Assembly: GCF_004570875.1 (NCBI RefSeq) | Contig: NZ_SPQK01000003.1 | Location: 186,001 to 250,000, forward strand | DNA: 64,000 nucleotides | Source of the DNA: Blastococcus sp. CT_GayMR16 | GTDB taxonomy: Bacteria; Actinomycetota; Actinomycetes; Mycobacteriales; Geodermatophilaceae | Direction: 5' to 3' | Shown: positions 1-64,000 of the stretch, in pieces | How the letters are laid out: the number at the start of each line of letters is the position of its first letter | Numbering within the stretch: the stretch's first letter is position 1 | Notes under the pieces: generated by a model | Database searches by the model: none | The model's input: the letters and a program-made list of their open reading frames with translations, nothing else | Told to the model about the DNA's origin: nothing | Program-made: the position numbers and the translations under genes

Positions 1-6
1 AGGCGG

Positions 7-22
7 GGTCTCGGGTGAGACC
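7..22. terminator. Small hairpin at window edge
   Basis: A perfect 6-bp stem (GGTCTC / GAGACC) closes a GGGT loop. It lies before the first gene and probably belongs to the 3' end of a gene outside the window. There is no T tract, so a terminator role is only a guess. Confidence 0.25.
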
Positions 23-75
23 GTCACCGGACAGCCCCCGTTCCAGCGGCGTGGGCCCGCGCAGACGGAGGCCTC

Positions 76-1329
76 GTGGGCGTCTCGACCTCACCCCGCA
101 CCCATGGGCGGGCGATGGTGCCGGTCCTGGCCGGGCTCACCGCGATCGGCCCGGCGACGTCGGACATCTATCTGCCCGCGTTCCCGGAGATGGCCCGCGA
201 CCTCGCGGCCAGCGCCAGCGAGATCCAGCTGACGCTGACCGCGAGCTTCGTGGGCCTGGGCGTGGGGCAGCTGCTCGTCGGTCCGCTCAGCGACCGGTAC
301 GGGCGCAAGCTGCCGCTGGTCATCGGCATGACCCTGTTCTGCCTGTCCTCGCTGTTGTGCGCGGTCGCTCCGTCCGCGGAGGTACTGCTGGTCTTCCGGG
401 TGATCCAGGGTCTGGCCGGGTCCGCCGGAGTGGTCATCTCGCGGGCCGTCGTGCGCGACCTCTACTCGGGGGTCGCCTTCACCCGGTTCTTCGCCCGGCT
501 CATGCTCGTCTTCGGTGTCGCCCCGATCGTGGCCCCGCTGGTCGGGACGGGGCTGCTCCGGCTGGGCGACTGGCGGATCATCTTCGTCGGGCTCGCCGTC
601 TTCGGCGCACTGCTCCTCCTCTCCGTGCTGTTCTTCTTCCGCGAGACCCTGCCAGCCGAGCGACGCATCCGTGGTGGCCTCGCAGTCACCGGACGGACGA
701 TGGGCGCGCTGGTGCGGCAGCGGGACTTCATGGCCTACACCGTCGGCAGCGCGCTGGCCTTCGCGGCGATGTTCAGCTACATCGGCGGCTTCTCGTTCGT
801 GGCCCAGGAGGTGCACGGGACGTCGAGCACCACCTTCGCGATCCTGTTCGGCGTCAACGCCGCCGGTTTCATCGGGGGGAGCCAGCTCGCCGCCCGGCTG
901 GCCGAGCGGATGCCCCAGCGGCGCATCGTCCTGTTCGCCGCGGGCCTGCAGGCGGTCGGCGGTGTGCTCCTGGCCGCCATCGTGCTGCTGGACCCGCCCG
1001 GGGGCGCCGGTCTCGGTCTGGCCGGCGTCGAGGTCGCACTCTTCCTCGTGGTCGCCGCGCTCGGCCTGATCGCCCCGTCTGCGACGGCACTCGCACTGGC
1101 CGAGCAGCACGCGGTCGCCGGCACTGCCGCCGCCGTCATGGGGACCATCCAGCTGGTCGTCGGCGGCCTCGCCGCACCGCTGGTCGGGCTCGGGGGCAGC
1201 GACACCGCCGTCCCCCTCGGCATCGTCATCGCCGTCGTGACCGTCGGTGGGCTGCTGGTGCTGAGCCGGAGCTCGAACGTGGAGGTCGCGACGACACCGG
1301 AGGACGAGGTCGTCGTCCCGCCCGCGTGA
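76..1329 (+). CDS. MFS multidrug efflux transporter, Bcr/CflA type
   Basis: A 417-residue protein with about twelve hydrophobic segments, the usual size for a drug:proton antiporter of the Bcr/CflA (DHA1) branch. The early sequence has the typical TSDIYLPAFP segment in helix 1 and the motif-A loop GPLSDRYGRK between helices 2 and 3 (about residues 73-82). It should sit in the cytoplasmic membrane and export small hydrophobic compounds; the substrate cannot be told. The GTG start at 76 is preceded by GGAGG at 67-71. It stands alone: the next gene begins after an intergenic operator region and looks separately regulated. Family assignment is firm, specificity unknown. Confidence 0.9.
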   Translation: MGVSTSPRTHGRAMVPVLAGLTAIGPATSDIYLPAFPEMARDLAASASEIQLTLTASFVGLGVGQLLVGPLSDRYGRKLPLVIGMTLFCLSSLLCAVAPSAEVLLVFRVIQGLAGSAGVVISRAVVRDLYSGVAFTRFFARLMLVFGVAPIVAPLVGTGLLRLGDWRIIFVGLAVFGALLLLSVLFFFRETLPAERRIRGGLAVTGRTMGALVRQRDFMAYTVGSALAFAAMFSYIGGFSFVAQEVHGTSSTTFAILFGVNAAGFIGGSQLAARLAERMPQRRIVLFAAGLQAVGGVLLAAIVLLDPPGGAGLGLAGVEVALFLVVAALGLIAPSATALALAEQHAVAGTAAAVMGTIQLVVGGLAAPLVGLGGSDTAVPLGIVIAVVTVGGLLVLSRSSNVEVATTPEDEVVVPPA

Positions 1330-1353
1330 TGGTCGTGGTCCGCGACGGCGCGA

Positions 1354-1415
1354 TGACGTCATATTGCCGTCACTGACACTTGTGTTGACGTCATAGGAGT
1401 GCCATGCTGACGTCA
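1354..1415 (+). promoter_or_regulatory. Three TGACGTCA palindromes (operator array)
   Basis: The 8-bp palindrome TGACGTCA occurs at 1354-1361, 1386-1393 and 1408-1415. Start-to-start spacings are 32 and 22 bp, close to three and two helical turns, so the sites face the same side of the DNA. The last A of the third copy is the A of the ATG start codon of the ribbon-helix-helix gene. RHH proteins commonly bind short palindromes cooperatively and repress their own operon, so this is most simply the autoregulatory operator. Binding is inferred, the repeats are seen. Confidence 0.6.
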
Positions 1416-1972
1416 TGGACCTCTCCCCCTATGTCGACCAGCTGCGGCGGGAGCTCGTGGCCACCGCCGATGTCGGCGGCGACGAGGCACGCGCCCTCGC
1501 GGAACGGCTGACCGCGCCGCTCGAGGCATCGCTGCGACTCGCCCTCCTGAGCGCCCTCTCCACGGCCGCCGAGGAGATCACCAGCCAGCTGGCGCCCGGC
1601 GCGGTCGACGTCCGCCTGCGCGGCGGTGACATCGGCTTCGTCGTCACCGGCCCGAGGCACGACCTCATCGATGACGACCGGGGCCCGGCCGACGCGCCCG
1701 CCCCGGCCACCGGATCCGAGCCCCCGCCCGCTCCCCCGTCGTCCGCACCCGGTCCGGACCCCGACGAGGGCGCCACCGCGCGGATCACCCTGCGCATCCC
1801 GGAGCAGCTCAAGTCCCGGGTCGAGGACGCCGCGGCCCGTGAGGGCTTCTCCGTGAACACCTGGCTGACGCGGGCGGTCACCCGAGGACTCGAGCCGGGC
1901 GACGCCGGCGGCTCAACCGATCGACGCCGGGGCAAGTGGTCGGGCCAGCACTACTCCGGCTGGGTCCGCTAG
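1415..1972 (+). CDS. Ribbon-helix-helix (HicB/Arc-like) regulator of a DUF4097-ABC exporter operon
   Basis: 185 residues. The C-terminal part, about 122-165, reads as a ribbon-helix-helix fold (strand RITLRIP, helix EQLKSRVEDAAAREG, then FSVNTWLTRAV), as in HicB-type antitoxins and Arc/MetJ repressors. The N-terminal 80 residues are helical, followed by an Ala/Pro/Asp-rich linker. No toxin partner is next to it; instead it heads an operon with a DUF4097 protein and an ABC exporter, so a transcriptional regulator is more likely than an antitoxin. The only in-frame start after the upstream stop is ATG 1415; GGAG at 1396-1399 is rather far from it. Three TGACGTCA sites overlap the start region and probably serve autorepression. 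Confidence 0.75.
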   Translation: MDLSPYVDQLRRELVATADVGGDEARALAERLTAPLEASLRLALLSALSTAAEEITSQLAPGAVDVRLRGGDIGFVVTGPRHDLIDDDRGPADAPAPATGSEPPPAPPSSAPGPDPDEGATARITLRIPEQLKSRVEDAAAREGFSVNTWLTRAVTRGLEPGDAGGSTDRRRGKWSGQHYSGWVR

Positions 1973-2035
1973 CGACTCCGCCCACGTCCCCGGCGACCCG
2001 CCCAGGACGCCCTCCACCCGCAGAGGTCCGATCCC

Positions 2036-2827
2036 ATGCCGACGTTCGACACCCCCTTCCCCGTCCAGATCCGCACCGACGTCTCCGGCGGCTCCCTCCG
2101 GGTCCGCGCCGCCGACCGCTCCGACACCGTCGTCACGGTGCGCCCCAGCAACGAACGCAGCTCCGCCGACGCCCAGGCCGCCGACCAGACCCGGGTCGAG
2201 TACGCCGACGGGAAGCTGGTGGTGACCTCGCCCCGGCGTCCGCGGCTGCTCTTCTTCGGCAACATGCCGTCGGTCGACATCGAGGTCCTCGTCCCCGAGG
2301 CGTCGAGCCTCGAAGCGGTGCTGTCCGCCGGCGACGTCGACTGCGAGGGACGGCTCGGCGACGTGCGGATCGACAACCGTTACGGCGACATCCGCATCGA
2401 CCGCGCCGCGACGCTGCACGCCCGCACGTCGGCCGGCGACATCACCGTGGTGCAGGTCGACGGGGACGGCGAGGCGAGCACCTCCTACGGCGAGATCCGG
2501 GTCCGGACCGCCGGCGGAGACCTGCGACTGGACAGTGCCTGTGGCGACATCACCGTCGAGCGTGCACTGGCCTCGGTGGGTGCGACCACCAAGTACGGCC
2601 AGGTGAGCGTCCACCAGGCCGCTGCGGGATCCCTGGACCTCGCCACCGCCTACGGCAAGGTCGAGGCCGGCATCACCGAGGGCACCCCCGCGTGGCTGGA
2701 CCTGGAGTCCTCGTCCGGGAAGGTCCGCAACCAGCTGACGCCCTCCGACGCCCCGAGCGAGTCCGACGAGCCCCTCCGGATCCGGGCCCGCACCTCCTAC
2801 GGCGACATCGTGGTCCGGCGGGCCTGA
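2036..2827 (+). CDS. DUF4097 beta-strand repeat protein
   Basis: 263 residues built from short strand-turn units recurring as GD(I/V) with alternating hydrophobic residues (for example YGDIRI, AGDITV, YGEIRV, GGDLRL, CGDITV, YGQVSV, YGKVEA, YGDIVV), as in the DUF4097/DUF4098 family, which is thought to form a beta-helix-like adhesin fold. There is no signal peptide or membrane segment, so it is probably cytoplasmic. It lies 63 nt after the RHH gene and 44 nt before the ABC ATPase gene, with an SD-like GAGG before ATG 2036. In actinobacteria this family often accompanies DrrAB-type exporters; its biochemical role is unknown. Confidence 0.8.
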   Translation: MPTFDTPFPVQIRTDVSGGSLRVRAADRSDTVVTVRPSNERSSADAQAADQTRVEYADGKLVVTSPRRPRLLFFGNMPSVDIEVLVPEASSLEAVLSAGDVDCEGRLGDVRIDNRYGDIRIDRAATLHARTSAGDITVVQVDGDGEASTSYGEIRVRTAGGDLRLDSACGDITVERALASVGATTKYGQVSVHQAAAGSLDLATAYGKVEAGITEGTPAWLDLESSSGKVRNQLTPSDAPSESDEPLRIRARTSYGDIVVRRA

Positions 2828-2871
2828 CCCGCTTCCGCAGTCCTCCCCTCCCTCCGACAGAGAGCTGAGCC

Positions 2872-3831
2872 ATGTCCATGTCCAGTCCCCCGGCGATCTC
2901 GATCACCGGGCTCCAGAAGGCCTTCGGTGACCACGTCGTCCTCGACGGCCTCGACCTGACCGTCGCCGAGGGCACCGTCTTCGCACTCCTCGGCCCCAAC
3001 GGGTCGGGCAAGACGACCACCGTCGACATCCTCTCCACCCTCATCTCCGCCGACGCCGGAACCGTCCGTGTGGGCGGCGCCGACGTGTCCCGCGAGCCGG
3101 ATGCGGTGCGCGCCGCGATTGCCGTGACCGGCCAGTTCACCGCGGTCGACAACCTGCTCACGGGTGTGGAGAACCTGCGGCTCATGGCCGACCTGCACCA
3201 CCTGGGACGGCGTGAGGGTCAGCGCCGGGCCGCCGACCTGCTCGAGCGCTTCGACCTGGTCGAGGCGGCCACGACCACGCCCGCCACCTACTCCGGGGGC
3301 ATGCGGCGCAAGCTCGACCTCGCGATGGGCCTCATGGGCGACCCGCAGATCGTCTTCCTCGACGAGCCGACCACCGGGCTCGACCCGCGCAGCCGCCGGG
3401 CGGTGTGGGACGTCGTCCGCGGCCTGGTCGCCGACGGCGTCACGGTCCTGCTCACCACGCAGTACCTGGAGGAGGCCGACCAGCTGGCCGACCGGATCGG
3501 CGTCCTGAACGGCGGCCGACTGGTCGCCGAGGGGACCGCCGAGGAGCTCAAGCGGCTGGTCCCCGGCGGGCACGTCCGCCTGCAGTTCGACGGCGCCGAT
3601 GCCCTCGACCGTGCCGCCCGCGCGCTCGGGGTCGAGACCACCGATCCCGCCGCACTGGACCTGGAAGTGCCCAACGACGGCAGCGTGCAGGCGCTCAAGG
3701 CCCTGTTCGCCCGGCTCGACGAGGCCGCGGTCGAGGTGTCCGGGCTGACCGTGCACACCCCTGACCTGGACGACGTCTTCCTGGCCCTCACCGGCCGCCC
3801 GACCACCGACGAGAAGGTGCCCGCGCCATGA
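2872..3831 (+). CDS. DrrA-like ABC exporter ATP-binding protein
   Basis: 319 residues, the size of daunorubicin-resistance DrrA ATPases. Visible motifs are Walker A GPNGSGKTTT (about 42-51), signature YSGGMRRKLDLA (about 142-153), Walker B IVFLDEPTTGLD (about 161-172) and the H-loop region replaced by TTQYLEEAD, where the switch position is Q rather than H, as is usual in the DrrA family. The C-terminal 90 residues are the DrrA-type extension. It should couple ATP hydrolysis to the permease encoded next, whose ATG overlaps its stop in an ATGA. Substrate unknown; drug, lipid or antibiotic export are possible. Confidence 0.9.
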   Translation: MSMSSPPAISITGLQKAFGDHVVLDGLDLTVAEGTVFALLGPNGSGKTTTVDILSTLISADAGTVRVGGADVSREPDAVRAAIAVTGQFTAVDNLLTGVENLRLMADLHHLGRREGQRRAADLLERFDLVEAATTTPATYSGGMRRKLDLAMGLMGDPQIVFLDEPTTGLDPRSRRAVWDVVRGLVADGVTVLLTTQYLEEADQLADRIGVLNGGRLVAEGTAEELKRLVPGGHVRLQFDGADALDRAARALGVETTDPAALDLEVPNDGSVQALKALFARLDEAAVEVSGLTVHTPDLDDVFLALTGRPTTDEKVPAP

Positions 3832-4619
3832 CCACGCTCTCCTACACGCTCACCGACAGCGCGACGATGCTGCGCCGCAACCTCAAGCACGCGGTGCGGT
3901 ACCCGGTCCTCACGCTGATGGTCGCCGGCATCCCCGTCGTCCTCCTGCTGCTGTTCGTCTTCGTGTTCGGCGGCACCCTCGGGGCGGGACTCGGCGGGGT
4001 GTCCGGCGGCCGCGCCGAGTACGCCGACTTCCTCACGCCCGGGATCCTCGTGCTGGCGATCGCCAGCGCCGCCCAGGGAACGGCGATCTCGGTCGCCATG
4101 GACATGAACGAGGGCATCATCGCCCGCTTCCGGACGATGTCGATCGCCCGCGCGTCCGTGCTCACCGGGCACGTCGTGGGGGCCGTGGTCCAGACGCTGA
4201 TCGGCCTCGCGTTCGTCGTGGTGGTCGCCCTGCTGATCGGGTTCCGGCCCGACGCGAACGTCGTGGAGTGGCTCGCCGCGACCGGTCTGCTCGTGCTGGT
4301 CAGCTTCGCGCTGTCCTGGCTGTCGGTCGCGATGGGCCTCGCCGCCAAGAGCGTCGAGGGCGCCAGCAACCTGCCGATGCCCCTGATCCTGCTGCCGTTC
4401 TTCGGCAGCGGCTTCGTCCCGACCGAGACGATGCCCGCCGGGCTCCGGTGGTTCGCCGAGTACCAGCCCTTCACGCCGATCATCGACACCCTGCGGGGGC
4501 TGCTGACCGGCACGGCGATCGGCTCGAGCGCGGCCCTGGCCGTCGGCTGGTGCGTCGCCCTCGCCCTGGTGGGCTACCTCTGGGCGCGCTCCAGCTACGA
4601 CCGCCGTCCCGCCCGGTAG
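3828..4619 (+). CDS. DrrB-like ABC-2 exporter permease
   Basis: 263 residues with six hydrophobic segments (about 28-50, 63-85, 110-135, 145-170, 175-195, 232-253), the ABC-2 membrane domain pattern of DrrB proteins. It begins with ATGA overlapping the ATPase stop, so the two are translated together and form one exporter. It is the last gene of the operon begun by the RHH regulator; a strong hairpin follows. The exported compound cannot be read from sequence. Confidence 0.88.
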   Translation: MTTLSYTLTDSATMLRRNLKHAVRYPVLTLMVAGIPVVLLLLFVFVFGGTLGAGLGGVSGGRAEYADFLTPGILVLAIASAAQGTAISVAMDMNEGIIARFRTMSIARASVLTGHVVGAVVQTLIGLAFVVVVALLIGFRPDANVVEWLAATGLLVLVSFALSWLSVAMGLAAKSVEGASNLPMPLILLPFFGSGFVPTETMPAGLRWFAEYQPFTPIIDTLRGLLTGTAIGSSAALAVGWCVALALVGYLWARSSYDRRPAR

Positions 4620-4633
4620 GCCCGGACATGGAG

Positions 4634-4665
4634 CGGCCCCTGTCCCTCGCGAGGGACAGGGGCCG
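4634..4665. terminator. Bidirectional hairpin between convergent genes
   Basis: A perfect 32-bp palindrome (16-bp arms, left arm beginning CGGCCCCTGTCCC) lies 14 nt after the permease stop and 11 nt from the stop of the facing acyl-CoA dehydrogenase gene. No T tract follows on either strand, which is common for actinobacterial terminator hairpins. Confidence 0.7.
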
Positions 4666-4676
4666 TTCCAGTGCCG

Positions 4677-5876
4677 CTAGCGCTTGAGCGCGTAGGTCTT
4701 CAGCAGGCCGCGGCTGATGATCGTCTTCTGGATCTCGCTGGTGCCCTCACCGATGAGCAGGAACGGCGCCTCACGCATGAGCCGCTCGATCTCGTACTCC
4801 TTGGAGTAGCCGTAGCCACCGTGGATCCGGAAGGACTGCGTGGTCACCTCGGCGCAGTACTCGCTGGCGATCAGCTTGGCCATGCCGGCCTCGACGTCGT
4901 TGCGCGAGCCCGCGTCCTTCAGCCGGGCGGCCCGCACCATCATGGTGTGCGAGGCCTCCACCTTGGTCGCCATCTCGGCGAGCTGGAAGGCGATCGCCTG
5001 GTGCTGCGCGATCGGCTTGCCGAAGGTCTCGCGCTGCTGGGCGTACTGGATGGCCAGTTCGAAGGCCCGGATGGAGATGCCGCAGGCGCGGGCGGCCACG
5101 TTCACCCGGCCCACCTCGACGCCGTCCATCATCTGGGAGAAGCCGCGGCCCGGCGCCCCGCCGAGGATGTCGTCGGCCTTGGCCGCGAAGCCGTCGAACA
5201 CCAGCTCGGTGGTGTCGACGCCCTTGTAGCCCATCTTGTCGATCTTGCCGGGGATCGTGAGCCCCGGGAGCACCTCGCCGAAGCCGGCGGGCTTCTCGAT
5301 GAGGAAGGTCGTGAGGTTCTGGTGGGGCTTCTCGGCGCCCTCGTCGGTGCGCACCAGCGCCGCGACCAGCGTGGAGCTGCCGCCGTTGGTCAGCCACATC
5401 TTCTGGCCGTCGATGACGTAGTCGCCGTCGTCGGTCTTCGTGGCCTTGGTGCGGATGCCGGCGACGTCGGACCCCAGACCCGGCTCCGACATCGAGAACG
5501 CACCGCGGACCTCACCGGTGGCCATGCGCGGGAGGAAGCGCTCCTTCTGCTCCTGCGTGCCGTGCTGCAGGACCATGTAGGCGACGATGAAGTGGGTGTT
5601 GATGACACCCGAGACGCTCATCCAGCCGCGCGCGATCTCCTCGACCACCAGCGCGTAGGTCAGCAGCGACTCCCCCAGACCGCCGAACTCCTCCGGGATC
5701 ATGAGGCCGAAGATCCCGAGCTCCTTGAGGCCGTCGACGATCTCCTGCGGGTAGATGTCGCCGTGCTCGAGCTCCTGGGCGTTCGGGATGATCTCCCGGT
5801 CGACGAAGGTCCTGACCGTGGACAGGATCTCCTGCTGGATGTCGGTCAGGTCCGCGGTCTGCGCGAGGCGGGTCAT
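4677..5876 (-). CDS. Acyl-CoA dehydrogenase (FadE19/short-branched-chain type)
   Basis: 399 residues, full length for the family. It carries the FAD/substrate signature FSMSEPGLGSDVAG (about 130-143), the loop KMWLTNGG, the C-terminal IHGGYGYSKEYEIERLMREA signature and EGTSEIQ, whose Glu is the usual catalytic base. It should oxidise an acyl-CoA to the 2-enoyl-CoA, passing electrons to ETF. The ATG at 5876 has a good SD (GGAGGA). A CitE-like lyase gene lies about 0.7 kb upstream on the same strand and carries the same motif before its start; in mycobacteria FadE19 and a CitE homologue belong to the leucine/branched-chain locus, so a branched-chain acyl-CoA substrate is my inference. Confidence 0.88.
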   Translation of the reverse strand: MTRLAQTADLTDIQQEILSTVRTFVDREIIPNAQELEHGDIYPQEIVDGLKELGIFGLMIPEEFGGLGESLLTYALVVEEIARGWMSVSGVINTHFIVAYMVLQHGTQEQKERFLPRMATGEVRGAFSMSEPGLGSDVAGIRTKATKTDDGDYVIDGQKMWLTNGGSSTLVAALVRTDEGAEKPHQNLTTFLIEKPAGFGEVLPGLTIPGKIDKMGYKGVDTTELVFDGFAAKADDILGGAPGRGFSQMMDGVEVGRVNVAARACGISIRAFELAIQYAQQRETFGKPIAQHQAIAFQLAEMATKVEASHTMMVRAARLKDAGSRNDVEAGMAKLIASEYCAEVTTQSFRIHGGYGYSKEYEIERLMREAPFLLIGEGTSEIQKTIISRGLLKTYALKR

Positions 5877-5906
5877 GGATCTCCTCCGGGACTCCGGTGT
5901 CCGTAG

Positions 5907-5920
5907 TTACTCGTCAGTAT
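5907..5920. promoter_or_regulatory. TetR-type operator-like motif before acyl-CoA dehydrogenase
   Basis: TTACTCGTCAGTAT: half-sites TACT and AGTA around CGTC, 31-44 bp upstream of the acyl-CoA dehydrogenase ATG. A close match (TTACCGGAGAGTA) lies at the same distance from the CitE-like gene at 7553-7565. TTACT-N-AGTAA palindromes are typical TetR-family targets in actinobacterial acyl-CoA catabolism. No TetR gene is in the window. Confidence 0.45.
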
Positions 5921-6056
5921 GGGGTACCGCGGGTCGGCGTCCCGGGTGTGCCTGCTCACGCCCGGTCGGGGGATCCCCGCGCGCCGGACGCCGTGCCGTC
6001 CCCGAGATCGTGGTGGAGTACGCCCTGATCGGCGACCGCTGGACGGGGAGGAACCC

Positions 6057-6482
6057 ATGAGCACGAGCGACGAGAACCTCTACCGCGGCGACCCCCCACC
6101 GCCGCCGTCCGTCCCGCCCGCCTACGGCCCGCCACCCGGCCAGCCCCCGGCACCCGGGTACGGCCCGCCCCCCGGCTACGGGCAGCAGCCCTACGGAGCC
6201 CCGCCCGGGTACGGCCCGCCGCCGGGCTACCCGATGCCGTACGGGCGGCCGACGAACACGATGGCGATCCTCGCGCTGGTGCTGGCGTTCGTCTTCGCCC
6301 CGGCCGGCCTGATCCTCGGCATCGTGGCGCGCAAGCAGATCCGCGAGACCGGTGAGGACGGCGACGGGTTGGCGCTGGCCGGCATGATCGTCGGCGGCAT
6401 CTTCACCGCGATCTTCGTGCTGGTCATCGTCTTCTGGATCGTCGCGCTCGCCTCGATCGGCAGCGGGTCCTTCGGCCCCTGA
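6057..6482 (+). CDS. DUF4190 membrane protein with Pro/Gly/Tyr-rich N-terminus
   Basis: 141 residues. The first 63 are Pro/Gly/Tyr-rich with repeated GYGPPPG units and look disordered and cytoplasmic. The rest is a DUF4190 domain: two transmembrane helices (about 68-90 and 106-134) linked by an IVARKQIRETGEDGDGLALAG loop typical of the family. ATG 6057 follows GGAGG at the right distance; longer in-frame readings upstream lack a ribosome site. Function unknown; such proteins are common in actinobacterial membranes and often near septum or envelope genes, but nothing here ties it to its neighbours. Confidence 0.8.
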   Translation: MSTSDENLYRGDPPPPPSVPPAYGPPPGQPPAPGYGPPPGYGQQPYGAPPGYGPPPGYPMPYGRPTNTMAILALVLAFVFAPAGLILGIVARKQIRETGEDGDGLALAGMIVGGIFTAIFVLVIVFWIVALASIGSGSFGP

Positions 6483-6525
6483 AAGGAACCCGACCCACTC
6501 ACCCTCGCACGCTCGGGGCGAGCCT

Positions 6526-6554
6526 CCGGACGGGGCCTTCCAGCCCCTGTCCGG
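6526..6554. terminator. Hairpin between convergent genes
   Basis: CCGGACGGGG pairs with CCCCTGTCCGG across an 8-nt loop with a single bulged base. It lies 44 nt after the DUF4190 stop and 10 nt from the stop of the facing CitE-like gene, so it may end both transcripts. Confidence 0.5.
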
Positions 6555-6563
6555 GGGCACACC

Positions 6564-7517
6564 TCAGCCTTCGGGTGGGGTGAAGGACGAGGTGCGGTCC
6601 ATGCCCGCGGCGCGACCCTTGCCCGCGATGACCAGGGCCATCTTGCGGCTGGCCTCGTCGATCATCTCGTCGCCCAGCATCGCCGAGCCCTTCTTGCCAC
6701 CGGCCTCCGACGTCGCCCAGTCGTAGGCGTCGAGGATCAGCTCGGCGTGGTCGTAGTCCTCCTGGGACGGCGCGTAGATCTCGTTGGCCGCGTCGATCTG
6801 CCCGGGGTGCAGCACCCACTTGCCGTCGAAGCCGAGCATCGCCGACCGCTTGGCGACCTCCTCGAAGGCGGGCACGTCGCGGACCTGCAGGAAGGGGCCG
6901 TCGATGGCCTGCACGCCGCGGGCACGGGCGGCCATGAGGATCTGCATGAGGATGTAGTGGAACGGGTCGCCCGGGTAGTCCGGGTGCAGGGCGCCGACCA
7001 CCAGCGACTTCATGTTGATGCTGGCCATGAAGTCGGCCGGCCCGAAGATGATCGTCTCGATCCGGTCGCTGGCGAACGCGATGTCGTTGACGTTGATCAG
7101 GCCCTGGGCCGTCTCGATCTGCGCCTCGATGCCGATGCGGCCGACCTCGAGGCCGTTGGCCTTCTCGATCTGGGTGAGCAGCAGATCCAGCGCCTTGACC
7201 TGGGCGGCGTCCTGGACCTTGGGCAGCATGATCGCGTCGAGCTCGGCGCCGGCGCCGCCGACGACCTCGAGCACGTCCTGGAAGGTCCACTCCGTCGTCC
7301 AGTCGTTGACCCGGACGGTGCGGATCTTGTCGCCCCAGCCGCCCTCGTTCAGCGCCGCGACGATGTTCTTGCGGGCACCGGGCTTGGCCAGCGGCGCGCA
7401 GGCGTCCTCGAGGTCGAGGAACACCTGGTCGGCCGGGAGGCCCTTCGCCTTCTCGAGGAAGCGCGGGTTGCTGCCGGGGACGGCCAGGTTGGAACGACGG
7501 GATCGGAGCTCGGCCAC
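6564..7517 (-). CDS. HpcH/HpaI aldolase, CitE-like CoA-ester lyase
   Basis: 317 residues, matching the citrate-lyase beta/malyl-CoA lyase family. Recognisable parts are the start RRSNLAVPGSNPRFLEKA, the metal/substrate loop DQVFLDLEDACAP (about 30-42), the IGIEAQIETAQGLINV strand bearing the metal-binding Glu, the FGPADFMAS segment and the C-terminal GKWVLHPGQI. Its length and the late ILDAYDWA helix fit stand-alone lyases acting on malyl- or methylmalyl-CoA-type esters rather than citrate lyase subunits. Mg2+-dependent C-C cleavage or condensation of a 3-hydroxyacyl-CoA is expected. It shares an operator-like motif with the acyl-CoA dehydrogenase gene downstream, suggesting joint control in branched-chain acyl-CoA breakdown (inference). 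Confidence 0.85.
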   Translation of the reverse strand: MAELRSRRSNLAVPGSNPRFLEKAKGLPADQVFLDLEDACAPLAKPGARKNIVAALNEGGWGDKIRTVRVNDWTTEWTFQDVLEVVGGAGAELDAIMLPKVQDAAQVKALDLLLTQIEKANGLEVGRIGIEAQIETAQGLINVNDIAFASDRIETIIFGPADFMASINMKSLVVGALHPDYPGDPFHYILMQILMAARARGVQAIDGPFLQVRDVPAFEEVAKRSAMLGFDGKWVLHPGQIDAANEIYAPSQEDYDHAELILDAYDWATSEAGGKKGSAMLGDEMIDEASRKMALVIAGKGRAAGMDRTSSFTPPEG

Positions 7518-7552
7518 GGTGCCTCCGCTGATCGATGGGGTCGGATAGTCGG

Positions 7553-7565
7553 TTACCGGAGAGTA
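7553..7565. promoter_or_regulatory. Second TTAC-N5-AGTA motif, before the CitE-like gene
   Basis: TTACCGGAGAGTA lies 36-48 bp upstream of the CitE-like start. It has the same 13-bp frame as TTACTCGTCAGTA before the acyl-CoA dehydrogenase (8 fixed outer positions agree) and nearly the same distance from its gene. Confidence 0.4.
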
Positions 7566-7686
7566 GCGACGGCGGAATCGCGTCGCGCTCCGGCCGATAC
7601 CCGCCCCCGCCCGCCGACGGCGCGGTTGTGGTCGATGACACGCACCGACTCGCCGGATCGGGCGACGTCACCTGCACGGTCGGACC

Positions 7687-8616
7687 TCAGGTGGCGGCTT
7701 CCACCAGGGTCGTCGGGCGGCTGGCCCGTACCACCAGCGTCACCCCGACGACCACGGCCACCATGCCGGGCAGCGCCAGCAGTGGCGGTGCCTGGTCCAG
7801 CAGCACCAGCGCGACGATCAGCGACCCCGGCACCTCGAGCAGGATCGCGAGGCTGACGATCGTGGGACCGACCGTGGACACGACCAGGTTGAACACCGTG
7901 TGGCCGAGCAGCTGGGCGACGAAGGTGATCGCGGCGATCAGCCACCAGTCACGGGCACTGAACCCGGCGAGGGGGACGTCCGCGATCACCGCCGCGACGG
8001 CGAGGACGAGCGCGCAGGTCGAGTAGCAGACGACCGCGTAGGCCGACGTCGCCAGCCGTTCCCGCGCCCGGGCACCGGCCAGCACGTATCCCCCGGCGAA
8101 GATCGCCCCGAGCAGGGCCAGCCCGTCCCCGGCCACCGCCTCCAGGCTCACCGTGACGTCCACGCCGGCGATCAGTGCGGCGCCCACGACCGCCAGCAGC
8201 AGGCCCCACCACACGGCTCTGGGCAGGTGCACGCCGGAGAGGCGGGCGGCCAGCGCCGTCCAGATGGGGGTGGTGGTCACCAGTGCGATCGAGGCCGCGA
8301 CGGTCGTCATCGACAGGCTCGGCAGCCAGGCGGCGAAGTGCGCGGCGAGGAACAGGCCGGCGATCCCGGAGCTCCGCAGGTCGCGCCACCCCAGGCCCGT
8401 CAGCGTCGATCGTTCGCGGGTGATCAGCACCGGCAGCATCGCGACGGCGCCCGCGGCGTTGCGCCAGAACGCGATCGCGAGCACCGGGGCTACGACCAGC
8501 GCGGTCAGCGGTCCGGACAGCGAGATGCCGACGACCGCGACGGCCATGAGGGCGATGTCCCGTCCGCCGGGACGGTGCAGCGCCCAGGCGGTGGACGCGG
8601 TGCTCTGGGTCGTCAC
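7687..8616 (-). CDS. DMT-superfamily (EamA) transporter
   Basis: 309 residues with ten hydrophobic helices in two EamA halves (about 20-150 and 165-300), the standard fold of drug/metabolite transporters. The GTG start at 8616 overlaps the stop of the PhzF gene as GTGA, so the two are translationally coupled. The open frame continues far upstream but that part is antisense to other genes. Likely exports or imports a small metabolite, perhaps the product or substrate of the neighbouring isomerase-like protein; the substrate is unknown. Confidence 0.85.
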   Translation of the reverse strand: MTTQSTASTAWALHRPGGRDIALMAVAVVGISLSGPLTALVVAPVLAIAFWRNAAGAVAMLPVLITRERSTLTGLGWRDLRSSGIAGLFLAAHFAAWLPSLSMTTVAASIALVTTTPIWTALAARLSGVHLPRAVWWGLLLAVVGAALIAGVDVTVSLEAVAGDGLALLGAIFAGGYVLAGARARERLATSAYAVVCYSTCALVLAVAAVIADVPLAGFSARDWWLIAAITFVAQLLGHTVFNLVVSTVGPTIVSLAILLEVPGSLIVALVLLDQAPPLLALPGMVAVVVGVTLVVRASRPTTLVEAAT

Positions 8617-9482
8617 GGAACCCGGATGCGCCCCGCCGCGATCGGCACGACGGTGCCCTGCACGGTCGCCGACCGGGCCTGCCCGCCGGCCGCGGTCACG
8701 GTGCAGGTCAGCACGGACGGGCGGCCCAGCTTCTCGCCCTGCCGGATGACGTAGGACGACGTCCCGTCGGCGCCGAGCAGCCCCGTCGCGACCAGCCAGA
8801 CGCCGGTGCCGAGGGCCGCGGAGCCGGTGGCCGGGTCCTCGTCCCAGTGCAGGTCGCCGGCGAACACGCGCGCGTACGCGGTGGCGGTCGCCGCGTCCCA
8901 GGAGAGCACCGAGACGCCCTCGCCGACACCGAGGCCGTCGAGTGCGGCCGTGTCCGGCACTGCCCGGTCGACCGCCCCCGGCGTGACCGCCAGGTAGGTG
9001 AACGGCAGCCCGCAACCAGCCATGTGGGCGGGGACACCGGCGACGTCGTCGGCCGACAGCCCCATCGCCGAGGCGAGTGCCTCGGGTGCCCGGGCCTGGC
9101 CGAGCATCGGGGTACCGCCGGTGAGCGTGGCGCCGTCGTCGTCGACGTCCAGGTCGAGGACACCGACGCCGCACTCCTGGCGGAGTGTTCCGGCGGACAG
9201 TCGGCCGGTGCGCACCAGCGTGTGGGCCGCGCCGACGCTCGGGTGCCCGGCGAAGGGAAGTTCGGTCGACGGGGTGAAGATCCGCACCCGGTAGTCGGCG
9301 CCGAGCTCGGTGGGCGCGCAGATGAAGGACGTCTCCGAGAGATGGAACTCGTTGGCCAGCGCCTGGCACTGCTCCGTGGTCAGGTCGTCCGCGTCGAACA
9401 CCACGGCCAGCGGATTGCCCGCGAAGGCTCGCGGCGCGAACACGTCGACGACCTCGTACTCCAGAGTTTCCTGGCCCGCCAC
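8613..9482 (-). CDS. PhzF-family isomerase/epimerase-like protein
   Basis: 289 residues, typical for the PhzF/DapF-like fold. The start has FAPRAFAGNPLAVV, and HLSETSFI holds the conserved catalytic Glu (about residue 50) of PhzF proteins; FAGHPSVGAAHTL and DPATGSAA are the other two family blocks. There are no phenazine genes nearby, so this is a general family member of unknown substrate. GTG start at 9482; the gene is divergent from the MgtE-N gene with only 25 nt between the starts, and coupled to the DMT transporter downstream by a GTGA overlap. Confidence 0.85.
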   Translation of the reverse strand: MAGQETLEYEVVDVFAPRAFAGNPLAVVFDADDLTTEQCQALANEFHLSETSFICAPTELGADYRVRIFTPSTELPFAGHPSVGAAHTLVRTGRLSAGTLRQECGVGVLDLDVDDDGATLTGGTPMLGQARAPEALASAMGLSADDVAGVPAHMAGCGLPFTYLAVTPGAVDRAVPDTAALDGLGVGEGVSVLSWDAATATAYARVFAGDLHWDEDPATGSAALGTGVWLVATGLLGADGTSSYVIRQGEKLGRPSVLTCTVTAAGGQARSATVQGTVVPIAAGRIRVP

Positions 9483-9507
9483 GGGCCCGACGGTAGCCTT
9501 CGCGTTC

Positions 9508-10746
9508 GTGACGACGGTGACCCGGGCTTATGTCTCCAGATTGGCCGGACTGACCGTCTTCGACCCCAACGGCGACCGCGTCGGCAAGGTCCGCGACGTC
9601 GTCGTCGCGCTGCGGGTCGACACCGCCGCACCGCGGGTCCTCGGCCTGGTGGTCGAGGTCGTCGCGCGGCGCCGGATCTTCGTGCCCATGGGCCGGGTGA
9701 CCGCGATCGAGTCGGGGGCGGTGATGCTCGCGTCGGGCACCCTCAACCTCAAGCGCTTCGAGCAGCGGGCCGGGGAGACGCTGGTGCTCGGCGAGCTGCT
9801 GGACCGCACGGTGCACATCAAGGAGTCCGACCGCCCGGCGCACGTCGTCGACGCCGGCATGGAGCAGATCCGCACCGGCGACTGGGTGCTCTCTCGGCTC
9901 GCCGTCCAGGAGCCGGGCCGGCTGGGCCGGCGCGGACAGCTGCACCAGCTGAGCTGGGACGAGGTCGACGGCCTGGCCCTGCCGCAGTCGGGGCAGGGCA
10001 CCGAGACGCTGCTCGCCACCTACCGGGAGCTCAACGCCGCCGACCTGGCGCACGCGCTGCAGGAGCTGCCGGCCAAACGCCGGCACGAGGTCGCCGAGGC
10101 GCTGGACGACGAGCGGCTGGCCGACGTCCTGGGCGAGCTGCCCGAGGCCGACCAGGTCGTCATCCTCGCCACGCTGGAGGAACGGCGGGCCGCCGACGTC
10201 CTCGAGGCGATGGATCCCGACGACGCCGCCGACGTGCTCGCCGAGTTCTCCAACGTCGACCGGAACCGGCTGCTGGAGCTCATGGAGCCCGACGAGGCCG
10301 AGCCGGTGCGGCAGCTGCTCAAGTACTCCGAGGACACCGCCGGCGGGATGATGACCAGCGAGCCGGTGATCCTCTCCCCCGACGCCACGGTCGCCGAGGC
10401 GCTGGCGCGGGTGCGCGAGCCGGAGCTGACGCCGTCGCTGGCCAGCCAGGTGTACGTGTGCCGGCCGCCGTCGGCCACGCCCACCGGCCGCTACCTCGGC
10501 CTGGCGCACATCCAGCGACTGCTCCGCGAGCCACCGTCGAGCCTGGTGAGCGGCATCCTCGACGACCTCGAGCCGCTCCGGCCCGAGGCCCCGCTCGCCG
10601 AGGTCACCCGCTACTTCGCCACGTACAACCTGGTCGCCGCCCCCGTCGTCGACGACAAGGGCCGGCTGGTGGGCGCCGTGAGTGTCGACGACGTCCTCGA
10701 CCACCTGCTGCCCGACGACTGGCGTGAGCGGGCGCGTCGTGGCTGA
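9508..10746 (+). CDS. PRC-barrel / MgtE N-terminal / CBS-pair protein
   Basis: 412 residues. The first 150 contain two PRC-barrel-like stretches (DPNGDRVGKVRDVVV; the second around HVVDAGMEQIRTGDWVLS). Residues about 165-290 are the MgtE N-terminal superhelix with repeated units such as LPAKRRHEVAEALDDE and EAMDPDDAADVLAEF, and the last 120 form a CBS pair ending in VAAPVVDDKGRLVGAVSVDDVLDHLLPDDW. The membrane channel domain of MgtE is absent, so this is a soluble sensor-like protein, not a transporter. GTG 9508 (or 9517) is the first start after the divergent gene. The next gene, a DUF1003 membrane protein, overlaps its end and is a plausible partner. Confidence 0.85.
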   Translation: MTTVTRAYVSRLAGLTVFDPNGDRVGKVRDVVVALRVDTAAPRVLGLVVEVVARRRIFVPMGRVTAIESGAVMLASGTLNLKRFEQRAGETLVLGELLDRTVHIKESDRPAHVVDAGMEQIRTGDWVLSRLAVQEPGRLGRRGQLHQLSWDEVDGLALPQSGQGTETLLATYRELNAADLAHALQELPAKRRHEVAEALDDERLADVLGELPEADQVVILATLEERRAADVLEAMDPDDAADVLAEFSNVDRNRLLELMEPDEAEPVRQLLKYSEDTAGGMMTSEPVILSPDATVAEALARVREPELTPSLASQVYVCRPPSATPTGRYLGLAHIQRLLREPPSSLVSGILDDLEPLRPEAPLAEVTRYFATYNLVAAPVVDDKGRLVGAVSVDDVLDHLLPDDWRERARRG

Positions 10747-11278
10747 CAGCCAGCGGCTCGACGTCCCCCGGGGCCGGACGCGCAGCCTCGGCAGCTTCCT
10801 CCGGCTCAACCCCGACGCCGTCGGCAACTTCGCGGAGGGGATCGCCCGTTTCCTGGGCACCGGCCGCTTTCTCGCCGTCCAGACGATCCTCGTCGTCGTC
10901 TGGATCACGCTGAACGTCTTCGCCGTCCGGCTGCGCTGGGACCCCTACCCGTTCATCCTGCTCAACCTGGCCTTCTCCACGCAGGCCGCCTATGCCGCCC
11001 CGCTGATCCTGCTGGCCCAGAACCGCCAGGCCGACCGCGACCGCGTGCAGGCCGAGGAGGACCGCGCCCGCGCGGCCTCGATCCGCGCCGACACCGAGTA
11101 CCTGGCCCGCGAGCTGGCCTCGCTGCGCGTCGCCGTCGGCGAGCTGGCCACTCGCGACTTCATCCGGGGCGAGCTCAGCAGACTCCTCCTCGTCGACGAC
11201 GACGCCGAGAAGCGTGAGAAGAAGGCGAAGAAGAAGCGCGACACCGGCGCGCTGACGCCGGCCGACCCCACGGCATAA
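10739..11278 (+). CDS. DUF1003 membrane protein
   Basis: 179 residues. Two transmembrane helices (about 40-60 and 68-90) with the DUF1003 hallmarks FLGTGRFLAVQT, NVFAVRLRWDPYPFILLNLAFSTQAAYAAPLILLAQNRQ, then a charged coiled-coil-like tail (RVQAEEDRARAA onward) and a Lys-rich C-terminus. The GTG at 10739 overlaps the previous stop by 8 nt; GTG 10724 is an alternative. DUF1003 genes often sit beside the MgtE-N/PRC gene in actinobacteria. Function unknown; possibly membrane anchoring or ion handling with that partner. Confidence 0.82.
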   Translation: MADSQRLDVPRGRTRSLGSFLRLNPDAVGNFAEGIARFLGTGRFLAVQTILVVVWITLNVFAVRLRWDPYPFILLNLAFSTQAAYAAPLILLAQNRQADRDRVQAEEDRARAASIRADTEYLARELASLRVAVGELATRDFIRGELSRLLLVDDDAEKREKKAKKKRDTGALTPADPTA

Positions 11279-11298
11279 GGCTGTCCACGACCGGGGCC

Positions 11299-11775
11299 TT
11301 GCGCACCGCCCGCCTGGTGCTCGAGCCGTTGCGGATCGACCACGCGGCCGAGGCCGCGCAGGCCTTCGACGACGACCGGCTGCACACGTTCACCGGCGGG
11401 AAGCCGGCGACCGAGGCAGAGCTGCGCACCCGGTACTCCCGGCAGGCCGGCGGGCACTCCCCGGACGGCGGCGAGACCTGGCTCAACTGGGTTCTCCGCC
11501 GCCGCGACACCGGCGAGCTGATCGGCACGGTCCAGGCGACGGTGACCGAGGCCGGCGCGGAACTCGCCTGGGTCGTCGCCGTGCCGCACCAGGGGTGCGG
11601 TTACGCCCGGGAAGCTGCGCTGGCGGTCCAGGGCGATCTCCGGCGCGCGGGCATCTCCCGGTTCAGCGCGTCCATCCACCCCGACCACCGGGCGTCGGCC
11701 GGGGTCGCCCGCGCGCTCGGGATGGCTCCCTCCGGCACCGTCGTGGCCGGCGAGATCCGGTGGACCGACGGCTGA
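11299..11775 (+). CDS. GNAT N-acetyltransferase
   Basis: 158 residues of RimJ/RimL type: RTARLVLEPLRIDHAAEAA at the start, LNWVLRRRDTGELIGTVQATV in the central sheet, and VVAVPHQGCGYAREAALAV where the acetyl-CoA loop normally reads Q-x-x-G-x-G/A. The gene begins with TTG 11299, the only start codon near the family N-terminus, 20 nt after the DUF1003 stop. Acceptor substrate unknown. Confidence 0.75.
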   Translation: MRTARLVLEPLRIDHAAEAAQAFDDDRLHTFTGGKPATEAELRTRYSRQAGGHSPDGGETWLNWVLRRRDTGELIGTVQATVTEAGAELAWVVAVPHQGCGYAREAALAVQGDLRRAGISRFSASIHPDHRASAGVARALGMAPSGTVVAGEIRWTDG

Positions 11776-11807
11776 GAACTGTCGGCCCCCGGAGCTACGG
11801 TCGCTGC

Positions 11808-12302
11808 GTGAGGACGCTGACGAAGACGCACATCGTGGTGCCGTCGCCGATCGGCCCGCTGACCCTGGTCCGTGAGGACGGCGCGCTGGTCCGGCTGGCC
11901 ATGGCCCCACCGACGGCGCTCGACCCGGAAGCGCTCGGCGAGCAGTCCGGCGAGGGGTTCGACGACGTCGTCCGGCAGCTGGGCGAGTACTTCGCCGCCG
12001 AACGGACGTCGTTCGAGCTGCCGCTGCGGCCCGCCGGCAGTGACTTCGAGCTGGCCGTGTGGGACCAGCTGACCCGCATCCCCTACGGAGAGACGCGGTC
12101 CTACGGGCATGTGGCGAGGGCGGTGGGCGAGCCGGGTGGCGCCCAGGCCGTGGGCGCCGCCAACGGGCGCAACCCGATCGCCGTCGTCGTGCCCTGCCAC
12201 CGGGTCATCGGGGCCGACGGCAGCCTGGTCGGCTTCGGGGGCGGGCTGCCGCGCAAGCGGTTCCTGCTCGACCTCGAACAGCGCGGCGACCGCCTGTTCT
12301 GA
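11808..12302 (+). CDS. ogt: Methylated-DNA--protein-cysteine methyltransferase
   Basis: 164 residues, the size of Ogt-type enzymes without an Ada domain. The active site VVVPCHRVIG contains the alkyl-accepting Cys (about residue 130); FELAVWDQLTRIPYGETRSYG is the helix-turn-helix region and ANGRNPIAVV the preceding Asn hinge. It removes O6-alkyl groups from guanine in a single-turnover reaction in the cytoplasm. GTG 11808 is chosen as it lies just before the conserved N-terminal strand. Tail to tail with the DUF6518 gene, 13 nt apart. Confidence 0.92.
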   Translation: MRTLTKTHIVVPSPIGPLTLVREDGALVRLAMAPPTALDPEALGEQSGEGFDDVVRQLGEYFAAERTSFELPLRPAGSDFELAVWDQLTRIPYGETRSYGHVARAVGEPGGAQAVGAANGRNPIAVVVPCHRVIGADGSLVGFGGGLPRKRFLLDLEQRGDRLF

Positions 12303-12315
12303 TGCGGCTGTGCCG

Positions 12316-12891
12316 TCAGGACAGGACGGTGTCGAGCACGTCGAGGGCGTACCCGGCCAGCCAGGCCATCGGCAGGACGAGGACGATCGCCCATGCCCGC
12401 GTGCTGCGGTGCCGCGGGAGCAGCACGACGAGCACGAGCGCGACGGCGACGTCCACGACGAGTTGGACGCCTGTCCCGTGCCCCGCCAGCACGATGGCCG
12501 CCGCACCCGCGAGCAGCGCACCCGGCAGGATGCCGCTCCGCCGTCCTGCCCACCACACCGCGAGCGCGGTGGCCGGGACGGCGGTCGCCGACAGGAACAG
12601 CCAGGCGGTCAGCAACCGGCCGTTCCAGCCGAAGTCCAGGACCACTGCTGCCCACGCGTAGTAGGCGACCGACATGGCGGCGAAGAAGACGGCCGACCGG
12701 AGCACCGCGGCGACTCCGGTGGGGGAGAGCCACCCGAGCAGCGCCACCACCAGCACCCAGGCCGCCGGATAGCTGCCCAGGTCGGCCGCCCAGCGCCAGC
12801 CGGACTCGTCGGCCGCCTTGGCAGCGACGCCGGCGATCCCTCCGACCAGGGCGAGGCCGCCCACCAGGGGCGCGACTGTGCACGTATCCAC
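12316..12891 (-). CDS. Small polytopic membrane protein, DUF6518-like
   Basis: About 191 residues with five or six hydrophobic helices and almost no soluble part, resembling the DUF6518 family. The start is uncertain: the longest sensible one, GTG 12891, lies inside the arm of a 47-bp inverted repeat, and GTG 12864 would give 182 residues; neither has a ribosome site. The open frame continues upstream without an obvious start. Either the gene is read from within the repeat or its original 5' end was altered when the repeat arrived. Function unknown. Confidence 0.6.
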   Translation of the reverse strand: MDTCTVAPLVGGLALVGGIAGVAAKAADESGWRWAADLGSYPAAWVLVVALLGWLSPTGVAAVLRSAVFFAAMSVAYYAWAAVVLDFGWNGRLLTAWLFLSATAVPATALAVWWAGRRSGILPGALLAGAAAIVLAGHGTGVQLVVDVAVALVLVVLLPRHRSTRAWAIVLVLPMAWLAGYALDVLDTVLS

Positions 12892-12924
12892 GCCTGAACG
12901 GGAAAATGACGTGGATACGCGCAC
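12878..12924. repeat. Imperfect inverted repeat with 17-nt loop
   Basis: GTGC-A-CGTATCCACG pairs with CGTGGATACG-C-GCAC: 14 of 15 stem positions match. The loop CCTGAACGGGAAAATGA is unusually AT-rich for this genome. It lies between azlD (12939) and the DUF6518-like gene and overlaps the possible start of the latter. It resembles a dispersed intergenic element more than a terminator, but only one copy is in the window. Confidence 0.65.
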
Positions 12925-12938
12925 AATCACGACCTCTG

Positions 12939-13256
12939 TCAGCCGAAGAGGACGTGCACGAGCGCCCCGGCGGCGCCGGCCAGCAGGAGCACGACGATGA
13001 ACGGTGCCCGCAGCGCCAGCGCGAGCGCCGCGACGGCGAGGCCCACCAGGCGGCCGTCGAGGACGAGGTCCTGGCCGCTGGCCGCGGCCTGCACGGCGAC
13101 GAGGGCACCCAGGAGCGCGGCCGGTACGAAGTCGACGATCCGGGCGACCCAGGGCTGCTCGACCCACGCGGCCGGCACGGACAGCCCGGCGAGCTTGAGC
13201 AGGTAGCAGCCCAGCGACGCGGCGAGGACCGCCGCCCAGAGGGAGGTGCCGCTCAT
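12939..13256 (-). CDS. azlD: AzlD, branched-chain amino-acid exporter small subunit
   Basis: 105 residues with four hydrophobic helices, the small partner of AzlC (BrnE type). Conserved features include LGCYLLKLAG in the first helix, FVPAALLGALVAVQ and LALRAPFIVVLL. ATG 13256 overlaps the azlC stop in an ATGA and is preceded by GGAGGAA. With AzlC it forms an inner-membrane exporter for branched-chain amino acids or related compounds. Confidence 0.88.
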   Translation of the reverse strand: MSGTSLWAAVLAASLGCYLLKLAGLSVPAAWVEQPWVARIVDFVPAALLGALVAVQAAASGQDLVLDGRLVGLAVAALALALRAPFIVVLLLAGAAGALVHVLFG

Positions 13257-13966
13257 GCCTGTTCCTCCGACGGGGCCGGAGTCCCGACGGTGCGGGGGCG
13301 CCCGGCCAGCGCGACCGCCACGACCGCGGCGATCACCTGCACCCCGGCGGGCACGAACGGCGTCAGGGCCAGCGCGACGACGGCGCCGCCCACCGCCACC
13401 CGCCGTTGCGTCGCGGCCTCGGGGAACGTCCTGCGCAGCCGCGGCCAGAGCAGCGCCAGGAAGGCAGCGGGGACGACGGCGTCGAGGGCCGCCCGCGCGG
13501 TCCCGCCCAGGCCGGCGGCGCCCAGCGCACCCACGAGCGTCATGGCGTTCCACATCAGGTAGATCGACGCGCCCGTCACGAGGAACGCAAGTCTGCCCAG
13601 CACCGGGTTCGGGGCGGCGAGGGCCATCGCGGTCGTCTCGTCGATGACCCAGTGCGCCGTCCCCACCTTGCGGACGACGCCGCGCGGTCGCAGCAGGGGA
13701 ACGAGGCGGACGCCGTAGACGGTGTTGCGGGTGCCGAGCAGCAGCGCGCTCCCGACAGCGGCGAGCGCACTCCCGCCCGCGCCCAGGACGCCGACCAGCG
13801 CGAACTGCGAGGCGCCGGTGAACATCAGCGCGGACAGGCTCACCGCCTGCCAGACGCTCAGCCCGGCGGCGTCGGCCGCAGCCCCGAAAGCCGCCCCGTA
13901 CAGGCCTACCGCCAGGCCCAGCCCGAGGGAGTCGCGCACGGTGGCCGAGCGCTCGGGAGAGGACAC
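13253..13966 (-). CDS. azlC: AzlC, branched-chain amino-acid exporter large subunit
   Basis: 237 residues. The family motifs are visible: an early FGAAADAAGLSVWQAVSLSALMFTGASQFALVG, then GTRNTVYGVRL and HWVIDETTAMAL. Seven or so hydrophobic segments. GTG 13966 gives the normal N-terminus. It is first of a two-gene operon with azlD. No Lrp-type regulator is adjacent. Leu/Ile/Val or azaleucine export is the family role. Confidence 0.9.
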   Translation of the reverse strand: MSSPERSATVRDSLGLGLAVGLYGAAFGAAADAAGLSVWQAVSLSALMFTGASQFALVGVLGAGGSALAAVGSALLLGTRNTVYGVRLVPLLRPRGVVRKVGTAHWVIDETTAMALAAPNPVLGRLAFLVTGASIYLMWNAMTLVGALGAAGLGGTARAALDAVVPAAFLALLWPRLRRTFPEAATQRRVAVGGAVVALALTPFVPAGVQVIAAVVAVALAGRPRTVGTPAPSEEQA

Positions 13967-14002
13967 TCCGGCGAGGTTAACGGCCCTCGCCTGCGCGCCC
14001 GA

Positions 14003-14386
14003 TCAGCCGCGGGTCGCCGCGAGCGTCTCCACCAGCTCCGCCCGCAGCCGCTCGGCCGTGACGAGCAGGTCGTCGATCTCCCACAACCCGCCCCGCGCGG
14101 CCTCGGCCGCCTCGTCCAGCAGCCGTGCGGCGGAGGCCAGCTCGCGCTGCACGACGATGCCCGGTCCGCCGGTGAGCGCGAACCCGGGGTCCCCGCCGAG
14201 AGCGCCGGCCGCTCGGCGGGCCAGCGCGGCCAGGGCCAGCAGCGTCCGGCCCGCGGGCGTTCAGCCGGCGTAACGGTCGGGGGTGTCGTCGGTCCCCACG
14301 GAGAGGAGGACGTCGTCCAGGAGGAGCCGGAGGTCGTCGGGAGCGGAGGTGCGCGTGGTGCCGGTGTCGAGCAGCGTCGTCGTCAT
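14003..14386 (-). pseudogene. Small helical protein gene broken by an in-frame TGA
   Basis: From ATG 14386 a good coding frame runs 41 codons (ending DDTPDRYAG) to a TGA at 14261-14263, then continues in the same frame for 85 more codons to TGA 14003-14005, with equally good actinobacterial codon usage (RTLLALAALARRAA; RELASAARLLDEAAEAA; LVTAERLRAELVETLA). The second part has no start codon near its beginning. One C-to-T change (CGA to TGA) would explain this. The intact product would be a 127-residue, mostly helical protein of unknown family. A sequencing error or two separate small genes are the alternatives. Confidence 0.5.
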
Positions 14387-14637
14387 GTCGGCGACGGTCG
14401 TCCTGAGGGGCACCACCGGGCATCGTCCGACCGGGCAGTCCTCAGCCCCCGGCGGCGCCTAAGCGAGGGGGCGCGGATCTGAGGCCCTCAGACGGCGCTG
14501 CGCGCCAGATCACCCTCCTCGGAGCGGTGGGGCGGGCCGCCCGCCGTACAGTGGCAGGCGACCCGATCGTGCAGGTCCCGCCGTCCTCAGGCCGACCGCC
14601 GTACCAGGGTCCCCCGTCGAAGGAGACACACGCACCG

Positions 14638-15789
14638 ATGACCGACACGCTGACCGGCTCGCCGGCGCTGGACGCCGTCAACGCCGCTCTGGCCACCGTC
14701 CAGGACCCGGAGATCAACCGCCCGCTCACCGAGCTGGGCATGGTCAAGGACGTGCAGATCGGCGCCGACGGTTCCGTCCGCGTGGATGTCTACCTGACCG
14801 TCGCCGGCTGCCCGATGCGCGAGACCATCACCAACCGGGTGACCACCGCCGTGTCCGCCGTCCCGGGCGTGACGTCGGTACAGGTCGAGCTCGACGTGAT
14901 GAGCGACGAGCAGCGCTCCGAGCTGCGCAAGACCGTCCGCGGCAGCGACACCGCCGAGCCGGTGATCCCGTTCGCCCAGCCCGGGTCGCTCACCCGCGTC
15001 TACGCGGTGGCTTCCGGCAAGGGTGGCGTCGGCAAGTCCAGCGTCACGGTGAACCTCGCGGCCTCGCTGGCCAGGCGCGGGCTGTCGGTAGGTGTCGTCG
15101 ACGCCGACATCTACGGCCACTCGGTGCCGCGCATGCTGGGTGTCGAGGACAAGCCGACCCAGGTCGACAACATGATCATGCCGCCGCAGGCATACGGCGT
15201 GAAGGTCATCTCGATCGGCATGTTCACCCCGGGTAACACGCCGGTCGTGTGGCGTGGGCCGATGCTGCACCGCGCGCTGCAGCAGTTCCTCGCCGACGTG
15301 TGGTGGGGCGACCTCGACGTCCTGCTCATGGACCTCCCGCCGGGCACCGGTGACGTCGCGATCTCGGTGGCCCAGCTGGTGCCGAACGCCGAGATCCTCG
15401 TCGTGACGACGCCGCAGCTCGCCGCCGCCGAGGTGGCCGAGCGCGCCGGGGCGATCGCCACGCAGACCCACCAGCAGGTGGTCGGCGTGGTCGAGAACAT
15501 GTCGTGGCTCGAGCTGCCCGACGGCTCGCGCATGGAGGTCTTCGGCTCCGGTGGTGGCGAGGCCGTCTCCGACGCGCTGACCAAGACCCTCGGCGCACGG
15601 GTGCCGCTGCTGGGCCAGATCCCGCTCGACACCCGGCTGCGCGAGGCCGGCGACGCCGGTGCCCCGATCGTGCTGGCCCAGCCCGACTCCCCCGCCGCGC
15701 AGGCGCTGGAGAAGATCGCCGACACCCTCGCCGTCCGTCAGCGCGGCCTCTCCGGTATGTCGCTCGGCCTCACGCCCGTCCGCCGCTGA
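14638..15789 (+). CDS. mrp: Mrp/ApbC (NBP35-type) P-loop ATPase with DUF59 domain
   Basis: 383 residues. A MIP18/DUF59 domain (about 10-95, with AGCPMRETI) precedes a ParA-like ATPase whose deviant Walker A is SGKGGVGKSS (126-135); DVLLMDLPPGTGDVAIS is Walker B. The family carries and delivers Fe-S clusters. The CxxC that bridges a cluster in E. coli Mrp is missing here (the region reads NMSWLELPDGSRMEVFG), as far as I recall a common trait of actinobacterial members, so cluster binding must differ. ATG 14638 has AAGGAGA before it. The 250 nt upstream hold no gene. In M. tuberculosis the homologue Rv1229c lies near tatB as here. Confidence 0.9.
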   Translation: MTDTLTGSPALDAVNAALATVQDPEINRPLTELGMVKDVQIGADGSVRVDVYLTVAGCPMRETITNRVTTAVSAVPGVTSVQVELDVMSDEQRSELRKTVRGSDTAEPVIPFAQPGSLTRVYAVASGKGGVGKSSVTVNLAASLARRGLSVGVVDADIYGHSVPRMLGVEDKPTQVDNMIMPPQAYGVKVISIGMFTPGNTPVVWRGPMLHRALQQFLADVWWGDLDVLLMDLPPGTGDVAISVAQLVPNAEILVVTTPQLAAAEVAERAGAIATQTHQQVVGVVENMSWLELPDGSRMEVFGSGGGEAVSDALTKTLGARVPLLGQIPLDTRLREAGDAGAPIVLAQPDSPAAQALEKIADTLAVRQRGLSGMSLGLTPVRR

Positions 15790-15812
15790 GAGAGAACGGC
15801 ATCGGTCACGGG

Positions 15813-16268
15813 ATGAGCGACCAGGTCAGCGGCAGCATCACGATCGACGCCCCAGCGGCCGTCGTCTTCGCGATCCTGGCCGCCCCGCGCCAGCACTCCC
15901 GGATCGACGGCTCCGGATCGGTGGGCTCGATCATCTCGGGGCCCGAACGGATCACCGCGAAGGGCGAGCGCTTCACGGTGCGGATGAAGCTGTTCGGCGT
16001 CCCCTACGTGATCGTCAACCGCGTCGTCGAGTTCGAGCAGGACCGGCTCATCGCCTGGCGCCACTTCACCGCCAACCGCTGGCGCTACGAGCTGACGCCC
16101 ACGCCGGACGGCGGGACGACGGTCACCGAAACCTTCGACACCTCGCGCGCGGACCCGGTGACCGACGCCGTCGTGCGCTGGGCGAAGTTCCCAGAGCGCA
16201 ACCGTGAGGGCATCGTCGGAACCCTCGAACGGCTCAAGAAGGCGGCGGAGGCGGACGCCACGGCCTGA
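15813..16268 (+). CDS. SRPBCC (polyketide-cyclase-like) family protein
   Basis: 151 residues with the helix-grip pattern: an N-terminal strand GSITIDAPAAVVFAIL, a central RFTVRMKLFGVPYVIVNRVVEFEQDRLIAWRH region and a long C-terminal helix. Such proteins bind hydrophobic ligands in a deep pocket. No catalytic residues can be assigned. It follows mrp by 23 nt and may be co-transcribed. Confidence 0.78.
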   Translation: MSDQVSGSITIDAPAAVVFAILAAPRQHSRIDGSGSVGSIISGPERITAKGERFTVRMKLFGVPYVIVNRVVEFEQDRLIAWRHFTANRWRYELTPTPDGGTTVTETFDTSRADPVTDAVVRWAKFPERNREGIVGTLERLKKAAEADATA

Positions 16269-16286
16269 TCCGCGCCCCACACCCGC

Positions 16287-16342
16287 GCGCTCTTCCCCGG
16301 TCTTGCGGCGCTGCAACGGCGCGAAAGCGGGCCGAAGAGCGC
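16287..16342. terminator. Hairpin between convergent SRPBCC and tatB genes
   Basis: GCGCTCTTC (16287-16295) pairs perfectly with GAAGAGCGC (16334-16342) around a GC-rich loop that can fold further. It lies 19 nt past the SRPBCC stop and 15 nt past the tatB stop, so it could end both transcripts. Confidence 0.5.
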
Positions 16343-16356
16343 AGGAGCAGCGGCCG

Positions 16357-16731
16357 CTAGGTCGCGTCGGGGTCGAACGGTGGCGGCGTCGCGTGGTCGC
16401 GGGGACGGGCTGCCGCAGCGGCCGAGCCGACCACCGCAGACGCCGTGGACCCCGTACTCCGGTGCACGGTCGGCTCGTCGTCGTCGCCGAGCAGCTGGTT
16501 CCGGATGAACGTCTTCGGGTGGTACTTGCGCAGGTCGATGTCGCGCAGTTCGGGCAGGTCGTCGCCGAGGGACTCGTTGACCTGCTCCCGGACCCCGGTG
16601 ATCGCCGCCCGCACCCGCTTCAACCCGGTGGCGGCGTCCTTCGCCAGCGTGGGCAGGCGTTCCGGACCGAAGATGAAGAGAGCAGCGAGGCCCAGGACGA
16701 TGATCTCGCCCCAACCGATCGAGTCGAACAC
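16357..16731 (-). CDS. tatB: TatB, twin-arginine translocase subunit
   Basis: 124 residues. It starts with FDSIGWGEIIVLGLAALFIFGPERLP: one N-terminal membrane helix followed by the hinge and an amphipathic helix (TLAKDAATGLKRVRAAI), the TatA/B pattern with the Glu and GPERLP typical of TatB. GTG 16731 is chosen because TatB proteins begin right at this FDSIGW; a longer reading is not supported. The tail is long and polar. It works with TatC (not in the window) to export folded proteins. Its place after sigE-rseA-htrA matches M. tuberculosis Rv1221-Rv1224. Confidence 0.92.
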   Translation of the reverse strand: MFDSIGWGEIIVLGLAALFIFGPERLPTLAKDAATGLKRVRAAITGVREQVNESLGDDLPELRDIDLRKYHPKTFIRNQLLGDDDEPTVHRSTGSTASAVVGSAAAAARPRDHATPPPFDPDAT

Positions 16732-16821
16732 CGCCGCTCCCGTCCTCCGTGGCCGCACGAGCGCGGCGTCACCAGCGTAGGTCGCGCGCCTGGACGATTG
16801 CTGGCGGCTTGCTGAACGGCT

Positions 16822-18408
16822 TCAGGCAGCGTCGAGCGTGGCTTCGAGCTCGGTCGAACTGCCGCCGCGCACGACCTCGACGGTGATCGTGTCACCGGGA
16901 TCGTGGGAGTCGACGGCGACGGTGAGTTCTTCGGAGCTGCCCACCGGCTTGCCTTCCACGGCGATCACGACGTCCTCCTCGCGGATGCCCGCCTTGGCCG
17001 CCGCACTGCCCGGCTCGACGTTGAGCACCAGGGCGCCGTCGCGGGCGCTGTCGGTGACCGAGCGGGTGGCCACCCCCAGCGAGGCGTGCACGGCGGAGCC
17101 GGTGCCGATGAGCTGCTCGGCGATGTCGCGGACGGTGTCGATCGGGATGGCGAAGCCGAGGCCGATGGAGCCGCCGCCGGTGGACGCGATCGCGGTGTTG
17201 ATCCCGATGACGGCCCCGGTCGCGTCGACCAGGGCACCGCCGGAGTTGCCCGGGTTGATCGGGGCGTCGGTCTGCACGGCGCTGATCACGGCGTTGGTGT
17301 CGCTGCCCTCGCCCGCCAGCCGCACCGGCCGGTCGAGGGCGCTGACGATGCCGCTCGTGACGGTGCCAGCCAGGCCGAGCGGCGAACCGATGGCCACGAC
17401 GGGGTCGCCGACGACGACGTTGTCGGAGCTGCCCAGGGAGGCGGTCACCAGGCCGGGCTTCTCCACCTTGAGGACGGCGATGTCGCTGGCCGGATCCCGA
17501 CCGACGATGCGGGCGACCGACCCGCTGCCGTCGGAGAAGACGGCCCGGATCTCGGCACCCTCGACGCCGTCCGCGCCGGAGACGACGTGGTTGTTGGTGA
17601 CGATGTAGCCGTCCTCGCCCTCGATGACCACGCCGGAGCCCGTCGCGCCGGCCTGGCCGACCCGCACCTCGATGGAGACGACGGCGGGCGTGACGCTCTC
17701 GGCGATGGCGGAGATCGAGCCGGGTTCGCGGGTCACGCCGGGGTCGACATTGGACAGCTGGGTGCCGGGGGACAGCAGCGGCGTCTCGCCGTTGGTCCGG
17801 GTCAGGTACCAGCCCAGGCCCCCGCCGATGGCGCCCACCAAGAGGACGGCGAGCAGCGCGAGCACCGAGAGCCGGATCGAGAGGTCACGCAGCCGGACCT
17901 TCTTGCGGCCCTTCGCGTCCACGACGATCGGCCCCGGCTGGGTGGCCTCGTCGTAGACCGCGGGGGCGCCGAGTCCGGCGGGGGCGTAGGGATCGCGCCA
18001 CGGATCGCTGCGGGCGTCGGGCTTCCACCACGGCCCGGTGGCGGTGCGGCGGCGTCCCGGCCGGCCGGCGGGCGGGTCCTGCAGGCCGCGCTGGCCGGTC
18101 GAGGGCGGGCCGAACGCGCGGAGCAGCGCCTCGGCCGGCGGGGGCGGCAGCCGCCGCGCGGGCGGGGTCGGCCGGTTGTCGGCGAAACTACCGTCGACCG
18201 CCTCCGGGCGACCGAAGGCGGCCTCCTGCCCGGGGGTGGGACGCGGCCCGGCGACCGCGCGGGGGGCCAGCCGATCCGGGGCGTCGCCGAAGGAACCGTC
18301 CGCGGCCGCCGGTCGGGCGAAGACCGCGGCACCGTCGGGAGCTGAGGCGTCAGCTGCCGAGTGCTTCCCCGGGGAGTCGTCGGACGGACGGTCGTCGGGG
18401 GTGCTCAG
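16822..18408 (-). CDS. htrA: HtrA/DegP-type membrane-anchored serine protease, probable CTG start
   Basis: 528 residues from CTG 18408. A Pro-rich cytoplasmic tail (1-170) precedes one transmembrane helix (about 176-202). The protease domain has the triad His274 (TNNHVV), Asp309 (SDIAVLKV) and Ser389 (NPGNSGGAL); a PDZ domain fills 440-525. It degrades or refolds damaged envelope proteins. The CTG lies inside a CTGA overlap with the rseA stop; no ATG, GTG or TTG occurs in frame until GTG 17922 (residue 163), which would drop the whole tail and start next to the membrane helix. The frame before 17922 shows normal codon usage, so I favour the CTG start. Confidence 0.88.
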   Translation of the reverse strand: MSTPDDRPSDDSPGKHSAADASAPDGAAVFARPAAADGSFGDAPDRLAPRAVAGPRPTPGQEAAFGRPEAVDGSFADNRPTPPARRLPPPPAEALLRAFGPPSTGQRGLQDPPAGRPGRRRTATGPWWKPDARSDPWRDPYAPAGLGAPAVYDEATQPGPIVVDAKGRKKVRLRDLSIRLSVLALLAVLLVGAIGGGLGWYLTRTNGETPLLSPGTQLSNVDPGVTREPGSISAIAESVTPAVVSIEVRVGQAGATGSGVVIEGEDGYIVTNNHVVSGADGVEGAEIRAVFSDGSGSVARIVGRDPASDIAVLKVEKPGLVTASLGSSDNVVVGDPVVAIGSPLGLAGTVTSGIVSALDRPVRLAGEGSDTNAVISAVQTDAPINPGNSGGALVDATGAVIGINTAIASTGGGSIGLGFAIPIDTVRDIAEQLIGTGSAVHASLGVATRSVTDSARDGALVLNVEPGSAAAKAGIREEDVVIAVEGKPVGSSEELTVAVDSHDPGDTITVEVVRGGSSTELEATLDAA

Positions 18409-18986
18409 GGGGTTCCACCCGGTTGCGACAGGACCGTGTTCGTGCCGACCGTGAGGGTGCGCACGACCGGCGGCACGACCTCGGTGTGCTCCTCCGGCGA
18501 CGACGGGCCGGCGACCGGGCTCTCGCGCTGCGGGACGGGGGCGGCACCCGGCAGGTTGAGCGCCAGCGCCGTGACCCCGACGCCGAGCCCGACGAGCGTG
18601 CCGGCCAGCCCGCGGCGCAGCCACCGCGCGGTGTGGTCGGAGGTCTCCCGGAGACGCGGCTTCAGGTCGACCGACCAGGCACCAGAGGCGCCGGTGACGG
18701 TCAGCTCTCCCGGGCCGGCGGTCATGATCCCGGTGCCGCCGCCCGAGCCGGGGACGTCGGTGGTGAAGGGGATGGCGCACAGCCGGGACATCAGGTCACC
18801 GGGGACGGCGACGTCGGCGCTGTCGTGCAGCGCCTCCTTCGCCTCCCGCTGCGCCTCGACGGCCAGCCGGCACTGCATGCAGCCGCCGAGGTGGCGGGCC
18901 GCGCGGTTGGCCGGGCCGGCGGTGAGCTCACCGTCGACGAGCGCTGCGATGGCCTCCTGGGCGAGATGGCTCTCCGTGATGCTCAC
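18405..18986 (-). CDS. rseA: RseA-like anti-sigma factor with zinc-binding motif
   Basis: 193 residues. The N-terminal half has the ZAS motif His32-x3-Cys36-x2-Cys39 (HLGGCMQC), which binds the partner ECF sigma factor; a hydrophobic helix at about 127-147 anchors it, and the rest is outside and Pro/Val-rich. It should hold SigE inactive until envelope or redox stress. It follows sigE by 73 nt and overlaps htrA. In mycobacteria RseA is removed by phosphorylation-dependent ClpC1P2 proteolysis; whether that holds here is unknown. Confidence 0.88.
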
Positions 18987-19041
18987 GAGTCCTCCTCGCT
19001 GGCGCTCGTCGGGCGCGTTCGCAGAGCTGCTCCGTCACTGC

Positions 19042-19063
19042 GTGAGCTCGCAAGCTCGCTCAC
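19042..19063. other. Hairpin at the end of sigE
   Basis: GTGAGC (19042-19047) pairs with GCTCAC (19058-19063) and covers the sigE stop codon. It may slow or partly stop transcription between sigE and rseA; this is a guess. Confidence 0.3.
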
Positions 19064-19617
19064 GAGATCACCGGCGCCCGGGGAGCGAGGTGGGCCAGGG
19101 CCTGCCGCAGCTGCACCCGGCCGCGGTGGATACGGCTGCGCACCGTGCCGAGCTTGATGCCGAGGGTCGCCGAAATCTCCTCGTAGGTCAGACCCTCGAT
19201 GTCGCAGAGGACGACGGCGACGCGGAACTCCGGGGAGAGCGCGTCGAGCGCGGCCTGGATCTGCGGGTCGAGGTGGGTGTCGGCGTAGACCTGCTCGGGG
19301 CTGGGGGCCGTGCCGGGCAGCCGCTCGGTGTCCTCGGGCAGCGCGTCGAAGCGGATCCGCTGGCGCCTGCGGACCATGTCGAGGAACAGGTTCGTGGTGA
19401 TCCGGTGCAGCCAGCCCTCGAAGGTGCCGGGCGAGAAGTCGGCCAGCGAGCGGAACACCCGGACGAACGTCTCCTGGGTGAGGTCCTCGGCGTCCTGCGC
19501 GTTGCCGGACAGGCGGTAGGCCAGCCGGTACACGCGAGCGGAGTGGTCGCGCACGACCTGCTCCCAGGACGGCGCCACCCAGCCCTCGACCTCGGGGCGT
19601 GCGGCGGGATCGGACAC
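19060..19617 (-). CDS. sigE: ECF sigma factor SigE
   Basis: 185 residues. Region 2 is seen in [31 protein letters not shown] and region 4 in [17 protein letters not shown] followed by the helix-turn-helix [24 protein letters not shown]. It belongs to the RpoE-like envelope-stress group. GTG 19617 starts the protein just ahead of region 2; longer in-frame readings exist but are not better supported (M. tuberculosis SigE is longer). The order sigE-rseA-htrA-tatB with a divergent methyltransferase gene matches Rv1220c-Rv1224. A SigH/SigE-like promoter is seen upstream. Confidence 0.92.
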
Positions 19618-19706
19618 GCCACCAGGATCGCAGACGGGGGCGGCCGAAACCTCCCCGGCGTCAGCGGGGCGGGCAGACGCGTCTCGCTTCAGGCGCACGC
19701 ACTGGT

Positions 19707-19735
19707 CAACGGACGGCGACCGGGCCCGTGTTCCC
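19707..19735 (-). promoter_or_regulatory. Candidate ECF-type promoter of sigE
   Basis: Read on the minus strand, GGGAACA and CGTTG are separated by 17 bp. This fits the GGAAY...CGTT pattern of SigH/SigE/SigR-class promoters. It lies about 90 nt upstream of the sigE start, so sigE may be autoregulated or under another ECF factor. Confidence 0.4.
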
Positions 19736-19841
19736 GCGTGGGCCGCTTCGCAGGAAACTCTCAGGTTCCGGCGACGGCGCGCGATCCTGCGGCCGCCGCC
19801 GGCCGTCCGTAGGGCACTGCCACCACTACCCTCGGCCGGTG

Positions 19842-20501
19842 ATGAGCGCCGTGGGATCGCCGCCGGGAGGGGGCACAGCCGAGGGCGCCGCGTACGCCGA
19901 CCGGTTCGCCGTCGAGACGCCGGAGATGGCGGCCGCCCGGGAGCGCGCGGTCCACCTGCCCGGCCCCCCGCCGGTCGAGCCTGCGGTCGGCGCGACGCTC
20001 GCGGTGCTGGCCAGCAGCGTCGACGCACGGTCGGTGGTGTCGATCGGCAGCGGCGGCGGGCTGGCCGGTCTGTGGCTGATGCGCGGGATGCGCGCCGACG
20101 GCGTCCTCACGGCTCTGGACGGCGACCCCGAGCAGCTGCGCGCCACCCGCGCGGCCTTCGCCGAGGCCGGCATCCCCGCCGGCCGTGCCCGGATGATCTT
20201 CGGGACCCCCGCCGAGGTGCTTCCCCGGCTGTCGTCCGCCGCCTACGACATGGTCGTGTGCGCCGGGCCACCCCGCGAGTACTCGGAACATCTCGCCGCC
20301 CTGCTCGGCCTCGTCCGGGTCGGCGGCACGCTCACCTGTCACGGCCTGCTCGAGGGCAGCCGCGTCGCCGACCGCACCGCGCGCGATCCGCACACGGTCG
20401 CCTGGCGGGAGATCACGCGCACGATCCGCGAGGACGAGACGCTGCTGTCCGCCGTCCTCCCCATCGGCAACGGACTCCTGGTCGCGACCAAGCGCGGCTG
20501 A
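19842..20501 (+). CDS. O-methyltransferase (Rv1220c type)
   Basis: 219 residues, a class I SAM-dependent methyltransferase of the catechol-O-methyltransferase-like family. Motif I appears as [15 protein letters not shown], the acidic end of strand 2 as [11 protein letters not shown], and motif IV as [10 protein letters not shown]. The usual DxG Asp of motif I is replaced by Ser-Gly, and the expected DAD is CAG, so activity may be altered or absent. Divergent from sigE with 224 nt between, as Rv1220c is in mycobacteria. ATG 19842 or the adjacent GTG 19839 is the start. Substrate unknown. Confidence 0.82.
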
Positions 20502-20505
20502 GCGT

Positions 20506-21726
20506 TCAGATGAGCGCGCGGGCGGACTTGCCGAGCACGGTCACGCCGCCCTCGCTCACGTGGTACCGCTGCTTGTCGGCCGCGATGTCGACGCCGAGGC
20601 GCGCCCACGGGGGGACGACGACGTTCTTGTCGAGGATCGCCCGGCGGACGTACGCGCCCTCACCGATGTGGACGCCGTCCATCAGCACGCTGTCCTCGAC
20701 CCGGGCGCCGCGCTCGACGCGGACCCCGGGTGAGACGACGCAGTTGTGCACCGAGCCGCCACCGATGATCGCGCCGGCACTGACCATCGACTCCTCCGCG
20801 CGCCCGCCGAGCACGAACTTCGCCGGGGGCAGCTGCGGCGGGAGCGTGAAGATCGGCCATCGCTCGTTGTAGAGGTTGAAGACCGGGGTGACCGACACGA
20901 GGTCCATGTGCGCGTCGAAGTAGGCGTCGATCGTCCCGACGTCACGCCAGTAGCCGTGGTCACGCTCCGTCGCGCCCGGGACGATGTTGGTGGAGAAGTC
21001 GTAGACCCACGCCTCCCCCGCGTCGGCGAGCATCGGCATGATCGAGCCGCCCATGTCGTGCACCGACGACTCGTCCTCGGCGTCGGTGCGCAGCGCCTCG
21101 AGCAGGGCGTCGGTGGTGAACACGTAGTTGCCCATGGAGGCGAAGCTCTCCTCCGGGGAGTCCGGCAAACCTGGTGGCTCCGCTGGTTTTTCCAAGAACC
21201 CGCGCACCTTGCCCTCGGCGTCGGCGTCGATGACCCCGAACTCGGTCGCCTCGCGCCGCGGCACGCGGAGCCCGGCGATCGTGACGCCCGCGCCGGTCTG
21301 CAGGTGCTGGTCGACCATCTGCCCGACGTCCATGCGGTAGACGTGGTCGGCACCGAAGACGACCACGATCTCCGGCCGCTCGTCGTAGATCAGGTTGAGG
21401 CTCTGGAAGATCGCGTCCGCGCTGCCGGTGTACCAGCGGGGGCCGAGCCGCTGCTGGGCCGGCACGGGGGTGATGTAGTTCCCCAGCAGCTGCGACATCC
21501 GCCAGGTCTGCGTGATGTGCCGGTCCAGGCTGTGGCTCTTGTACTGCGTCAGGACGGCGATCTGCCGGATCTCGGCGTTGACGAGGTTCGACAGCACGAA
21601 GTCGATGAGCCGGTAGTTGCCGCCGAACGGCACCGCCGGCTTGGCCCGGTCGTCGGTGAGGGGAGCAAGCCGCTTCCCCGCACCGCCGGCCAGGACGATG
21701 CCGAGAACCCGAGGACCGCCGCGCAT
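20506..21726 (-). CDS. glgC: Glucose-1-phosphate adenylyltransferase GlgC
   Basis: 406 residues, normal length. The nucleotidyltransferase domain shows [25 protein letters not shown] (begins near 10), GTADA-like [19 protein letters not shown] and FLEKP; a left-handed beta-helix follows. It makes ADP-glucose from glucose-1-phosphate and ATP for glycogen, capsular glucan and maltose-1-phosphate synthesis. ATG 21726 is used; an upstream GTG would add a few unconserved residues. Divergent from glgM, 73 nt apart. The 3' end is 4 nt from the methyltransferase stop. Confidence 0.94.
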
Positions 21727-21799
21727 GTCACGCAACGTAGCTGTTACGCAGGCGGTCCGCCCCACCTGAGCACCTGGTTCCGCCCCTAGGGTGACCGTC

Positions 21800-22972
21800 G
21801 TGCGTATCGGGATCGTGACGCGGGAGTGGCCACCGGACGTCTACGGCGGCGCGGGAGTTCACGTCGAGCACCTCGTGGCGGCTCTGCGGTCGCTCCCGGC
21901 GGGCCCGGAGATCGACGTGCACTGCTTCGGCGGGCCCCGGCCCGACGCGGTCGGCCATGCCGTCCCGGCGAACCTTCGGGGTGCCAACGGTGCACTGCAG
22001 GCGGTCGGCGTGGACGTCGAGATCGCCGCCGCCCTGGCCGACGTCGACCTCGTGCACTCCCACACCTGGTACGCCAACGCCGCCGGGCTGCTCGCCTCGC
22101 TGGTGCACGGCGTCCCGCACGTCGTCACGGCGCACTCCCTCGAGCCGCGCCGTCCGTGGAAGGCCGACCAGCTGGGCGGTGGGTACCGGCTGTCCTCCTG
22201 GGTCGAGCGGACGGCGTACCTGGCCGCGGACGCCGTGGTCGCGGTGAGCAACGGCATGCGCCTCGACGTCCTCGACGCCTATCCGGAACTGGACCCGGCC
22301 ACGGTGCACGTCGTCGGCAACGGCGTCGACGCCGAGGCCTACCGGCCGATCGAGGACCCCGACGTGGTGCGCGGCCTCGGGGTGGACCCCGATCGCCCGT
22401 ACGCGCTGTTCGTCGGCCGGATCACCCGGCAGAAGGGCGTCATGCACCTCCTGCGGGCCACCGAGAAGCTGCCGGAGGACGTCGGACTCGTGCTCTGCGC
22501 CGGCGCTCCCGACACCCCCGCCGAGCGGCAGCAGGTCGCCGACGCGGTCGAAGAGCTGCAGTCCCGGCGCAGCGGCGTCGTCTGGATCGAGGAGATGCTG
22601 CCGCGCGAGAAGCTGGTGCCGCTCATCACCGGGGCGACCGTCTTCGTCGTCCCCTCGGTCTACGAGCCGCTCGGCATCGTCAACCTCGAGGCCGCGGCCT
22701 GCGCGACGGCGGTCGTGGCCAGCGACGTGGGCGGCATCCCCGAGGTCGTCGACGACGGCCGCACCGGGCTGCTCGTCCACTACGACCCCGACGAGCCGGC
22801 GGCCTTCGAGGCGGGGCTCGCCGACCGGATCGCCGACCTGGTCGCCGACCCGGCGCGGGCCACCGCGATGGGGGCGGCCGGCCGGGAGCGGGTGCTCGCG
22901 GAGTTCGGCTGGCCGGCGATCGCCCAGCAGACCGTCGAGGTCTACTCCGCCGTCCTCGACGCCCGCGCCTGA
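21800..22972 (+). CDS. glgM: Alpha-maltose-1-phosphate synthase GlgM (GT4 glycogen synthase type)
   Basis: 390 residues, a GT4 glycosyltransferase. The start [25 protein letters not shown] is typical of actinobacterial GlgM/Glg[15 protein letters not shown] marks the second Rossmann domain, and [35 protein letters not shown] is the donor-binding E-x7-E region. It transfers glucose from ADP-glucose, either to glucose-1-phosphate (GlgM) or to glucan. GTG 21800 has AGGG nine bases before it; GTG 21791 is an alternative. Paired with divergent glgC as in Rv1212c-Rv1213. Confidence 0.92.
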
Positions 22973-22991
22973 CCGGCCGTCCGGCTCCCCT

Positions 22992-23135
22992 GGTACTTTC
23001 CTCGCGCCGGCCCCCGGGGCCGGTGACGGAGCGGCAGCGAAGTCCGGTACGAATCCGGCGCTGTCCCGCAACTGTGACGGCCACCTTGTCTCGTCGGGCT
23101 GGTGGCCTGAGCCAGATCGCCTGCCCTGCGTCATG
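22992..23135 (+). promoter_or_regulatory. Cobalamin (B12) riboswitch
   Basis: The core GGTACGAATCCGGCGCTG-TCCCGCAACTGTGA (from 23046) is the signature of cobalamin aptamers, followed by the GGCCACC...GGTGGCC stem and the B12 box GAGCCAGATCGCCTGCC (23109-23125). It ends about 95 nt before the btuF GTG. Cobalamin binding normally shuts off expression, so the btuFCD genes should be on when B12 is scarce. Confidence 0.93.
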
Positions 23136-23228
23136 TCACCGACCCTCGCGGTAAGGGTTGCGCATGGAGTGGTGCCTTCTCGTACCAGCTCAGTGGGCGA
23201 TGTCTGCCGCCTCTTTCTGGAGGCTCCC

Positions 23229-24170
23229 GTGCCCCGCTCCACCCGATCCCCGCGGCCACTCCTGGTCGCACTGCTGCTCGCGATCCTCATGGCCCTGACG
23301 GCCTGCGGCGGCTCGTCCTCCGGCGACACCGCCGACGCGGCGAGCTCGGACGACAGCGCATGGCCGGTCACCGTCACCGGCGACGACGGCGAGCTCACCA
23401 TCGACGAGCAGCCCGAGACCATCGTCTCGATGTCCGCCACGGCGACCGAGATGCTCTTCGCCATCGGCGCCGACGACCAGGTCGAGGCCGTCGACAGCAC
23501 CTCGAACTACCCCGAGGGCGTGCCGACCACCGACCTCTCCTCGTTCACCCCGAACGCCGAGGCCATCGCCGCGTACGGCCCGGACCTGGTCGTGCTCAGC
23601 GACGACCTGAACGGCATCGTCGACGCGCTCGACGCGCTCGAGGTGCCCACCCTGCTCCTGGGCGCCGCGCAGGACATCGACGACAGCTACACCCAGCTGG
23701 AGACCCTGGGCGATGCGACCGGCCACGCCGACGAGGCCACCGACGTCATCGCCGACATGCAGGACCGGATCAAGGCAGCCGTCGCCTCCGTGCCCCAGGA
23801 CGTCGAGGGGATGCGCGTCTACCACGAGCTCGACCCGAGCTTCTACTCCGCGGCCAGCAGCACGTTCATCGGTGGCATCTACTCGCTCTTCGGCCTGGAG
23901 AACATCGCCGACGGTGCCGCCGACGCCGCCGGCGGCTACCCGCAGCTGTCCGCCGAGTACGTCGTCGGCCAGGCGCCGGACCTGATCGTGCTCGCCGACA
24001 CCGTCTGCTGCGACCAGTCGGCGGAGGCGTTGACCCAGCGCCCGGCGTTCGACACGGTGCCCGCCGTCCAGGAGGGCCGGGTGCTCGCCGCGAACGACGA
24101 CATCGCCTCCCGCTGGGGACCGCGGGTGGCCGACTTCACCGAGCAGCTCGCCGACGTGCTGCAGGGCTGA
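23229..24170 (+). CDS. btuF: Cobalamin ABC transporter substrate-binding lipoprotein BtuF
   Basis: 313 residues. The signal peptide ends in LMALTAC with the lipid-modified Cys at about 26. The mature part is a class III periplasmic-binding protein (TroA/BtuF fold): ETIVSMSATATEMLFAIGADDQVEAVD and GPDLVVLSDD mark the first lobe, VYHELDPSFYSA and FGLENIADGA the second. The GTG at 23229 follows GGAGG. The upstream B12 riboswitch argues for cobalamin or a corrinoid precursor rather than a siderophore. Two adjacent Cys residues (CC, near 265) in the C-terminal lobe are unusual and might pair. Confidence 0.88.
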   Translation: MPRSTRSPRPLLVALLLAILMALTACGGSSSGDTADAASSDDSAWPVTVTGDDGELTIDEQPETIVSMSATATEMLFAIGADDQVEAVDSTSNYPEGVPTTDLSSFTPNAEAIAAYGPDLVVLSDDLNGIVDALDALEVPTLLLGAAQDIDDSYTQLETLGDATGHADEATDVIADMQDRIKAAVASVPQDVEGMRVYHELDPSFYSAASSTFIGGIYSLFGLENIADGAADAAGGYPQLSAEYVVGQAPDLIVLADTVCCDQSAEALTQRPAFDTVPAVQEGRVLAANDDIASRWGPRVADFTEQLADVLQG

Positions 24171-24181
24171 GGACACATCTC

Positions 24182-25267
24182 ATGACGGCGACGGCGGGGC
24201 GCACCCGCTCCGATCCCGAACAGCAGACGCCTCGACGGCGCCGGCCCGGCCTGGTTCTCGCCGGGGCCGGGGTCGCGCTGGTCGCGGCGCTGCTGGCCGG
24301 TGTCTGGGTGGGTGCGCTCCCGCTGCCGCCGGCGGCCGTCGTCGTCACCCTGCTCGACCGGCTGCTGCAACCGTTCGGGGTGGACCTGTCCGGCGGCCTG
24401 ACCGGCACGCAGGAAGCGGTCCTGCTGCAGCTCCGGCTGCCCCGGGTGGTGCTCGCCTCCCTGGTCGGCGCCGGGCTGGCCGTCTCCGGCGCGGCCTACC
24501 AGGGCGTCTTCCGCAACCCGCTGGCCGACCCCTACCTGCTCGGCGCGGCCGCCGGCGCGGGGCTCGGCGCAACGCTGGTCATCGCCTACTCCCCCGCCCA
24601 GTCACTGGGCCCGTTCGGCGTCGTGCCGCTGGCCGCCTTCGTCGGTGCCCTGGTCGGCGTCGGCTGCGCGCTCGCCCTGGGCACCGCCGCGGGCGGCTCG
24701 CACAGCGCGACGCTGCTGCTGGCCGGCGTCGCGGTCGCCGCGTTCCTGGCCGCCGCCCAGACGCTGGTCCAGCAGCAGAACACCGAGGACCTCCGCGAGG
24801 TCTACGGCTGGCTGCTCGGCCAGCTCGGCCGCGCGCAGTGGTCCGACGTCCTGCTCGTGCTGCCCTACCTCGTCCCCGCCTGCCTCGTGCTGCTGTTCTG
24901 CGGCCGCGCCCTGGACGTGCTCGCCGTGGGGGATGACGAGGCGAGCGCGCTGGGCGTCCATCCCGGCCGGCTGCGGCTGCTGGTCATCCTCGCCGCCTCC
25001 ATGGCCACCGCGGCGGCCGTGGCGGTCAGCGGCCTCATCGGCTTCGTGGGCCTCGTGGTCCCGCACATCGCCCGCCGGCTGGTCGGCGGCTCGCACGCCC
25101 GGATCCTGCCGGTCTCGCTGCTGGTGGGCGGCGGCTTCCTGGTGCTCGCCGACCTGATCGCCCGCGTCGTCCTGGCCCCCGCGGAGCTCCCGATCGGTGT
25201 GGTGACCGCGTTCGTCGGGGCTCCCTTCTTCGCCGGGCTGCTGTGGGTGGGGGCGCGCCGCCGATGA
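24182..25267 (+). CDS. btuC: Cobalamin ABC transporter permease BtuC (FecCD family)
   Basis: 361 residues with nine or ten membrane helices. FecCD-family blocks: QLRLPRVVLASLVGAGLAVSGAAYQGVFRNPLADPYLLG, then ALGVHPGRLR and SGLIGFVGLVVPHIARRLVG. An Arg-rich cytoplasmic N-terminus precedes the first helix. It starts 11 nt after btuF and its stop overlaps the btuD start (ATGA). Two copies should form the import channel. Confidence 0.9.
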   Translation: MTATAGRTRSDPEQQTPRRRRPGLVLAGAGVALVAALLAGVWVGALPLPPAAVVVTLLDRLLQPFGVDLSGGLTGTQEAVLLQLRLPRVVLASLVGAGLAVSGAAYQGVFRNPLADPYLLGAAAGAGLGATLVIAYSPAQSLGPFGVVPLAAFVGALVGVGCALALGTAAGGSHSATLLLAGVAVAAFLAAAQTLVQQQNTEDLREVYGWLLGQLGRAQWSDVLLVLPYLVPACLVLLFCGRALDVLAVGDDEASALGVHPGRLRLLVILAASMATAAAVAVSGLIGFVGLVVPHIARRLVGGSHARILPVSLLVGGGFLVLADLIARVVLAPAELPIGVVTAFVGAPFFAGLLWVGARRR

Positions 25268-26043
25268 GCGAGGCAGGAGCGCTGGTCGAGGTCGTCGGGC
25301 TGTCGGCGGGCTACGGCCGCACCCGGGTGCTGGAGTCGATCCGGCTGACCGTGGAGCCCGGCGGCTGGCTGGCGATCATCGGCCCCAACGGCTCGGGGAA
25401 GTCGACGCTGCTGCGGTCGATCCTCGGGTTCCACCCGCACCAGGGACTCGTCCGGGTCGACGGGCTGCCGACGACCGGCATGGCCCGCCGCGACCGCGCC
25501 CGGTGCCTGGCCTACGCGCCCCAGACCCCCGTCCTCCCCGACGGCGTGACGACCCGCGACTACGTGGCGCTCGGCCGCACCCCCCACCGGCCACTGCTGG
25601 CGGCACCCCGCGGCGTGGACCGGCAGGTCGTCGCCGACGTCATGGAGCGCCTGGAACTGGACCGGCTGGCCGAGCGGCCCCTCGCCACGCTCTCCGGCGG
25701 CGAGCAGCAGCGGGCGGTGCTGGCGCGGGCCCTGGCCCAGCAGCCGCGCGTGCTGCTGCTCGACGAGCCGACGGCGTCCCTGGACCTCGGGCACGCCCAG
25801 CAGGTGCTCGACCTGGTCGACCGGCTCCGCCGCCAGGACGGGCTCACCGTGCTGAGCACGCTGCACGACCTCACGCTGGCCGGTCAGTACGCCGACCGGT
25901 TGGCGCTGCTGTCGGAGGGCCGGGTCGTCGCCGAGGGGCGGCCCGCCGAGGTGCTCACCCCGGCGGCGCTGCACACCCACTACGGCGCGCGGGCCGAGGT
26001 CGTCGTGGGCCCGAACGGCCCGGCCGTACTGCCGGTGCGGTGA
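25264..26043 (+). CDS. btuD: Cobalamin ABC transporter ATP-binding protein BtuD
   Basis: 259 residues. Walker A GPNGSGKST (about 40-48), signature LSGGEQQRAVLARAL, Walker B VLLLDEPTASLD and an H-loop at TLHDL. It powers the BtuC channel. ATG 25264 overlaps the btuC stop by 4 nt. It ends the riboswitch-controlled operon; an 18-bp repeat found also behind dppF begins 4 nt after the stop, and a hairpin follows. Confidence 0.9.
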   Translation: MSEAGALVEVVGLSAGYGRTRVLESIRLTVEPGGWLAIIGPNGSGKSTLLRSILGFHPHQGLVRVDGLPTTGMARRDRARCLAYAPQTPVLPDGVTTRDYVALGRTPHRPLLAAPRGVDRQVVADVMERLELDRLAERPLATLSGGEQQRAVLARALAQQPRVLLLDEPTASLDLGHAQQVLDLVDRLRRQDGLTVLSTLHDLTLAGQYADRLALLSEGRVVAEGRPAEVLTPAALHTHYGARAEVVVGPNGPAVLPVR

Positions 26044-26046
26044 CGC

Positions 26047-26064
26047 TGCGATCCTCCGGACCGC
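26047..26064 (+). repeat. 18-bp 3'-end repeat, copy behind btuD
   Basis: TGCGATCCTCCGGACCGC. The identical 18 bases occur on the minus strand at 53496-53513, behind dppF, in the same orientation relative to the gene they follow, and a variant at 53528-53545. The core GCGATCC-TCC-GG(A)(C/T)CGC can fold into a small hairpin. Confidence 0.6.
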
Positions 26065-26105
26065 GCCGCGGCCACGTGGCTACCCCGGCTGCGTCGAGCC
26101 ACGAC

Positions 26106-26147
26106 GTCGTCCCTGCGCGGACCCCTTCGGGGCCTACTCGGGACGAC
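26106..26147. terminator. Hairpin between convergent btuD and pxpC
   Basis: GTCGTCCC (26106-26113) pairs with GGGACGAC (26140-26147), and the loop holds a second stem CCCC-TTC-GGGG. It lies 5 nt before the pxpC stop and 62 nt after the btuD stop, well placed to end both. Confidence 0.6.
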
Positions 26148-26152
26148 CGTGC

Positions 26153-26998
26153 TCAGGCGCGGAAGCGGACGACGTCGCCGGGCCGCAGTTGGGCGGCGGC
26201 CGGCAGGTCCGCCGTCGTCACGACGGCCAGGACCGGGTAGCCGCCGGTGACGGGGTGATCGGCCAGGAACAGCACCGGAGCGCCGTCGGACGGCACCTGC
26301 ACTGCCCCCGGCACCAGCCCCTCGCTCGGCAGCTCGTCCGTGCGCGCCCGGGTCAGCTCAGGGCCGGCCAGCCGGAGCCCGACCCGGTTGCTGTCCGCGG
26401 TGACCGTCCACTCCTTCGTCGTCAGCGCCGTCCAGGCGGCCGGGTCCAGCCAGTCCCGGCGGGGTCCCGGCAGCACGTGCAGAACCGGCGCGGACGCCGG
26501 CGGCCGGACGGGTGCGACGTCGACGAACGGCTCCTCCGCGTGCAGGGTGCCGACCGGCAGCCGGTCGCCCGGTGCCAGCGGAGCAGGCCCGAGCCCGGAC
26601 AGGGTGTCGGTGCTGCGTGAGCCGAGGACCGGAGGGACGTCGATGCCGCCCCGCACCGCGAGGTAGGTGCGCAGTCCCACCGGGGGCACGCCGACGGCCA
26701 GCTCCGCTCCGGGGCGCAGCGTGAAGGGCGCGCCGAACGGTGCGGCCCGTCCGTCCACGGTCACCGGCGCCGGGGCTCCCGTGACGGCGACGAGCACGGT
26801 CCGCCCGGCGCGGACGCGCAGGCCACCGGCCGTGACCTCGAGAACGGCCGCCGCCATTTCGTTGCCCACCAGCCGGTTCGCCAGGCCGGCCGCCGCGGCA
26901 TCGGCCACGCCCGACCGGGGCACCCCGATGGCTGCGTAGCCGCCGCGCCCGACGTCCTGGACGGTGGCCAGCGGCCCGGTCGCGACGACGGTGAGCAT
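26153..26998 (-). CDS. pxpC: 5-oxoprolinase subunit PxpC (biotin-dependent carboxyltransferase-like)
   Basis: 281 residues. The start LTVVATGPLATVQDVGRGGYAAIGVPRSGVAD is the family signature, with GNEMAAAVLEVTAGG and the late PVTGGYPVLAVV. PxpABC hydrolyses 5-oxoproline (pyroglutamate) to glutamate with ATP. The ATG at 26998 shares its A with the end of the pxpB stop (TGATG), so the two are coupled. pxpA lies 1.4 kb upstream behind an oppositely oriented gene. Confidence 0.9.
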   Translation of the reverse strand: MLTVVATGPLATVQDVGRGGYAAIGVPRSGVADAAAAGLANRLVGNEMAAAVLEVTAGGLRVRAGRTVLVAVTGAPAPVTVDGRAAPFGAPFTLRPGAELAVGVPPVGLRTYLAVRGGIDVPPVLGSRSTDTLSGLGPAPLAPGDRLPVGTLHAEEPFVDVAPVRPPASAPVLHVLPGPRRDWLDPAAWTALTTKEWTVTADSNRVGLRLAGPELTRARTDELPSEGLVPGAVQVPSDGAPVLFLADHPVTGGYPVLAVVTTADLPAAAQLRPGDVVRFRA

Positions 26999-27630
26999 CA
27001 GCCCACCTCCCGCAGGCGCACCGACGTGCCCGGTGCGAGCAGGGCCGGCGGGTCGCGGTCGACGTCGAACAGGACCGCCTCGGTCCGGCCGACGAGCTGC
27101 CAGCCGCCCGGCGAGGCCTGCGGGTACACGCCGGCGAACGGACCGGCCAGGGCCACCGACCCGGCCGGCACCCGGGTGCGCGGGGTCGCCCGTCGCGGGA
27201 CGTGCAGGTCCTCGGGCAGGCCGCTGAGGTAGCTGAAGCCGGGCGCGAACCCGCCGAAGGCGACCGTGAACTCGACGGCGGTCAGTGCCGAGACGACGGC
27301 CGGGACGCTGCGGCCGGTCAGCTCGGCGACATCGGCGAGGTCGGCGCCGTCGAAGACCACCGGGAGGTCCACCGGGTCGCCGGCGCGTGCGGTCTCCGGT
27401 GTCTCCAGGGAGAGCCGCCGCAGCGACACGACGTCGAGGTCCGACGGCGCCCGGTCCAGGACGACGAGCACGGTGCGGGCGGCCGGCACGAGATCACGCT
27501 GACCCGGCAGCGGTGAGCGCGCCAACGCCGACCGGAGGGCGGCGACGGCGGGCAGGCCGGCCACCTCGACCAGGAGGGCGCGATCCCCGTACGGCAGCAC
27601 CCGAAGCTCCCCTGCCGAGTCCCGCTCCAC
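26998..27630 (-). CDS. pxpB: 5-oxoprolinase subunit PxpB (KipI-like)
   Basis: 210 residues. Family blocks LRVLPYGDRALLVE at the start, the SALTAVEFTVAFGGFAPGFSYLSGLPEDLHVPRR segment, then GSVALAG and YPQASPGGWQLVGRT. GTG 27630 with GGGGGA before it gives the usual N-terminus; the frame stays open upstream but lacks conservation. It acts with PxpA and PxpC. Divergent from the GAF-ANTAR gene, 68 nt apart. Confidence 0.9.
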   Translation of the reverse strand: MERDSAGELRVLPYGDRALLVEVAGLPAVAALRSALARSPLPGQRDLVPAARTVLVVLDRAPSDLDVVSLRRLSLETPETARAGDPVDLPVVFDGADLADVAELTGRSVPAVVSALTAVEFTVAFGGFAPGFSYLSGLPEDLHVPRRATPRTRVPAGSVALAGPFAGVYPQASPGGWQLVGRTEAVLFDVDRDPPALLAPGTSVRLREVG

Positions 27631-27698
27631 TCCCCCATGATCGGCGCCCGCCCGCCGTGTCGACCAGCGGGCCCCGGCGAGCGGCCGGATCATGAGGT

Positions 27699-28427
27699 GT
27701 GACCATCGCCGAGCGCTTCGGGGCAGAGCTGGAGGGGACCGCTGATCCCGACCTCGCGGGCCCCGAGTTGCTGCCCGTCCGGCTGGCCCGGGCGTGCGCC
27801 CGGACACTGGCCGTGGACGGCGCCGGGCTGAGCCTCGTCGACGCCTCGCAGCAGCGGATCCCGCTGGGCGCCAGCTCCGAGGTCGCCGAGGTCGCCGAAC
27901 GGCTGCAGTTCACCGTCGGCGCCGGCCCGTGCATGACCGCACAGGAGACCCGGCAGCCGGTGTTCGCCGTCGAGGAGGACCTGCGGCGGCGCTGGCCGGT
28001 CTTCACCGAGCTGCTCGTCGGGGCCACCCCGTTCCGAGCCGTGGTCGCCCTGCCGCTGCAGCCCGCCCTGGCCGGTGCCGGCGCGATCGACCTCTACTTC
28101 CGCGACTCGGCCGACGTGCTCGACCTCGACGTGTTCGAGGCCCTGGCGGTGGGCGAGCTCGTGACGTCCCTGCTCAGTGAGGCCGCCGTCTGGTCGGAGT
28201 GGTCCCCGGCCCAGGGCCCCGAGTGGCTGCAGGGGCCGGCGCCCCAGCGGCGGGCCGCCGTGTGGGAGGCAATGGGCAAGCTCAGCGTCGATCTGGAAGT
28301 GAGCGCCGCGGAGGCGCTCACCCTGCTCCGGGCCCACGCCTACGGGGCCGGCCTCACGGTGGACGACGTCGCCGGGGAGCTGCTCGCCGGGCACCTGCGC
28401 GCGGCGGACCTGCAGACCCCCACCTGA
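27699..28427 (+). CDS. GAF-ANTAR domain regulator
   Basis: 242 residues. A GAF-like sensor (about 20-160, with GAGPCMTAQETRQPVF) precedes a C-terminal region from about 190 that has the ANTAR-type spacing: AAVWEAMGKLSVDLEVSAAEALTLLRAHAY and VDDVAGELLAG. ANTAR domains bind tandem hairpins in RNA and cause antitermination. The usual early Gln/Arg-Ala-Gly motif reads differently here (KLSVDLEVSAAEA), so RNA binding is likely but not certain. It sits between pxpB and pxpA on the other strand; GTG 27699 is used. Confidence 0.78.
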   Translation: MTIAERFGAELEGTADPDLAGPELLPVRLARACARTLAVDGAGLSLVDASQQRIPLGASSEVAEVAERLQFTVGAGPCMTAQETRQPVFAVEEDLRRRWPVFTELLVGATPFRAVVALPLQPALAGAGAIDLYFRDSADVLDLDVFEALAVGELVTSLLSEAAVWSEWSPAQGPEWLQGPAPQRRAAVWEAMGKLSVDLEVSAAEALTLLRAHAYGAGLTVDDVAGELLAGHLRAADLQTPT

Positions 28428-28431
28428 CCGG

Positions 28432-29208
28432 TCAGAGCACGAACGGCGCCGGCGTGAGACCCGCGGCCTCCAGTGCGGCCCGCACGGCCCGCGCCAGCTC
28501 GACCGCGCCCGGGGTGTCGCCGTGCACGCAGACCGACTCGACCTGCACCCGCACCACGGTGCCGTCCACCGCGACGACCTCGCCGTCCGCGGCCATCCGC
28601 ACGGCCCGTTCGGCGACCGTGGCCGGGTCGTGCACCAGAGCGCCGGGCTCCCGGCGCGAGACGAGCGTGCCGGCCGGTGTGTAGCCGCGGTCGGCGAACC
28701 CCTCCCGGACCGTGCGCAGGCCCGCCGCCTCCGCCGTCCTCAGCAGCGCCGAACCGGGGAGCCCGAGGACCGGGAGCCGGTCGTCGAAGGCCGTGACCGC
28801 CCGCACCACGGCCGCGGCCTGCGCGTCGTGGTCCACGACCGCGTTGTAGAGCGCGCCGTGCGGCTTCACGTAGGCCATCCGGCTGCCGCTGGCGCGGGCG
28901 ATCCCGTCAAGGGCGGCGAGCTGGTACAGGACGTCGTCGGTCAGCTCGCCCGGTTCGACGTCGATGAACCGGCGGCCGAACCCGGGCAGATCGCGGTAGG
29001 ACACCTGGGCGCCGACGGTCACACCGGCAGCGGCCGCCCCCTCGCAGACCCGCCGCATGGTCGACGGGTCGCCCGCGTGGAACCCGCACGCCACGTTCGC
29101 GCTGGTCACGAGCCCGAGCAGGGCGTCGTCGTCCCCCAGCTGCCAGACGCCGAACCCCTCCCCGAGGTCGGCGTTGAGGTCGACGAGACGGGCCTCCGGA
29201 GTGGTCAC
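28432..29208 (-). CDS. pxpA: 5-oxoprolinase subunit PxpA (LamB/YcsF family)
   Basis: 258 residues. [12 protein letters not shown] at the start, [26 protein letters not shown] and [17 protein letters not shown] are all LamB/YcsF hallmarks. It is the hydrolytic subunit of the ATP-dependent 5-oxoprolinase. GTG 29208 is chosen by the position of the first conserved strand; the frame is open upstream. Separated from pxpB/pxpC by the ANTAR gene on the opposite strand, so it needs its own promoter, probably in the palindrome-rich region before 29366. Confidence 0.9.
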
Positions 29209-29279
29209 CGGCGCAGTCTGGCACCGGTGCCGCGCGGCGGCCCGCGCCTGGGGTCGATGTGTGGTCATGGCGACATGTC

Positions 29280-29334
29280 GACAATCAGTGGTCGATTGTC
29301 CACTGTGCGTATGCAATCCTGTACGTACAGGATT
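29280..29334. promoter_or_regulatory. Two palindromes in the pxpA / SpoIIE-phosphatase divergent promoter region
   Basis: GACAATC-N7-GATTGTC spans 29280-29300, and a perfect 20-bp palindrome AATCCTGTACGTACAGGATT spans 29315-29334. The stretch is clearly less GC-rich than its surroundings. It lies between the divergent starts at 29208 and 29366 and looks like operator sites for one or two dimeric regulators. Confidence 0.55.
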
Positions 29335-29365
29335 CAGTTCGTCCGCCGAGGGAGGTGACGACCCC

Positions 29366-31045
29366 GTGCCCACCTCCGGGATCGCTGCTCCTGCCCTCCT
29401 GGAGGCGCTGCCCGACGTGATCCTCGTGGCCGACGCCGCGGGCAACGTCGTCTACGCCAATCCGGCCGTCCGGTCGCTGCTGGGCCACGAGCCCGCCGAC
29501 CTCCGGGGTCGCTCGCTGGACGTGCTCATGCCTGAGCGGTTCCGTACGGCCCACAACCGCGGGTACTCACGGTTCCTGGCCACCGGGGTCGGCACGCTGG
29601 TCGGGGCGACGACGCAGGTCCCGGCCCTCCATGCGAACGGGTCCGAGGTCGCCGTCGAGCTCACCCTCTCCCGGCTCGACGGCGGACGTGAGGGAGCCCT
29701 GCCGGCCGGTGACGTCGAGGGCGCTCCCGCGGGTGGTGTCGTGGTCGCTGCCCTACGGGACGCGAGCACGACCATCCGCCTCGAGCGGCAGATCGAGGTC
29801 GCCCGCTACCTGACGGCCACTCTCCGGGTGACCGCCGCGCTCACCGAGGCGGCCGACGCCGACGTCGCGTTCGAGCAGCTCCTCCCCACCCTGTGCGCCG
29901 AGCTCGACTGGGACGCCGCCACGCTCTGGCAGCCGGAGGGCTGCGGCGGCCGACTCATCCATGCCGGGACATGGAGCGCTCCCGACGCCCCCGTGCCGGC
30001 GCTGGAGGCCGGCATCCGAGGTCGCGCGTTCAGCCGCGGCGAGGGCCTGCCGGGCCTCGCCTGGCAGCGGCGGGAACCGGTGGTCATCGAGGACCTCGGG
30101 AGCGACCCACGCTTCCTGCGCGGCGACGCCGCCCGGAGCGACGACCTGCGCACGGCCGTGGCCTTCCCGGTGCTGCGCGGCGACGACCTGCTGGCGGTCT
30201 GCGAGTTGTTCTCCCGCGAGCAGCGACCGGTGCCGCCCGAGTTGGTCGACGTGCTGGCCAGCGCGGGACGGCAGATCGGGCAGTTCCTGGCCCGGCTCCG
30301 CGCGGAGTCGGAGGTGCGGGGCCTGGCCGACACCCTGCAGCGCAGCCTTCTTCCCTCGCACCTGCCCGCCATTCCCGGGATCCAGCTCGCGGCGCGCTAC
30401 CGGGCCGGCGCGGAGGGCGTCTTCGTCGGTGGCGACACCTACGACGTCATGCCGCTCCCGGACGGGCGGTGGATGGTGCTCATCGCCGACGTCTGCGGAA
30501 CGGGCGCGGAGGCCGCCGCGATGACGGCCCTCACCCGTCACACGGCACGGGCCGCCTCGTCCACGGGCAACCCCGCCGAGGTGCTCTGCGCGGTGAACAC
30601 CGCCCTGCTGCACGAGCAGGGTTCGGGGCCGCTGCGGTTCGTCACCGCGTGCTGCCTGGTGCTGCAGCCGGGGCCCGGCGGGACGACGGCCCGGGTGGCC
30701 CTGGCCGGCCATCCACCACCCCTGCGCCGGGACACCGCGGGGGCGGTCACCGAGGTCGGTCTCGTGGGGCGTCCCCTGGGGATCGACCCGGACGTCGTGT
30801 ACGAGCAGGTCGACGTCGCACTTCCCCACGGCACGACCATGGTGCTGTACACCGACGGCGTCACCGAGGCCCGGGACGACGCCGGCGTCCAGTTCGGCGA
30901 GGCCGGGCTGATCGACGTCCTCCGGAGGACCGCGGCACTCCCGGCGGACGCGACGGTCGAGGCCGTCTCCGCGGCCGTGGAGCGGCAGGTCAGCGGATCG
31001 AGGTACGCCGCCGACGACCAGGCGGTGCTGGCCATCGGCTGCTGA
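29366..31045 (+). CDS. PAS-GAF-SpoIIE (PP2C) phosphatase
   Basis: 559 residues. A PAS domain (about 8-135: [27 protein letters not shown]), a GAF domain (about 160-310) and a SpoIIE/PP2C phosphatase (about 345-555). Metal-binding residues are present: [26 protein letters not shown] and [13 protein letters not shown]. Such proteins dephosphorylate anti-sigma antagonists (RsbV type) in partner-switching stress circuits; no anti-sigma or antagonist gene is in the window. GTG 29366 follows GGGAGG at about 11 nt. Regulated perhaps by the palindromes just upstream. Confidence 0.88.
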
Positions 31046-31060
31046 GCCGGTGCGCCCGGA

Positions 31061-31744
31061 TCAGCCCGTCTGACCCGTCACCGCGTGCGGCGCACCCACC
31101 GGCTTGGACTCCGGTGAGCCCCGCTGGCGGAGGTAGACGGTGAAGATCGCCATCGAGCCGACGGCGAGCATCTCCGACTGCCAGTTCTGCAGGGTCCGGT
31201 TCCAGAAGTCCGCGTGGCCGAGATAGCCCAGCCAGGTCACCGGGTCCTCGTGGCTGCCGAGCTGGTCGGAGTTGAAGGCCGCCCAGCCGGCCACCGAGGA
31301 CGACGCCCAGGTCAGCAGGAACAGCGTGCCCATGAGCAGACCGAGGGAGCGGGAGAAGACGGCGGTCCGCCACCCGCCGGCCTTCACTGCCGGCGGGGAG
31401 TCCCGCTTCGCGTGGGCGCCGACGCGCTGCTTCTCGTCGGACTCGGTGCCGGCCTCCTCGAGCTTCTTCGACTCCGCGGAACCGCGCTGGATCAGCCACA
31501 CGGTCGCGAAGATGTAGAGGAAGAACTGCAGGTACTCCGACTGCCAGTTCTCCATGACGTCGACCGCGAAGGACGACGACGTGAGGAAGCGACCGAGAGT
31601 GATCGGGTCCAGCCCGTCGGACACGCGCTGGTCGTTGAGGTCGGCGACGCCGGCGAACGCCTGGCCGACGAGGCTGAGCAGGAACAGCGCACCGAAGCCG
31701 AGGCTCAGGCTGTTCTCGCGGAGGAAGCGACGCACGCCGCTCAC
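31061..31744 (-). CDS. DUF6766 membrane protein
   Basis: 227 residues with four hydrophobic helices in two similar halves: FLRENSLSLGFGALFLLSLVGQAFAG ... ENWQSEYLQFFLYIFATVWLIQRGS, then SLGLLMGTLFLLTWASSSVAGWAAF ... QNWQSEMLAVGSMAIFTVYLRQRGS. The repeated NWQSE(Y/M)L and (L)RQRGS(A/P)ESK points to an internal duplication. GTG 31744 overlaps the stop of a 30-residue microprotein as GTGA. Function unknown. Confidence 0.82.
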   Translation of the reverse strand: MSGVRRFLRENSLSLGFGALFLLSLVGQAFAGVADLNDQRVSDGLDPITLGRFLTSSSFAVDVMENWQSEYLQFFLYIFATVWLIQRGSAESKKLEEAGTESDEKQRVGAHAKRDSPPAVKAGGWRTAVFSRSLGLLMGTLFLLTWASSSVAGWAAFNSDQLGSHEDPVTWLGYLGHADFWNRTLQNWQSEMLAVGSMAIFTVYLRQRGSPESKPVGAPHAVTGQTG

Positions 31745-31833
31745 CGCCCCAGCCAGCCGAGCGTCGTGAAGTAGACGATGCCGAGGAACAGGACCACGAG
31801 GTAGAGCACGTAGACCGCGCGGACGCCCTTCAC
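31741..31833 (-). CDS. 30-residue single-helix membrane microprotein
   Basis: GTG 31833 to TGA 31741 encodes 30 residues: a short basic start (VKGVRAVY), one hydrophobic helix (VLYLVVLFLGIVYF) and a short TTLGWLGR end. Its GTG overlaps the lipoprotein stop and its stop overlaps the DUF6766 start, both as 4-nt GTGA. Such double coupling, plus a clean membrane-helix pattern and positive-inside start, argues for real translation. It fills the space between two genes exactly. It is likely a subunit or regulator of the DUF6766 membrane protein; I know of no described family. Confidence 0.65.
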   Translation of the reverse strand: MKGVRAVYVLYLVVLFLGIVYFTTLGWLGR

Positions 31834-32231
31834 GAGCCCTCGACCTGGCACGTGTAGGGGAGGCCCGCGCCCTGCGACCGGCAGGCGGCCGCGGTGACCT
31901 TCCACCCGTCCGCCGTCCGGGTCAGGAAGACGGTGTCGTCGGTGAGGCGGGCCTGCGCCTCCTCACCCCACACCTCCACGGCGGTGACGTCGCCGCTGCC
32001 GACGGGAAGGTCGGCGATCGCGTCCTCGCAGGATGCACCCTCGCCCTCGACCAGCGCCTCGACGACATTGGCGGCGAGCAGCTGGCAGCGGGCCGCCGGG
32101 TCGTCCTCCGCACCGGCGAACGTCGCGGCCACGCTCTCCACCTCGTCGGCTCCCAGACTGCCGCAGCCGCTCACCAGCAACGCCGCGGCGCCGGTGAGGG
32201 CGACCGCCCAGCGTCTTTTCCGCGTGGCCAT
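31830..32231 (-). CDS. Small secreted lipoprotein
   Basis: 133 residues. Arg/Lys-rich start, hydrophobic helix and lipobox LLVSGC with lipidated Cys at about 23. The mature part has four further Cys residues (RCQLL, SCEDA, AACRS, YTCQV), which could form two disulfides, and resembles small actinobacterial lipoproteins of unknown role with an NTF2-like fold (GDVTAVEVWGEEAQARLTDDTVFLTRTADGWKV). ATG 32231 is preceded by AGGAG. First gene of an operon with the microprotein and DUF6766. Confidence 0.8.
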   Translation of the reverse strand: MATRKRRWAVALTGAAALLVSGCGSLGADEVESVAATFAGAEDDPAARCQLLAANVVEALVEGEGASCEDAIADLPVGSGDVTAVEVWGEEAQARLTDDTVFLTRTADGWKVTAAACRSQGAGLPYTCQVEGS

Positions 32232-32357
32232 CTGGCAGCTCCTGTCGACGTGGATCCCGTCAGGCCTACCCGACGCGATCCCGCACGCAAACGATCTTCA
32301 CCCGGTCGGGCTGCTCGGACGGTTGTCCGCCGCGTGCGGGACTGCCAGGGTCGCCGG

Positions 32358-32867
32358 GTGCGCATCGATCCGCCTGACTCAGGCCCCGAGCTCGACCAGC
32401 TGACCAGCTTCCTGGACCTGCAGCGGGCGACGGTGCTGTGGAAGACCGAGGGCCTCACCCGCGAGCAGCTGGCCCAGCCGCATCCGCCGTCGACGCTCAC
32501 CCTCGGCGGGCTGCTCAATCACCTGGCCCTGGTCGAGGACTCGTGGTTCCGGGTGCGGTTCGTGGGGCTGCCGGACGACGAACTGTGGGCGGGCATCGAC
32601 TGGGACGCCGACCCGGACTTCGAGTTCCGCACCGCGGCCGAGGTCGAGCCGGAGGAGCTGCGGCGCCGCTACGAGGAGGCGTGCGCCCGGAGCCGGGAGG
32701 TGGTGGCCGGGGCGGACAGCCTCGACCAGCTGTCGGTGGAGAGGCGGCGCACAGGGCAGCAGTTCGACCTGCGCTGGATGCTGCTGCACATGATCGAGGA
32801 GACCGCCCGGCACGCCGGGCACGCCGACCTCCTCCGGGAAGCCATCGACGGCGCGACCGGACAGTGA
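32358..32867 (+). CDS. DinB-family (DUF664) putative mycothiol-dependent enzyme
   Basis: 169 residues, four-helix-bundle DinB type. The metal His triad is visible: LLNHLALVE (first His) and MLLHMIEETARHAGHADLLRE (two more), with LTREQLAQPHPPSTLTLGGLL before it. DUF664 members are often mycothiol-dependent S-transferases; mshB in this window supports mycothiol in the host. GTG 32358 is used. Convergent with pepA, 7 nt apart. Confidence 0.85.
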   Translation: MRIDPPDSGPELDQLTSFLDLQRATVLWKTEGLTREQLAQPHPPSTLTLGGLLNHLALVEDSWFRVRFVGLPDDELWAGIDWDADPDFEFRTAAEVEPEELRRRYEEACARSREVVAGADSLDQLSVERRRTGQQFDLRWMLLHMIEETARHAGHADLLREAIDGATGQ

Positions 32868-32874
32868 CCCGTTC

Positions 32875-34392
32875 TCAGTCGAGCACGGACTCCGGCGGGT
32901 CGATCGGCGCCCCGGCCTCGAGCCAGCGCAGCAGTGTGCGCGCGCCGAACCCGGTGCCGCCCTTGACCAGCTCGGCGTCGTCGGAACCGGCGCGGGCCGG
33001 ACCGGCGACGTCCAGGTGCGCCCACGGCAGGTTCCCGGCGAACGGCTGCAGGAAGAGCGCGGCCGTCGTCCCGCCCGGATTGCCCGGTGCGTTGTTGGCG
33101 TCGGCGACCGGGCTGTCCAGCAGGTCGCGGTGCTCCTCGAACAACGGCATCCGCCAGAGCGGCTCCCCGGCCCGGACGGCGGCGGTGCGCAGCGCGTCGG
33201 CCAGGCCGTCGGTGGTCGCGAACAGGCCCGCCGTCCTCGTGCCGAGCGCGACCTTCATCGCGCCGGTCAGCGTGGCGACGTCGACCAGCGCCGTCGCGCC
33301 GAGCTCGAGCCGGGCGTAGGCCAGCGCGTCGGCGAGCACCATGCGGCCCTCGGCGTCGGTGTTGAGCACCTCCGTCGTCCGTCCGCCCACGTGCCGGACG
33401 ACGTCGGCGGGCCGGTAGGAGGAGCCGGACACCGCGTTCTCGGCGGCGGGCACCACCACGGTCACGGCGACCGGCAGCTGGAGCCGGGCGACGGCGTCGA
33501 GGGTGGCGAGCACCGCGGCTCCCCCGGCCATGTCGGTCTTCATCTCCCGCATGCCCGCATTGGGCTTGATCGAGATGCCGCCGGTGTCGAACGTGATGCC
33601 CTTCCCGACCAGCACCGGGTGCGCGGGGCCGGCCGACGGGTGCCGGTAGGCGGCGACGACGACGCGGGGCGGGGACGCCGACCCGCCGCCCACCGCGAGC
33701 ACTCCGCCGAAGCCGCCGTCGCGCAGCTCGTCGGGGCCGAGCACGGTGACGCTGACGTGGGCCAGCCCCGAGAGCCGGTCGAGGGCCTGGTCGGCGAGCC
33801 AGGCCGGGTTCTTCACGTTGCTCGGGGTGTTGATCAGGTCGCGGGCCCAGGCGACGGCGGAGGCGGTGACCCGACCGGCGTCGGCGGCGGCGGTGACCGC
33901 GGCGTCCTGGGCGTCGGCCGCGACGACGGTCACGCTGACCAGGCGTGGGGGGTGCGGTGTGGACAGCTCACGGAAGCGGTATCCGGCCAGCAGCGCGGCC
34001 TCGACGGCGGCGCGCACCTCGTCGGCACCGGCGGGTGCCACCGGGCTGTCCAGCGCCAGCACCAGCCGCGTCGCGCCGAACTCGGCCAGCTGCTGACCCC
34101 GTCGCACGGCGGTGCCCACGTAGCCCCGCACGTCCGGCAGCGTCGCGTCCCCGATCCCCACGGCGACCACGCTGCGCGGGCGCCGTCCGGGGATGGGCAC
34201 GTTGGTCACGGTGCCGGGCTTGCCCCGGTTGCCGGTGTCGGCCATCGCGCCGGCCAGCAGCTCGGGGCTCACCGGCGGCGCGGGGCCGTCGGTCAGCCAG
34301 CCGGGGAGCGTGCCACCGGCACCGACCGGGACGGCGAGGACGTCGTCGGCCCCCAGCACCGGGACGTCCGGCACGACCTCGACCCGCGGCAA
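32875..34392 (-). CDS. pepA: Leucyl aminopeptidase (M17, PepA type)
   Basis: 505 residues. The catalytic half has the two-metal site: VLVGKGITFDTGGISIKPNAGM (Lys and Asp ligands), KTDMAGGAAVLATLDA and the family signature NTDAEGRMVLADAL with the catalytic Arg. The N-terminal third is the usual M17 macro-like domain. It removes N-terminal residues from peptides in the cytoplasm. TTG 34392 gives the normal N-terminus; no ATG or GTG lies nearby. Last of a run with DUF3117 and tag on the same strand. Confidence 0.92.
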   Translation of the reverse strand: MPRVEVVPDVPVLGADDVLAVPVGAGGTLPGWLTDGPAPPVSPELLAGAMADTGNRGKPGTVTNVPIPGRRPRSVVAVGIGDATLPDVRGYVGTAVRRGQQLAEFGATRLVLALDSPVAPAGADEVRAAVEAALLAGYRFRELSTPHPPRLVSVTVVAADAQDAAVTAAADAGRVTASAVAWARDLINTPSNVKNPAWLADQALDRLSGLAHVSVTVLGPDELRDGGFGGVLAVGGGSASPPRVVVAAYRHPSAGPAHPVLVGKGITFDTGGISIKPNAGMREMKTDMAGGAAVLATLDAVARLQLPVAVTVVVPAAENAVSGSSYRPADVVRHVGGRTTEVLNTDAEGRMVLADALAYARLELGATALVDVATLTGAMKVALGTRTAGLFATTDGLADALRTAAVRAGEPLWRMPLFEEHRDLLDSPVADANNAPGNPGGTTAALFLQPFAGNLPWAHLDVAGPARAGSDDAELVKGGTGFGARTLLRWLEAGAPIDPPESVLD

Positions 34393-34481
34393 CGGCGCGG
34401 CCCCGGTCGCCGGCTGAGCGCCGGCGGCCGGGGCCGTGTCGTCGTGCGCGGGGCTGCCCGAAGGCAGGCTCGCGGGGGTGT

Positions 34482-34649
34482 TCAGCTGGTCGCGCCCTTC
34501 AGTGCCTCCGACAGCGCTGCCGCCTCGTCGGGCGAGAGCTCGACGACCAGGCGACCGCCTCCCTCGAGCGGTACGCGCATGACCAGGCCTCGCCCCTCCT
34601 TGGTGACCTCGAGGGGACCTTCACCCGTGCGCGGCTTCATGGCCGCCAT
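34482..34649 (-). CDS. DUF3117 small conserved protein
   Basis: 55 residues: MAAMKPRTGEGPLEVTKEGRG... then RLVVELSPDEAAALSEAL, a family found throughout actinobacteria (Rv1211 in M. tuberculosis). ATG 34649 has GGAGG at the right distance. Function unknown; its place next to the 3-methyladenine glycosylase gene (Rv1210) is conserved. No membrane segment or metal motif. Confidence 0.9.
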   Translation of the reverse strand: MAAMKPRTGEGPLEVTKEGRGLVMRVPLEGGGRLVVELSPDEAAALSEALKGATS

Positions 34650-34761
34650 GCGTGCCTCCTTCGCCGGCCGCACCACACCTGCCGGGGCAGGAAGGCGATG
34701 CGGCGTCCGTCGATGCTGTGCTCTGGGGCAATGATCCCGTATGACCGGCTCAGGGCCAACA

Positions 34762-35337
34762 TCAGCCCCTTGCAGGCTCGGAACGTGCCTGTGCTCGGAA
34801 GCAGTCGGCGACGTGGTCGTCGACCATTCCGGTGGCCTGCATGAGCGCATAGGCCGTGGTCGGGCCGACGAAGGCGAAGCCACGCCGCTTGAGCTCCTTG
34901 GCCATCGCCACCGACTCCGGACTGGTCGCGGGGACGTCACCGAGCGTTGCCGGCCGCGCGCGGTCCTCCGACGGCGCGAAGCTCCACAACAGCGTCGAGA
35001 GGCCCTCGGGCAGCGCCTGCGCCGCCTGGGCATTGTTGACCGCGGCCGCGATCTTGGCCCGGTTGCGGACGATGCCGGCATCGGCCATCAGCCGCGCCTC
35101 GTCGTCGGGGGTGAAGGCCGCGACCGCGTCGATCGCGAACCCCGCGAACGCCGCCCGGAAGGCCGGCCGCTTGCGCAGGATCGTGATCCACGACAGCCCG
35201 GACTGGAACGCCTCCAGGCACAGCCGCTCGAAGAGGGCGTCGTCGCCGTGCAGCGGCGTCCCCCACTCCTCGTCGTGGTAGCGGACGTACTCGGGTGCGC
35301 TGTTCGCCCACGCGCACCGGGGCAGGTCGGGTTCCAC
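34762..35337 (-). CDS. tag: DNA-3-methyladenine glycosylase I
   Basis: 191 residues. LPRCAWANSAPEYVRYHDEEWGTPLHGDDALFERLCLEAFQSGLSW is the Tag signature, with the zinc Cys near the start and HVADCFRA at the end; ILRKRPAFRAAF and IVRNRAKIAAAVNNA are the HhH region. It cuts out N3-methyladenine from DNA. GTG 35337 puts the RCAW motif near the N-terminus as in the family; GTG 35367 is possible. 112 nt separate it from DUF3117. Confidence 0.92.
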   Translation of the reverse strand: MEPDLPRCAWANSAPEYVRYHDEEWGTPLHGDDALFERLCLEAFQSGLSWITILRKRPAFRAAFAGFAIDAVAAFTPDDEARLMADAGIVRNRAKIAAAVNNAQAAQALPEGLSTLLWSFAPSEDRARPATLGDVPATSPESVAMAKELKRRGFAFVGPTTAYALMQATGMVDDHVADCFRAQARSEPARG

Positions 35338-35373
35338 GCCGGCGACGCTACCGCCGCCCACCGACACCGACCC

Positions 35374-38300
35374 TCAGCCCAGCGGGGAGCTCACGATGCC
35401 GCTGACCAGGTCCTTGACGTAGAGATCGCGCAGCCGGTTCGTGTCCGCAGAGACCAGCGCCTGCGACGTGGTGACGACGACCCGGTCACCGCTGAGGGCG
35501 ATCAGCCGCCCGTACTCGGCGGAGGTGATCGATCCGATCGGCCCCGCGGTGGCTCGGCCGTCGGCGTCGGCGGTCACCAGGACCAGCGGCCCGACCGTGC
35601 CGCCCGCCAGGTCGCGGCGGTAGTGGTCGGTGTGGCCGTTCGTGTCGCCCGCGAGCTCGGCGGCACTGGTGGCGAAGAAGGCGTACCGCCCCGTGGGGTC
35701 GAGCTCCACCTGGTGCTCCCACACCGTCTGCTGGCCGTCGCCCAGGGCGAGCACGCCGCCGGTCGCGAGGTCCATGCGATAGGCCAGCCCGGTGCTCCCG
35801 TTGGCCGTGGGCGTGGCGGTGGTGATGCGGGCGGCCGTCACCAGCGCCACGTAGCGGCCGTCGTCGCTGATGTCGACGTCCCCGAGGTCGCGGAAGACGG
35901 CGAACTGCGTCGCGTTGCCGGCCACCGTCACCGAGGACACGACGACGAGGTCTCCGGCGCCGGCGCCGGAGAGGGTCTTCCGGTAGAGCAGCGCCGCGCC
36001 GCTGGCGGAGGCGGCCGGGAACAATGCGAACCGACCGTCCGGTGTCAGCGCCAGCGCGGGACCGGTCGCCGCGCCGCCGAGGTTCCCTCCGGCCGTCGTC
36101 GTGGACACCCGCGTGACCACCCCGGTGGAGATGCGCTTGGCGAACAGGTCGACGACGCCGTTCGTGTCGCCGGCGACGAGATCGGTGCGCGCGGAGTAGA
36201 AGAGGACGAGGTCGCCGTCGGCGGACATGACGACCGGCGGACTCGTCGCGTAGACCGACGAGCCGGTGTGCAGGACCGCCCCGGCGGTCGACCCGTTCAC
36301 CGCACCGCCCGCGGGCACGCTGACGAGCGACCACGTGCCCGTCGCGGTGTCGCGCCGGTAGACGTCGGGAAGTCCGTTGGTGTCGCCGGCCACCAGCGAC
36401 GCGGTCGTGGTCAGGACGATCGAGCTGCCGTCGGCGCTGATCACCGGCGCCGCGGTGTTCGTGGAGTCGGCGGCACCGGTCGCGCCGGCGGACAGCGGCG
36501 CGATGCGCGTGGCGGTCCCTGCGGTCCGGTCGAGGACGTACAGCTCGTAGGCCGTATTGGTGTCGGCAGGCACGAGCCGCGCCCGGGTCCCGACGACGAC
36601 GTACCGGCCGTCGCTGCTGATCGTGAGCCCCCCGGCCTCTCCCGCGCCCAGAGCGGGCACGGCTGGCGAGACGGGGGTGATCGCGGCAGTGAGGGCCGAC
36701 GGCGCCGAGACGCGACCGCCGGCGTCCACGGCGGCCACCATGAACCGGTAGGACGTCCCGTTCGTCAGCCCGCTGACCGCGGCCTGCGTGGTGGGTGCCG
36801 CCGCCGTGGCGAGCACCGTGCTGCCGTCGTCGGCGAGCACGCGGTAGCTGACGACGTCGGCATCGGCGGGCGCGGTCCAGCTGACCACGGCCCGGCGGTC
36901 CCCGGGCGATGCGGTGACACCCGTCGGCGGGGCGGGCGCGGCGTCCACCGGTGTCCCGGGCACCGGCGCCGACTCCGCCGACCGGTTGCCGGATGTGTCC
37001 ACCGCGGCCAGCGTGTAGGTGTACGTGATCCCGTTCGTACGGCCGGTGTCGAGGTAGGTCGTCCCGGTCACGGTGACGATCTCCACGCCGTCCCGCAGCA
37101 CCCGGTAGCTCGCGAGGTCGGGCTCGCCGTTCGCGTTCCAGGCCAGGCTCACCTGGCCTTCGCCCGGCGCGGCCGCGAGGCCGGAGGGCACCGCCGGCGG
37201 GGTGACGTCGGCCGGCGTCACCGTCGACGCGACCGACGCCGACGACCGGTTGCCGTGGGTGTCGACCGCCACGATCGCGTACGTGAAGGTCGTCCCGTCG
37301 GGCCGGCCGTTGTCCGAGTAGGTCGTGCCGGTAACGGTGGCGATCTCCACGCCGTCGCGCAGCACCCGATAGGTCGCCAGGTCCGGCTCGCTGTTCGCGG
37401 TCCAGGTGAGGTCGATCCTGCCGCTCCCTCGGATCCCGACCAGGCCGGTCGGTGCGGCCGGAGGGGTGAGGTCGGTGGGGGTCGCCGAGGCGGGCGACGA
37501 CGCGGCGGAGCGGTTGCCGGCGTTGTCGACAGCGACGATCGCGTACGAGTACGACGTGTCGTTCGTCCGGCCGGCGTCGAGGTACGACGTGCCCGGGACG
37601 GTGGCGATCTCCACGCCGTCCCGGAGGACCCGGTAGCTCGCGAGGTCGGGCTCGGCGTTCGCCGTCCACGACAGGCTGACCTGTCCCTCGCCCCGCGTCG
37701 CCACGACCCCCGTCGGGGCGGCCGGGGCCGTTCCGTCGGCCGGAGTAGCCGTGGCCGGCCCCGACGCCGGGGACCGGTTGCCATGGCTGTCCACGGCGAC
37801 CAGTCGGTAGGTGGAGGAGGTGCCGTTCGTCCGGCCGGTGTCGAGGTAGGAGGTGCCCGTGACCGCGACGATCTCCACGCCGTCGCGCAGCACCCGATAG
37901 GTCGCCAGGTCCGGCTCGGCGTTCGCCGTCCACGACAGGCTCACCTGCTGGTCACCGGAGCCGGCGGACAGCCCCGTCGGCGCGGCCGGCGCGGTCAGGT
38001 CCGTGGGCGTAGCGGTGACCGGCAGCGACGCCGCCGACCGGTTGCCGTGGGTGTCGACCGCGGCGAGCGTGTAGCTGTAGGTCGTGTCGTTGGTCAGACC
38101 CGTGTCGAGGTAGCTGGTGCCGCTCAGGCCGACGATCTCCACCCCGTTCCGCAGCACCCGGTACGTCGACAGGTCGGTCTCGACGTTCGCCGTCCACGAC
38201 AGGCCGACCTGTCCGTCGCCGGGGGTGGCGACCACTCCGGTCGGCGTCGCCGGCGCGCCCAGGTCCGTGGGGGTGGCGGTGTCCGGGGAGGACGACACCG

Positions 38301-39810
38301 ACCGGTTCCCGTGGGTGTCGACGGCCACGACCGTGTAGGTGTAGGCGGTGTCGTTGGCCAGCCCCACGTCGACGTGGCCGGTGCCGCCGGTCACGGTGGC
38401 GATCTCCACCAGGTTCCGGACCACGCGGTAGCTAGCCAGGTCCGGCTCGACGTTCGGGTTCCACGACAACGTCACCTGGCCGTCGCCCCGCGAGGCCACC
38501 AGCCCGGTCGGCGGATCGGGTGGCGTCAGGTCGGTCGGGGTCACGAGAACGGCGGCGGTCGGGGCGGACCGGTTGCCGTGGGAGTCGACGGCGACGAGCG
38601 TGTAGCTATAGGTCGTGTCGTTGGTCCGCCCGAGATCCATGTAGGTCGTGGCGGTGACGGTCGCGATCTGGACCCCGTCGCGCAGCACCGCATAGCCCGC
38701 CAGGTCGGGCTCGGCGTTCGGGTCCCAGGCCAGCCCGGCGCGCCCGTCGCCCCGCCCGCCGACGAACCCCGTCGGGGTCGCGGGGGCGGTCAGGTCGGTC
38801 GGCGTGGCCGATACGGCGGGCGAGGAGGTCGGTGACCGGTTGCCGTGGCCGTCGACCGCCGCGATCGAGTACGCGTAGGTGACGTCGTTGGTCCGGCCCG
38901 GGTCGACGTAGGACGTCCCGACGACCGTGGCGAACTCCACGCCGTCACGCAGCAGCCGGTAGGTCGCCAGGTCCACCTCGGGGTTGGCCGCCCACGTGAG
39001 GCTCACCTGCCCGTCGCCCCGGGTCGCGAGGAGGCCGGTGGGTGTCGCCGGCGCCGTCAGGTCGGTCGGTGTCGCGCTCACCAACGGGGTGGAGGACGAC
39101 GACCAGTTACCGGAGGTGTCGTGCGTCTGGACGGCGTAGCCGTACGCGACGTCGTTGGTGACCGTCGTGTCGAGGTAGCCGCTCGTGCCCGAACCGTTGA
39201 GGAGGCCGGTGAGGGGAAGCCCGTCGCGCACTACCCGGTAGCCGTCCGCGTCGTAGTCGGCGGAGTTCGTGACCCAGGAGAGAGTGACCCGGCCGTCGCC
39301 CCTGACGGCGGCCACCCCGGTCGGCGACGCCGGGACCACGGAGTCCTTCGGCGTTCCGGTGACCGCCGAGCTCGGCGTCGTCCCCACGTAGGTGGTGCCG
39401 AGGAAGAACGTCACCGTGGTGACGGTGACGACGTAACCGCGGCCGTTGACCAGGCCGGTGACGGTGGCCGAGGTCCCGGTGGGGCTGGCGACGAGGGTGC
39501 CGTCGAGGAAGACGCGATAGCCGCTGATGAAGGTCTCGGCCGGTGCAGTCCAGGAGATGTTCAGTGCCCGGTCGATGGGCGCCGGGTTCACATTCGTCGG
39601 AGGGGCCGGGCTCGTCGTGCTGGCCAGCCGCAGCGGCGGCGCCGGCAGCGCCGCAGGCCCGCAGGTGGTGCCCGCCGCGAGCACCAGCACGAGCAACGCC
39701 AGGGCGCCGCTGACCACCGTGCGGGCGCGGGAGCGCCGGCGCCAGGGATCGGCGCCGTCCAGCAGGGTCACGAGTGCCTCCGGTCGCGCACCCGCGGTCG
39801 GCGGACGCAT
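35374..39810 (-). CDS. Giant exported protein: 11 fibronectin type III repeats plus a beta-propeller-like domain
   Basis: 1478 residues. A cytoplasmic start (1-27) and one hydrophobic helix (about 30-48, ending near GTTCG) act as signal or anchor. Residues about 68-1047 hold eleven FnIII domains; numbers 3-10 repeat every 88 residues and share DLASYRVLRDGVEIATVTGTSY...(G)RTNDTTY(S)YT(L)VAVD(T)HGNRS and PTDLTAPA(T/A)PTG linkers. The last 430 residues look like a TolB/PD40 propeller with ISxDGRYVV blades and five (G/A)DTN-x3-(D/E)(L/V)Y(V)x(D) loops that could bind calcium. Extracellular, perhaps carbohydrate or surface binding. No LPXTG motif. ATG 39810 has no strong SD. The near-identical repeats imply recent internal duplication. 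Confidence 0.85.
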   Translation of the reverse strand: MRPPTAGARPEALVTLLDGADPWRRRSRARTVVSGALALLVLVLAAGTTCGPAALPAPPLRLASTTSPAPPTNVNPAPIDRALNISWTAPAETFISGYRVFLDGTLVASPTGTSATVTGLVNGRGYVVTVTTVTFFLGTTYVGTTPSSAVTGTPKDSVVPASPTGVAAVRGDGRVTLSWVTNSADYDADGYRVVRDGLPLTGLLNGSGTSGYLDTTVTNDVAYGYAVQTHDTSGNWSSSSTPLVSATPTDLTAPATPTGLLATRGDGQVSLTWAANPEVDLATYRLLRDGVEFATVVGTSYVDPGRTNDVTYAYSIAAVDGHGNRSPTSSPAVSATPTDLTAPATPTGFVGGRGDGRAGLAWDPNAEPDLAGYAVLRDGVQIATVTATTYMDLGRTNDTTYSYTLVAVDSHGNRSAPTAAVLVTPTDLTPPDPPTGLVASRGDGQVTLSWNPNVEPDLASYRVVRNLVEIATVTGGTGHVDVGLANDTAYTYTVVAVDTHGNRSVSSSPDTATPTDLGAPATPTGVVATPGDGQVGLSWTANVETDLSTYRVLRNGVEIVGLSGTSYLDTGLTNDTTYSYTLAAVDTHGNRSAASLPVTATPTDLTAPAAPTGLSAGSGDQQVSLSWTANAEPDLATYRVLRDGVEIVAVTGTSYLDTGRTNGTSSTYRLVAVDSHGNRSPASGPATATPADGTAPAAPTGVVATRGEGQVSLSWTANAEPDLASYRVLRDGVEIATVPGTSYLDAGRTNDTSYSYAIVAVDNAGNRSAASSPASATPTDLTPPAAPTGLVGIRGSGRIDLTWTANSEPDLATYRVLRDGVEIATVTGTTYSDNGRPDGTTFTYAIVAVDTHGNRSSASVASTVTPADVTPPAVPSGLAAAPGEGQVSLAWNANGEPDLASYRVLRDGVEIVTVTGTTYLDTGRTNGITYTYTLAAVDTSGNRSAESAPVPGTPVDAAPAPPTGVTASPGDRRAVVSWTAPADADVVSYRVLADDGSTVLATAAAPTTQAAVSGLTNGTSYRFMVAAVDAGGRVSAPSALTAAITPVSPAVPALGAGEAGGLTISSDGRYVVVGTRARLVPADTNTAYELYVLDRTAGTATRIAPLSAGATGAADSTNTAAPVISADGSSIVLTTTASLVAGDTNGLPDVYRRDTATGTWSLVSVPAGGAVNGSTAGAVLHTGSSVYATSPPVVMSADGDLVLFYSARTDLVAGDTNGVVDLFAKRISTGVVTRVSTTTAGGNLGGAATGPALALTPDGRFALFPAASASGAALLYRKTLSGAGAGDLVVVSSVTVAGNATQFAVFRDLGDVDISDDGRYVALVTAARITTATPTANGSTGLAYRMDLATGGVLALGDGQQTVWEHQVELDPTGRYAFFATSAAELAGDTNGHTDHYRRDLAGGTVGPLVLVTADADGRATAGPIGSITSAEYGRLIALSGDRVVVTTSQALVSADTNRLRDLYVKDLVSGIVSSPLG

Positions 39811-39919
39811 GCTGTTTCTCGGCACCGGAGTCGGCGGTCTTGAGCCAGAAACGACCCGCCACCCGCGGGAGTGACGACCCGAGACCGACAGCGCCGCGCT
39901 CCGCCGAGCCGCGGCCGAC

Positions 39920-40825
39920 TCAGCGCGCGGCGGCGTCCAGGCTCTCGATGCTCGGCTCCGGCCGTGTCGGCCGGCCCTTGCGGGTGGCGAGCACACAGCC
40001 GGCGAGCACCAGCGGGAGGCCGACGGCGATGCCGAGGGTGAACGGCTCGTCGAGGAGCAGGACGCCGAGGAGCACCGCGACGGCCGGGTTCACGAAGGTG
40101 ATGACCAGCGCGCGCTGCGGGCCCACCTCGCGGATGAGACTGAAGAAGAGCGCCAGGGCCAGCGCGGTGCAGACGACGCCGAGTCCGACCAGCGAGAGCC
40201 AGGCCGGGACGGACACGTCCGCGAGCTGGTCCAGGTCCCCCAGGGCGAACGGCGCGTAGACGACGGCGGTGACGAAGAGGGCGATCGAGCTGGCGGCCAC
40301 GCCCGGCACGTCGGGCAGTGCCCGGGTGACGACGAGCGGGCCGGTCGCGTACCCGATCAGCACCAGCCCGATGGCCAGCAGGGGCAGGACCTGGGCCCCG
40401 TCGAGGTCCAACCCCAGGAGGACGCCGATACCGACGACGCCGATGGCCATGCCGAGGATGCGGATGGGTGTCAGCCGCTCCTCCTCCCCTGCCAGCCGCG
40501 CGGCGATCGCGGCGACGAAGGGGACACCCGCGACGAGCAGCCCGGTCAGGGAGCTGGACAGCGATCCCTCGGCGTAGGCGATGAGCAGCCAGGGGCCGGC
40601 CATCTCCAGCACCGTGAAGAGCAGCAGCGCGCGCCAGTGCCGCAGGGCCGGCCGCAGCTGACCCTTGGCGATCGTCCAGGGCAGCAGCAGGGCGGCGCCG
40701 ATGACGCAGCGCGCAAACACCAGCATCACCGGCGACACCTCGTCGACCGCGATCTTGATGAGCAGGTACGGCACGCCCCAGATGACCGACATCGCCAGGA
40801 ACAGGACCCACCCGCGCCGGCTCAT
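39920..40825 (-). CDS. EamA-family (DMT) transporter
   Basis: 301 residues, ten membrane helices in two EamA halves: AMSVIWGVPYLLIKIAVDEVSP at the start of the first and LSLVGLGVVCTALALALFFSLIREVGPQRALVITFVNPAVAVLLG in the second. RhaT/YdcZ-like exporters of this kind move amino acids or other metabolites; substrate unknown. ATG 40825. It follows the SRPBCC gene by 64 nt on the same strand and may belong to the dapE-LOG transcript. Confidence 0.85.
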   Translation of the reverse strand: MSRRGWVLFLAMSVIWGVPYLLIKIAVDEVSPVMLVFARCVIGAALLLPWTIAKGQLRPALRHWRALLLFTVLEMAGPWLLIAYAEGSLSSSLTGLLVAGVPFVAAIAARLAGEEERLTPIRILGMAIGVVGIGVLLGLDLDGAQVLPLLAIGLVLIGYATGPLVVTRALPDVPGVAASSIALFVTAVVYAPFALGDLDQLADVSVPAWLSLVGLGVVCTALALALFFSLIREVGPQRALVITFVNPAVAVLLGVLLLDEPFTLGIAVGLPLVLAGCVLATRKGRPTRPEPSIESLDAAAR

Positions 40826-40889
40826 GCCTGCTGCCCGTCGATTCGCACACGGGCATCCTCGCCCACGGTGCCGATCTGCTCCGAGCGGC

Positions 40890-41345
40890 CTACCCGGAAC
40901 GTGCCGCGACCGCCGCGAAGCGCTTCAGGGAGCGGCGGATGCCGAACAGGGCGAACGGCCGGACGAGGAACCAGCCGAGCTCACCCAGGTAGCCGTAGGG
41001 GAGGTAGAGCCGTTCGGTCCAGACGAAGGTCGACCCCTCGCCGCGGGGCTCGATCTCGAAGATGCCCGGCCCGCGGATGAGCCGGCCGGTGTGCTGCACC
41101 TCGACCAGCCGGGGTGGCTCCCACTTCGTGATGATCATCGTGTCGAGGATGCCGACGTGCCGGCCGCCGGGCAGCGGCAGCCCGGTGCGGGCGGCCAGCC
41201 GGCCGTGCAGCCGCTGCGCGGAGTCCCCCACGGTCCGGACGTCGGTGGCGAGCATCCACTCGCCCTGCTTCTCCCAGGCGGTCAGGACGGCCCACACCCG
41301 CTCGGGCGCCGCGTCGACGTCGATCCGCTCGACCAGTTCAGGCAC
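40890..41345 (-). CDS. SRPBCC family protein
   Basis: 151 residues. The start LVERIDVDAAPERVWAVLTAWEKQGEWM is the typical first strand and helices of the polyketide cyclase/dehydrase group, followed by strands HVGILDTMIITKWEPPRLVEVQHTG and STFVWTERL and the long C-terminal helix SLKRFAAVA. Probable lipid or small-molecule binding protein. GTG 41345 overlaps the DivIVA-like gene by 8 nt, so the two are co-translated. Confidence 0.8.
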   Translation of the reverse strand: MPELVERIDVDAAPERVWAVLTAWEKQGEWMLATDVRTVGDSAQRLHGRLAARTGLPLPGGRHVGILDTMIITKWEPPRLVEVQHTGRLIRGPGIFEIEPRGEGSTFVWTERLYLPYGYLGELGWFLVRPFALFGIRRSLKRFAAVAARSG

Positions 41346-41742
41346 GGGGCTGCTCCTCTTCGTCGGGGGCCGGGTCCGCCTCGGCGGCTCCGTCGGCTGC
41401 GTGGGTGCCCTCGTCGTCCTTCTCCGGCACCTCCGCCGGCGGATGCGCGGCGCCCCGGGCGGTCAGGGCGGCGATCTCGCCGTCCCGCTCCTCGAGGACG
41501 AGCGCGAACTGGTCGAGCAGCCAGTCGACCTCGGTCATGCGGTACCCGCGGAACGCCGCGGAGATCCGCAGCGACCGCACGTCGTCGGCGGTGACCCGAC
41601 GGTCGTCGGGCAGCTCCACCGGGGAGCGGTCGAGCTCCGCCGGGGGCTGCGTCTCGCCGCGGCCCATCAGCAGCGAGGCGCCCAGGAAGAGCAGCCCACC
41701 GACGACGAGGACACCGACGACGAATCCGACGAACCCGAGCAT
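41338..41742 (-). CDS. Short membrane-anchored DivIVA-domain protein
   Basis: 134 residues. An N-terminal membrane helix (about 2-26) is followed by a DivIVA-like segment: VTADDVRSLRISAAFRGYRMTEVDWLLDQFALVLEERDGEIAAL, then an acidic tail. It corresponds in position to Rv1209 of M. tuberculosis. It may mark poles or septum, or anchor partners at the membrane. ATG 41742 shares its A with the LOG stop (TGATG). Confidence 0.83.
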   Translation of the reverse strand: MLGFVGFVVGVLVVGGLLFLGASLLMGRGETQPPAELDRSPVELPDDRRVTADDVRSLRISAAFRGYRMTEVDWLLDQFALVLEERDGEIAALTARGAAHPPAEVPEKDDEGTHAADGAAEADPAPDEEEQPRA

Positions 41743-42569
41743 CAGGCCTCGAGCGGACCCTGCTGGTTGGGCACGTGCTGCATCCCGCCCCCACCGTCCC
41801 CGGCCCGCCGTGCGGCGTCGGCGGCCTGGATCACCGCCATCACCTCGCCGAGGTCGTCGGTGACGGTGATCAGGTCGAGGTCGGCGGCGTTGATCGTGCC
41901 GGTGTCGGCGAGGGTCGTGCGGATCCAGGCGAGCAGCCCCGCCCAGTACTCGGTGCCGAACAGGATGACCGGGAACCGGGTGACCTTGCGCGTCTGCACC
42001 AGGGTGAGGGCCTCGAAGAGCTCGTCGAGGGTGCCGAAACCGCCGGGCAGGATCACGAACGCCTGCGCGTACTTCACGAACATCGTCTTGCGCACGAAGA
42101 AGTAGCGGAACGCGATGCCGACGTCGACCCACTCGTTCAGGTCCTGCTCGAACGGCAGCTCGATGCCCAGGCCGACCGACAGGCCGCCGGCCTCGCTCGC
42201 TCCCCGGTTGGCGGCCTCCATCGCGCCGGGCCCGCCGCCGGTGATGACCGCGTATCCCGCCTGGGCCAGCGCGGCCCCGATCGCGACGCCGGCGGCGTAG
42301 TGCGGGTGGTCGCGGGGCGTCCGAGCGCTGCCGAAGACGCTGACCGCGCGCGGCAGCTCGGCCAGGAGACCGAAGCCCTCGACGAACTCGGACTGGATCC
42401 TCAGGACGCGCCACGGATCGGTGTGGACCCAGTCCGTGGGACCCCGGAGGTCGAGCAGCCGCTGGTCGGTGGTGGACCCCTGGTTCTGTGCGGGCTCGCC
42501 GCCGCGCAGCACCACCGGGCCGCGGTGCCGCGTCGGCCGGGGACGGCGGTCGGGTTGCTCGACGGTCAT
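41742..42569 (-). CDS. LOG family protein (TIGR00730), cytokinin-activating-like phosphoribohydrolase
   Basis: 275 residues. VSVFGSARTPRDHPHY, AVITGGGPGAMEAANRGA and the signature VILPGGFGTLDELFEALT (PGGxGTxxE) identify the Lonely-Guy/Rossmann family. It hydrolyses N6-substituted adenosine 5'-monophosphates or related nucleotides to free base plus ribose 5-phosphate. Homologue of Rv1205. It follows dapE by 13 nt and heads directly into the DivIVA-like gene. The first 40 residues are basic and probably disordered. Confidence 0.9.
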   Translation of the reverse strand: MTVEQPDRRPRPTRHRGPVVLRGGEPAQNQGSTTDQRLLDLRGPTDWVHTDPWRVLRIQSEFVEGFGLLAELPRAVSVFGSARTPRDHPHYAAGVAIGAALAQAGYAVITGGGPGAMEAANRGASEAGGLSVGLGIELPFEQDLNEWVDVGIAFRYFFVRKTMFVKYAQAFVILPGGFGTLDELFEALTLVQTRKVTRFPVILFGTEYWAGLLAWIRTTLADTGTINAADLDLITVTDDLGEVMAVIQAADAARRAGDGGGGMQHVPNQQGPLEA

Positions 42570-42582
42570 GCCTTGCTGCTGA

Positions 42583-43701
42583 TCATGTAGGGCTCCTGGA
42601 CAGGTAGGCGATCAGGGCGTCCTCGGCCGGCTGCAGCCGGTCGACGAGAACGTGTTCGTCGCGGGTGTGCGCGAGCTGCGGATCACCGGGGCCGTAGTTG
42701 ACCGCGGGGATGCCGAAGGCGGCAAACCGCGCGACGTCGGTCCAGCCGAGCTTGGCCCGCGCCGGCTTGCCGACAGCTGCGATGAAGGCGGCCGCGGCGG
42801 GCTCGGACAGACCCGGCAGGGCCCCGCCCGCATTGTCGGTGACGGTGAGCGTGACCCCGGCCGCGAGGGCGTCGGCGAAGACCTCGCGGACGTGCGCCTC
42901 GGCGGCGTCCTCGTCCCGGTCGGGTGCGTAGCGGAAGTTGACCGTCAGCGACGCCTCGTCGGGGATCACATTGCCGGCGACGCCACCGGAGACCGCCACG
43001 GCGTTGAGCCCCTCGCGGTACAGGCAGCCGTCGATCTCGACCTCGCGCGGCTGGTAGGCGGCCAGCGCCGCCACGACCCGGCCCAGCGTGTGGATGGCGT
43101 TCTCACCGAGCCAGCCGCGGGCGCTGTGTGCGCGCCGGCCCTTCGCCGCCAGGACGGCGCGCAGGGTGCCCTGGCAGCCGGCCTCGATCTCGCCGTCCGT
43201 CGGCTCGAGCAGGAGCGCGAGGTCGCCGTAGAGCCAGCCGCGCCGCTCCCGCGCCACCTGGCCGAGACCGTTCTTGGCGTGCTCGACCTCCTCGTTGTCG
43301 TAGAAGACGAACGTGAGGTCGTGGGCCGGGGTCGCCCCGGGGACGCCGAACCGGCCGGCCAGCCGCAGCATCACCGCGTCGCCGGACTTCATGTCACTGG
43401 TGCCACATCCGTACAGCCGCTGTAAGCCGTCGACTTCGCGCAGGTCGGAGGGCACGTTGTCGGCGATCGGCACGGTGTCGAGGTGCCCGGCGAGGACGAC
43501 GCGGGTGGGACGGTCCAGGTTGGTGCGGGCCAGGACGGAGTTGCCGACCCGCTCCACCTCCAGCCCCCCGAGCCCCCGCAGCGCCGTCTCGACGGCGTCG
43601 GCGAGGGCCGCCTCGTCGCCCGAGACCGACGGCGCGTCGACCAGCGCCCGGGTCAGCGCGAGGACGTCGGCGGAGAGGTCGAGTTCTGGAAGGTCACCCA
43701 C
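42583..43701 (-). CDS. dapE: Succinyl-diaminopimelate desuccinylase DapE
   Basis: 372 residues, M20 peptidase fold. Metal and catalytic residues: [11 protein letters not shown] (His and Asp), [30 protein letters not shown] (Glu-Glu) and a late His in LAHTRDEHV. It removes succinate from N-succinyl-LL-diaminopimelate in lysine and peptidoglycan synthesis. GTG 43701. Divergent from dapD, 71 nt apart, and followed on its own strand by LOG, DivIVA-like and SRPBCC genes in a tight run. Confidence 0.93.
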
Positions 43702-43772
43702 GACCGCCGAGCCTAATCAAGGACCGGCGACCGGCCGACCAGGCGCGGGCCGGCGTCGGTAGCGTCCACACC

Positions 43773-44750
43773 GTGACTGACGCCGTCCCCGTCTCTGCTG
43801 TGGCCGCTGGTCTCGCGACCGTCACCCCCTCGGGGACGGTTCTCGACACCTGGTACCCCGAGCCGCGGCTCGGTGCGCCCGGGGGGGCCAAGCCCGGGAC
43901 CACGCGACTCGGGGCACTCGAGCTCTCCGGCGAGCTCGGCCCCGATTACGGCGGCCTGGTCCGCCGCGACGAGGCCCGCGGGGTGGAGGTCATCGCCGTC
44001 CGGACGGTCATCCCCGACCTCTCCGCGCCGCCGGTCGACACCCACGACGTCTGGCTGCGCCTGCACCTGCTCTCGCACCGGCTGATCCGTCCCCACGGCG
44101 CGAACATGACCGGCGTCTTCGGCCTGCTGACCAATGTGGCCTGGACCAGCGCCGGCCCGGTCGAGGCGGCCGGCTTCAACGCCCACCGGCTACGGGCGGC
44201 GGTCGGTCACGTCACCGTCTTCGGCGTCGACAAGTTCCCGCGGATGGTCGACTACGTCATCCCCTCCGGCGTCCGCATCGCCGACGGCGACCGGGTGCGG
44301 CTGGGCGCCCACCTGGCCGAGGGGACGACGGTCATGCACGAGGGATTCGTCAACTACAACGCCGGCACCCTCGGGACGTCGATGGTCGAGGGCCGGATCA
44401 GCGCCGGCGTCGTCGTGGGGGCCGACAGCGACATCGGCGGCAGCGCCTCGATCATGGGCACCCTCTCCGGCGGCGGCACCCAGGTGATCTCGATCGGCGC
44501 CGGCTGCCTGCTCGGGGCGAACTCGGGGGTCGGCATCTCCCTCGGCGACGGGTGCGTCGTCGAGGCGGGCTGCTACGTCACCGCCGGATCCCGGGTCACG
44601 CTCCCCGACGGCTCGGTGCTGAAGGCCGCCGAGCTCTCCGGCCGCAACGGGCTGCTGTTCCGCCGCAACAGTGTCAGCGGCGCGCTGGAGGCCCTCCCCC
44701 GCGACGGCAACTGGGGCGCGCTGAACGCCGAGCTGCACGCGAATACATAG
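43773..44750 (+). CDS. dapD: Tetrahydrodipicolinate N-succinyltransferase DapD (actinobacterial type)
   Basis: 325 residues. The N-terminal alpha/beta domain is followed by a left-handed beta-helix of hexapeptide repeats ([63 protein letters not shown]). [20 protein letters not shown] and [13 protein letters not shown] hold the succinyl-CoA and substrate residues. It transfers succinyl from succinyl-CoA to tetrahydrodipicolinate. GTG 43773. Length and sequence fit the Rv1201c group, not the proteobacterial one. Confidence 0.93.
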
Positions 44751-44798
44751 GTCGGCCTCCGGCCTCCACCGCGGCCAATTGCCGTCCCCCACCTGCTC

Positions 44799-44838
44799 TG
44801 AGCCCTACCGCGGGCTCATCGGGGACCCTTCGGGCCCC
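44799..44838. terminator. Double hairpin between convergent dapD and hydrolase genes
   Basis: TGAGCCC (44799-44805) pairs with GGGCTCA (44812-44818), and right behind it GGGGACCC-TTC-GGGCCCC (44821-44838) can form a second stem. The pair lies 49 nt past the dapD stop and 28 nt from the hydrolase stop. Confidence 0.6.
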
Positions 44839-44865
44839 ACTCCTCGCCGCGCCTCGCGGGGCGGG

Positions 44866-45972
44866 TCACGTGAGGTTGGTCGGGGCCTCTGCCGGGACGT
44901 CGAGGTGCTCGAGCAGGGCGACGGCGAACTCGTGCGGCCGCTCGACGTGCGGGGAGTGCCCGACGTCGGGCAGGACGACCTCGCGGTAGGCGCCACCCGT
45001 CGCGGCGTAGCGGTCCAGCACCGACCGGGTCTGGGTGACCATGGGCTGCGGCGGGAAGGCCTCGTCCCCCGGCCACCCCGGCATCGCGCCCACCGAGCCG
45101 AGGAAGGCCAGGTCGAACACCGAGGAGTCGGACACGATCTGGTCGGCGTCCCCCCGGATCCACAGCACCGGCGGCTTCTCGGGGAGGTCGATGATGCCCG
45201 AGACGTCGAAGACCGTCGGGGCCATCGTGTTCAGCACCCCGCGCGCCCCCGGGGCCACCCCGGGCCAGGCGTCGACGGACACGGCCTCGCCCGGGTAGTG
45301 GTCGGTGCCGGTGCGGGTGCTGTTCATGGCGGCGACGAACACGTCCTCCAGCTGCGGGTCCAGCGGCAGGGAGCCGGGGGCCACGTAGAACGCGCGCAGC
45401 ACCGAGCGCGGGCTGAACGGGCTGTCGGCGGTCGTGTCCCCCGCGGCGATCGCCGCGACGAACTCGGGGTTGGCCGCGCCGCCACCGCAGCCGGTGCCGT
45501 CGGCGTGGACCGCGTGCCCGTCAGGACCCGCCGTGCCGCCGTACCCGTAGGGCGAGACCGGCGCGACGAGGGCGACGGAGGCCACCCGCTCCGGCGCGTC
45601 CAGCAGGTACTGGAGCACCACGCCGGCACCCATGCTCCAGCCGACCAGGTGCACCCGGGTGAGCTCGAGGGCGTCGACCAGCGCCGCGACGTCGTCCGCC
45701 CAGTCGCGGACACCCCGGGTGGCGTCGATCGGCAGGGGCTCGGTCTCCCCGTACCCCCGCAGGTCGACGGCGAGCACGCGGTGCCGGCCGGTGGCGCCGA
45801 GGTCCAGCAGCGACTGCTGCCAGAACAGCGACGAGCTGACGTTGCCGTGCACGAACAGCACGGCTTCGCCCGGCCCCGCCGGCTCGACCCCCTCGGGATG
45901 CAGCACCGCCTGCGTCAGCCGGCTCGTCGGGACCGTGGTGGCGGCGATGCCGGGCAGCAGGACGTCGTGCAT
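44866..45972 (-). CDS. Alpha/beta hydrolase
   Basis: 368 residues. Oxyanion strand VLFVHGNVSSSLFWQQ, nucleophile elbow LVGWSMGAGVV (Ser about 112), acid in VLWIRGDADQIV and His in DVGHSPHVERP. The cap region is long and Gly-rich (PVSPYGYGGTAGPDG). No signal peptide. Substrate unknown; esterase, haloalkane dehalogenase-like or C-C hydrolase are possible. ATG 45972. Single gene between terminators. Confidence 0.85.
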   Translation of the reverse strand: MHDVLLPGIAATTVPTSRLTQAVLHPEGVEPAGPGEAVLFVHGNVSSSLFWQQSLLDLGATGRHRVLAVDLRGYGETEPLPIDATRGVRDWADDVAALVDALELTRVHLVGWSMGAGVVLQYLLDAPERVASVALVAPVSPYGYGGTAGPDGHAVHADGTGCGGGAANPEFVAAIAAGDTTADSPFSPRSVLRAFYVAPGSLPLDPQLEDVFVAAMNSTRTGTDHYPGEAVSVDAWPGVAPGARGVLNTMAPTVFDVSGIIDLPEKPPVLWIRGDADQIVSDSSVFDLAFLGSVGAMPGWPGDEAFPPQPMVTQTRSVLDRYAATGGAYREVVLPDVGHSPHVERPHEFAVALLEHLDVPAEAPTNLT

Positions 45973-46101
45973 GGATGCTCCTCAGGCTGGGACGCGGCCG
46001 CCCACGCTAGCGCCGCGACGCTGTCGGGCGCCCTCCAGGGACCCGCGCCGGGTGTGCGAGGTGCGGGGGGATGGGCGGTCTCTTAACTACAGTCGGGAGC
46101 G

Positions 46102-46803
46102 ATGGCCGGCGCGAGCACCACCTCCCACCCCTCGGGGGCGCGGAGGACCACCACCCGTCGGCGTCCGTCTCAGAGCCGCAAGCCCGCCGCCCGACGCCGG
46201 CCCGCCGTCGCCGGGAGCAGGAAGCGGAAGAAGACCCGGCGGTCGAAGGGCTGGGACGCGAAGCGCTGGTGGCCGGCGCTCCTCCTGGTCGCCGCCGTCG
46301 TGGTCGGTCTCGCCTGGGACACCGAGAACAAGGGAGTTCCTGGAGTGCCCGGACGCTGCACCGTCGCCGGCCTGTCGATGACGCTGACCGCCGAGCAGGT
46401 GGGCAACGCGGCCACCATCGCGACCGTCGGCCGGGACCGCGGTCTCCCGGAACGTGCGATCGTGATCGCGCTGGCGACCGCGCAGCAGGAGTCCCGGCTG
46501 CGCAACCTCGACTACGGCGACCGCGACTCGCTCGGGCTCTTCCAGCAGCGCCCGTCGCAAGGCTGGGGAACCGAGGCGCAGGTGCAGGACCCGGTCTACG
46601 CCGCGGGGATCTTCTACGACCGCCTGGTGGAGGTGCCGGACTGGGAGACCGGCCGCCTCACAGAGGTCGCACAGCGCGTGCAGATCAGCGGCTTCCCCGA
46701 TGCGTACCAGCAGTGGGAGGAGATGGCGCAGCTGCTCGCGGCGGCGCAGGTGTCCGAGCTGCCCGACCAGATCACCTGCGTGCCGGACGAGGCCGCCGGC
46801 TGA
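46102..46803 (+). CDS. Membrane-anchored lysozyme/transglycosylase-like protein
   Basis: 233 residues. A strongly basic N-terminus (1-52, Arg/Lys/Ser-rich) precedes a membrane helix (about 57-72). The outside domain contains AIVIALATAQQESRLRNLDYGDRDSLGLFQQRPSQGWGT: a Glu followed by a Ser-Leu-Gly-Leu-Phe-Gln-Gln-Arg-Pro loop, the pattern of Rpf/SLT-type lysozyme folds. Two Cys (GRCTVAG; TCVPDE) could form a disulfide. It may cut or remodel cell wall. ATG 46102 follows GGGAG. Convergent with dapC, 12 nt apart. Confidence 0.8.
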   Translation: MAGASTTSHPSGARRTTTRRRPSQSRKPAARRRPAVAGSRKRKKTRRSKGWDAKRWWPALLLVAAVVVGLAWDTENKGVPGVPGRCTVAGLSMTLTAEQVGNAATIATVGRDRGLPERAIVIALATAQQESRLRNLDYGDRDSLGLFQQRPSQGWGTEAQVQDPVYAAGIFYDRLVEVPDWETGRLTEVAQRVQISGFPDAYQQWEEMAQLLAAAQVSELPDQITCVPDEAAG

Positions 46804-46815
46804 CCGTCCCGGCCG

Positions 46816-47934
46816 TCAGCCGCCGAGTCGCTCCACCGCGGCCGCGATGCGCTCGTCGGTCGCCGTGAGCGCCAGGCGCACGTGCCGGGACCCTGCCGGA
46901 CCGTAGAAGCTGCCGGGTGCGGCGACGATGCCCAGACCGGCCAGCCACTCGATCGTCGTCCAGCAGTCCTCGTCGCGCGTGGCCCACAGGTAGAGGCCCG
47001 CCTCGGAGTGGTCGATCGACAGCCCCGCCGCCCGCACCGCCGCGGCGAGACGCTCGCGTCGGGCCCGGTACCGCTCGCGCTGCGCGTCGACGTGCCCGTC
47101 GTCGGCGAGCGCCGCCGCCATGGCCGCCTGCACCGGCGCGGGAACGAGCAGACCGAGGTGTCGCCGCACCTCCCAGATCCGGCGCACCAGGACGGGATCG
47201 CCCGACAGCAGGCCGGCCCGGTAGCCCGCCGCGTTCGACTGCTTCGACAGCGAGTGCACCGCCAGCAGTCCCGCATGGTCGTCACCGGCGACATCGGGGT
47301 GCAGCAGGGAGCGGGGCTCGACGTCCCAGCCCAGCGTCACGTAGCACTCGTCGGCGACCACCGGGATGCCGTGCGCGCGCCCCCAGGCCACCCAGGCCCG
47401 CAGCTCGTCGTCGGTCAGCACCCGGCCGTGCGGGTTGCCCGGCGAGTTCAGCCAGACGAGGACGACGCCGGCGGAGTCGGCGGGCGGGGTGTCGGTGCGG
47501 CGGACGGCGAGGCCGGCGAGGACCGCGCCCACCTCGTACGTCGGGTAGGCAACCTCGGGGATGATCACGGTGCCGCCGCCGTGGAGTCCCAGCAGCGTGG
47601 GCAGCAGAGCGACCAGTTCCTTTGACCCGACCGTGGGGATGAGCGAGGGCTCCGCGCCCAGGGGGTCGGCGATCTGGATCCCGAGCCGGCGCCGCAGCCA
47701 GCCCGCGGCCGCCGCGCGCAGCTCCGGAGTACCGAGTGCCGTGGGGTAGCCCGGCGCGTTACCGGCCGCGGCGAGCGCCTCGCCGAGGACGGCGGGGGTG
47801 TCGTCGACCGGCGTGCCGATCGACAGGTCGACCACCCCGCCGGGGTGTCGGGCGGCGCGCGCCCGTGCCTCGCCGAGGGCGTCCCAGGGGAAGTCCGGCA
47901 GCGAGCGGGCCGTCCCCGTGGCCGTCGTCGTCAG
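46816..47934 (-). CDS. dapC: Succinyldiaminopimelate transaminase DapC, probable CTG start
   Basis: 372 residues from CTG 47934. Class I aminotransferase: [36 protein letters not shown] at the start, [23 protein letters not shown] and the PLP Lys in [20 protein letters not shown]. It makes N-succinyl-2-amino-6-ketopimelate/diaminopimelate by exchange with glutamate. The conserved LPDFPW block must be inside the protein, yet no ATG, GTG or TTG precedes it in frame after the fdxA stop; the first is GTG in GGVVDLS. CTG 47934 overlaps the fdxA stop as CTGA and gives the usual N-terminal length. Confidence 0.9.
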
Positions 47935-48257
47935 TGACCTTCGCCCTGCGGCGGGAGCGCCGCGACCAGCGGATGGTCCTTGCCGATCTTCCCGGTCTTG
48001 GCCGCGCCGCCCGGGCTGCCCAGGTCGGAGAAGAACTCCACGTTGGCGTCGTAGAAGTCCTTCCACTTGTCCGGGACGTCGTCCTCGTAGTAGATGGCTT
48101 CCACCGGGCAGACGGGCTCGCAGGCACCGCAGTCGACGCACTCGTCGGGGTGGATGTAGAGCATCCGGTCGCCCTCGTAGATGCAGTCCACCGGACACTC
48201 GTCGATGCACGCCTTGTCGAGGACGTCGACGCAGGCCTGGGTGATGACGTAGGTCAC
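47931..48257 (-). CDS. fdxA: Seven-iron ferredoxin FdxA
   Basis: 108 residues. Cysteines at about 9, 17, 21, 25, 40, 43, 46 and 50 ([29 protein letters not shown]) fit one [3Fe-4S] and one [4Fe-4S] cluster, as in Rv1177/FdxC. It carries electrons in the cytoplasm. GTG 48257 has a strong SD (AGGAGGG). The operon order fdxA-dapC is conserved with Rv1177-Rv1178. Confidence 0.95.
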
Positions 48258-48516
48258 GGTGGTTCCCTCCTGGGGACACGTGGGGCAGAACCGCCGGTCG
48301 GGACCAGGTTCCGCCGTCGGTGGATCTTCGCGCTCTTAGTATCACCCGCTACCCGGAGGCAGGCGCCACCGGTCCGCACGAGGACGAAACTGCCCACCCC
48401 CCGATCGGGGCAGGGAGAACCGCGCCACTCAAGCAACCGCGCTCCGTGCCGATCTTGATGCCGTGTCACACGGACGGACGGACCGGCGGGCAGCGCTGCC
48501 GCGCCCGAGGTCGGCG

Positions 48517-51342
48517 ATGTCCGGCCCGGGGTGGGGAACATCGCCCTACGACGCCGAGGCGTCGGTGCGCTCCCTGCTGTCGCGACTGCGCGCCCAGGCC
48601 GGCGCCACCCGCGTCTCGGTGTGGGTGCACGAGGCCTCGACCGCGATGATCGTGCCCTTCGGGTCCGTCGTCGCCGAGACGTACGCGTCCACGGGACCGC
48701 GGCAGCGCACCGCAGTCACCCTGTCCGGCTCGCCGTTCATGTCCGCGGTCGTCCGCAGCCGCCAGTCGGTCGTGGCGAAGGCCGACGGACGCCGGGCGTC
48801 GGACAAGGAACTCGCCGAGCGGGACATCCGGTCGGCCCACGGGGAGCCCCTGATCGTCGACGGCGAGGTCGTCGGCGTCCTGACCGTCGAACCGGCGGCC
48901 GCGGCATCGACCCATCTGCTGCGCCAGGTCTCCCCCAAGCTCGCCGTTGCGCTGGCCGAGGCGTGGACCCGTCGCTCGGAGAAGCGCCGGACCAAGCAGG
49001 CCGAGGTGCTGCTCGGGCTGATCGAGTCCGCCGCCAAGGCCCAGTCCATGGACCACCTGCTCGGCGCCGCGTGCCGTCAGCTCGCCGAGCTCGGTGAGGT
49101 CGAGCGCGCCTGCATCTTCCTGCTCGAGGACGGCCGGCTGGTCCCGCGCATGGCGAGCTACGCCGACGGCCGGCGCGATCTCGCCACCTGGGAGCAGTTC
49201 CGCAACGCACCTGTCGGGCTGCAGCTGGCCGAGCACGTCCTGCGCACCGGACAGCCCATGACCGCCGACCGCGACTCCGGGCTGCTCTCGGGCTGGTGGG
49301 TCGACAACTTCCACATCGCCTCGGGCCTCGCCGTCCCCCTCGGCCGCAGCCCCCACCTCGCCGGGGTGCTCACCCTCGACAGCACCGAGGTCCGGCCGTT
49401 CTCCGAGGACGTCCGCAGGCTGGCCGCCGCCGCCGGCGCGCACCTCGGCGGGGTCATCGAGCAGGCGCGGACCAGTCAGGCTCGCGCCGCATCGCTCGCC
49501 ACCGCGCGCGTCGTCCGGCAGTTGCTGGTCGACGGTTCCGGCGCGACGGGCGTGGCCGAGGCCGCCGAGGTCCTCGCCCGGGCCGTCCAGCGCCTCGCCG
49601 GCACCGACCGCAGCGCGGCCTACCTGCTCAGCGACGACGGCACCATCGGCGAGGTCCGCCACGTCGACTGGCCCGACGAGCACCGCCTCGTCGTCCAGAC
49701 CCAGTTGGTGGGGCATCCCGCCGCGGACGTCCCGCTGTGGCGGCTCACCGAGGAGCAGAAGCTGCCGGTGTTCGTCGAGGACACCGCCACCAGCGACCTG
49801 ATCGACCCCCGCCTCGCACAGGCGCTCGACCTCTCCTCCTACGTGAGCGTGCCGCTGCTGTCCGGTGACCGGCTGCTCGGCCTGGTCGTCACGGGCTCTG
49901 TTGGCCGGCCGCGGGAGTGGTCGCCGGCCGTCCGCGAGGCCGTGCGTCAGGTCACCCTCGAGGGCGCGCTGGTCGTGGAGAACGCGGCCCTGCGCGAGGT
50001 CGAGCAGGTGCGGCTGGCACAGCTCGCCGCCGAGGCGCACCACGATCCGCTCACCGGGCTGGCCAACCGCCGGCGCCTGATCGAGGAGCTCGAGAGCACC
50101 GTCTACGGGACGGGCGGCCGCGACTGCGCCGTCCTCATGATCGACCTCGACCGATTCAAGGAGATCAACGACAGCTTCGGCCACAGCGTGGGTGACGACC
50201 TGCTATGCCTGGTCGGCCCGCGCCTGCAGGCGACGCTCCAGGAGGGTGATCTGCTGGCCCGGATGGGCGGTGACGAGTTCGCCGTCCTGCTCCCCGGCGC
50301 GGACTCGATGCGCGCACGACAGGTCGCCACCCACCTGGGCAACGCCCTGCGCGAGGCCTTCGTGCTGGCCGGCATGTCCCTGCACATCGACGCGAGCATC
50401 GGGATCGCCCTGTGCCCCGACCACGGCCGCGACCGCTCGCTGCTGCTGGCCCGCGCCGACACCGCCATGTACGCGGCCAAGCGCGGCCGTCACGAGTTCG
50501 AGGTCTGGGCGCCGGACGGCACCCCGGACAGCCGGGACCGGCTGGAGACCCTGGAGCAGCTCCGGACGGCGCTGGACGACGACCAGCTCGACGTGCACTA
50601 CCAGCCCAAGCTGGATCTCCGCACCGGTGGAGTGATCGGTGTCGAGGCCCTGGTCCGCTGGAACCACCCCGAGCGTGGCCTCCTCTACCCCGACGTCTTC
50701 CTGCCCCTGGCCGAGCAGGCGGGCCTGATGCGGCGGCTCGCCCTGCGGGTGCTCGAGCGGTCGCTGCGGGACCTGCAGGCCTGGCGATCGGCGGGGCTGG
50801 ACCTCTCGGTGGCGGTCAACCTCTCGGTCTCCAACCTCCAGGACGTCGCCCTGCCGGAACAGGTCGAGATGCTGCTCGACGCGTTCGGCGTGCCGGCCGA
50901 GGCGCTCATCCTGGAGATCACCGAGGACGTCCTCATGGCCGACGCCGCCCGCAGCCAGCAGGTCATGGCGGGCCTGCGGCGGCTCGGCGTCCGCCTGTCG
51001 ATCGACGACTACGGGACCGGATACTCCTCGCTGTCCTACCTGCGGGCGCTGCCGGTCGACGAGCTGAAGCTGGACCGGAGCTTCGTCAGCTCCCTGACCT
51101 CGGACGAACGCGCGGCGGCGATCGTCCGCAGCACCCTGCAGCTGAGCCTGGACCTGGGCATGAGCATGGTCGTCGAAGGCGTCGAGGACGCCGCCACGCT
51201 GGCGGCGCTGCGGGCCTGGGGCTGCGAGTTCGCGCAGGGCTACCACATCGCGCGGCCGATGCCGGCGGAGAAGTTCCTCGAGTGGCTGGCCGAGCAACCG
51301 GCGTTCGTGCCCCGCGTCGGGGTGGCGCTCCCCTCGTCCTGA
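48517..51342 (+). CDS. Triple GAF-like, GGDEF and EAL cyclic-di-GMP signalling protein
   Basis: 941 residues, no membrane helix. Three GAF-like sensor regions (about 25-160, 190-340, 365-520) precede a GGDEF domain with an intact GGDEF at 584-588 and an EAL domain with EAL at 710-712. EAL catalytic blocks NLSVSNLQD, EITEDVLM, DDYGTGYSSLSYL, LKLD and VVEGVED are all present, so both synthesis and breakdown of c-di-GMP are possible. The RxxD inhibitory site five residues before GGDEF reads QEGD, so product inhibition is probably lost. ATG 48517 with GAGG six bases before it is preferred to GTG 48463, which has no ribosome site. Confidence 0.9.
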   Translation: MSGPGWGTSPYDAEASVRSLLSRLRAQAGATRVSVWVHEASTAMIVPFGSVVAETYASTGPRQRTAVTLSGSPFMSAVVRSRQSVVAKADGRRASDKELAERDIRSAHGEPLIVDGEVVGVLTVEPAAAASTHLLRQVSPKLAVALAEAWTRRSEKRRTKQAEVLLGLIESAAKAQSMDHLLGAACRQLAELGEVERACIFLLEDGRLVPRMASYADGRRDLATWEQFRNAPVGLQLAEHVLRTGQPMTADRDSGLLSGWWVDNFHIASGLAVPLGRSPHLAGVLTLDSTEVRPFSEDVRRLAAAAGAHLGGVIEQARTSQARAASLATARVVRQLLVDGSGATGVAEAAEVLARAVQRLAGTDRSAAYLLSDDGTIGEVRHVDWPDEHRLVVQTQLVGHPAADVPLWRLTEEQKLPVFVEDTATSDLIDPRLAQALDLSSYVSVPLLSGDRLLGLVVTGSVGRPREWSPAVREAVRQVTLEGALVVENAALREVEQVRLAQLAAEAHHDPLTGLANRRRLIEELESTVYGTGGRDCAVLMIDLDRFKEINDSFGHSVGDDLLCLVGPRLQATLQEGDLLARMGGDEFAVLLPGADSMRARQVATHLGNALREAFVLAGMSLHIDASIGIALCPDHGRDRSLLLARADTAMYAAKRGRHEFEVWAPDGTPDSRDRLETLEQLRTALDDDQLDVHYQPKLDLRTGGVIGVEALVRWNHPERGLLYPDVFLPLAEQAGLMRRLALRVLERSLRDLQAWRSAGLDLSVAVNLSVSNLQDVALPEQVEMLLDAFGVPAEALILEITEDVLMADAARSQQVMAGLRRLGVRLSIDDYGTGYSSLSYLRALPVDELKLDRSFVSSLTSDERAAAIVRSTLQLSLDLGMSMVVEGVEDAATLAALRAWGCEFAQGYHIARPMPAEKFLEWLAEQPAFVPRVGVALPSS

Positions 51343-51351
51343 GCGGCAGGA

Positions 51352-52119
51352 ATGATCACTGCCGTGTCCTCCGTGCCCGTCGCCGAACTCGAGCGGCTCG
51401 CCGCCCGCAGCTGGCGGGGGCTCGAGGAGGAGCCCTTCGGCGACTGGCTGCTCCGCGCCGGCGGGGGGTTCACCGGCCGCGCGAACTCCGTGCTCGTCGT
51501 CGGCGACCCGCCGGCCGACCTCCCGGACGCCGTCGCATCGGTGACCAGTTGGTACTCGCAGCGCGGGCTGCGGCCCCGGGCGCAGGTGCCCACGGGCTCC
51601 GAGCGCGCCGACGCCGCCCTCGCCGCAGCCGGCTGGACCCGGGACGACGACAACCTGGTGCTCACCGCTCCGCTGAACGGGTGGGCCGCACCGCGGGTCG
51701 ACGTCGGACTCGCAGCCGTCCCGGATGACGCCTGGCTCGCCGGATACCGCTACCGGGGGACCCCGCTGCCGTCGGTCGCCTCCGCGGTGCTGGTCAACAC
51801 CGATGAGCCCGTCTTCGCGTCCGTCCGGCTGGATCCCGCCCCGGCGCCGCTCGCCGCGGTCGCCCGCGGCGTCGTGGTCGACGGCTGGTTGTGCGTCACC
51901 GCGGTGACGGTCGACGATCGCTACCGGCGCCGTGGCCTCGCGACGGCGGTGATGGCCGGACTCGGCGACTGGGCGCGCGAGCGCGGCGCGCACTCCTGCC
52001 TGCTCCAGGTGGCCGGCGGCAACGCAGCGGGGCTGGCTCTCTACGAGCGCCTGGGCTTCACCGAGCACCACCGCTATCACTACCGGCTGGGGGTCGAGCC
52101 GGAACGTCGTCCGGGGTGA
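51352..52119 (+). CDS. GNAT N-acetyltransferase
   Basis: 255 residues: a degenerate N-terminal GNAT half and a C-terminal half with VVVDGWLCVTAVTVDDRYRRRGLATAVMAGLGDWA (acetyl-CoA loop R-x-x-G-x-A) and [14 protein letters not shown]. It follows the c-di-GMP gene by 9 nt. Its last 62 nt overlap the end of a convergent membrane-protein gene. Acceptor substrate unknown. Confidence 0.83.
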   Translation: MITAVSSVPVAELERLAARSWRGLEEEPFGDWLLRAGGGFTGRANSVLVVGDPPADLPDAVASVTSWYSQRGLRPRAQVPTGSERADAALAAAGWTRDDDNLVLTAPLNGWAAPRVDVGLAAVPDDAWLAGYRYRGTPLPSVASAVLVNTDEPVFASVRLDPAPAPLAAVARGVVVDGWLCVTAVTVDDRYRRRGLATAVMAGLGDWARERGAHSCLLQVAGGNAAGLALYERLGFTEHHRYHYRLGVEPERRPG

Positions 52120-52507
52120 CCGGCGGGCGCGGCGGCCCGCCGAGCGCACGACCGACGGCGAAGGCGGCGGCGAGCACACCGAGCAGCAGGAAGGCGAGGT
52201 TGACCACGCCGGTCGCCCCGCCCCCGGCGATGACCAGGTCTCCCTCGGGACGCCGGATCATCGCCGCCACGACGACGACCAGCCACGCGATACCGGTCAG
52301 GGCCGCGACCAGGCGCGACCCCGACAGCCGCAGCGCCAGCCGCGGCAGCAGGAGGTTGGCGACCACCGCGGCCACCACCGAGACGGGGAACAGCACGCCG
52401 CCGAGGCGCAGCGGCAGCCAGAAGACCTCCACCAGCGCCATCCACACGGCGACGACGAGCACGAGGAGCCCCCCGACCACCCGCTCGGCCGGGCGGGGCC
52501 GGCTCAT
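52058..52507 (-). CDS. Small four-helix membrane protein downstream of mshB
   Basis: 149 residues with four hydrophobic helices (about 10-30, 35-55, 65-83, 97-118) and a Pro/Asp-rich tail. ATG 52507 overlaps the mshB stop (ATGA), so it is made with MshB. Its 3' end overlaps the GNAT gene tail to tail for 62 nt. Homologous small membrane proteins often follow mshB in actinobacteria; function unknown. Confidence 0.8.
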
Positions 52508-53394
52508 CCGGGCAGGCCGGCGAACAGGTCGTCCTCCCAGCCGTGGGGCCCGCCGCCGGCCGGCCCACGCTCCCCCCGCACCAGCCGGTAGTACTCGGTG
52601 CCCAGAACCTCCTGGCCGAGGTTGTTCGACAGCGCGAAGAACGGGCCGTCGACCTTGATCTGCGTCGGATACGCCCGCATCGCGGCGTCCTTCTGGGACA
52701 CGAAGCCGCGGCCGTCCACCGCGGCGGCGACCTCGTCGTCCTCCACGGCGAACGGGATGTCGCCGGCGTCGGTGACGCCCTCGAAGAAGGACTCCCCCGC
52801 CTCCGCCAGCGCGTCGATCCCCAGCTGCAGCACCGACCGCGGCACGCAGCACCAGTACACCTTCGCCGTCGTCCAGGCCTTTCCGAGGTCGGGCCGGTAG
52901 GCCGGGTCGGCAGCGGCATCCACCGCGGCCATCGCGACCCGGTGGGCCTGGATGTGGTCGGGGTGTCCGTAGCCGCCGTTCTCGTCGTAGGTGACGACCA
53001 CCTGCGGCCGGATCTCGCGCACCACGGCGACGGCGTGGGCGACCGCCTCGTCGAGGTCGGCGTTCCAGAAGGCACGGGGATGCTCGTTGGCCGGCGTCCC
53101 GATCATCCCGGAGTCGCGGTACCGGCCCGGCCCGCCGAGGAAGCGGACATCGGTGACGCCGAGCGCGTCCATGGCCCCGCGCAGCTCCCAGATCCGGTAG
53201 CCGCCCAGCTGGTCTGCCTGTCCGGCGGCCAGCTGCTCCAGCTCGGGCACGAGGATCTCGCCCTCCTCACCCAGCGTGCAGGTGAGCAGCGTGACCGAGG
53301 CGCCCTCGGCGACGTACCGGGCCATCGTGGCCCCGTTGTTGATCGTCTCGTCGTCGGGATGGGCGTGGACGAGGAGGAGCCGGCGAGAAGTCAC
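52504..53394 (-). CDS. mshB: Mycothiol biosynthesis deacetylase MshB
   Basis: 296 residues. Zinc and catalytic residues are seen in HAHPDDE (10-16: His12, Asp14, Asp15) and GHPDH (His144-Asp146-His147). It removes acetate from GlcNAc-inositol in mycothiol synthesis. [12 protein letters not shown] and [13 protein letters not shown] are typical of MshB against the paralogue Mca. GTG 53394. Presence of MshB marks the host as a mycothiol-making actinobacterium. Confidence 0.93.
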
Positions 53395-53490
53395 GAAGGC
53401 ATTCTTCCCGTCGCGACCGGCGCGGGGCCCGGAGGGCTCCCGGCGGGAGCGACCGAACGGCTCCGCTCAGGCCGGGAACGGCTCCTGGTC

Positions 53491-53550
53491 GCGGTGCGGT
53501 CCGGAGGATCGCAGTGTGTCATGGCGGTGCGATCCGGAGGATCGCAATGT
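53491..53550 (-). repeat. Tandem 27-bp repeat behind dppF
   Basis: Two copies, 53491-53517 and 53524-53550, differ at two positions. Each contains a GGTCCGGAGGATCGCA-like core; the first holds 18 bases identical (opposite strand) to the element behind btuD at 26047-26064. Copy two has a perfect GCGATCC-GGA-GGATCGC stem. The last base of copy two is the last base of the dppF stop codon. Confidence 0.65.
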
Positions 53551-54611
53551 CAGAGCACCTCGGTGGGGACGACCTGGCGGGCCTCGGCGAAGTGGCAGGC
53601 GGCCGGGTGGCCCTGACCGCGGTCGACCAGGGCCGGCGGCTCGACGGCGCAGATCTCCTGCGCCTTCCAGCAGCGGGTCCGGAACCGGCAGCCCGAGGGC
53701 GGGTCGGCCGGGCTCGGGACGTCGCCCTGCAGCAGGATCCGGTCCTTCTGGCCGCGGAGCGCGGGCTCGTGCAGGGGGACCGACGACAGCAGGGCCTGGG
53801 TGTAGGGGTGCGACGGCGAGCCGTAGACCTGCTCCTCGGTGCCTTCCTCGACCACGCTGCCCAGGTACATGACCGCGATCCGGTCGGACAGGTGGCGGAC
53901 CACCGACAGGTCGTGGGCGATGAACAGGTAGGACATGCCCAGCTCGTCCTGCAGGTCCTCGAGGAGGTTGACGACCTGCGCCTGCACCGACACGTCCAGC
54001 GCCGACACCGGCTCGTCGCAGACGATGACCTCCGGCCGCAGGGCCAGTGCCCGGGCGATGCCGATGCGCTGCCGCTGACCGCCGGAGAACTGGTGCGGGT
54101 AGCGGTTCACGTAGTCGGGGTTGAGGCCGACCCGGTCCAGCAGTTCCTGGGTGCGCTGCAGGCGGCCCTTGCGGGGCGCCACGTCGGCGTGCACCGACCA
54201 GCCCTCGGCCACGATGTCGCCCACCGTCATGCGGGGATTCAGCGAGCCGTAGGGGTCCTGGAAGATGATCTGCACCTCGCGGCGGTACTGCTTGAGAGCG
54301 CGGCCGCCCATCTTGGCGACGTCGGCACCCTTGTAGAGGATCGTGCCGCCGGTCGGCTTCTCCAGCGCCACCAGCAGCTTGGCGACCGTCGACTTGCCGC
54401 AGCCGGACTCGCCGACCATTCCCACGGTCTCGCCGCGGCGCAGCGTGAGATCGACGCCGTCGACGGCGTGGACGTGGCCGACCGTCTTCCGGAAGACGAT
54501 CCCCTGCGTCAGCGGGAAGTACTTCTGCAAGCCGCGGACCTCGAGCAGCGGCTCGCCGGCCGACGGCTCGGGAAGGACGTTGGCGGCCGCGATGTCGGCG
54601 GGGTCAGACAC
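53550..54611 (-). CDS. dppF: Peptide ABC transporter ATP-binding protein DppF
   Basis: 353 residues. Walker [10 protein letters not shown] (about 68-76), signature [32 protein letters not shown], then the Opp/Dpp C-terminal extension with a Cys cluster ([15 protein letters not shown] ... CHFAE) that binds an Fe-S cluster in studied homologues. GTG 54611 overlaps the dppD stop by 8 nt. Last gene of the dppABCDF operon. Confidence 0.93.
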
Positions 54612-55668
54612 CGAGGACCTCCTCGCTGTAGTGGCAGGCGGCCTCGCGGCCGGGGACGACCAGGCGCAGCGGCGGAACGTCGCCGACGCAGTCGCGCCCC
54701 GGGGCCGCGGCGGCGCCCGTGCGCGCCCGCGGGCACCGGGGATGGAAGGAGCACCCGCTGGGGATGCGCGAGAGGTTCGGCGGCTGGCCCACGATCGGGT
54801 TGAGCCGGCCGCCCTTGGCCTCCACCAGCGGGATGGAGTTCATCAGGCCGAGCGTGTACGGGTGGCCGGGCCGGGTGAACACGTCGTCCACCGTCCCGGT
54901 CTCGACGATCTTCCCGGCGTACATGACGGCGACCCGGTCGGCGACCTCGTTGACCACACCGAGGTCGTGGGTGATCAGGATCAGGCCCATCCCGGTGTCG
55001 CGCTGCAGGTCCTTGAGCAGGTCCATGACCTGCGCCTGGACCGTGACGTCGAGGGCCGTGGTGGGCTCGTCGGCGATCAGGATGCGCGGGTCGAGCGCCA
55101 GGGCCATCGCGATCATGACGCGCTGGCGCATGCCGCCGGAGAACTGGTGCGGGAAGTCGTTGACCCGCCGCGCCGCGGCCGGGATGCGCACCCGGTCCAT
55201 GAGCTCCACGGCGTGCTGCTTGGCCTCCTTGCGGGAGGTGCCCCGGTGCGCCCGGAACATCTCCCCGATCTGGAAGCCGACGCTGTAGACGGGGTTCAGG
55301 GCGGACAGCGCATCCTGGAAGATCATCGAGATGCCCGGGCCGCGGATCTGCCGCTGGTCCTCGGCGTTCAGCTTCAGGATGTCGCGGCCCTGGAACCGGA
55401 TCCCGCCGCCGGTGATGACCGCGGGCGGGGAGTCCAGGATCCCCATGATCGCCTGCGCGGAGACCGACTTGCCGGACCCCGACTCACCGAGGATCGCCAG
55501 CGTCTCGCCCTGGTCGACGGTGTAGCTGATGCCGTTCACGGCATGGACGACGCCGGACCGCACCCGGAACTCCACGTGCAGGTCGTCGACCTCGAGCACG
55601 GGACCCGAGGCCGGGTCGTACGTGACGGGAGCGGGGGACGAGGAGATGGAACCGCTGCTGGTGCTCAC
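54604..55668 (-). CDS. dppD: Peptide ABC transporter ATP-binding protein DppD
   Basis: 354 residues. Walker A GESGSGKS, signature [39 protein letters not shown] and a C-terminal Cys motif ([11 protein letters not shown] ... CVGD ... CHYSEE). It pairs with DppF to drive di/oligopeptide import. GTG 55668 overlaps the dppC stop as GTGA. Confidence 0.93.
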
Positions 55669-56636
55669 GAACGCTGCCTCGGGTCGAGGGCGTCGCGCAG
55701 GGCGTCGCCCAGCATGATGAACGCCATCACGGTCAGGGACAGGATGATGCTCGGGAAGAGCACCAGGTGGGGTGCGGTACGGAGCAGGGACTGCCCCGTG
55801 GAGATCTGCAGACCCCAGGAGATGGCCGGCCGCTGGAGGCCCACGCCGAGGTAGGTCAGCGTCGCCTCGGCGGCGATCAGCACACCCACGGTGATGGTGG
55901 AGAACACCAGCACGGGCGCCACGGCGTTGGGCAGGATGTGGCGGGTCAGGATGCGGAGGTTCGACGCACCCATCGCCCGGGCCGCGGCCACGTAGTCCGA
56001 ACTCTTCACCGCGATGACCTGCGAGCGCACGAGGCGCATGGCGGTCATCCAGCCGAACGCGGCGAGCGCGATGGCCACCGCCCCGGCCCCACGGTCGCTG
56101 ATGATCGGCAGCCCGGTCGACGGGCCGACCCGCAGCAGGATCAGCGCGCCGAGGATGAGCGGCAGCGCGAAGAAGATGTCGGTCAGCCGCGCGAGCAGGC
56201 TGTCGGCGATGCCGCCGTAGTAACCGGCGATCGCGCCCACGATGACGCCGATCACGAGCACACCGATGACCGCGAGCAGCCCGATCATCAGCGAGTTGCG
56301 GGCCCCGTAGGCCACGTTGGCCAGGTAGTCGCAGCCCTGCTGGTCGAAGCCGAACCAGTGCGAGCCGGACGGCGCCTGCTTGGAGTTCGACAGGTCGCAG
56401 TCACGCGGGTCGGCACCGCCGGAGAACAGCTGCGGAACGATCGCCATGAGGACGAAGAACACGCCGAGGAAGGAGCCGATCCAGAACAGCGGATTGCGCT
56501 TCAGCGAGTCCCAGGCGTCGCTCCACAGGCTGTTCTGCCGGGCGTCGGTGACGTCGACGCGCGGTGTCGCGAGGACGCTCTGGGTGCCGGCCTCCACCTC
56601 GTCGTGACGCAGGTCCCGCTGCTGCTGCTCAGTCAT
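55665..56636 (-). CDS. dppC: Peptide ABC transporter permease DppC
   Basis: 323 residues. A long N-terminal cytoplasmic part, a first helix (WIGSFLGVFFVLMAIVPQLF), an outside segment with two Cys (DCDLSN; QGCDYLANVAYG) then five helices and the EAA motif AARAMGASNLRILTRHILPNAVAPV. It forms the channel with DppB. ATG 56636 overlaps the dppB stop by 8 nt. Confidence 0.93.
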   Translation of the reverse strand: MTEQQQRDLRHDEVEAGTQSVLATPRVDVTDARQNSLWSDAWDSLKRNPLFWIGSFLGVFFVLMAIVPQLFSGGADPRDCDLSNSKQAPSGSHWFGFDQQGCDYLANVAYGARNSLMIGLLAVIGVLVIGVIVGAIAGYYGGIADSLLARLTDIFFALPLILGALILLRVGPSTGLPIISDRGAGAVAIALAAFGWMTAMRLVRSQVIAVKSSDYVAAARAMGASNLRILTRHILPNAVAPVLVFSTITVGVLIAAEATLTYLGVGLQRPAISWGLQISTGQSLLRTAPHLVLFPSIILSLTVMAFIMLGDALRDALDPRQRS

Positions 56637-57552
56637 AACGGATCCTCGGGTCGAGGACGGCGTAGAGCACGTCGACGATCAGGTTGAAGAAGATGAAGAA
56701 GAACACCATCAGGGTGACGATGCCGACGACGACAGCGCCCTCCTGCTGCCCGACTGCTTCGAAGACCGCCCGGCCGATGCCCGGGATGTTGAACACCGCC
56801 TCGGTCACGATGGCGCCACCGAGCAGCGCGCCGACGTCGGCACCGATGAAGGTGACCACCGGGATCAGGCTGTTGCGCAGCGTGTGGCGCAGGATGACCG
56901 TCCGGTTGGGCAGCCCCTTGGCGCGCGCCGTGCGGACGTAGTCGGCGCGCATGTTCTCCGCGATGCTCGTCCTCGTCAGCCGGGCGACATAGGCCAGGGA
57001 CGACGAGGCGAGGACCAGCCCCGGCAGCAGATAGCTGTACCAGCCGTCGTTGATCCCGGCGATGGGGAACCAGCCGAACTTCAGGCCGAAGACGTACTGG
57101 GAGACGAACCCGAGGACCAGGATCGGGATCGAGATGATCAGCGTCGTCGACACCAGCACGAGGTTGTCGAAGAAGCTGTTGCGGCGGATGCCGGCGAGCA
57201 CACCCGCGGCCAGCCCGATGATCGTCTCGAAGAGCACGGCGACGACGGTCAGCTTGATGGTGACCGGCAGCCGCTGGCTGATGGTGTCCAGCACGGGCCG
57301 GTTGCTGAAGTCGACGCCGAGGTCGAAGTGCGCGAGCCCGCCCAGGTACTTGGCGTACTGGACGATCAGCGGGTCGTTGAGGTTGAAGTCCTCTCGAAGC
57401 TGCGCCACGACGGCGGGAGCGAGCGGACGGTCGCCGGCCAGGGCGCGGACGGGGTCGCCCGGCAACGCGTAGACCATGGCGAAGATCAGGAACGACGCGC
57501 CGAGCAGTACTGGGATTGTCAGCAGCAGCCTGCGGACGACGAAGCGGCCCAT
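56629..57552 (-). CDS. dppB: Peptide ABC transporter permease DppB
   Basis: 307 residues with six helices: LLLTIPVLLGASFLIFAMVYALPGDPVRAL at the start is the classic DppB/OppB N-terminus; the EAA motif reads TARAKGLPNRTVILRHTLRNSLIPVV. ATG 57552. Separated from the binding-protein gene dppA by 186 nt that hold a strong hairpin. Confidence 0.93.
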   Translation of the reverse strand: MGRFVVRRLLLTIPVLLGASFLIFAMVYALPGDPVRALAGDRPLAPAVVAQLREDFNLNDPLIVQYAKYLGGLAHFDLGVDFSNRPVLDTISQRLPVTIKLTVVAVLFETIIGLAAGVLAGIRRNSFFDNLVLVSTTLIISIPILVLGFVSQYVFGLKFGWFPIAGINDGWYSYLLPGLVLASSSLAYVARLTRTSIAENMRADYVRTARAKGLPNRTVILRHTLRNSLIPVVTFIGADVGALLGGAIVTEAVFNIPGIGRAVFEAVGQQEGAVVVGIVTLMVFFFIFFNLIVDVLYAVLDPRIRYD

Positions 57553-57673
57553 GACCCTCCTTCGTTCATCGATGCGGGTGTCACGCCGGCGCGACGGATC
57601 TCATCATGCGCCGAGGTCGCCCGGTGCGTTCGCCGGAGTGGTGGCGAGTGTCGCGGAGACGGGCCTGGACGAG

Positions 57674-57718
57674 CGCCGGGGCGCACCTGCTCGTTGTTGC
57701 GGCAGGTACGCCCCGGCG
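57674..57718 (-). terminator. Hairpin between dppA and dppB (attenuator)
   Basis: CGCCGGGGCG-C-ACCTGC pairs with GCAGGT-A-CGCCCCGGCG (16 bp, one mismatch) around an 11-nt loop. It lies 21 nt after the dppA stop. It probably stops most transcripts so that the binding protein is made in excess over the permease genes downstream. Confidence 0.7.
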
Positions 57719-57738
57719 TCGGTCGTGCAGGTGGAGCC

Positions 57739-59385
57739 TTACTTCACGGTCACCGAGGCGACGTTGACGCGGCCGAAGATGTCGACCTTGACGTCGCTGA
57801 CGTTCTCGGACCAGACCGTCTGCTCCAGACCGAAGAACATCGGCATGATCGGCATGTCCTCCAGCAGGAGGTCCTCAGCCTGCTGGTAGAGGTCGATCGC
57901 CTCGTCGTTGGACGACGCAGCGTTGCCCTCGGCGACGAGCGCGTCGAACTCGGGGTTGGAGTAGAAGGCCGAGTTCGAACCCGCCGGCGGCTGAGCCTGC
58001 GTGGAGTAGAGCGGCTCCAGGTAGTTCTGCGGGCTCGGGTAGTCCATGGACCAGCCGAGACGGAACGGCCCGGTGTAGCCCTTGGCGTCGCCCAGCGGCA
58101 GGTACTCGGAGAAGTCGAGGTTGCCCTGCAGGGTGAACTCGACTCCGAGGTTCTCCCGCAGCTGGTTGCCCACGGCCTCGACCCAGGCGTCGTGACCGGC
58201 GCCCGCGTTGAACCACAGGTCGACCGGCTGGGTGCGGTCGAAGCCGGCCTCGTCGAGGAGCTCGTTGGCCCGCTCGACGTCGACCTGGCAGTACTGGCAG
58301 GCGTCGTCACGGGAGCCGTCGACGACCGGCGCGATCACCGAGAACGCCGGGGCGCGGGTGCCGTTGAAGATGGCCTCGGTGATGGCCTCCCGGTCGATCG
58401 CCAGCGAGAACGCCTGACGAACGCGCTTGTCGGCGTAGCGGGGGTCGTACGTCGGGAAGCCCATGTAGGTGAAGGACGACGACGGGGTCTCGCCGTAGCG
58501 GTCACCGAACTCGTCGGGCGCGCTGCTGATCGCGTCCGGCGGGATGTTGTTCAGGATGTCCAGGTTGCCGCCCTGGGTGTCGGTGTAGGCGGTGTTGATG
58601 TCGGTGTAGACCTTGAACTCGACCGAGTCGGCCTGCGCGGCGTCCTCACCGGCGTAGTCGTCGTAGCGGCTGAGCGTGAAGCCCTGGCCGGGGACGAACT
58701 CGCCGTCGGCCTTGAACGGGCCGTTGCCGACCGGGGTCTTGCCGGCGGCCTCGGGGTCCTCGAAGAAGGACTCGGGCAGCGGGTAGAAGGCGTTGTAGCC
58801 GACGGTCACGGGGTACTGCGCGAACGGCGCGGTGAGCGTGACGGTGAAGGTCTGGTCGTCGACGACCTCGAGGCCGGTCATCTCCTCCGCGGCAGGCGGG
58901 GTGATGACGTTGCCGTCGTCGTCGGTCTCCGCCTGCAGCGCGTCGTAACCCTCGACGTTGGCGAAGAAGTAGGACCCACCCTGGGCGTTGGTGCTCAGCG
59001 CGGTGTAGTTCCACGCGTCGACGAACGACGCGGCCGTGACGGGGGTGCCGTCGTGGAACGTCCAGCCGTCCTTCAGCTTGACCGTCCACGTGGTGGCGTC
59101 GTCGGACTCGATGGACTCCGCGACACCCGTGTACTGCACGGAGCTGTCGTCCGCGTACTGGACCAGGCCGGTCCACAGGGCCTCGACGACCTGGCTGCCC
59201 TCGGACTCCGAGGTGTTGCCGGGAACGATCGGGTTCTCCGGCTCGCCAATGTAGATGCTGAAGCTGCCGCCATCGCTGGCCGCACCTCCGTCACCACTGT
59301 CGTCGCTACCGCCACAGGCGGTCATCAGCATCGCGGCGGCGATAGCCGTCGCGACGAGCGAGCTCTTGCGCTTGCTCAACTTCAC
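57739..59385 (-). CDS. dppA: Peptide ABC transporter substrate-binding lipoprotein DppA
   Basis: 548 residues, SBP family 5. Signal peptide ends in MLMTACGG with lipid Cys at about 24. Recognisable parts: WTVKLKDGWTFHDGTPVTAASFVDAWNY (family signature), VGNGPFKADG, RQAFSLAIDREAI, and a Cys pair CQYC. GTG 59385 follows GGAGG at 8 nt; longer readings from upstream ATG or GTG codons would ruin the signal peptide. It binds peptides outside the membrane and feeds DppBCDF. Its closest relative is the second SBP gene just upstream. Confidence 0.92.
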   Translation of the reverse strand: MKLSKRKSSLVATAIAAAMLMTACGGSDDSGDGGAASDGGSFSIYIGEPENPIVPGNTSESEGSQVVEALWTGLVQYADDSSVQYTGVAESIESDDATTWTVKLKDGWTFHDGTPVTAASFVDAWNYTALSTNAQGGSYFFANVEGYDALQAETDDDGNVITPPAAEEMTGLEVVDDQTFTVTLTAPFAQYPVTVGYNAFYPLPESFFEDPEAAGKTPVGNGPFKADGEFVPGQGFTLSRYDDYAGEDAAQADSVEFKVYTDINTAYTDTQGGNLDILNNIPPDAISSAPDEFGDRYGETPSSSFTYMGFPTYDPRYADKRVRQAFSLAIDREAITEAIFNGTRAPAFSVIAPVVDGSRDDACQYCQVDVERANELLDEAGFDRTQPVDLWFNAGAGHDAWVEAVGNQLRENLGVEFTLQGNLDFSEYLPLGDAKGYTGPFRLGWSMDYPSPQNYLEPLYSTQAQPPAGSNSAFYSNPEFDALVAEGNAASSNDEAIDLYQQAEDLLLEDMPIMPMFFGLEQTVWSENVSDVKVDIFGRVNVASVTVK

Positions 59386-59731
59386 GTGCAATGCCTCCCT
59401 CATCCCGCTTCTGCGGGGGGAATGGACAGGTCGATCCGTGCCCACCTAGGGGCCGACGGACGACTGACTGGTCACGAGCGAAACGCATCCGGGAGGTAGA
59501 GACCTCCCCAATACGACGGGTGGACCCTAGGCACGCTCGCGAAGGGGTGTCCACGGCCGTCATCGAGTTGTGACCTGGGCTGATCAACCGGAGCCCAACC
59601 GTAACTTCGACACCATGCGACGCGGCCGACGGGCGTGTCTTTCCGCACTTCGGGCCATCTGACAGGACGGATTACGGCAACTCTCACGTGCCGCTTCGGT
59701 CCGTCGTCCGCCGATGGACCCGTCACGGAAA
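59386..59731. promoter_or_regulatory. 346-bp intergenic region upstream of dppA
   Basis: No gene. Holds the dppA ribosome site, a hairpin CCCGC-TTCT-GCGGG (59404-59417), a perfect hairpin GGGAGGT-AGAG-ACCTCCC (59491-59508) and two CCTAGG sites 81 bp apart (59445 and 59526) in related contexts. It must contain the dppA promoter or leader, as a strong terminator of the upstream gene lies at its far end. Confidence 0.5.
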
Positions 59732-59780
59732 GCGCCGCCGGGGGCACCGGCCCGTGCGGGCCGGCGTCCCCCGGCGGCGC
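59732..59780 (-). terminator. Very strong terminator after the second SBP gene
   Basis: GCGCCGCCGGGGG (59732-59744) pairs perfectly with CCCCCGGCGGCGC (59768-59780), and inside it CCGGCCC-GTGC-GGGCCGG forms another 7-bp stem. It lies 17 nt past the stop at 59798, so the second binding-protein gene is transcribed apart from dppA. Confidence 0.75.
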
Positions 59781-59797
59781 CGGTGGAGTGCGGATCG

Positions 59798-61444
59798 TCA
59801 GTCGTTGACGGTGACCTCGGCGGCCTCGACCCGACCGAACATGTCGACCTTCACGTCGGACACGTGCTCGGAGAACACCGACTGCTCGACCTGGAAGAAC
59901 ATCGGGATGATCGGCATGTCCTCGAGCAGGACGTCCTCGGCCTGGTTGTACTTCTCGATGGCCGCGGCATTGCTCCGGGCCTGGTTGCCCTCCTCGACCA
60001 GCTGGTCGAACACGCCGTTGGAGTAGTGGGCCAGGTTCGCCCCGTTCGGGATGAGCGCACCGGTCGAGTAGAGGGGCTCGAGGTAGTTCTGCGGGCTCGG
60101 GTAGTCCATCGTCCAGCCCGACCGGAACGGGCCGGTGAAGCCCTGCTGCATGGCGAGCGGCATGTACTCCGGAATGGCCAGATCACCCTTCAGCACGAAG
60201 TCGACGCCGAGGTTCTGCCGCAGCTGGTTGCCGACCGCCTCCATCCACGCGTCCTGACCGGCACCGGCGTTGAACCACAGGTCGATCGGCTCGTCGCGAT
60301 CGAAGTCGGCCGCGTCGAGCAGCTCGTTGGCCGCGGCGACGTCGAGCCGGCAGTAGGTGCAGGCGTTCTCGCGGGCGCCGTCGATCATCGGGGCGATGAC
60401 CGACGTCGCCGGCGTCCGGGTGCCGTTGAAGATCGCCGTGGCGATCGCGGCCCGGTCGATGCCCATCGACAGTGCCTGACGGACCCGCTTGTCCTCGAAG
60501 CGGGGGTCGTACAGCGGCAGTCCGAGGTAGGTGAACGACGAGGAGGTGTCCTCGAGGTACCGGTCGCCGAACTCGGTGGGCGCGCTGGCGCTGGCGTCGG
60601 CCGGGATCCGCCGCACGACGTCGAGGTTGCCCGCGAGGACGTCGGTGTAGGCCGTCGCCACGTCGGTGTAGACGCGGTACTCGACCGAGCTGGCCTCGGC
60701 CGTGTCCTCACCGGAGTACTCGTCGTACCGGGTCAGCGTGATGCCGACGCCCGGCTCGAATGCCTTCTCGGCCTGGAAGGGCCCGTTGCCGACCGGCTTC
60801 TCGCCGGCGGCCTCCGGGTCGTCGAAGAACGACTCCGGCAGCGGGTAGAAGGCGGAGTAGCCCACGGTGACCGGCCACTGGGCGAACGGCGCGTCGAGGG
60901 TGACCGTGAAGGTCTGGTCGTCGACGACGGCGAGGCCGGTCATCTCGGTCGCGGCCGGGTCGCCGGTCGGCTCGTCCTGGTCGTCGGTGGGAGCCTGCAG
61001 GTCGCCGTACCCGGCGACGTTGGCGAAGAAGTAGGACGCCGCCTGCGCGTTGGGGCTGTAGGCGGTGTAGTTCCACGCGTCGACGAACGACGCGGCGGTG
61101 ACGGGTGTGCCGTCGTGGAACGTCCAGCCGTCCTTCAGCTTGACCGTCCAGGTCGTGCTGTCGTCGGAGGCGATGGAGTCGGCGACCCCGGTGTAGGCGA
61201 CGCCGCCCGTCTCGTCGTACTGCACCAGACCCGTCCACAGGGACGAGATGACCTGGTTGCCCTGGTCCTCGGTCGTGTTGCCGGGCACGAGCGGGTTCTC
61301 GGGCTCGCCGATGAACATGCTGAAGCTGCCGTCGTCGGCCGCGGCGGCGGTGCCGCTGTCGGAGGCCGGGCCGCAGGCCGACAGCAGCAGCGTCGCCGCG
61401 ACTCCCGCCGCGGCGAGCGCACCTGTGCGCGTGCTGGATCTCAC
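59798..61444 (-). CDS. Second DppA-like substrate-binding lipoprotein
   Basis: 548 residues, the same length as DppA and clearly its paralogue along the whole length. Signal peptide with lipobox LLLSACGP (Cys about 24), then GSFSMFIGEPENPLVPGNT, the shared KDGWTFHDGTPVTAASFV and a CTYC pair. GTG 61444 has AGGAGG nine bases before. It has no permease genes of its own and ends in a terminator, so it probably serves DppBCDF with a different peptide preference. Product of tandem duplication. Confidence 0.9.
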   Translation of the reverse strand: MRSSTRTGALAAAGVAATLLLSACGPASDSGTAAAADDGSFSMFIGEPENPLVPGNTTEDQGNQVISSLWTGLVQYDETGGVAYTGVADSIASDDSTTWTVKLKDGWTFHDGTPVTAASFVDAWNYTAYSPNAQAASYFFANVAGYGDLQAPTDDQDEPTGDPAATEMTGLAVVDDQTFTVTLDAPFAQWPVTVGYSAFYPLPESFFDDPEAAGEKPVGNGPFQAEKAFEPGVGITLTRYDEYSGEDTAEASSVEYRVYTDVATAYTDVLAGNLDVVRRIPADASASAPTEFGDRYLEDTSSSFTYLGLPLYDPRFEDKRVRQALSMGIDRAAIATAIFNGTRTPATSVIAPMIDGARENACTYCRLDVAAANELLDAADFDRDEPIDLWFNAGAGQDAWMEAVGNQLRQNLGVDFVLKGDLAIPEYMPLAMQQGFTGPFRSGWTMDYPSPQNYLEPLYSTGALIPNGANLAHYSNGVFDQLVEEGNQARSNAAAIEKYNQAEDVLLEDMPIIPMFFQVEQSVFSEHVSDVKVDMFGRVEAAEVTVND

Positions 61445-61711
61445 GTGGTCATGCCTCCTTGTCCCACCGCGGGGCGGGGGACGGTCAAGTGCTCCGCGCC
61501 CGATCGGGGGGCGGACCCAGGTGCCTGATCGCACGCGCTCGGCGACCCGGGAACGAAGGCCGCCGGCGGCCGGCGGACCGTAGGCAGTTATCGGCCGGTC
61601 CTCCGCCCGCTCGCGTCGAGTCGACGTCGGATGCGCCACAGGCGTGTCGGGCGCCCGGGCACGGGGTAGGGGAACCCGCGGAGCAAGTTCGCCACCGAGA
61701 AGGAGTGCGTG
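61445..61711. promoter_or_regulatory. Intergenic region upstream of csbD and second SBP gene
   Basis: 267 bp without a gene between divergent starts. It contains GTGT (61644-61647) and GGGTAG (61664-61669) spaced by 16 bp on the plus strand, close to the GTTT-N15-17-GGGTAT pattern of SigB/SigF-type stress promoters, 43 bp before csbD. The opposite half should hold the promoter of the second SBP gene, which I cannot pinpoint. Confidence 0.45.
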
Positions 61712-61882
61712 ATGAGCGGCATCGACAAGCTGAAGAACAAGGCCGAGGAGCTCGGCGGCAAGGGCAAGGAGGCCCTCGGCGACGCGACCGACGACCGCGA
61801 CCTGCAGGCCGAGGGCCAGAAGGACCAGGCGAAGGGCAACCTCAAGCAGGCCGGCGAGAAGGTCAAGGACGTCTTCAAGTAA
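61712..61882 (+). CDS. CsbD family stress protein
   Basis: 56 residues: SGIDKLKNKAEELGGKGKEA, GDATDDRDLQAEGQKDQA and KGNLKQAGEKVKDVF are the CsbD repeats of charged helices. In bacilli CsbD is under general-stress sigma B; here a SigB/SigF-like promoter is present. ATG 61712 (or the adjacent GTG 61709) follows AAGGAG. Small, soluble, function unknown. A hairpin follows 18 nt after the stop. Confidence 0.92.
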   Translation: MSGIDKLKNKAEELGGKGKEALGDATDDRDLQAEGQKDQAKGNLKQAGEKVKDVFK

Positions 61883-61900
61883 GCCGTCGTTCCGGCCGAT

Positions 61901-61935
61901 GAAGGGCGCCATACCCCCCGGGGCTGGCGCCCTTC
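61901..61935 (+). terminator. csbD terminator
   Basis: GAAGGGCGCC pairs perfectly with GGCGCCCTTC around a 15-nt loop, followed by GTCGTCTCC. Placed 18 nt after the csbD stop. Confidence 0.7.
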
Positions 61936-61944
61936 GTCGTCTCC

Positions 61945-61966
61945 GGACTTTCCGCGCAGAAAGTCC
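61945..61966. repeat. GACTTTC palindrome, copy 1
   Basis: GGACTTTC-CGCGCA-GAAAGTCC: perfect 8-bp arms, 1 nt from the stop of the DUF559-like gene. The arms are the same as in the two copies beyond the gene's other end (62917-62972), only the centre differs. Confidence 0.7.
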
Positions 61967-61967
61967 G

Positions 61968-62831
61968 TCAGCCAGCGAAGAGGGGCTGGGCCAACATGTG
62001 CGCGATCCGTGCGATGACGGTGTCCATGTCCCGAAGGTCAGCCGCACTGAGCCGGATCACGCGCCAGCCCGCCGCCACGAGCTGCTTGTAACGGGAATCG
62101 TCCCGATGGATCTGCAACTCGTCGAAGTGGTACGCCCCCTCGTACTCGACGATCAGTCGGTGTTCGGGCCAGGCGAGGTCCACACGCCCCACGAAGCCAC
62201 CCGCGTCGACGACGACGAACTGGGGCACCGGGGCGGGGAGGCCGGATCGGGCACAGGCGACCCGCACCCAGGATTCGGGCGGGCTCTCGCTGCGGCCGTC
62301 GACGAGCGGTAAAACCTTCGCCACTCGACTCGCTCTCCATCGCCCTCGCGAGCTGGCATGCGCGTGGCGCAACGCGTCGACGTCGAGATGTCCTGACCGC
62401 ACCATGCCGTCGAGTGCAGCCACCGCCGTGGGCACGGTCTCGAGAGCGGCGAGATCCCACGCCGTCCGTACGGGACTGGTGATCCTGGTGTCGTCAGCAA
62501 GGGTCGTCACGTCCACCGGGTCGACCGTCGTCCGATGAACGTGAACCCCGCTGGGCCCCCGCCACGCTGAGGCGTTCGGAATCAGGACCAGCACGGCATC
62601 CATGGGCGATGCGAACGGAGCGCCCTGCCACGTCGCTGCTGACCTGCCGCCGAGCACGGCGTCCGATGGCATGAGCAGAGCCGCCGCCCGCGAGCGGAGT
62701 TGGTGGTCGGCTACCAGCCCTGGGTCTGCGTAGACGTTGCGCAGCAAGCGGCGATAGATCCCGGTCTTCAACTGTCGCTGGGTGACCACCCCCTCTGCGA
62801 GGGCGTGCGTCCCCAGAAAGACGCCGTGCAA
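61968..62831 (-). CDS. DUF559-type endonuclease-like protein with AbiEi-like N-terminus
   Basis: 287 residues. The N-terminal part (VVTQRQLKTGIYRRLLRNVYADPG) resembles the winged-helix start of AbiEi/DUF559 proteins; VLGGRSAATWQGAP follows. The C-terminal 90 residues look like a Vsr/DUF559 PD-(D/E)xK nuclease: SPPESWVRVACARSGLP, VGRVDLAWPEHRLIVEYEG (Asp and Glu of the active site, about 217 and 229), then YKQLVAAGWRVIRLSAADL. TTG 62831 is the only near start. Actinobacterial genomes carry many such orphan genes; role unknown. It is bracketed by GACTTTC palindromes, a layout like REP-RAYT elements. Confidence 0.8.
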   Translation of the reverse strand: MHGVFLGTHALAEGVVTQRQLKTGIYRRLLRNVYADPGLVADHQLRSRAAALLMPSDAVLGGRSAATWQGAPFASPMDAVLVLIPNASAWRGPSGVHVHRTTVDPVDVTTLADDTRITSPVRTAWDLAALETVPTAVAALDGMVRSGHLDVDALRHAHASSRGRWRASRVAKVLPLVDGRSESPPESWVRVACARSGLPAPVPQFVVVDAGGFVGRVDLAWPEHRLIVEYEGAYHFDELQIHRDDSRYKQLVAAGWRVIRLSAADLRDMDTVIARIAHMLAQPLFAG

Positions 62832-62916
62832 ATGGTCGCTTTGCTCGATTCACCCCCAGAGCTTGGCCACTTCCGATCGATCCCGATCTCGTCGTCCACA
62901 GCGACCGGGGGATCCC

Positions 62917-62972
62917 GACTTTCGGCGCCGAAAGTCCGGAGACTCCGAGGGACTTTCGGCGCCGAAAGTCCC
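62917..62972. repeat. GACTTTC palindromes, copies 2 and 3
   Basis: GACTTTCGGCGCCGAAAGTC occurs twice, at 62917-62936 and 62951-62970, identical in all 20 bases, 34 bp apart; the second extends to a 24-bp perfect palindrome (62949-62972). They lie 9 nt past the NUDIX gene stop and 85 nt upstream of the DUF559-like start. They can act as terminators for the NUDIX gene, but the exact repetition and the matching arms at 61945-61966 point to a repeat family. Confidence 0.75.
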
Positions 62973-62980
62973 ACAGGGGG

Positions 62981-63745
62981 TCAGGGGTGGGTGAGAAGAA
63001 GGGTGCGGACGGCGGGGAGCAGCGGGCGGTCCGCGGCGATCCAGTCGAGGTCGTCCAGCTCGTCGGCCCGCACCCAGCGCAGCGCCGCGTGCTCGTGCGC
63101 GACGGGCGGCCCACCGGAGATCCGGGCCGACCACACCCGCAGCGTCGAGGAGCCCGGCGGCCCGCCCCCGACCACGCCGTCCAGCACGACCTCGCCGAGG
63201 AACGCCTGGGGCGTGATCGCCGTCCCCAGTTCCTCCCCGATCTCACGGACCAGCGCGGACAGGTCGGACTCCCCCGGTTCCACCTTCCCGCCGGGGAACT
63301 CCCAGCAGCCGTCGTAGGGCCCACCCGACCGCTGGGCGACCAGCACCCGCTCGCCCTCGACGATCGCCGCACCGACCACCTGGACGACGTCCAGCGCCGC
63401 ACGTGCCGCCGCAGCCGCGTAGGCGTCGAGGTGGCTCTGCATCGCCCGGAGGATCCGCCGCCGCAGCACCACCCGGTCGACGAAGCCGCCGAGCGCCCTC
63501 GGCAGCCCGGTCTCCCAGTCGACCTGTTCCTCGACCTGGGTGCCGGCCCCGGTCGCGGAGAACCGGCGGGAGTGCGTCAGCCACCGCCACCCCTGACCGG
63601 GCCCGACGGAGTAGACGTCGCGGACCGGCCGCACGGACACGACCTCCTCCAGCGGGGTGCCCCACGGGCGTCCGAGCGTGCGCGCCACGTCGAACGCGAC
63701 GGTCAGCGGCGCCTCCACCAGAGTGGTGAAACGCAGCCGGAACAC
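62981..63745 (-). CDS. SRPBCC-NUDIX fusion protein
   Basis: 254 residues. The first 115 look like an SRPBCC (START-like) domain: RFTTLVEAPLTVAFDVARTLG, then WRWLTHSRRFSATGAGTQVEEQVDWETG and a long helix RRRILRAMQSHLDAYAAAA. From about 125 a MutT-like NUDIX domain follows: GAAIVEGERVLVAQRSGGPYDGCWEFPGG and the Nudix box GGKVEPGESDLSALVREIGEELG. The NUDIX part probably cleans nucleotide pools (8-oxo-dGTP or similar). The fusion is unusual; the frame runs through without a stop and without an internal start at the junction apart from scattered GTGs. GTG 63745 follows GGGAGGG. Confidence 0.82.
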   Translation of the reverse strand: MFRLRFTTLVEAPLTVAFDVARTLGRPWGTPLEEVVSVRPVRDVYSVGPGQGWRWLTHSRRFSATGAGTQVEEQVDWETGLPRALGGFVDRVVLRRRILRAMQSHLDAYAAAAARAALDVVQVVGAAIVEGERVLVAQRSGGPYDGCWEFPGGKVEPGESDLSALVREIGEELGTAITPQAFLGEVVLDGVVGGGPPGSSTLRVWSARISGGPPVAHEHAALRWVRADELDDLDWIAADRPLLPAVRTLLLTHP

Positions 63746-63802
63746 GGCTCCACCCTCCCAGAGCAGGCATGGTGGGAGTGCAGGACCCGGCACAATGGCC
63801 CG

Positions 63803-64000
63803 ATGCGCATCACTGCCCGGGTCGACTACGCGGTTCGAGCCGCCCTCGAACTCGCCGCCGTCGCCCCCGAGGCGCTGACCTGCGACCGCATCGCCACCGC
63901 CCAGGGCATCCCGTCCCGGTTCCTCCAGGCGATCCTCGGCGACCTCCAGCACGCCCGCCTGGTCACGAGTCAGCGCGGTCGTGACGGCGGGTACCGCCTC
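63803..64000 (+). CDS. Rrf2-family transcriptional regulator (3' end outside window)
   Basis: 66 residues visible: MRITARVDYAVRAALELA, then a winged helix with DRIATAQGIPSRFLQAILGDLQHARLV and the wing SQRGRDGGYRL. That is the Rrf2 DNA-binding domain as in RsrR/NsrR/IscR relatives. The part that would hold the three Fe-S Cys is beyond the window, so an iron-sulfur or redox role cannot be judged. Divergent from the SRPBCC-NUDIX gene, 57 nt apart. Confidence 0.85.
   Translation, partial: MRITARVDYAVRAALELAAVAPEALTCDRIATAQGIPSRFLQAILGDLQHARLVTSQRGRDGGYRL

Follow-up and report, generated by a model that had tools for sequence, protein, structure and literature searches.

Introduction

Among the closest described systems, KdpF is a single helix that binds a large partner at its membrane part, the MetS-like small subunit of NSS transporters is a very short one-helix subunit, and AcrZ is encoded apart from its partner. 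The described cases differ in how much detail is at hand. For AcrZ, the single helix has been seen bound to the membrane part of its large partner AcrB (PMC7267776, in the part available to us). CydX, the small subunit of cytochrome bd oxidase, has 37 residues in the E. coli enzyme according to the sections of the source that we draw on (PMC4325964); its gene shares an operon with that of the multi-pass partner, is often left unannotated (80 of over 300 homologues), and is coupled to a subtype of that partner.

Here we describe a minus-strand operon of Blastococcus sp. CT_GayMR16 (genome 4.52 Mb) with the gene order lipoprotein, microprotein, DUF6766. It lies in a stretch of 64,000 nucleotides, the whole of which is referred to as the window. 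A sequence-only reading of the window had proposed the microprotein gene, and had named conservation of its frame and overlaps before DUF6766 genes elsewhere, as well as selection on its 30 codons, as ways of checking the proposal.

Results

The microprotein frame runs on the minus strand from a GTG at 31833-31831 to a TGA at 31743-31741 and translates into VKGVRAVYVLYLVVLFLGIVYFTTLGWLGR (30 aa). These coordinates confirm what had been claimed, namely a GTG-to-TGA frame of 30 codons with GTGA overlaps at both ends, and supply the strand, which the claim had not named (Table 1). An alternative in-frame GTG further upstream, which would give a protein of 54 aa, is not favoured over the 30-codon start, because the latter keeps the 4-nt overlap as well as a Shine-Dalgarno-like GAGGG and recurs in relatives. 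The nearest named relatives of the DUF6766 protein are found in the Geodermatophilaceae, e.g. in Blastococcus, Modestobacter and Geodermatophilus. As for the surroundings of the operon, a gene for a PAS-GAF-SpoIIE phosphatase (window 29057-31045, plus strand) is convergent with the DUF6766 gene, and a gene for a mycothiol S-transferase (DinB-like; 32250-32867, plus strand) is divergent from the lipoprotein gene. Further away, a 1540-aa open frame (35374-39996, minus strand) looks by eye like an extended array of fibronectin type III-like repeats.

Table 1. Features of the operon, in window positions
Feature	Position	Strand	Remarks
Promoter of SigF/SigB type, GTTT-N17-GGGTA	32267..32292	-	ends 35 nt before the lipoprotein ATG
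Lipoprotein gene	31830..32231	-	133 aa, lipobox LVSGC
Shine-Dalgarno-like GAGGG of the microprotein gene	31837..31841	-	within the last lipoprotein codons
GTGA overlap, lipoprotein stop and microprotein start	31830..31833	-	
Microprotein gene	31741..31833	-	30 codons and a TGA stop; single membrane helix
GTGA overlap, microprotein stop and DUF6766 start	31741..31744	-	
DUF6766 gene (PF20554)	31061..31744	-	227 aa, two repeats, 38% identity

Long chance frames are common in GC-rich DNA, and the first question is whether the microprotein frame is one of them, an untranslated opening in a GC-rich gap. The window holds seven frames of 20-45 codons that overlap by 4 nt at both ends with open frames of 90 or more codons. 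Of these seven, only the microprotein is hydrophobic enough for a membrane helix. The same 30-codon frame was found directly before DUF6766 in all 30 family loci that were first fetched, and a profile grown from these loci matched, at E below 0.01, 136 of the 151 loci that have a DUF6766 match by tblastn (out of 153 in the set). Run against 21,651 other frames from these loci, the profile did no better than E = 5.1. One further locus (L148, profile E = 0.38) was counted as positive on the basis of position and sequence; many of the 137 microprotein loci are the same genomes obtained through two collections, and 110 are non-redundant.

This association extends to larger samples, in which the frame and its place before DUF6766 are conserved. 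In 112 family genomes all 40 kept DUF6766 places (of 47, the rest being partial matches, many of them half-length relatives) have the microprotein directly upstream and, conversely, all 40 microprotein places (E up to 2.3e-4) adjoin DUF6766, the next match (E = 0.0103) lying inside a 425-codon frame. A class sample of 394 genomes showed the microprotein at 44 of 56 kept near-full-length DUF6766 places (of 82, with partial matches again set aside). The 12 places without it comprise ten rows of a separate DUF6766 clade, clade B (see below), and two others, G322 and G488. Of 46 microprotein matches in this sample (E up to 0.0025), 44 adjoin DUF6766, one belongs to a split operon in G322, and one (G333, E = 0.001) was dropped since it lies within a 600-codon frame. 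Coordinates compared by eye in 296 genomes of a phylum sample placed all nine strong matches (E up to 1.3e-7) next to DUF6766, seven of the nine genomes being already in the family or class samples; the frames that hold five weaker ones (E 5.6e-4 to 0.0095) are 70 to 1134 codons long. No microprotein match passes the thresholds at any of the dropped DUF6766 places, and family and class matches with E from 0.01 to 1, most of them in long frames, were left uncounted. Three genomes (G062, G110 and G372) carry two DUF6766 copies, each with its own microprotein gene.

The codons themselves point the same way. Over 42 disjoint locus pairs, the microprotein has a pN/pS of 0.55, whereas the same substitutions placed randomly give 1.04 (sd 0.08, minimum 0.86 in 300 trials), and pN is smaller than pS in 37 of the 42 pairs. 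By this measure, the 30 codons are under purifying selection, which answers the dN/dS-type check that had been proposed for them. In codon alignments the microprotein again gives 0.55 and the lipoprotein a similar 0.52, while selection is stronger on DUF6766 (0.34) than on the microprotein. The most conserved positions are R5, F8, L12, I15, G18, L19, G26 and R30, and conservation follows the helix turn with moderate significance (p = 0.018). With conservation, clade pattern, selection and the sole helix-grade frame among seven in the window all against it, we reject the chance frame, the probability of which we regard as negligible. On these sequence comparisons, the microprotein frame is a real gene for a conserved one-helix membrane protein, which is 27-30 residues long across relatives.

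How is this gene translated along with its neighbours? A 4-nt overlap joins the lipoprotein stop to the microprotein start in 62 of 102 non-redundant loci that have both, and the microprotein stop to the DUF6766 start in 86 of 108. In 52 of 100 loci both junctions overlap in this way. Of the 110 non-redundant loci, 93 have a Shine-Dalgarno-like motif before the microprotein gene, as compared to 19/110 and 17/102 at control places. The same motif is found before DUF6766 in only 3 of 86 loci when the genes overlap, and in 14 of 22 when they are separated by a gap. Since the motif precedes the microprotein gene and rarely an overlapping DUF6766 gene, DUF6766 probably receives its ribosomes from the microprotein gene. 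Termination-reinitiation needs very short distances, and we infer that ribosomes load at the microprotein gene and would reach the overlapping DUF6766 gene in this manner.

The position of the motif and the 4-nt overlap in 86 of 108 loci would also be expected if the frame were a leader or coupling cistron only, loading ribosomes for DUF6766 while its peptide stays idle. We consider this improbable, as the amino acids are conserved across distant genera and under purifying selection. Moreover, in two loci (L049, in genome G488, and L116) the lipoprotein gene directly abuts DUF6766, so that no spacer cistron is needed, and G322 keeps a microprotein gene away from DUF6766. Folding of the RNA here is unremarkable (z = -0.18), and an Rfam search gave no match at E up to 0.1; an RNA-level explanation is rejected on the same two results.

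The window DUF6766 protein matches PF20554 over model positions 2-221 of 221 with 323.4 bits, compared to a gathering cut-off of 27. Its halves are 38% identical (E = 1e-16), and the duplicated-helix character that had been read from the sequence thereby stands. The protein probably has four membrane helices, as counted from the sequence, and positive charges that follow helices 2 and 4 would place its two NWQSE loops on the outer face. A search of solved structures by sequence returned only YcgR, at E = 0.5. Half-length relatives with one repeat and the NWQSE motif occur in other actinobacteria (L070, L232-L248), and 3 of 18 have a SigF-like site upstream by a loose pattern. In two loci of Blastococcus sp. 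TML/M2B (L027 and L094) the DUF6766 frame is seemingly shifted near its start, leaving no in-frame start after the microprotein, which seems to be a sequencing error or decay.

The lipoprotein sequence shows the lipobox LVSGC. We aligned 74 relatives, drawn from the 92 of 102 that have a recognised lipobox; the conservation of the lipobox in this alignment is one of choice, because members were picked by it. Besides the lipobox, five residues are invariant, four Cys and one Trp. Two disulphide bonds and an NTF2-like fold would be guesses: DUF4878 was matched (E up to 0.1) by four of the 74 members, the window member not among them, while the unrelated families DUF7460 and C_GCAxxG_C_C were matched by six and four, and matches to designed NTF2 chains were weak (E 0.6-0.9). 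Judged by its occurrence across loci, the lipoprotein is the less constant member of the operon. In a set of 29 loci DUF6766 recurs as a neighbour in all 29 and the lipoprotein in 22; no further cluster exceeds 5, and no neighbour beyond the three operon genes was general in these loci.

A midpoint-rooted tree of 131 DUF6766 rows (L058 left out) splits with 100/100 support into clade A, with 116 rows from Actinomycetota including Solirubrobacterales, and clade B, with 15 rows from four phyla (other actinobacteria, Alphaproteobacteria, Deinococcus and Spirosoma). The microprotein gene is present in 113 of the 116 clade A rows and in none of the 15 clade B rows. Four gains or losses of the microprotein were counted on this tree, three of them forced by well-supported branches, with a bootstrap that had not settled. 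Clade B proteins belong to the same Pfam family and are 36-43% identical to the window DUF6766, but unlike in the window neither a microprotein nor a recognised lipoprotein lies beside the 15 tree rows. A search that made no use of the profile, in the 160 nt before 23 clade B-type DUF6766 genes (the 15 tree rows and eight plasmid loci placed by 37-40% identity), found one hydrophobic small frame (L202), which is unlike the microprotein family. Fixed differences between the DUF6766 proteins of the two clades lie in and around the helices, e.g. at Q67, F73, W82, M137 and W145; these positions are candidates for a contact surface, and no more than that.

Within clade A, the lineages of L049 and L116 seem to have lost the microprotein, which would make it dispensable in places. 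The L049 genome gave only a chance-level match (E = 0.975) and the L116 genome none, an empty answer that by itself shows little. In G322 the operon is split, with lipoprotein and microprotein together at one place and DUF6766 alone elsewhere (L207 = G322:C1:668000-676000, and L208). That the microprotein stays with the lipoprotein here, and not with DUF6766, would fit a microprotein that partners the lipoprotein, or the interface between lipoprotein and DUF6766, rather than DUF6766 itself. Conversely, 8 of the 110 non-redundant loci have microprotein and DUF6766 without a recognised lipoprotein, although some of these lipoproteins may have been missed. With the root at the midpoint, three of the eight (L147, L152 and L143) are the earliest branches of clade A. 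We therefore deem a lipoprotein partner unlikely, and retain DUF6766 as the one partner with which the microprotein is both genetically linked and co-inherited.

Upstream of the operon, GTTT-N14..18-GGGTA occurs in 29 of 110 loci, as compared to none on the opposite strand, an average of 0.08 in shuffled sequence (a crude shuffle by base pairs of letters) and 0.61 expected from its density. The narrower GTTT-N15..17-GGGTA is concentrated in the Geodermatophilaceae (22/39), with 2/9 in Pseudonocardia and neighbours, 1/23 in others, and none in Streptomyces (0/14), Streptosporangiales (0/16) or Promicromonosporaceae (0/9). Looser patterns recover part of the loci that lack it, including 7/9 for Pseudonocardia and neighbours. 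No sigma-70 promoters or terminators were found in window 30900-32500.

The consulted parts of three sources give GTTT-N(14-19)-GGGTA as the SigF promoter consensus of M. smegmatis (PMC4694148), GGWWT-N16-17-GGGTAY as a SigF consensus (PMC7693655), and promoters of SigB homologues of Streptomyces coelicolor that agree with the operon motif (PMC8346170). The window promoter shares its consensus with the SigF regulon of Mycobacterium smegmatis, the membership of the operon in such a regulon being read from the motif. The 4.52-Mb genome has six exact GTTT-N15..17-GGGTA sites, one of them being the promoter of the operon, and one for the pattern read backwards. Another exact site lies 129 nt before an RsbW-like gene (HATPase_c_2 domain), which precedes the only match to a SigBFG sigma factor over cut-off in the genome. 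A consensus promoter before the operon and a sigma factor of the corresponding type are both present. A third exact site is presumably part of a 16S gene. Outside the operon, the SigF-like sites L226-L229 are found ahead of a gene for a putative membrane protein, ahead of two further open frames, and ahead of the RsbW-like gene.

SpoIIE-type phosphatases often regulate sigma factors of the SigF/SigB type. Among 30 family loci taken with 1.5 kb flanks, the window locus included, 14 have a gene for such a phosphatase convergent beside DUF6766, and the gene is syntenic in part of the Geodermatophilaceae. The gene neighbourhood of clade B offers an independent hint of stress. Around stand-alone DUF6766 genes of Alphaproteobacteria, stress-type genes (ferritin-like, general stress protein, catalase, Hsp20, low-affinity iron permease, DNA ligase D) occur within about 4-5 kb in 9 of 11 annotated loci. 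They amount to 15 in about 101 kb, whereas control stretches totalling 147 kb on three of the plasmids hold 1; in this comparison the loci, four of them from Agrobacterium, are not independent, and the word list was drawn up with the loci already in view. An alphaproteobacterial stress promoter motif precedes DUF6766 in only 2 of the 11 loci, and three Deinococcus loci and one Spirosoma locus have no such stress neighbours.

The description of the system as undescribed holds as far as searches of curated families, structures and literature go. The window microprotein matches no curated family: against Pfam, NCBIfam and solved structures nothing but FixQ was returned (E = 1.2), with no match to a solved structure by sequence at E up to 1. 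In the literature searched, no text names DUF6766 or PF20554, and a paper on a pipeline for small membrane proteins (PMC10903887) does not contain the words Streptomyces, Actinobacteria or lipoprotein in the part available to us. That the gene is too short for usual gene callers, as had been suggested, agrees with four annotated Streptomyces plasmid records, whose gene tables, incomplete by their own description, do not list it at the place set by profile or hydrophobicity; one of these incomplete tables does not list the lipoprotein either.

Small membrane toxins are of comparable size and hydrophobicity, and the microprotein might be a toxin, or a free membrane-acting signal, unrelated to its neighbours. 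With no convincing orphan copies besides the split operon, tight coupling to DUF6766, no sign of a structured RNA and no PADLOC match, such a role appears very improbable. A phage or defence origin was likewise rejected: no DUF6766 relatives were found in viral contigs with a single-protein query, PADLOC gave no match, and PHROG one weak match to DUF6766, from a family of unknown function.

Discussion

In our joint reading, which we consider probable while leaving real room for doubt, the microprotein is an accessory one-helix subunit of clade A DUF6766, made by coupled translation as part of an envelope unit under control of a stress sigma factor. A SigF/SigB-type general-stress sigma factor would switch this unit on. 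Ribosomes would load at the microprotein start and proceed to DUF6766 by termination-reinitiation, which would hold the two proteins at a fixed ratio and possibly let them meet during synthesis. The 27-30 residue single-helix protein could then pack via F8, L12, I15, G18, L19 and G26 against the DUF6766 bundle, with the Cys-rich domain of the lipoprotein on the outer face, beside the two conserved NWQSE loops, and the unit as a whole may help to protect the envelope under stress. So what would the microprotein itself contribute? A stabilising or regulating role is the likeliest. The membrane complex that the sequence-only reading had suggested is plausible in the light of co-inheritance, coupling and the stress promoter; the clade restriction, the likely ribosome-loading site and the putative SigF/SigB-type promoter are what the present analysis adds to it.

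A wider claim is put forward tentatively, as we give it slightly less than an even chance: that this is an undescribed three-part envelope complex under a stress sigma factor, widespread in Actinomycetota and usually with one gene missing in annotation, in which the one-helix subunit of 27-30 residues both marks one of the two ancient clades of its large partner and serves as the main cistron at which ribosomes load for that partner. With only 27-30 codons, a conserved gene has probably been overlooked in many actinobacterial genomes. It provides a handle on DUF6766, a family without assigned function, and would tie that family to the general stress response. Furthermore, clade A next to clade B, the lineages of L049 and L116 in which the microprotein seems lost, and G322 in which it has moved make the contribution of a one-helix subunit to its partner testable.

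How, then, does this locus relate to the described one-helix proteins? Weak profile matches to the MetS-like families NF033493/PF16951 were seen in 6/57 (best E 0.0018) and 3/57 (best E 0.023) relatives. The window microprotein itself has no MetS match in NCBIfam or Pfam, and no NSS transporter gene is among the conserved neighbours of 29 loci; what the profiles pick up may be nothing beyond short hydrophobic helices in general. In the consulted part of a review of methionine transporters (PMC8140960), the whole words 'MetS' and 'small subunit' do not occur. KdpF was not matched in Pfam, and CydX was matched in neither Pfam nor NCBIfam by any of 57 microprotein members. The likeness to AcrZ and KdpF is that of a single-helix protein of a large membrane partner, with binding seen there and predicted from sequence here; unlike AcrZ, which is encoded elsewhere than its partner, the microprotein shares an operon with DUF6766. 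CydX is the closer parallel, being likewise a small protein in the operon of a multi-pass partner, often unannotated and tied to a partner subtype (PMC4325964, in the sections used here). Its partner is CydAB, however, whereas the window gene lies beside lipoprotein and DUF6766 genes rather than cydAB, has DUF6766 as its partner and, unlike CydX, precedes that partner and carries a likely ribosome-loading site. That DUF6766 divides into clades, of which one has a small subunit to match, is reminiscent of CydX and the CydA subtypes, and in our best reading the operon would encode a stress-controlled envelope unit that is like CydX or AcrZ in kind, not in family.
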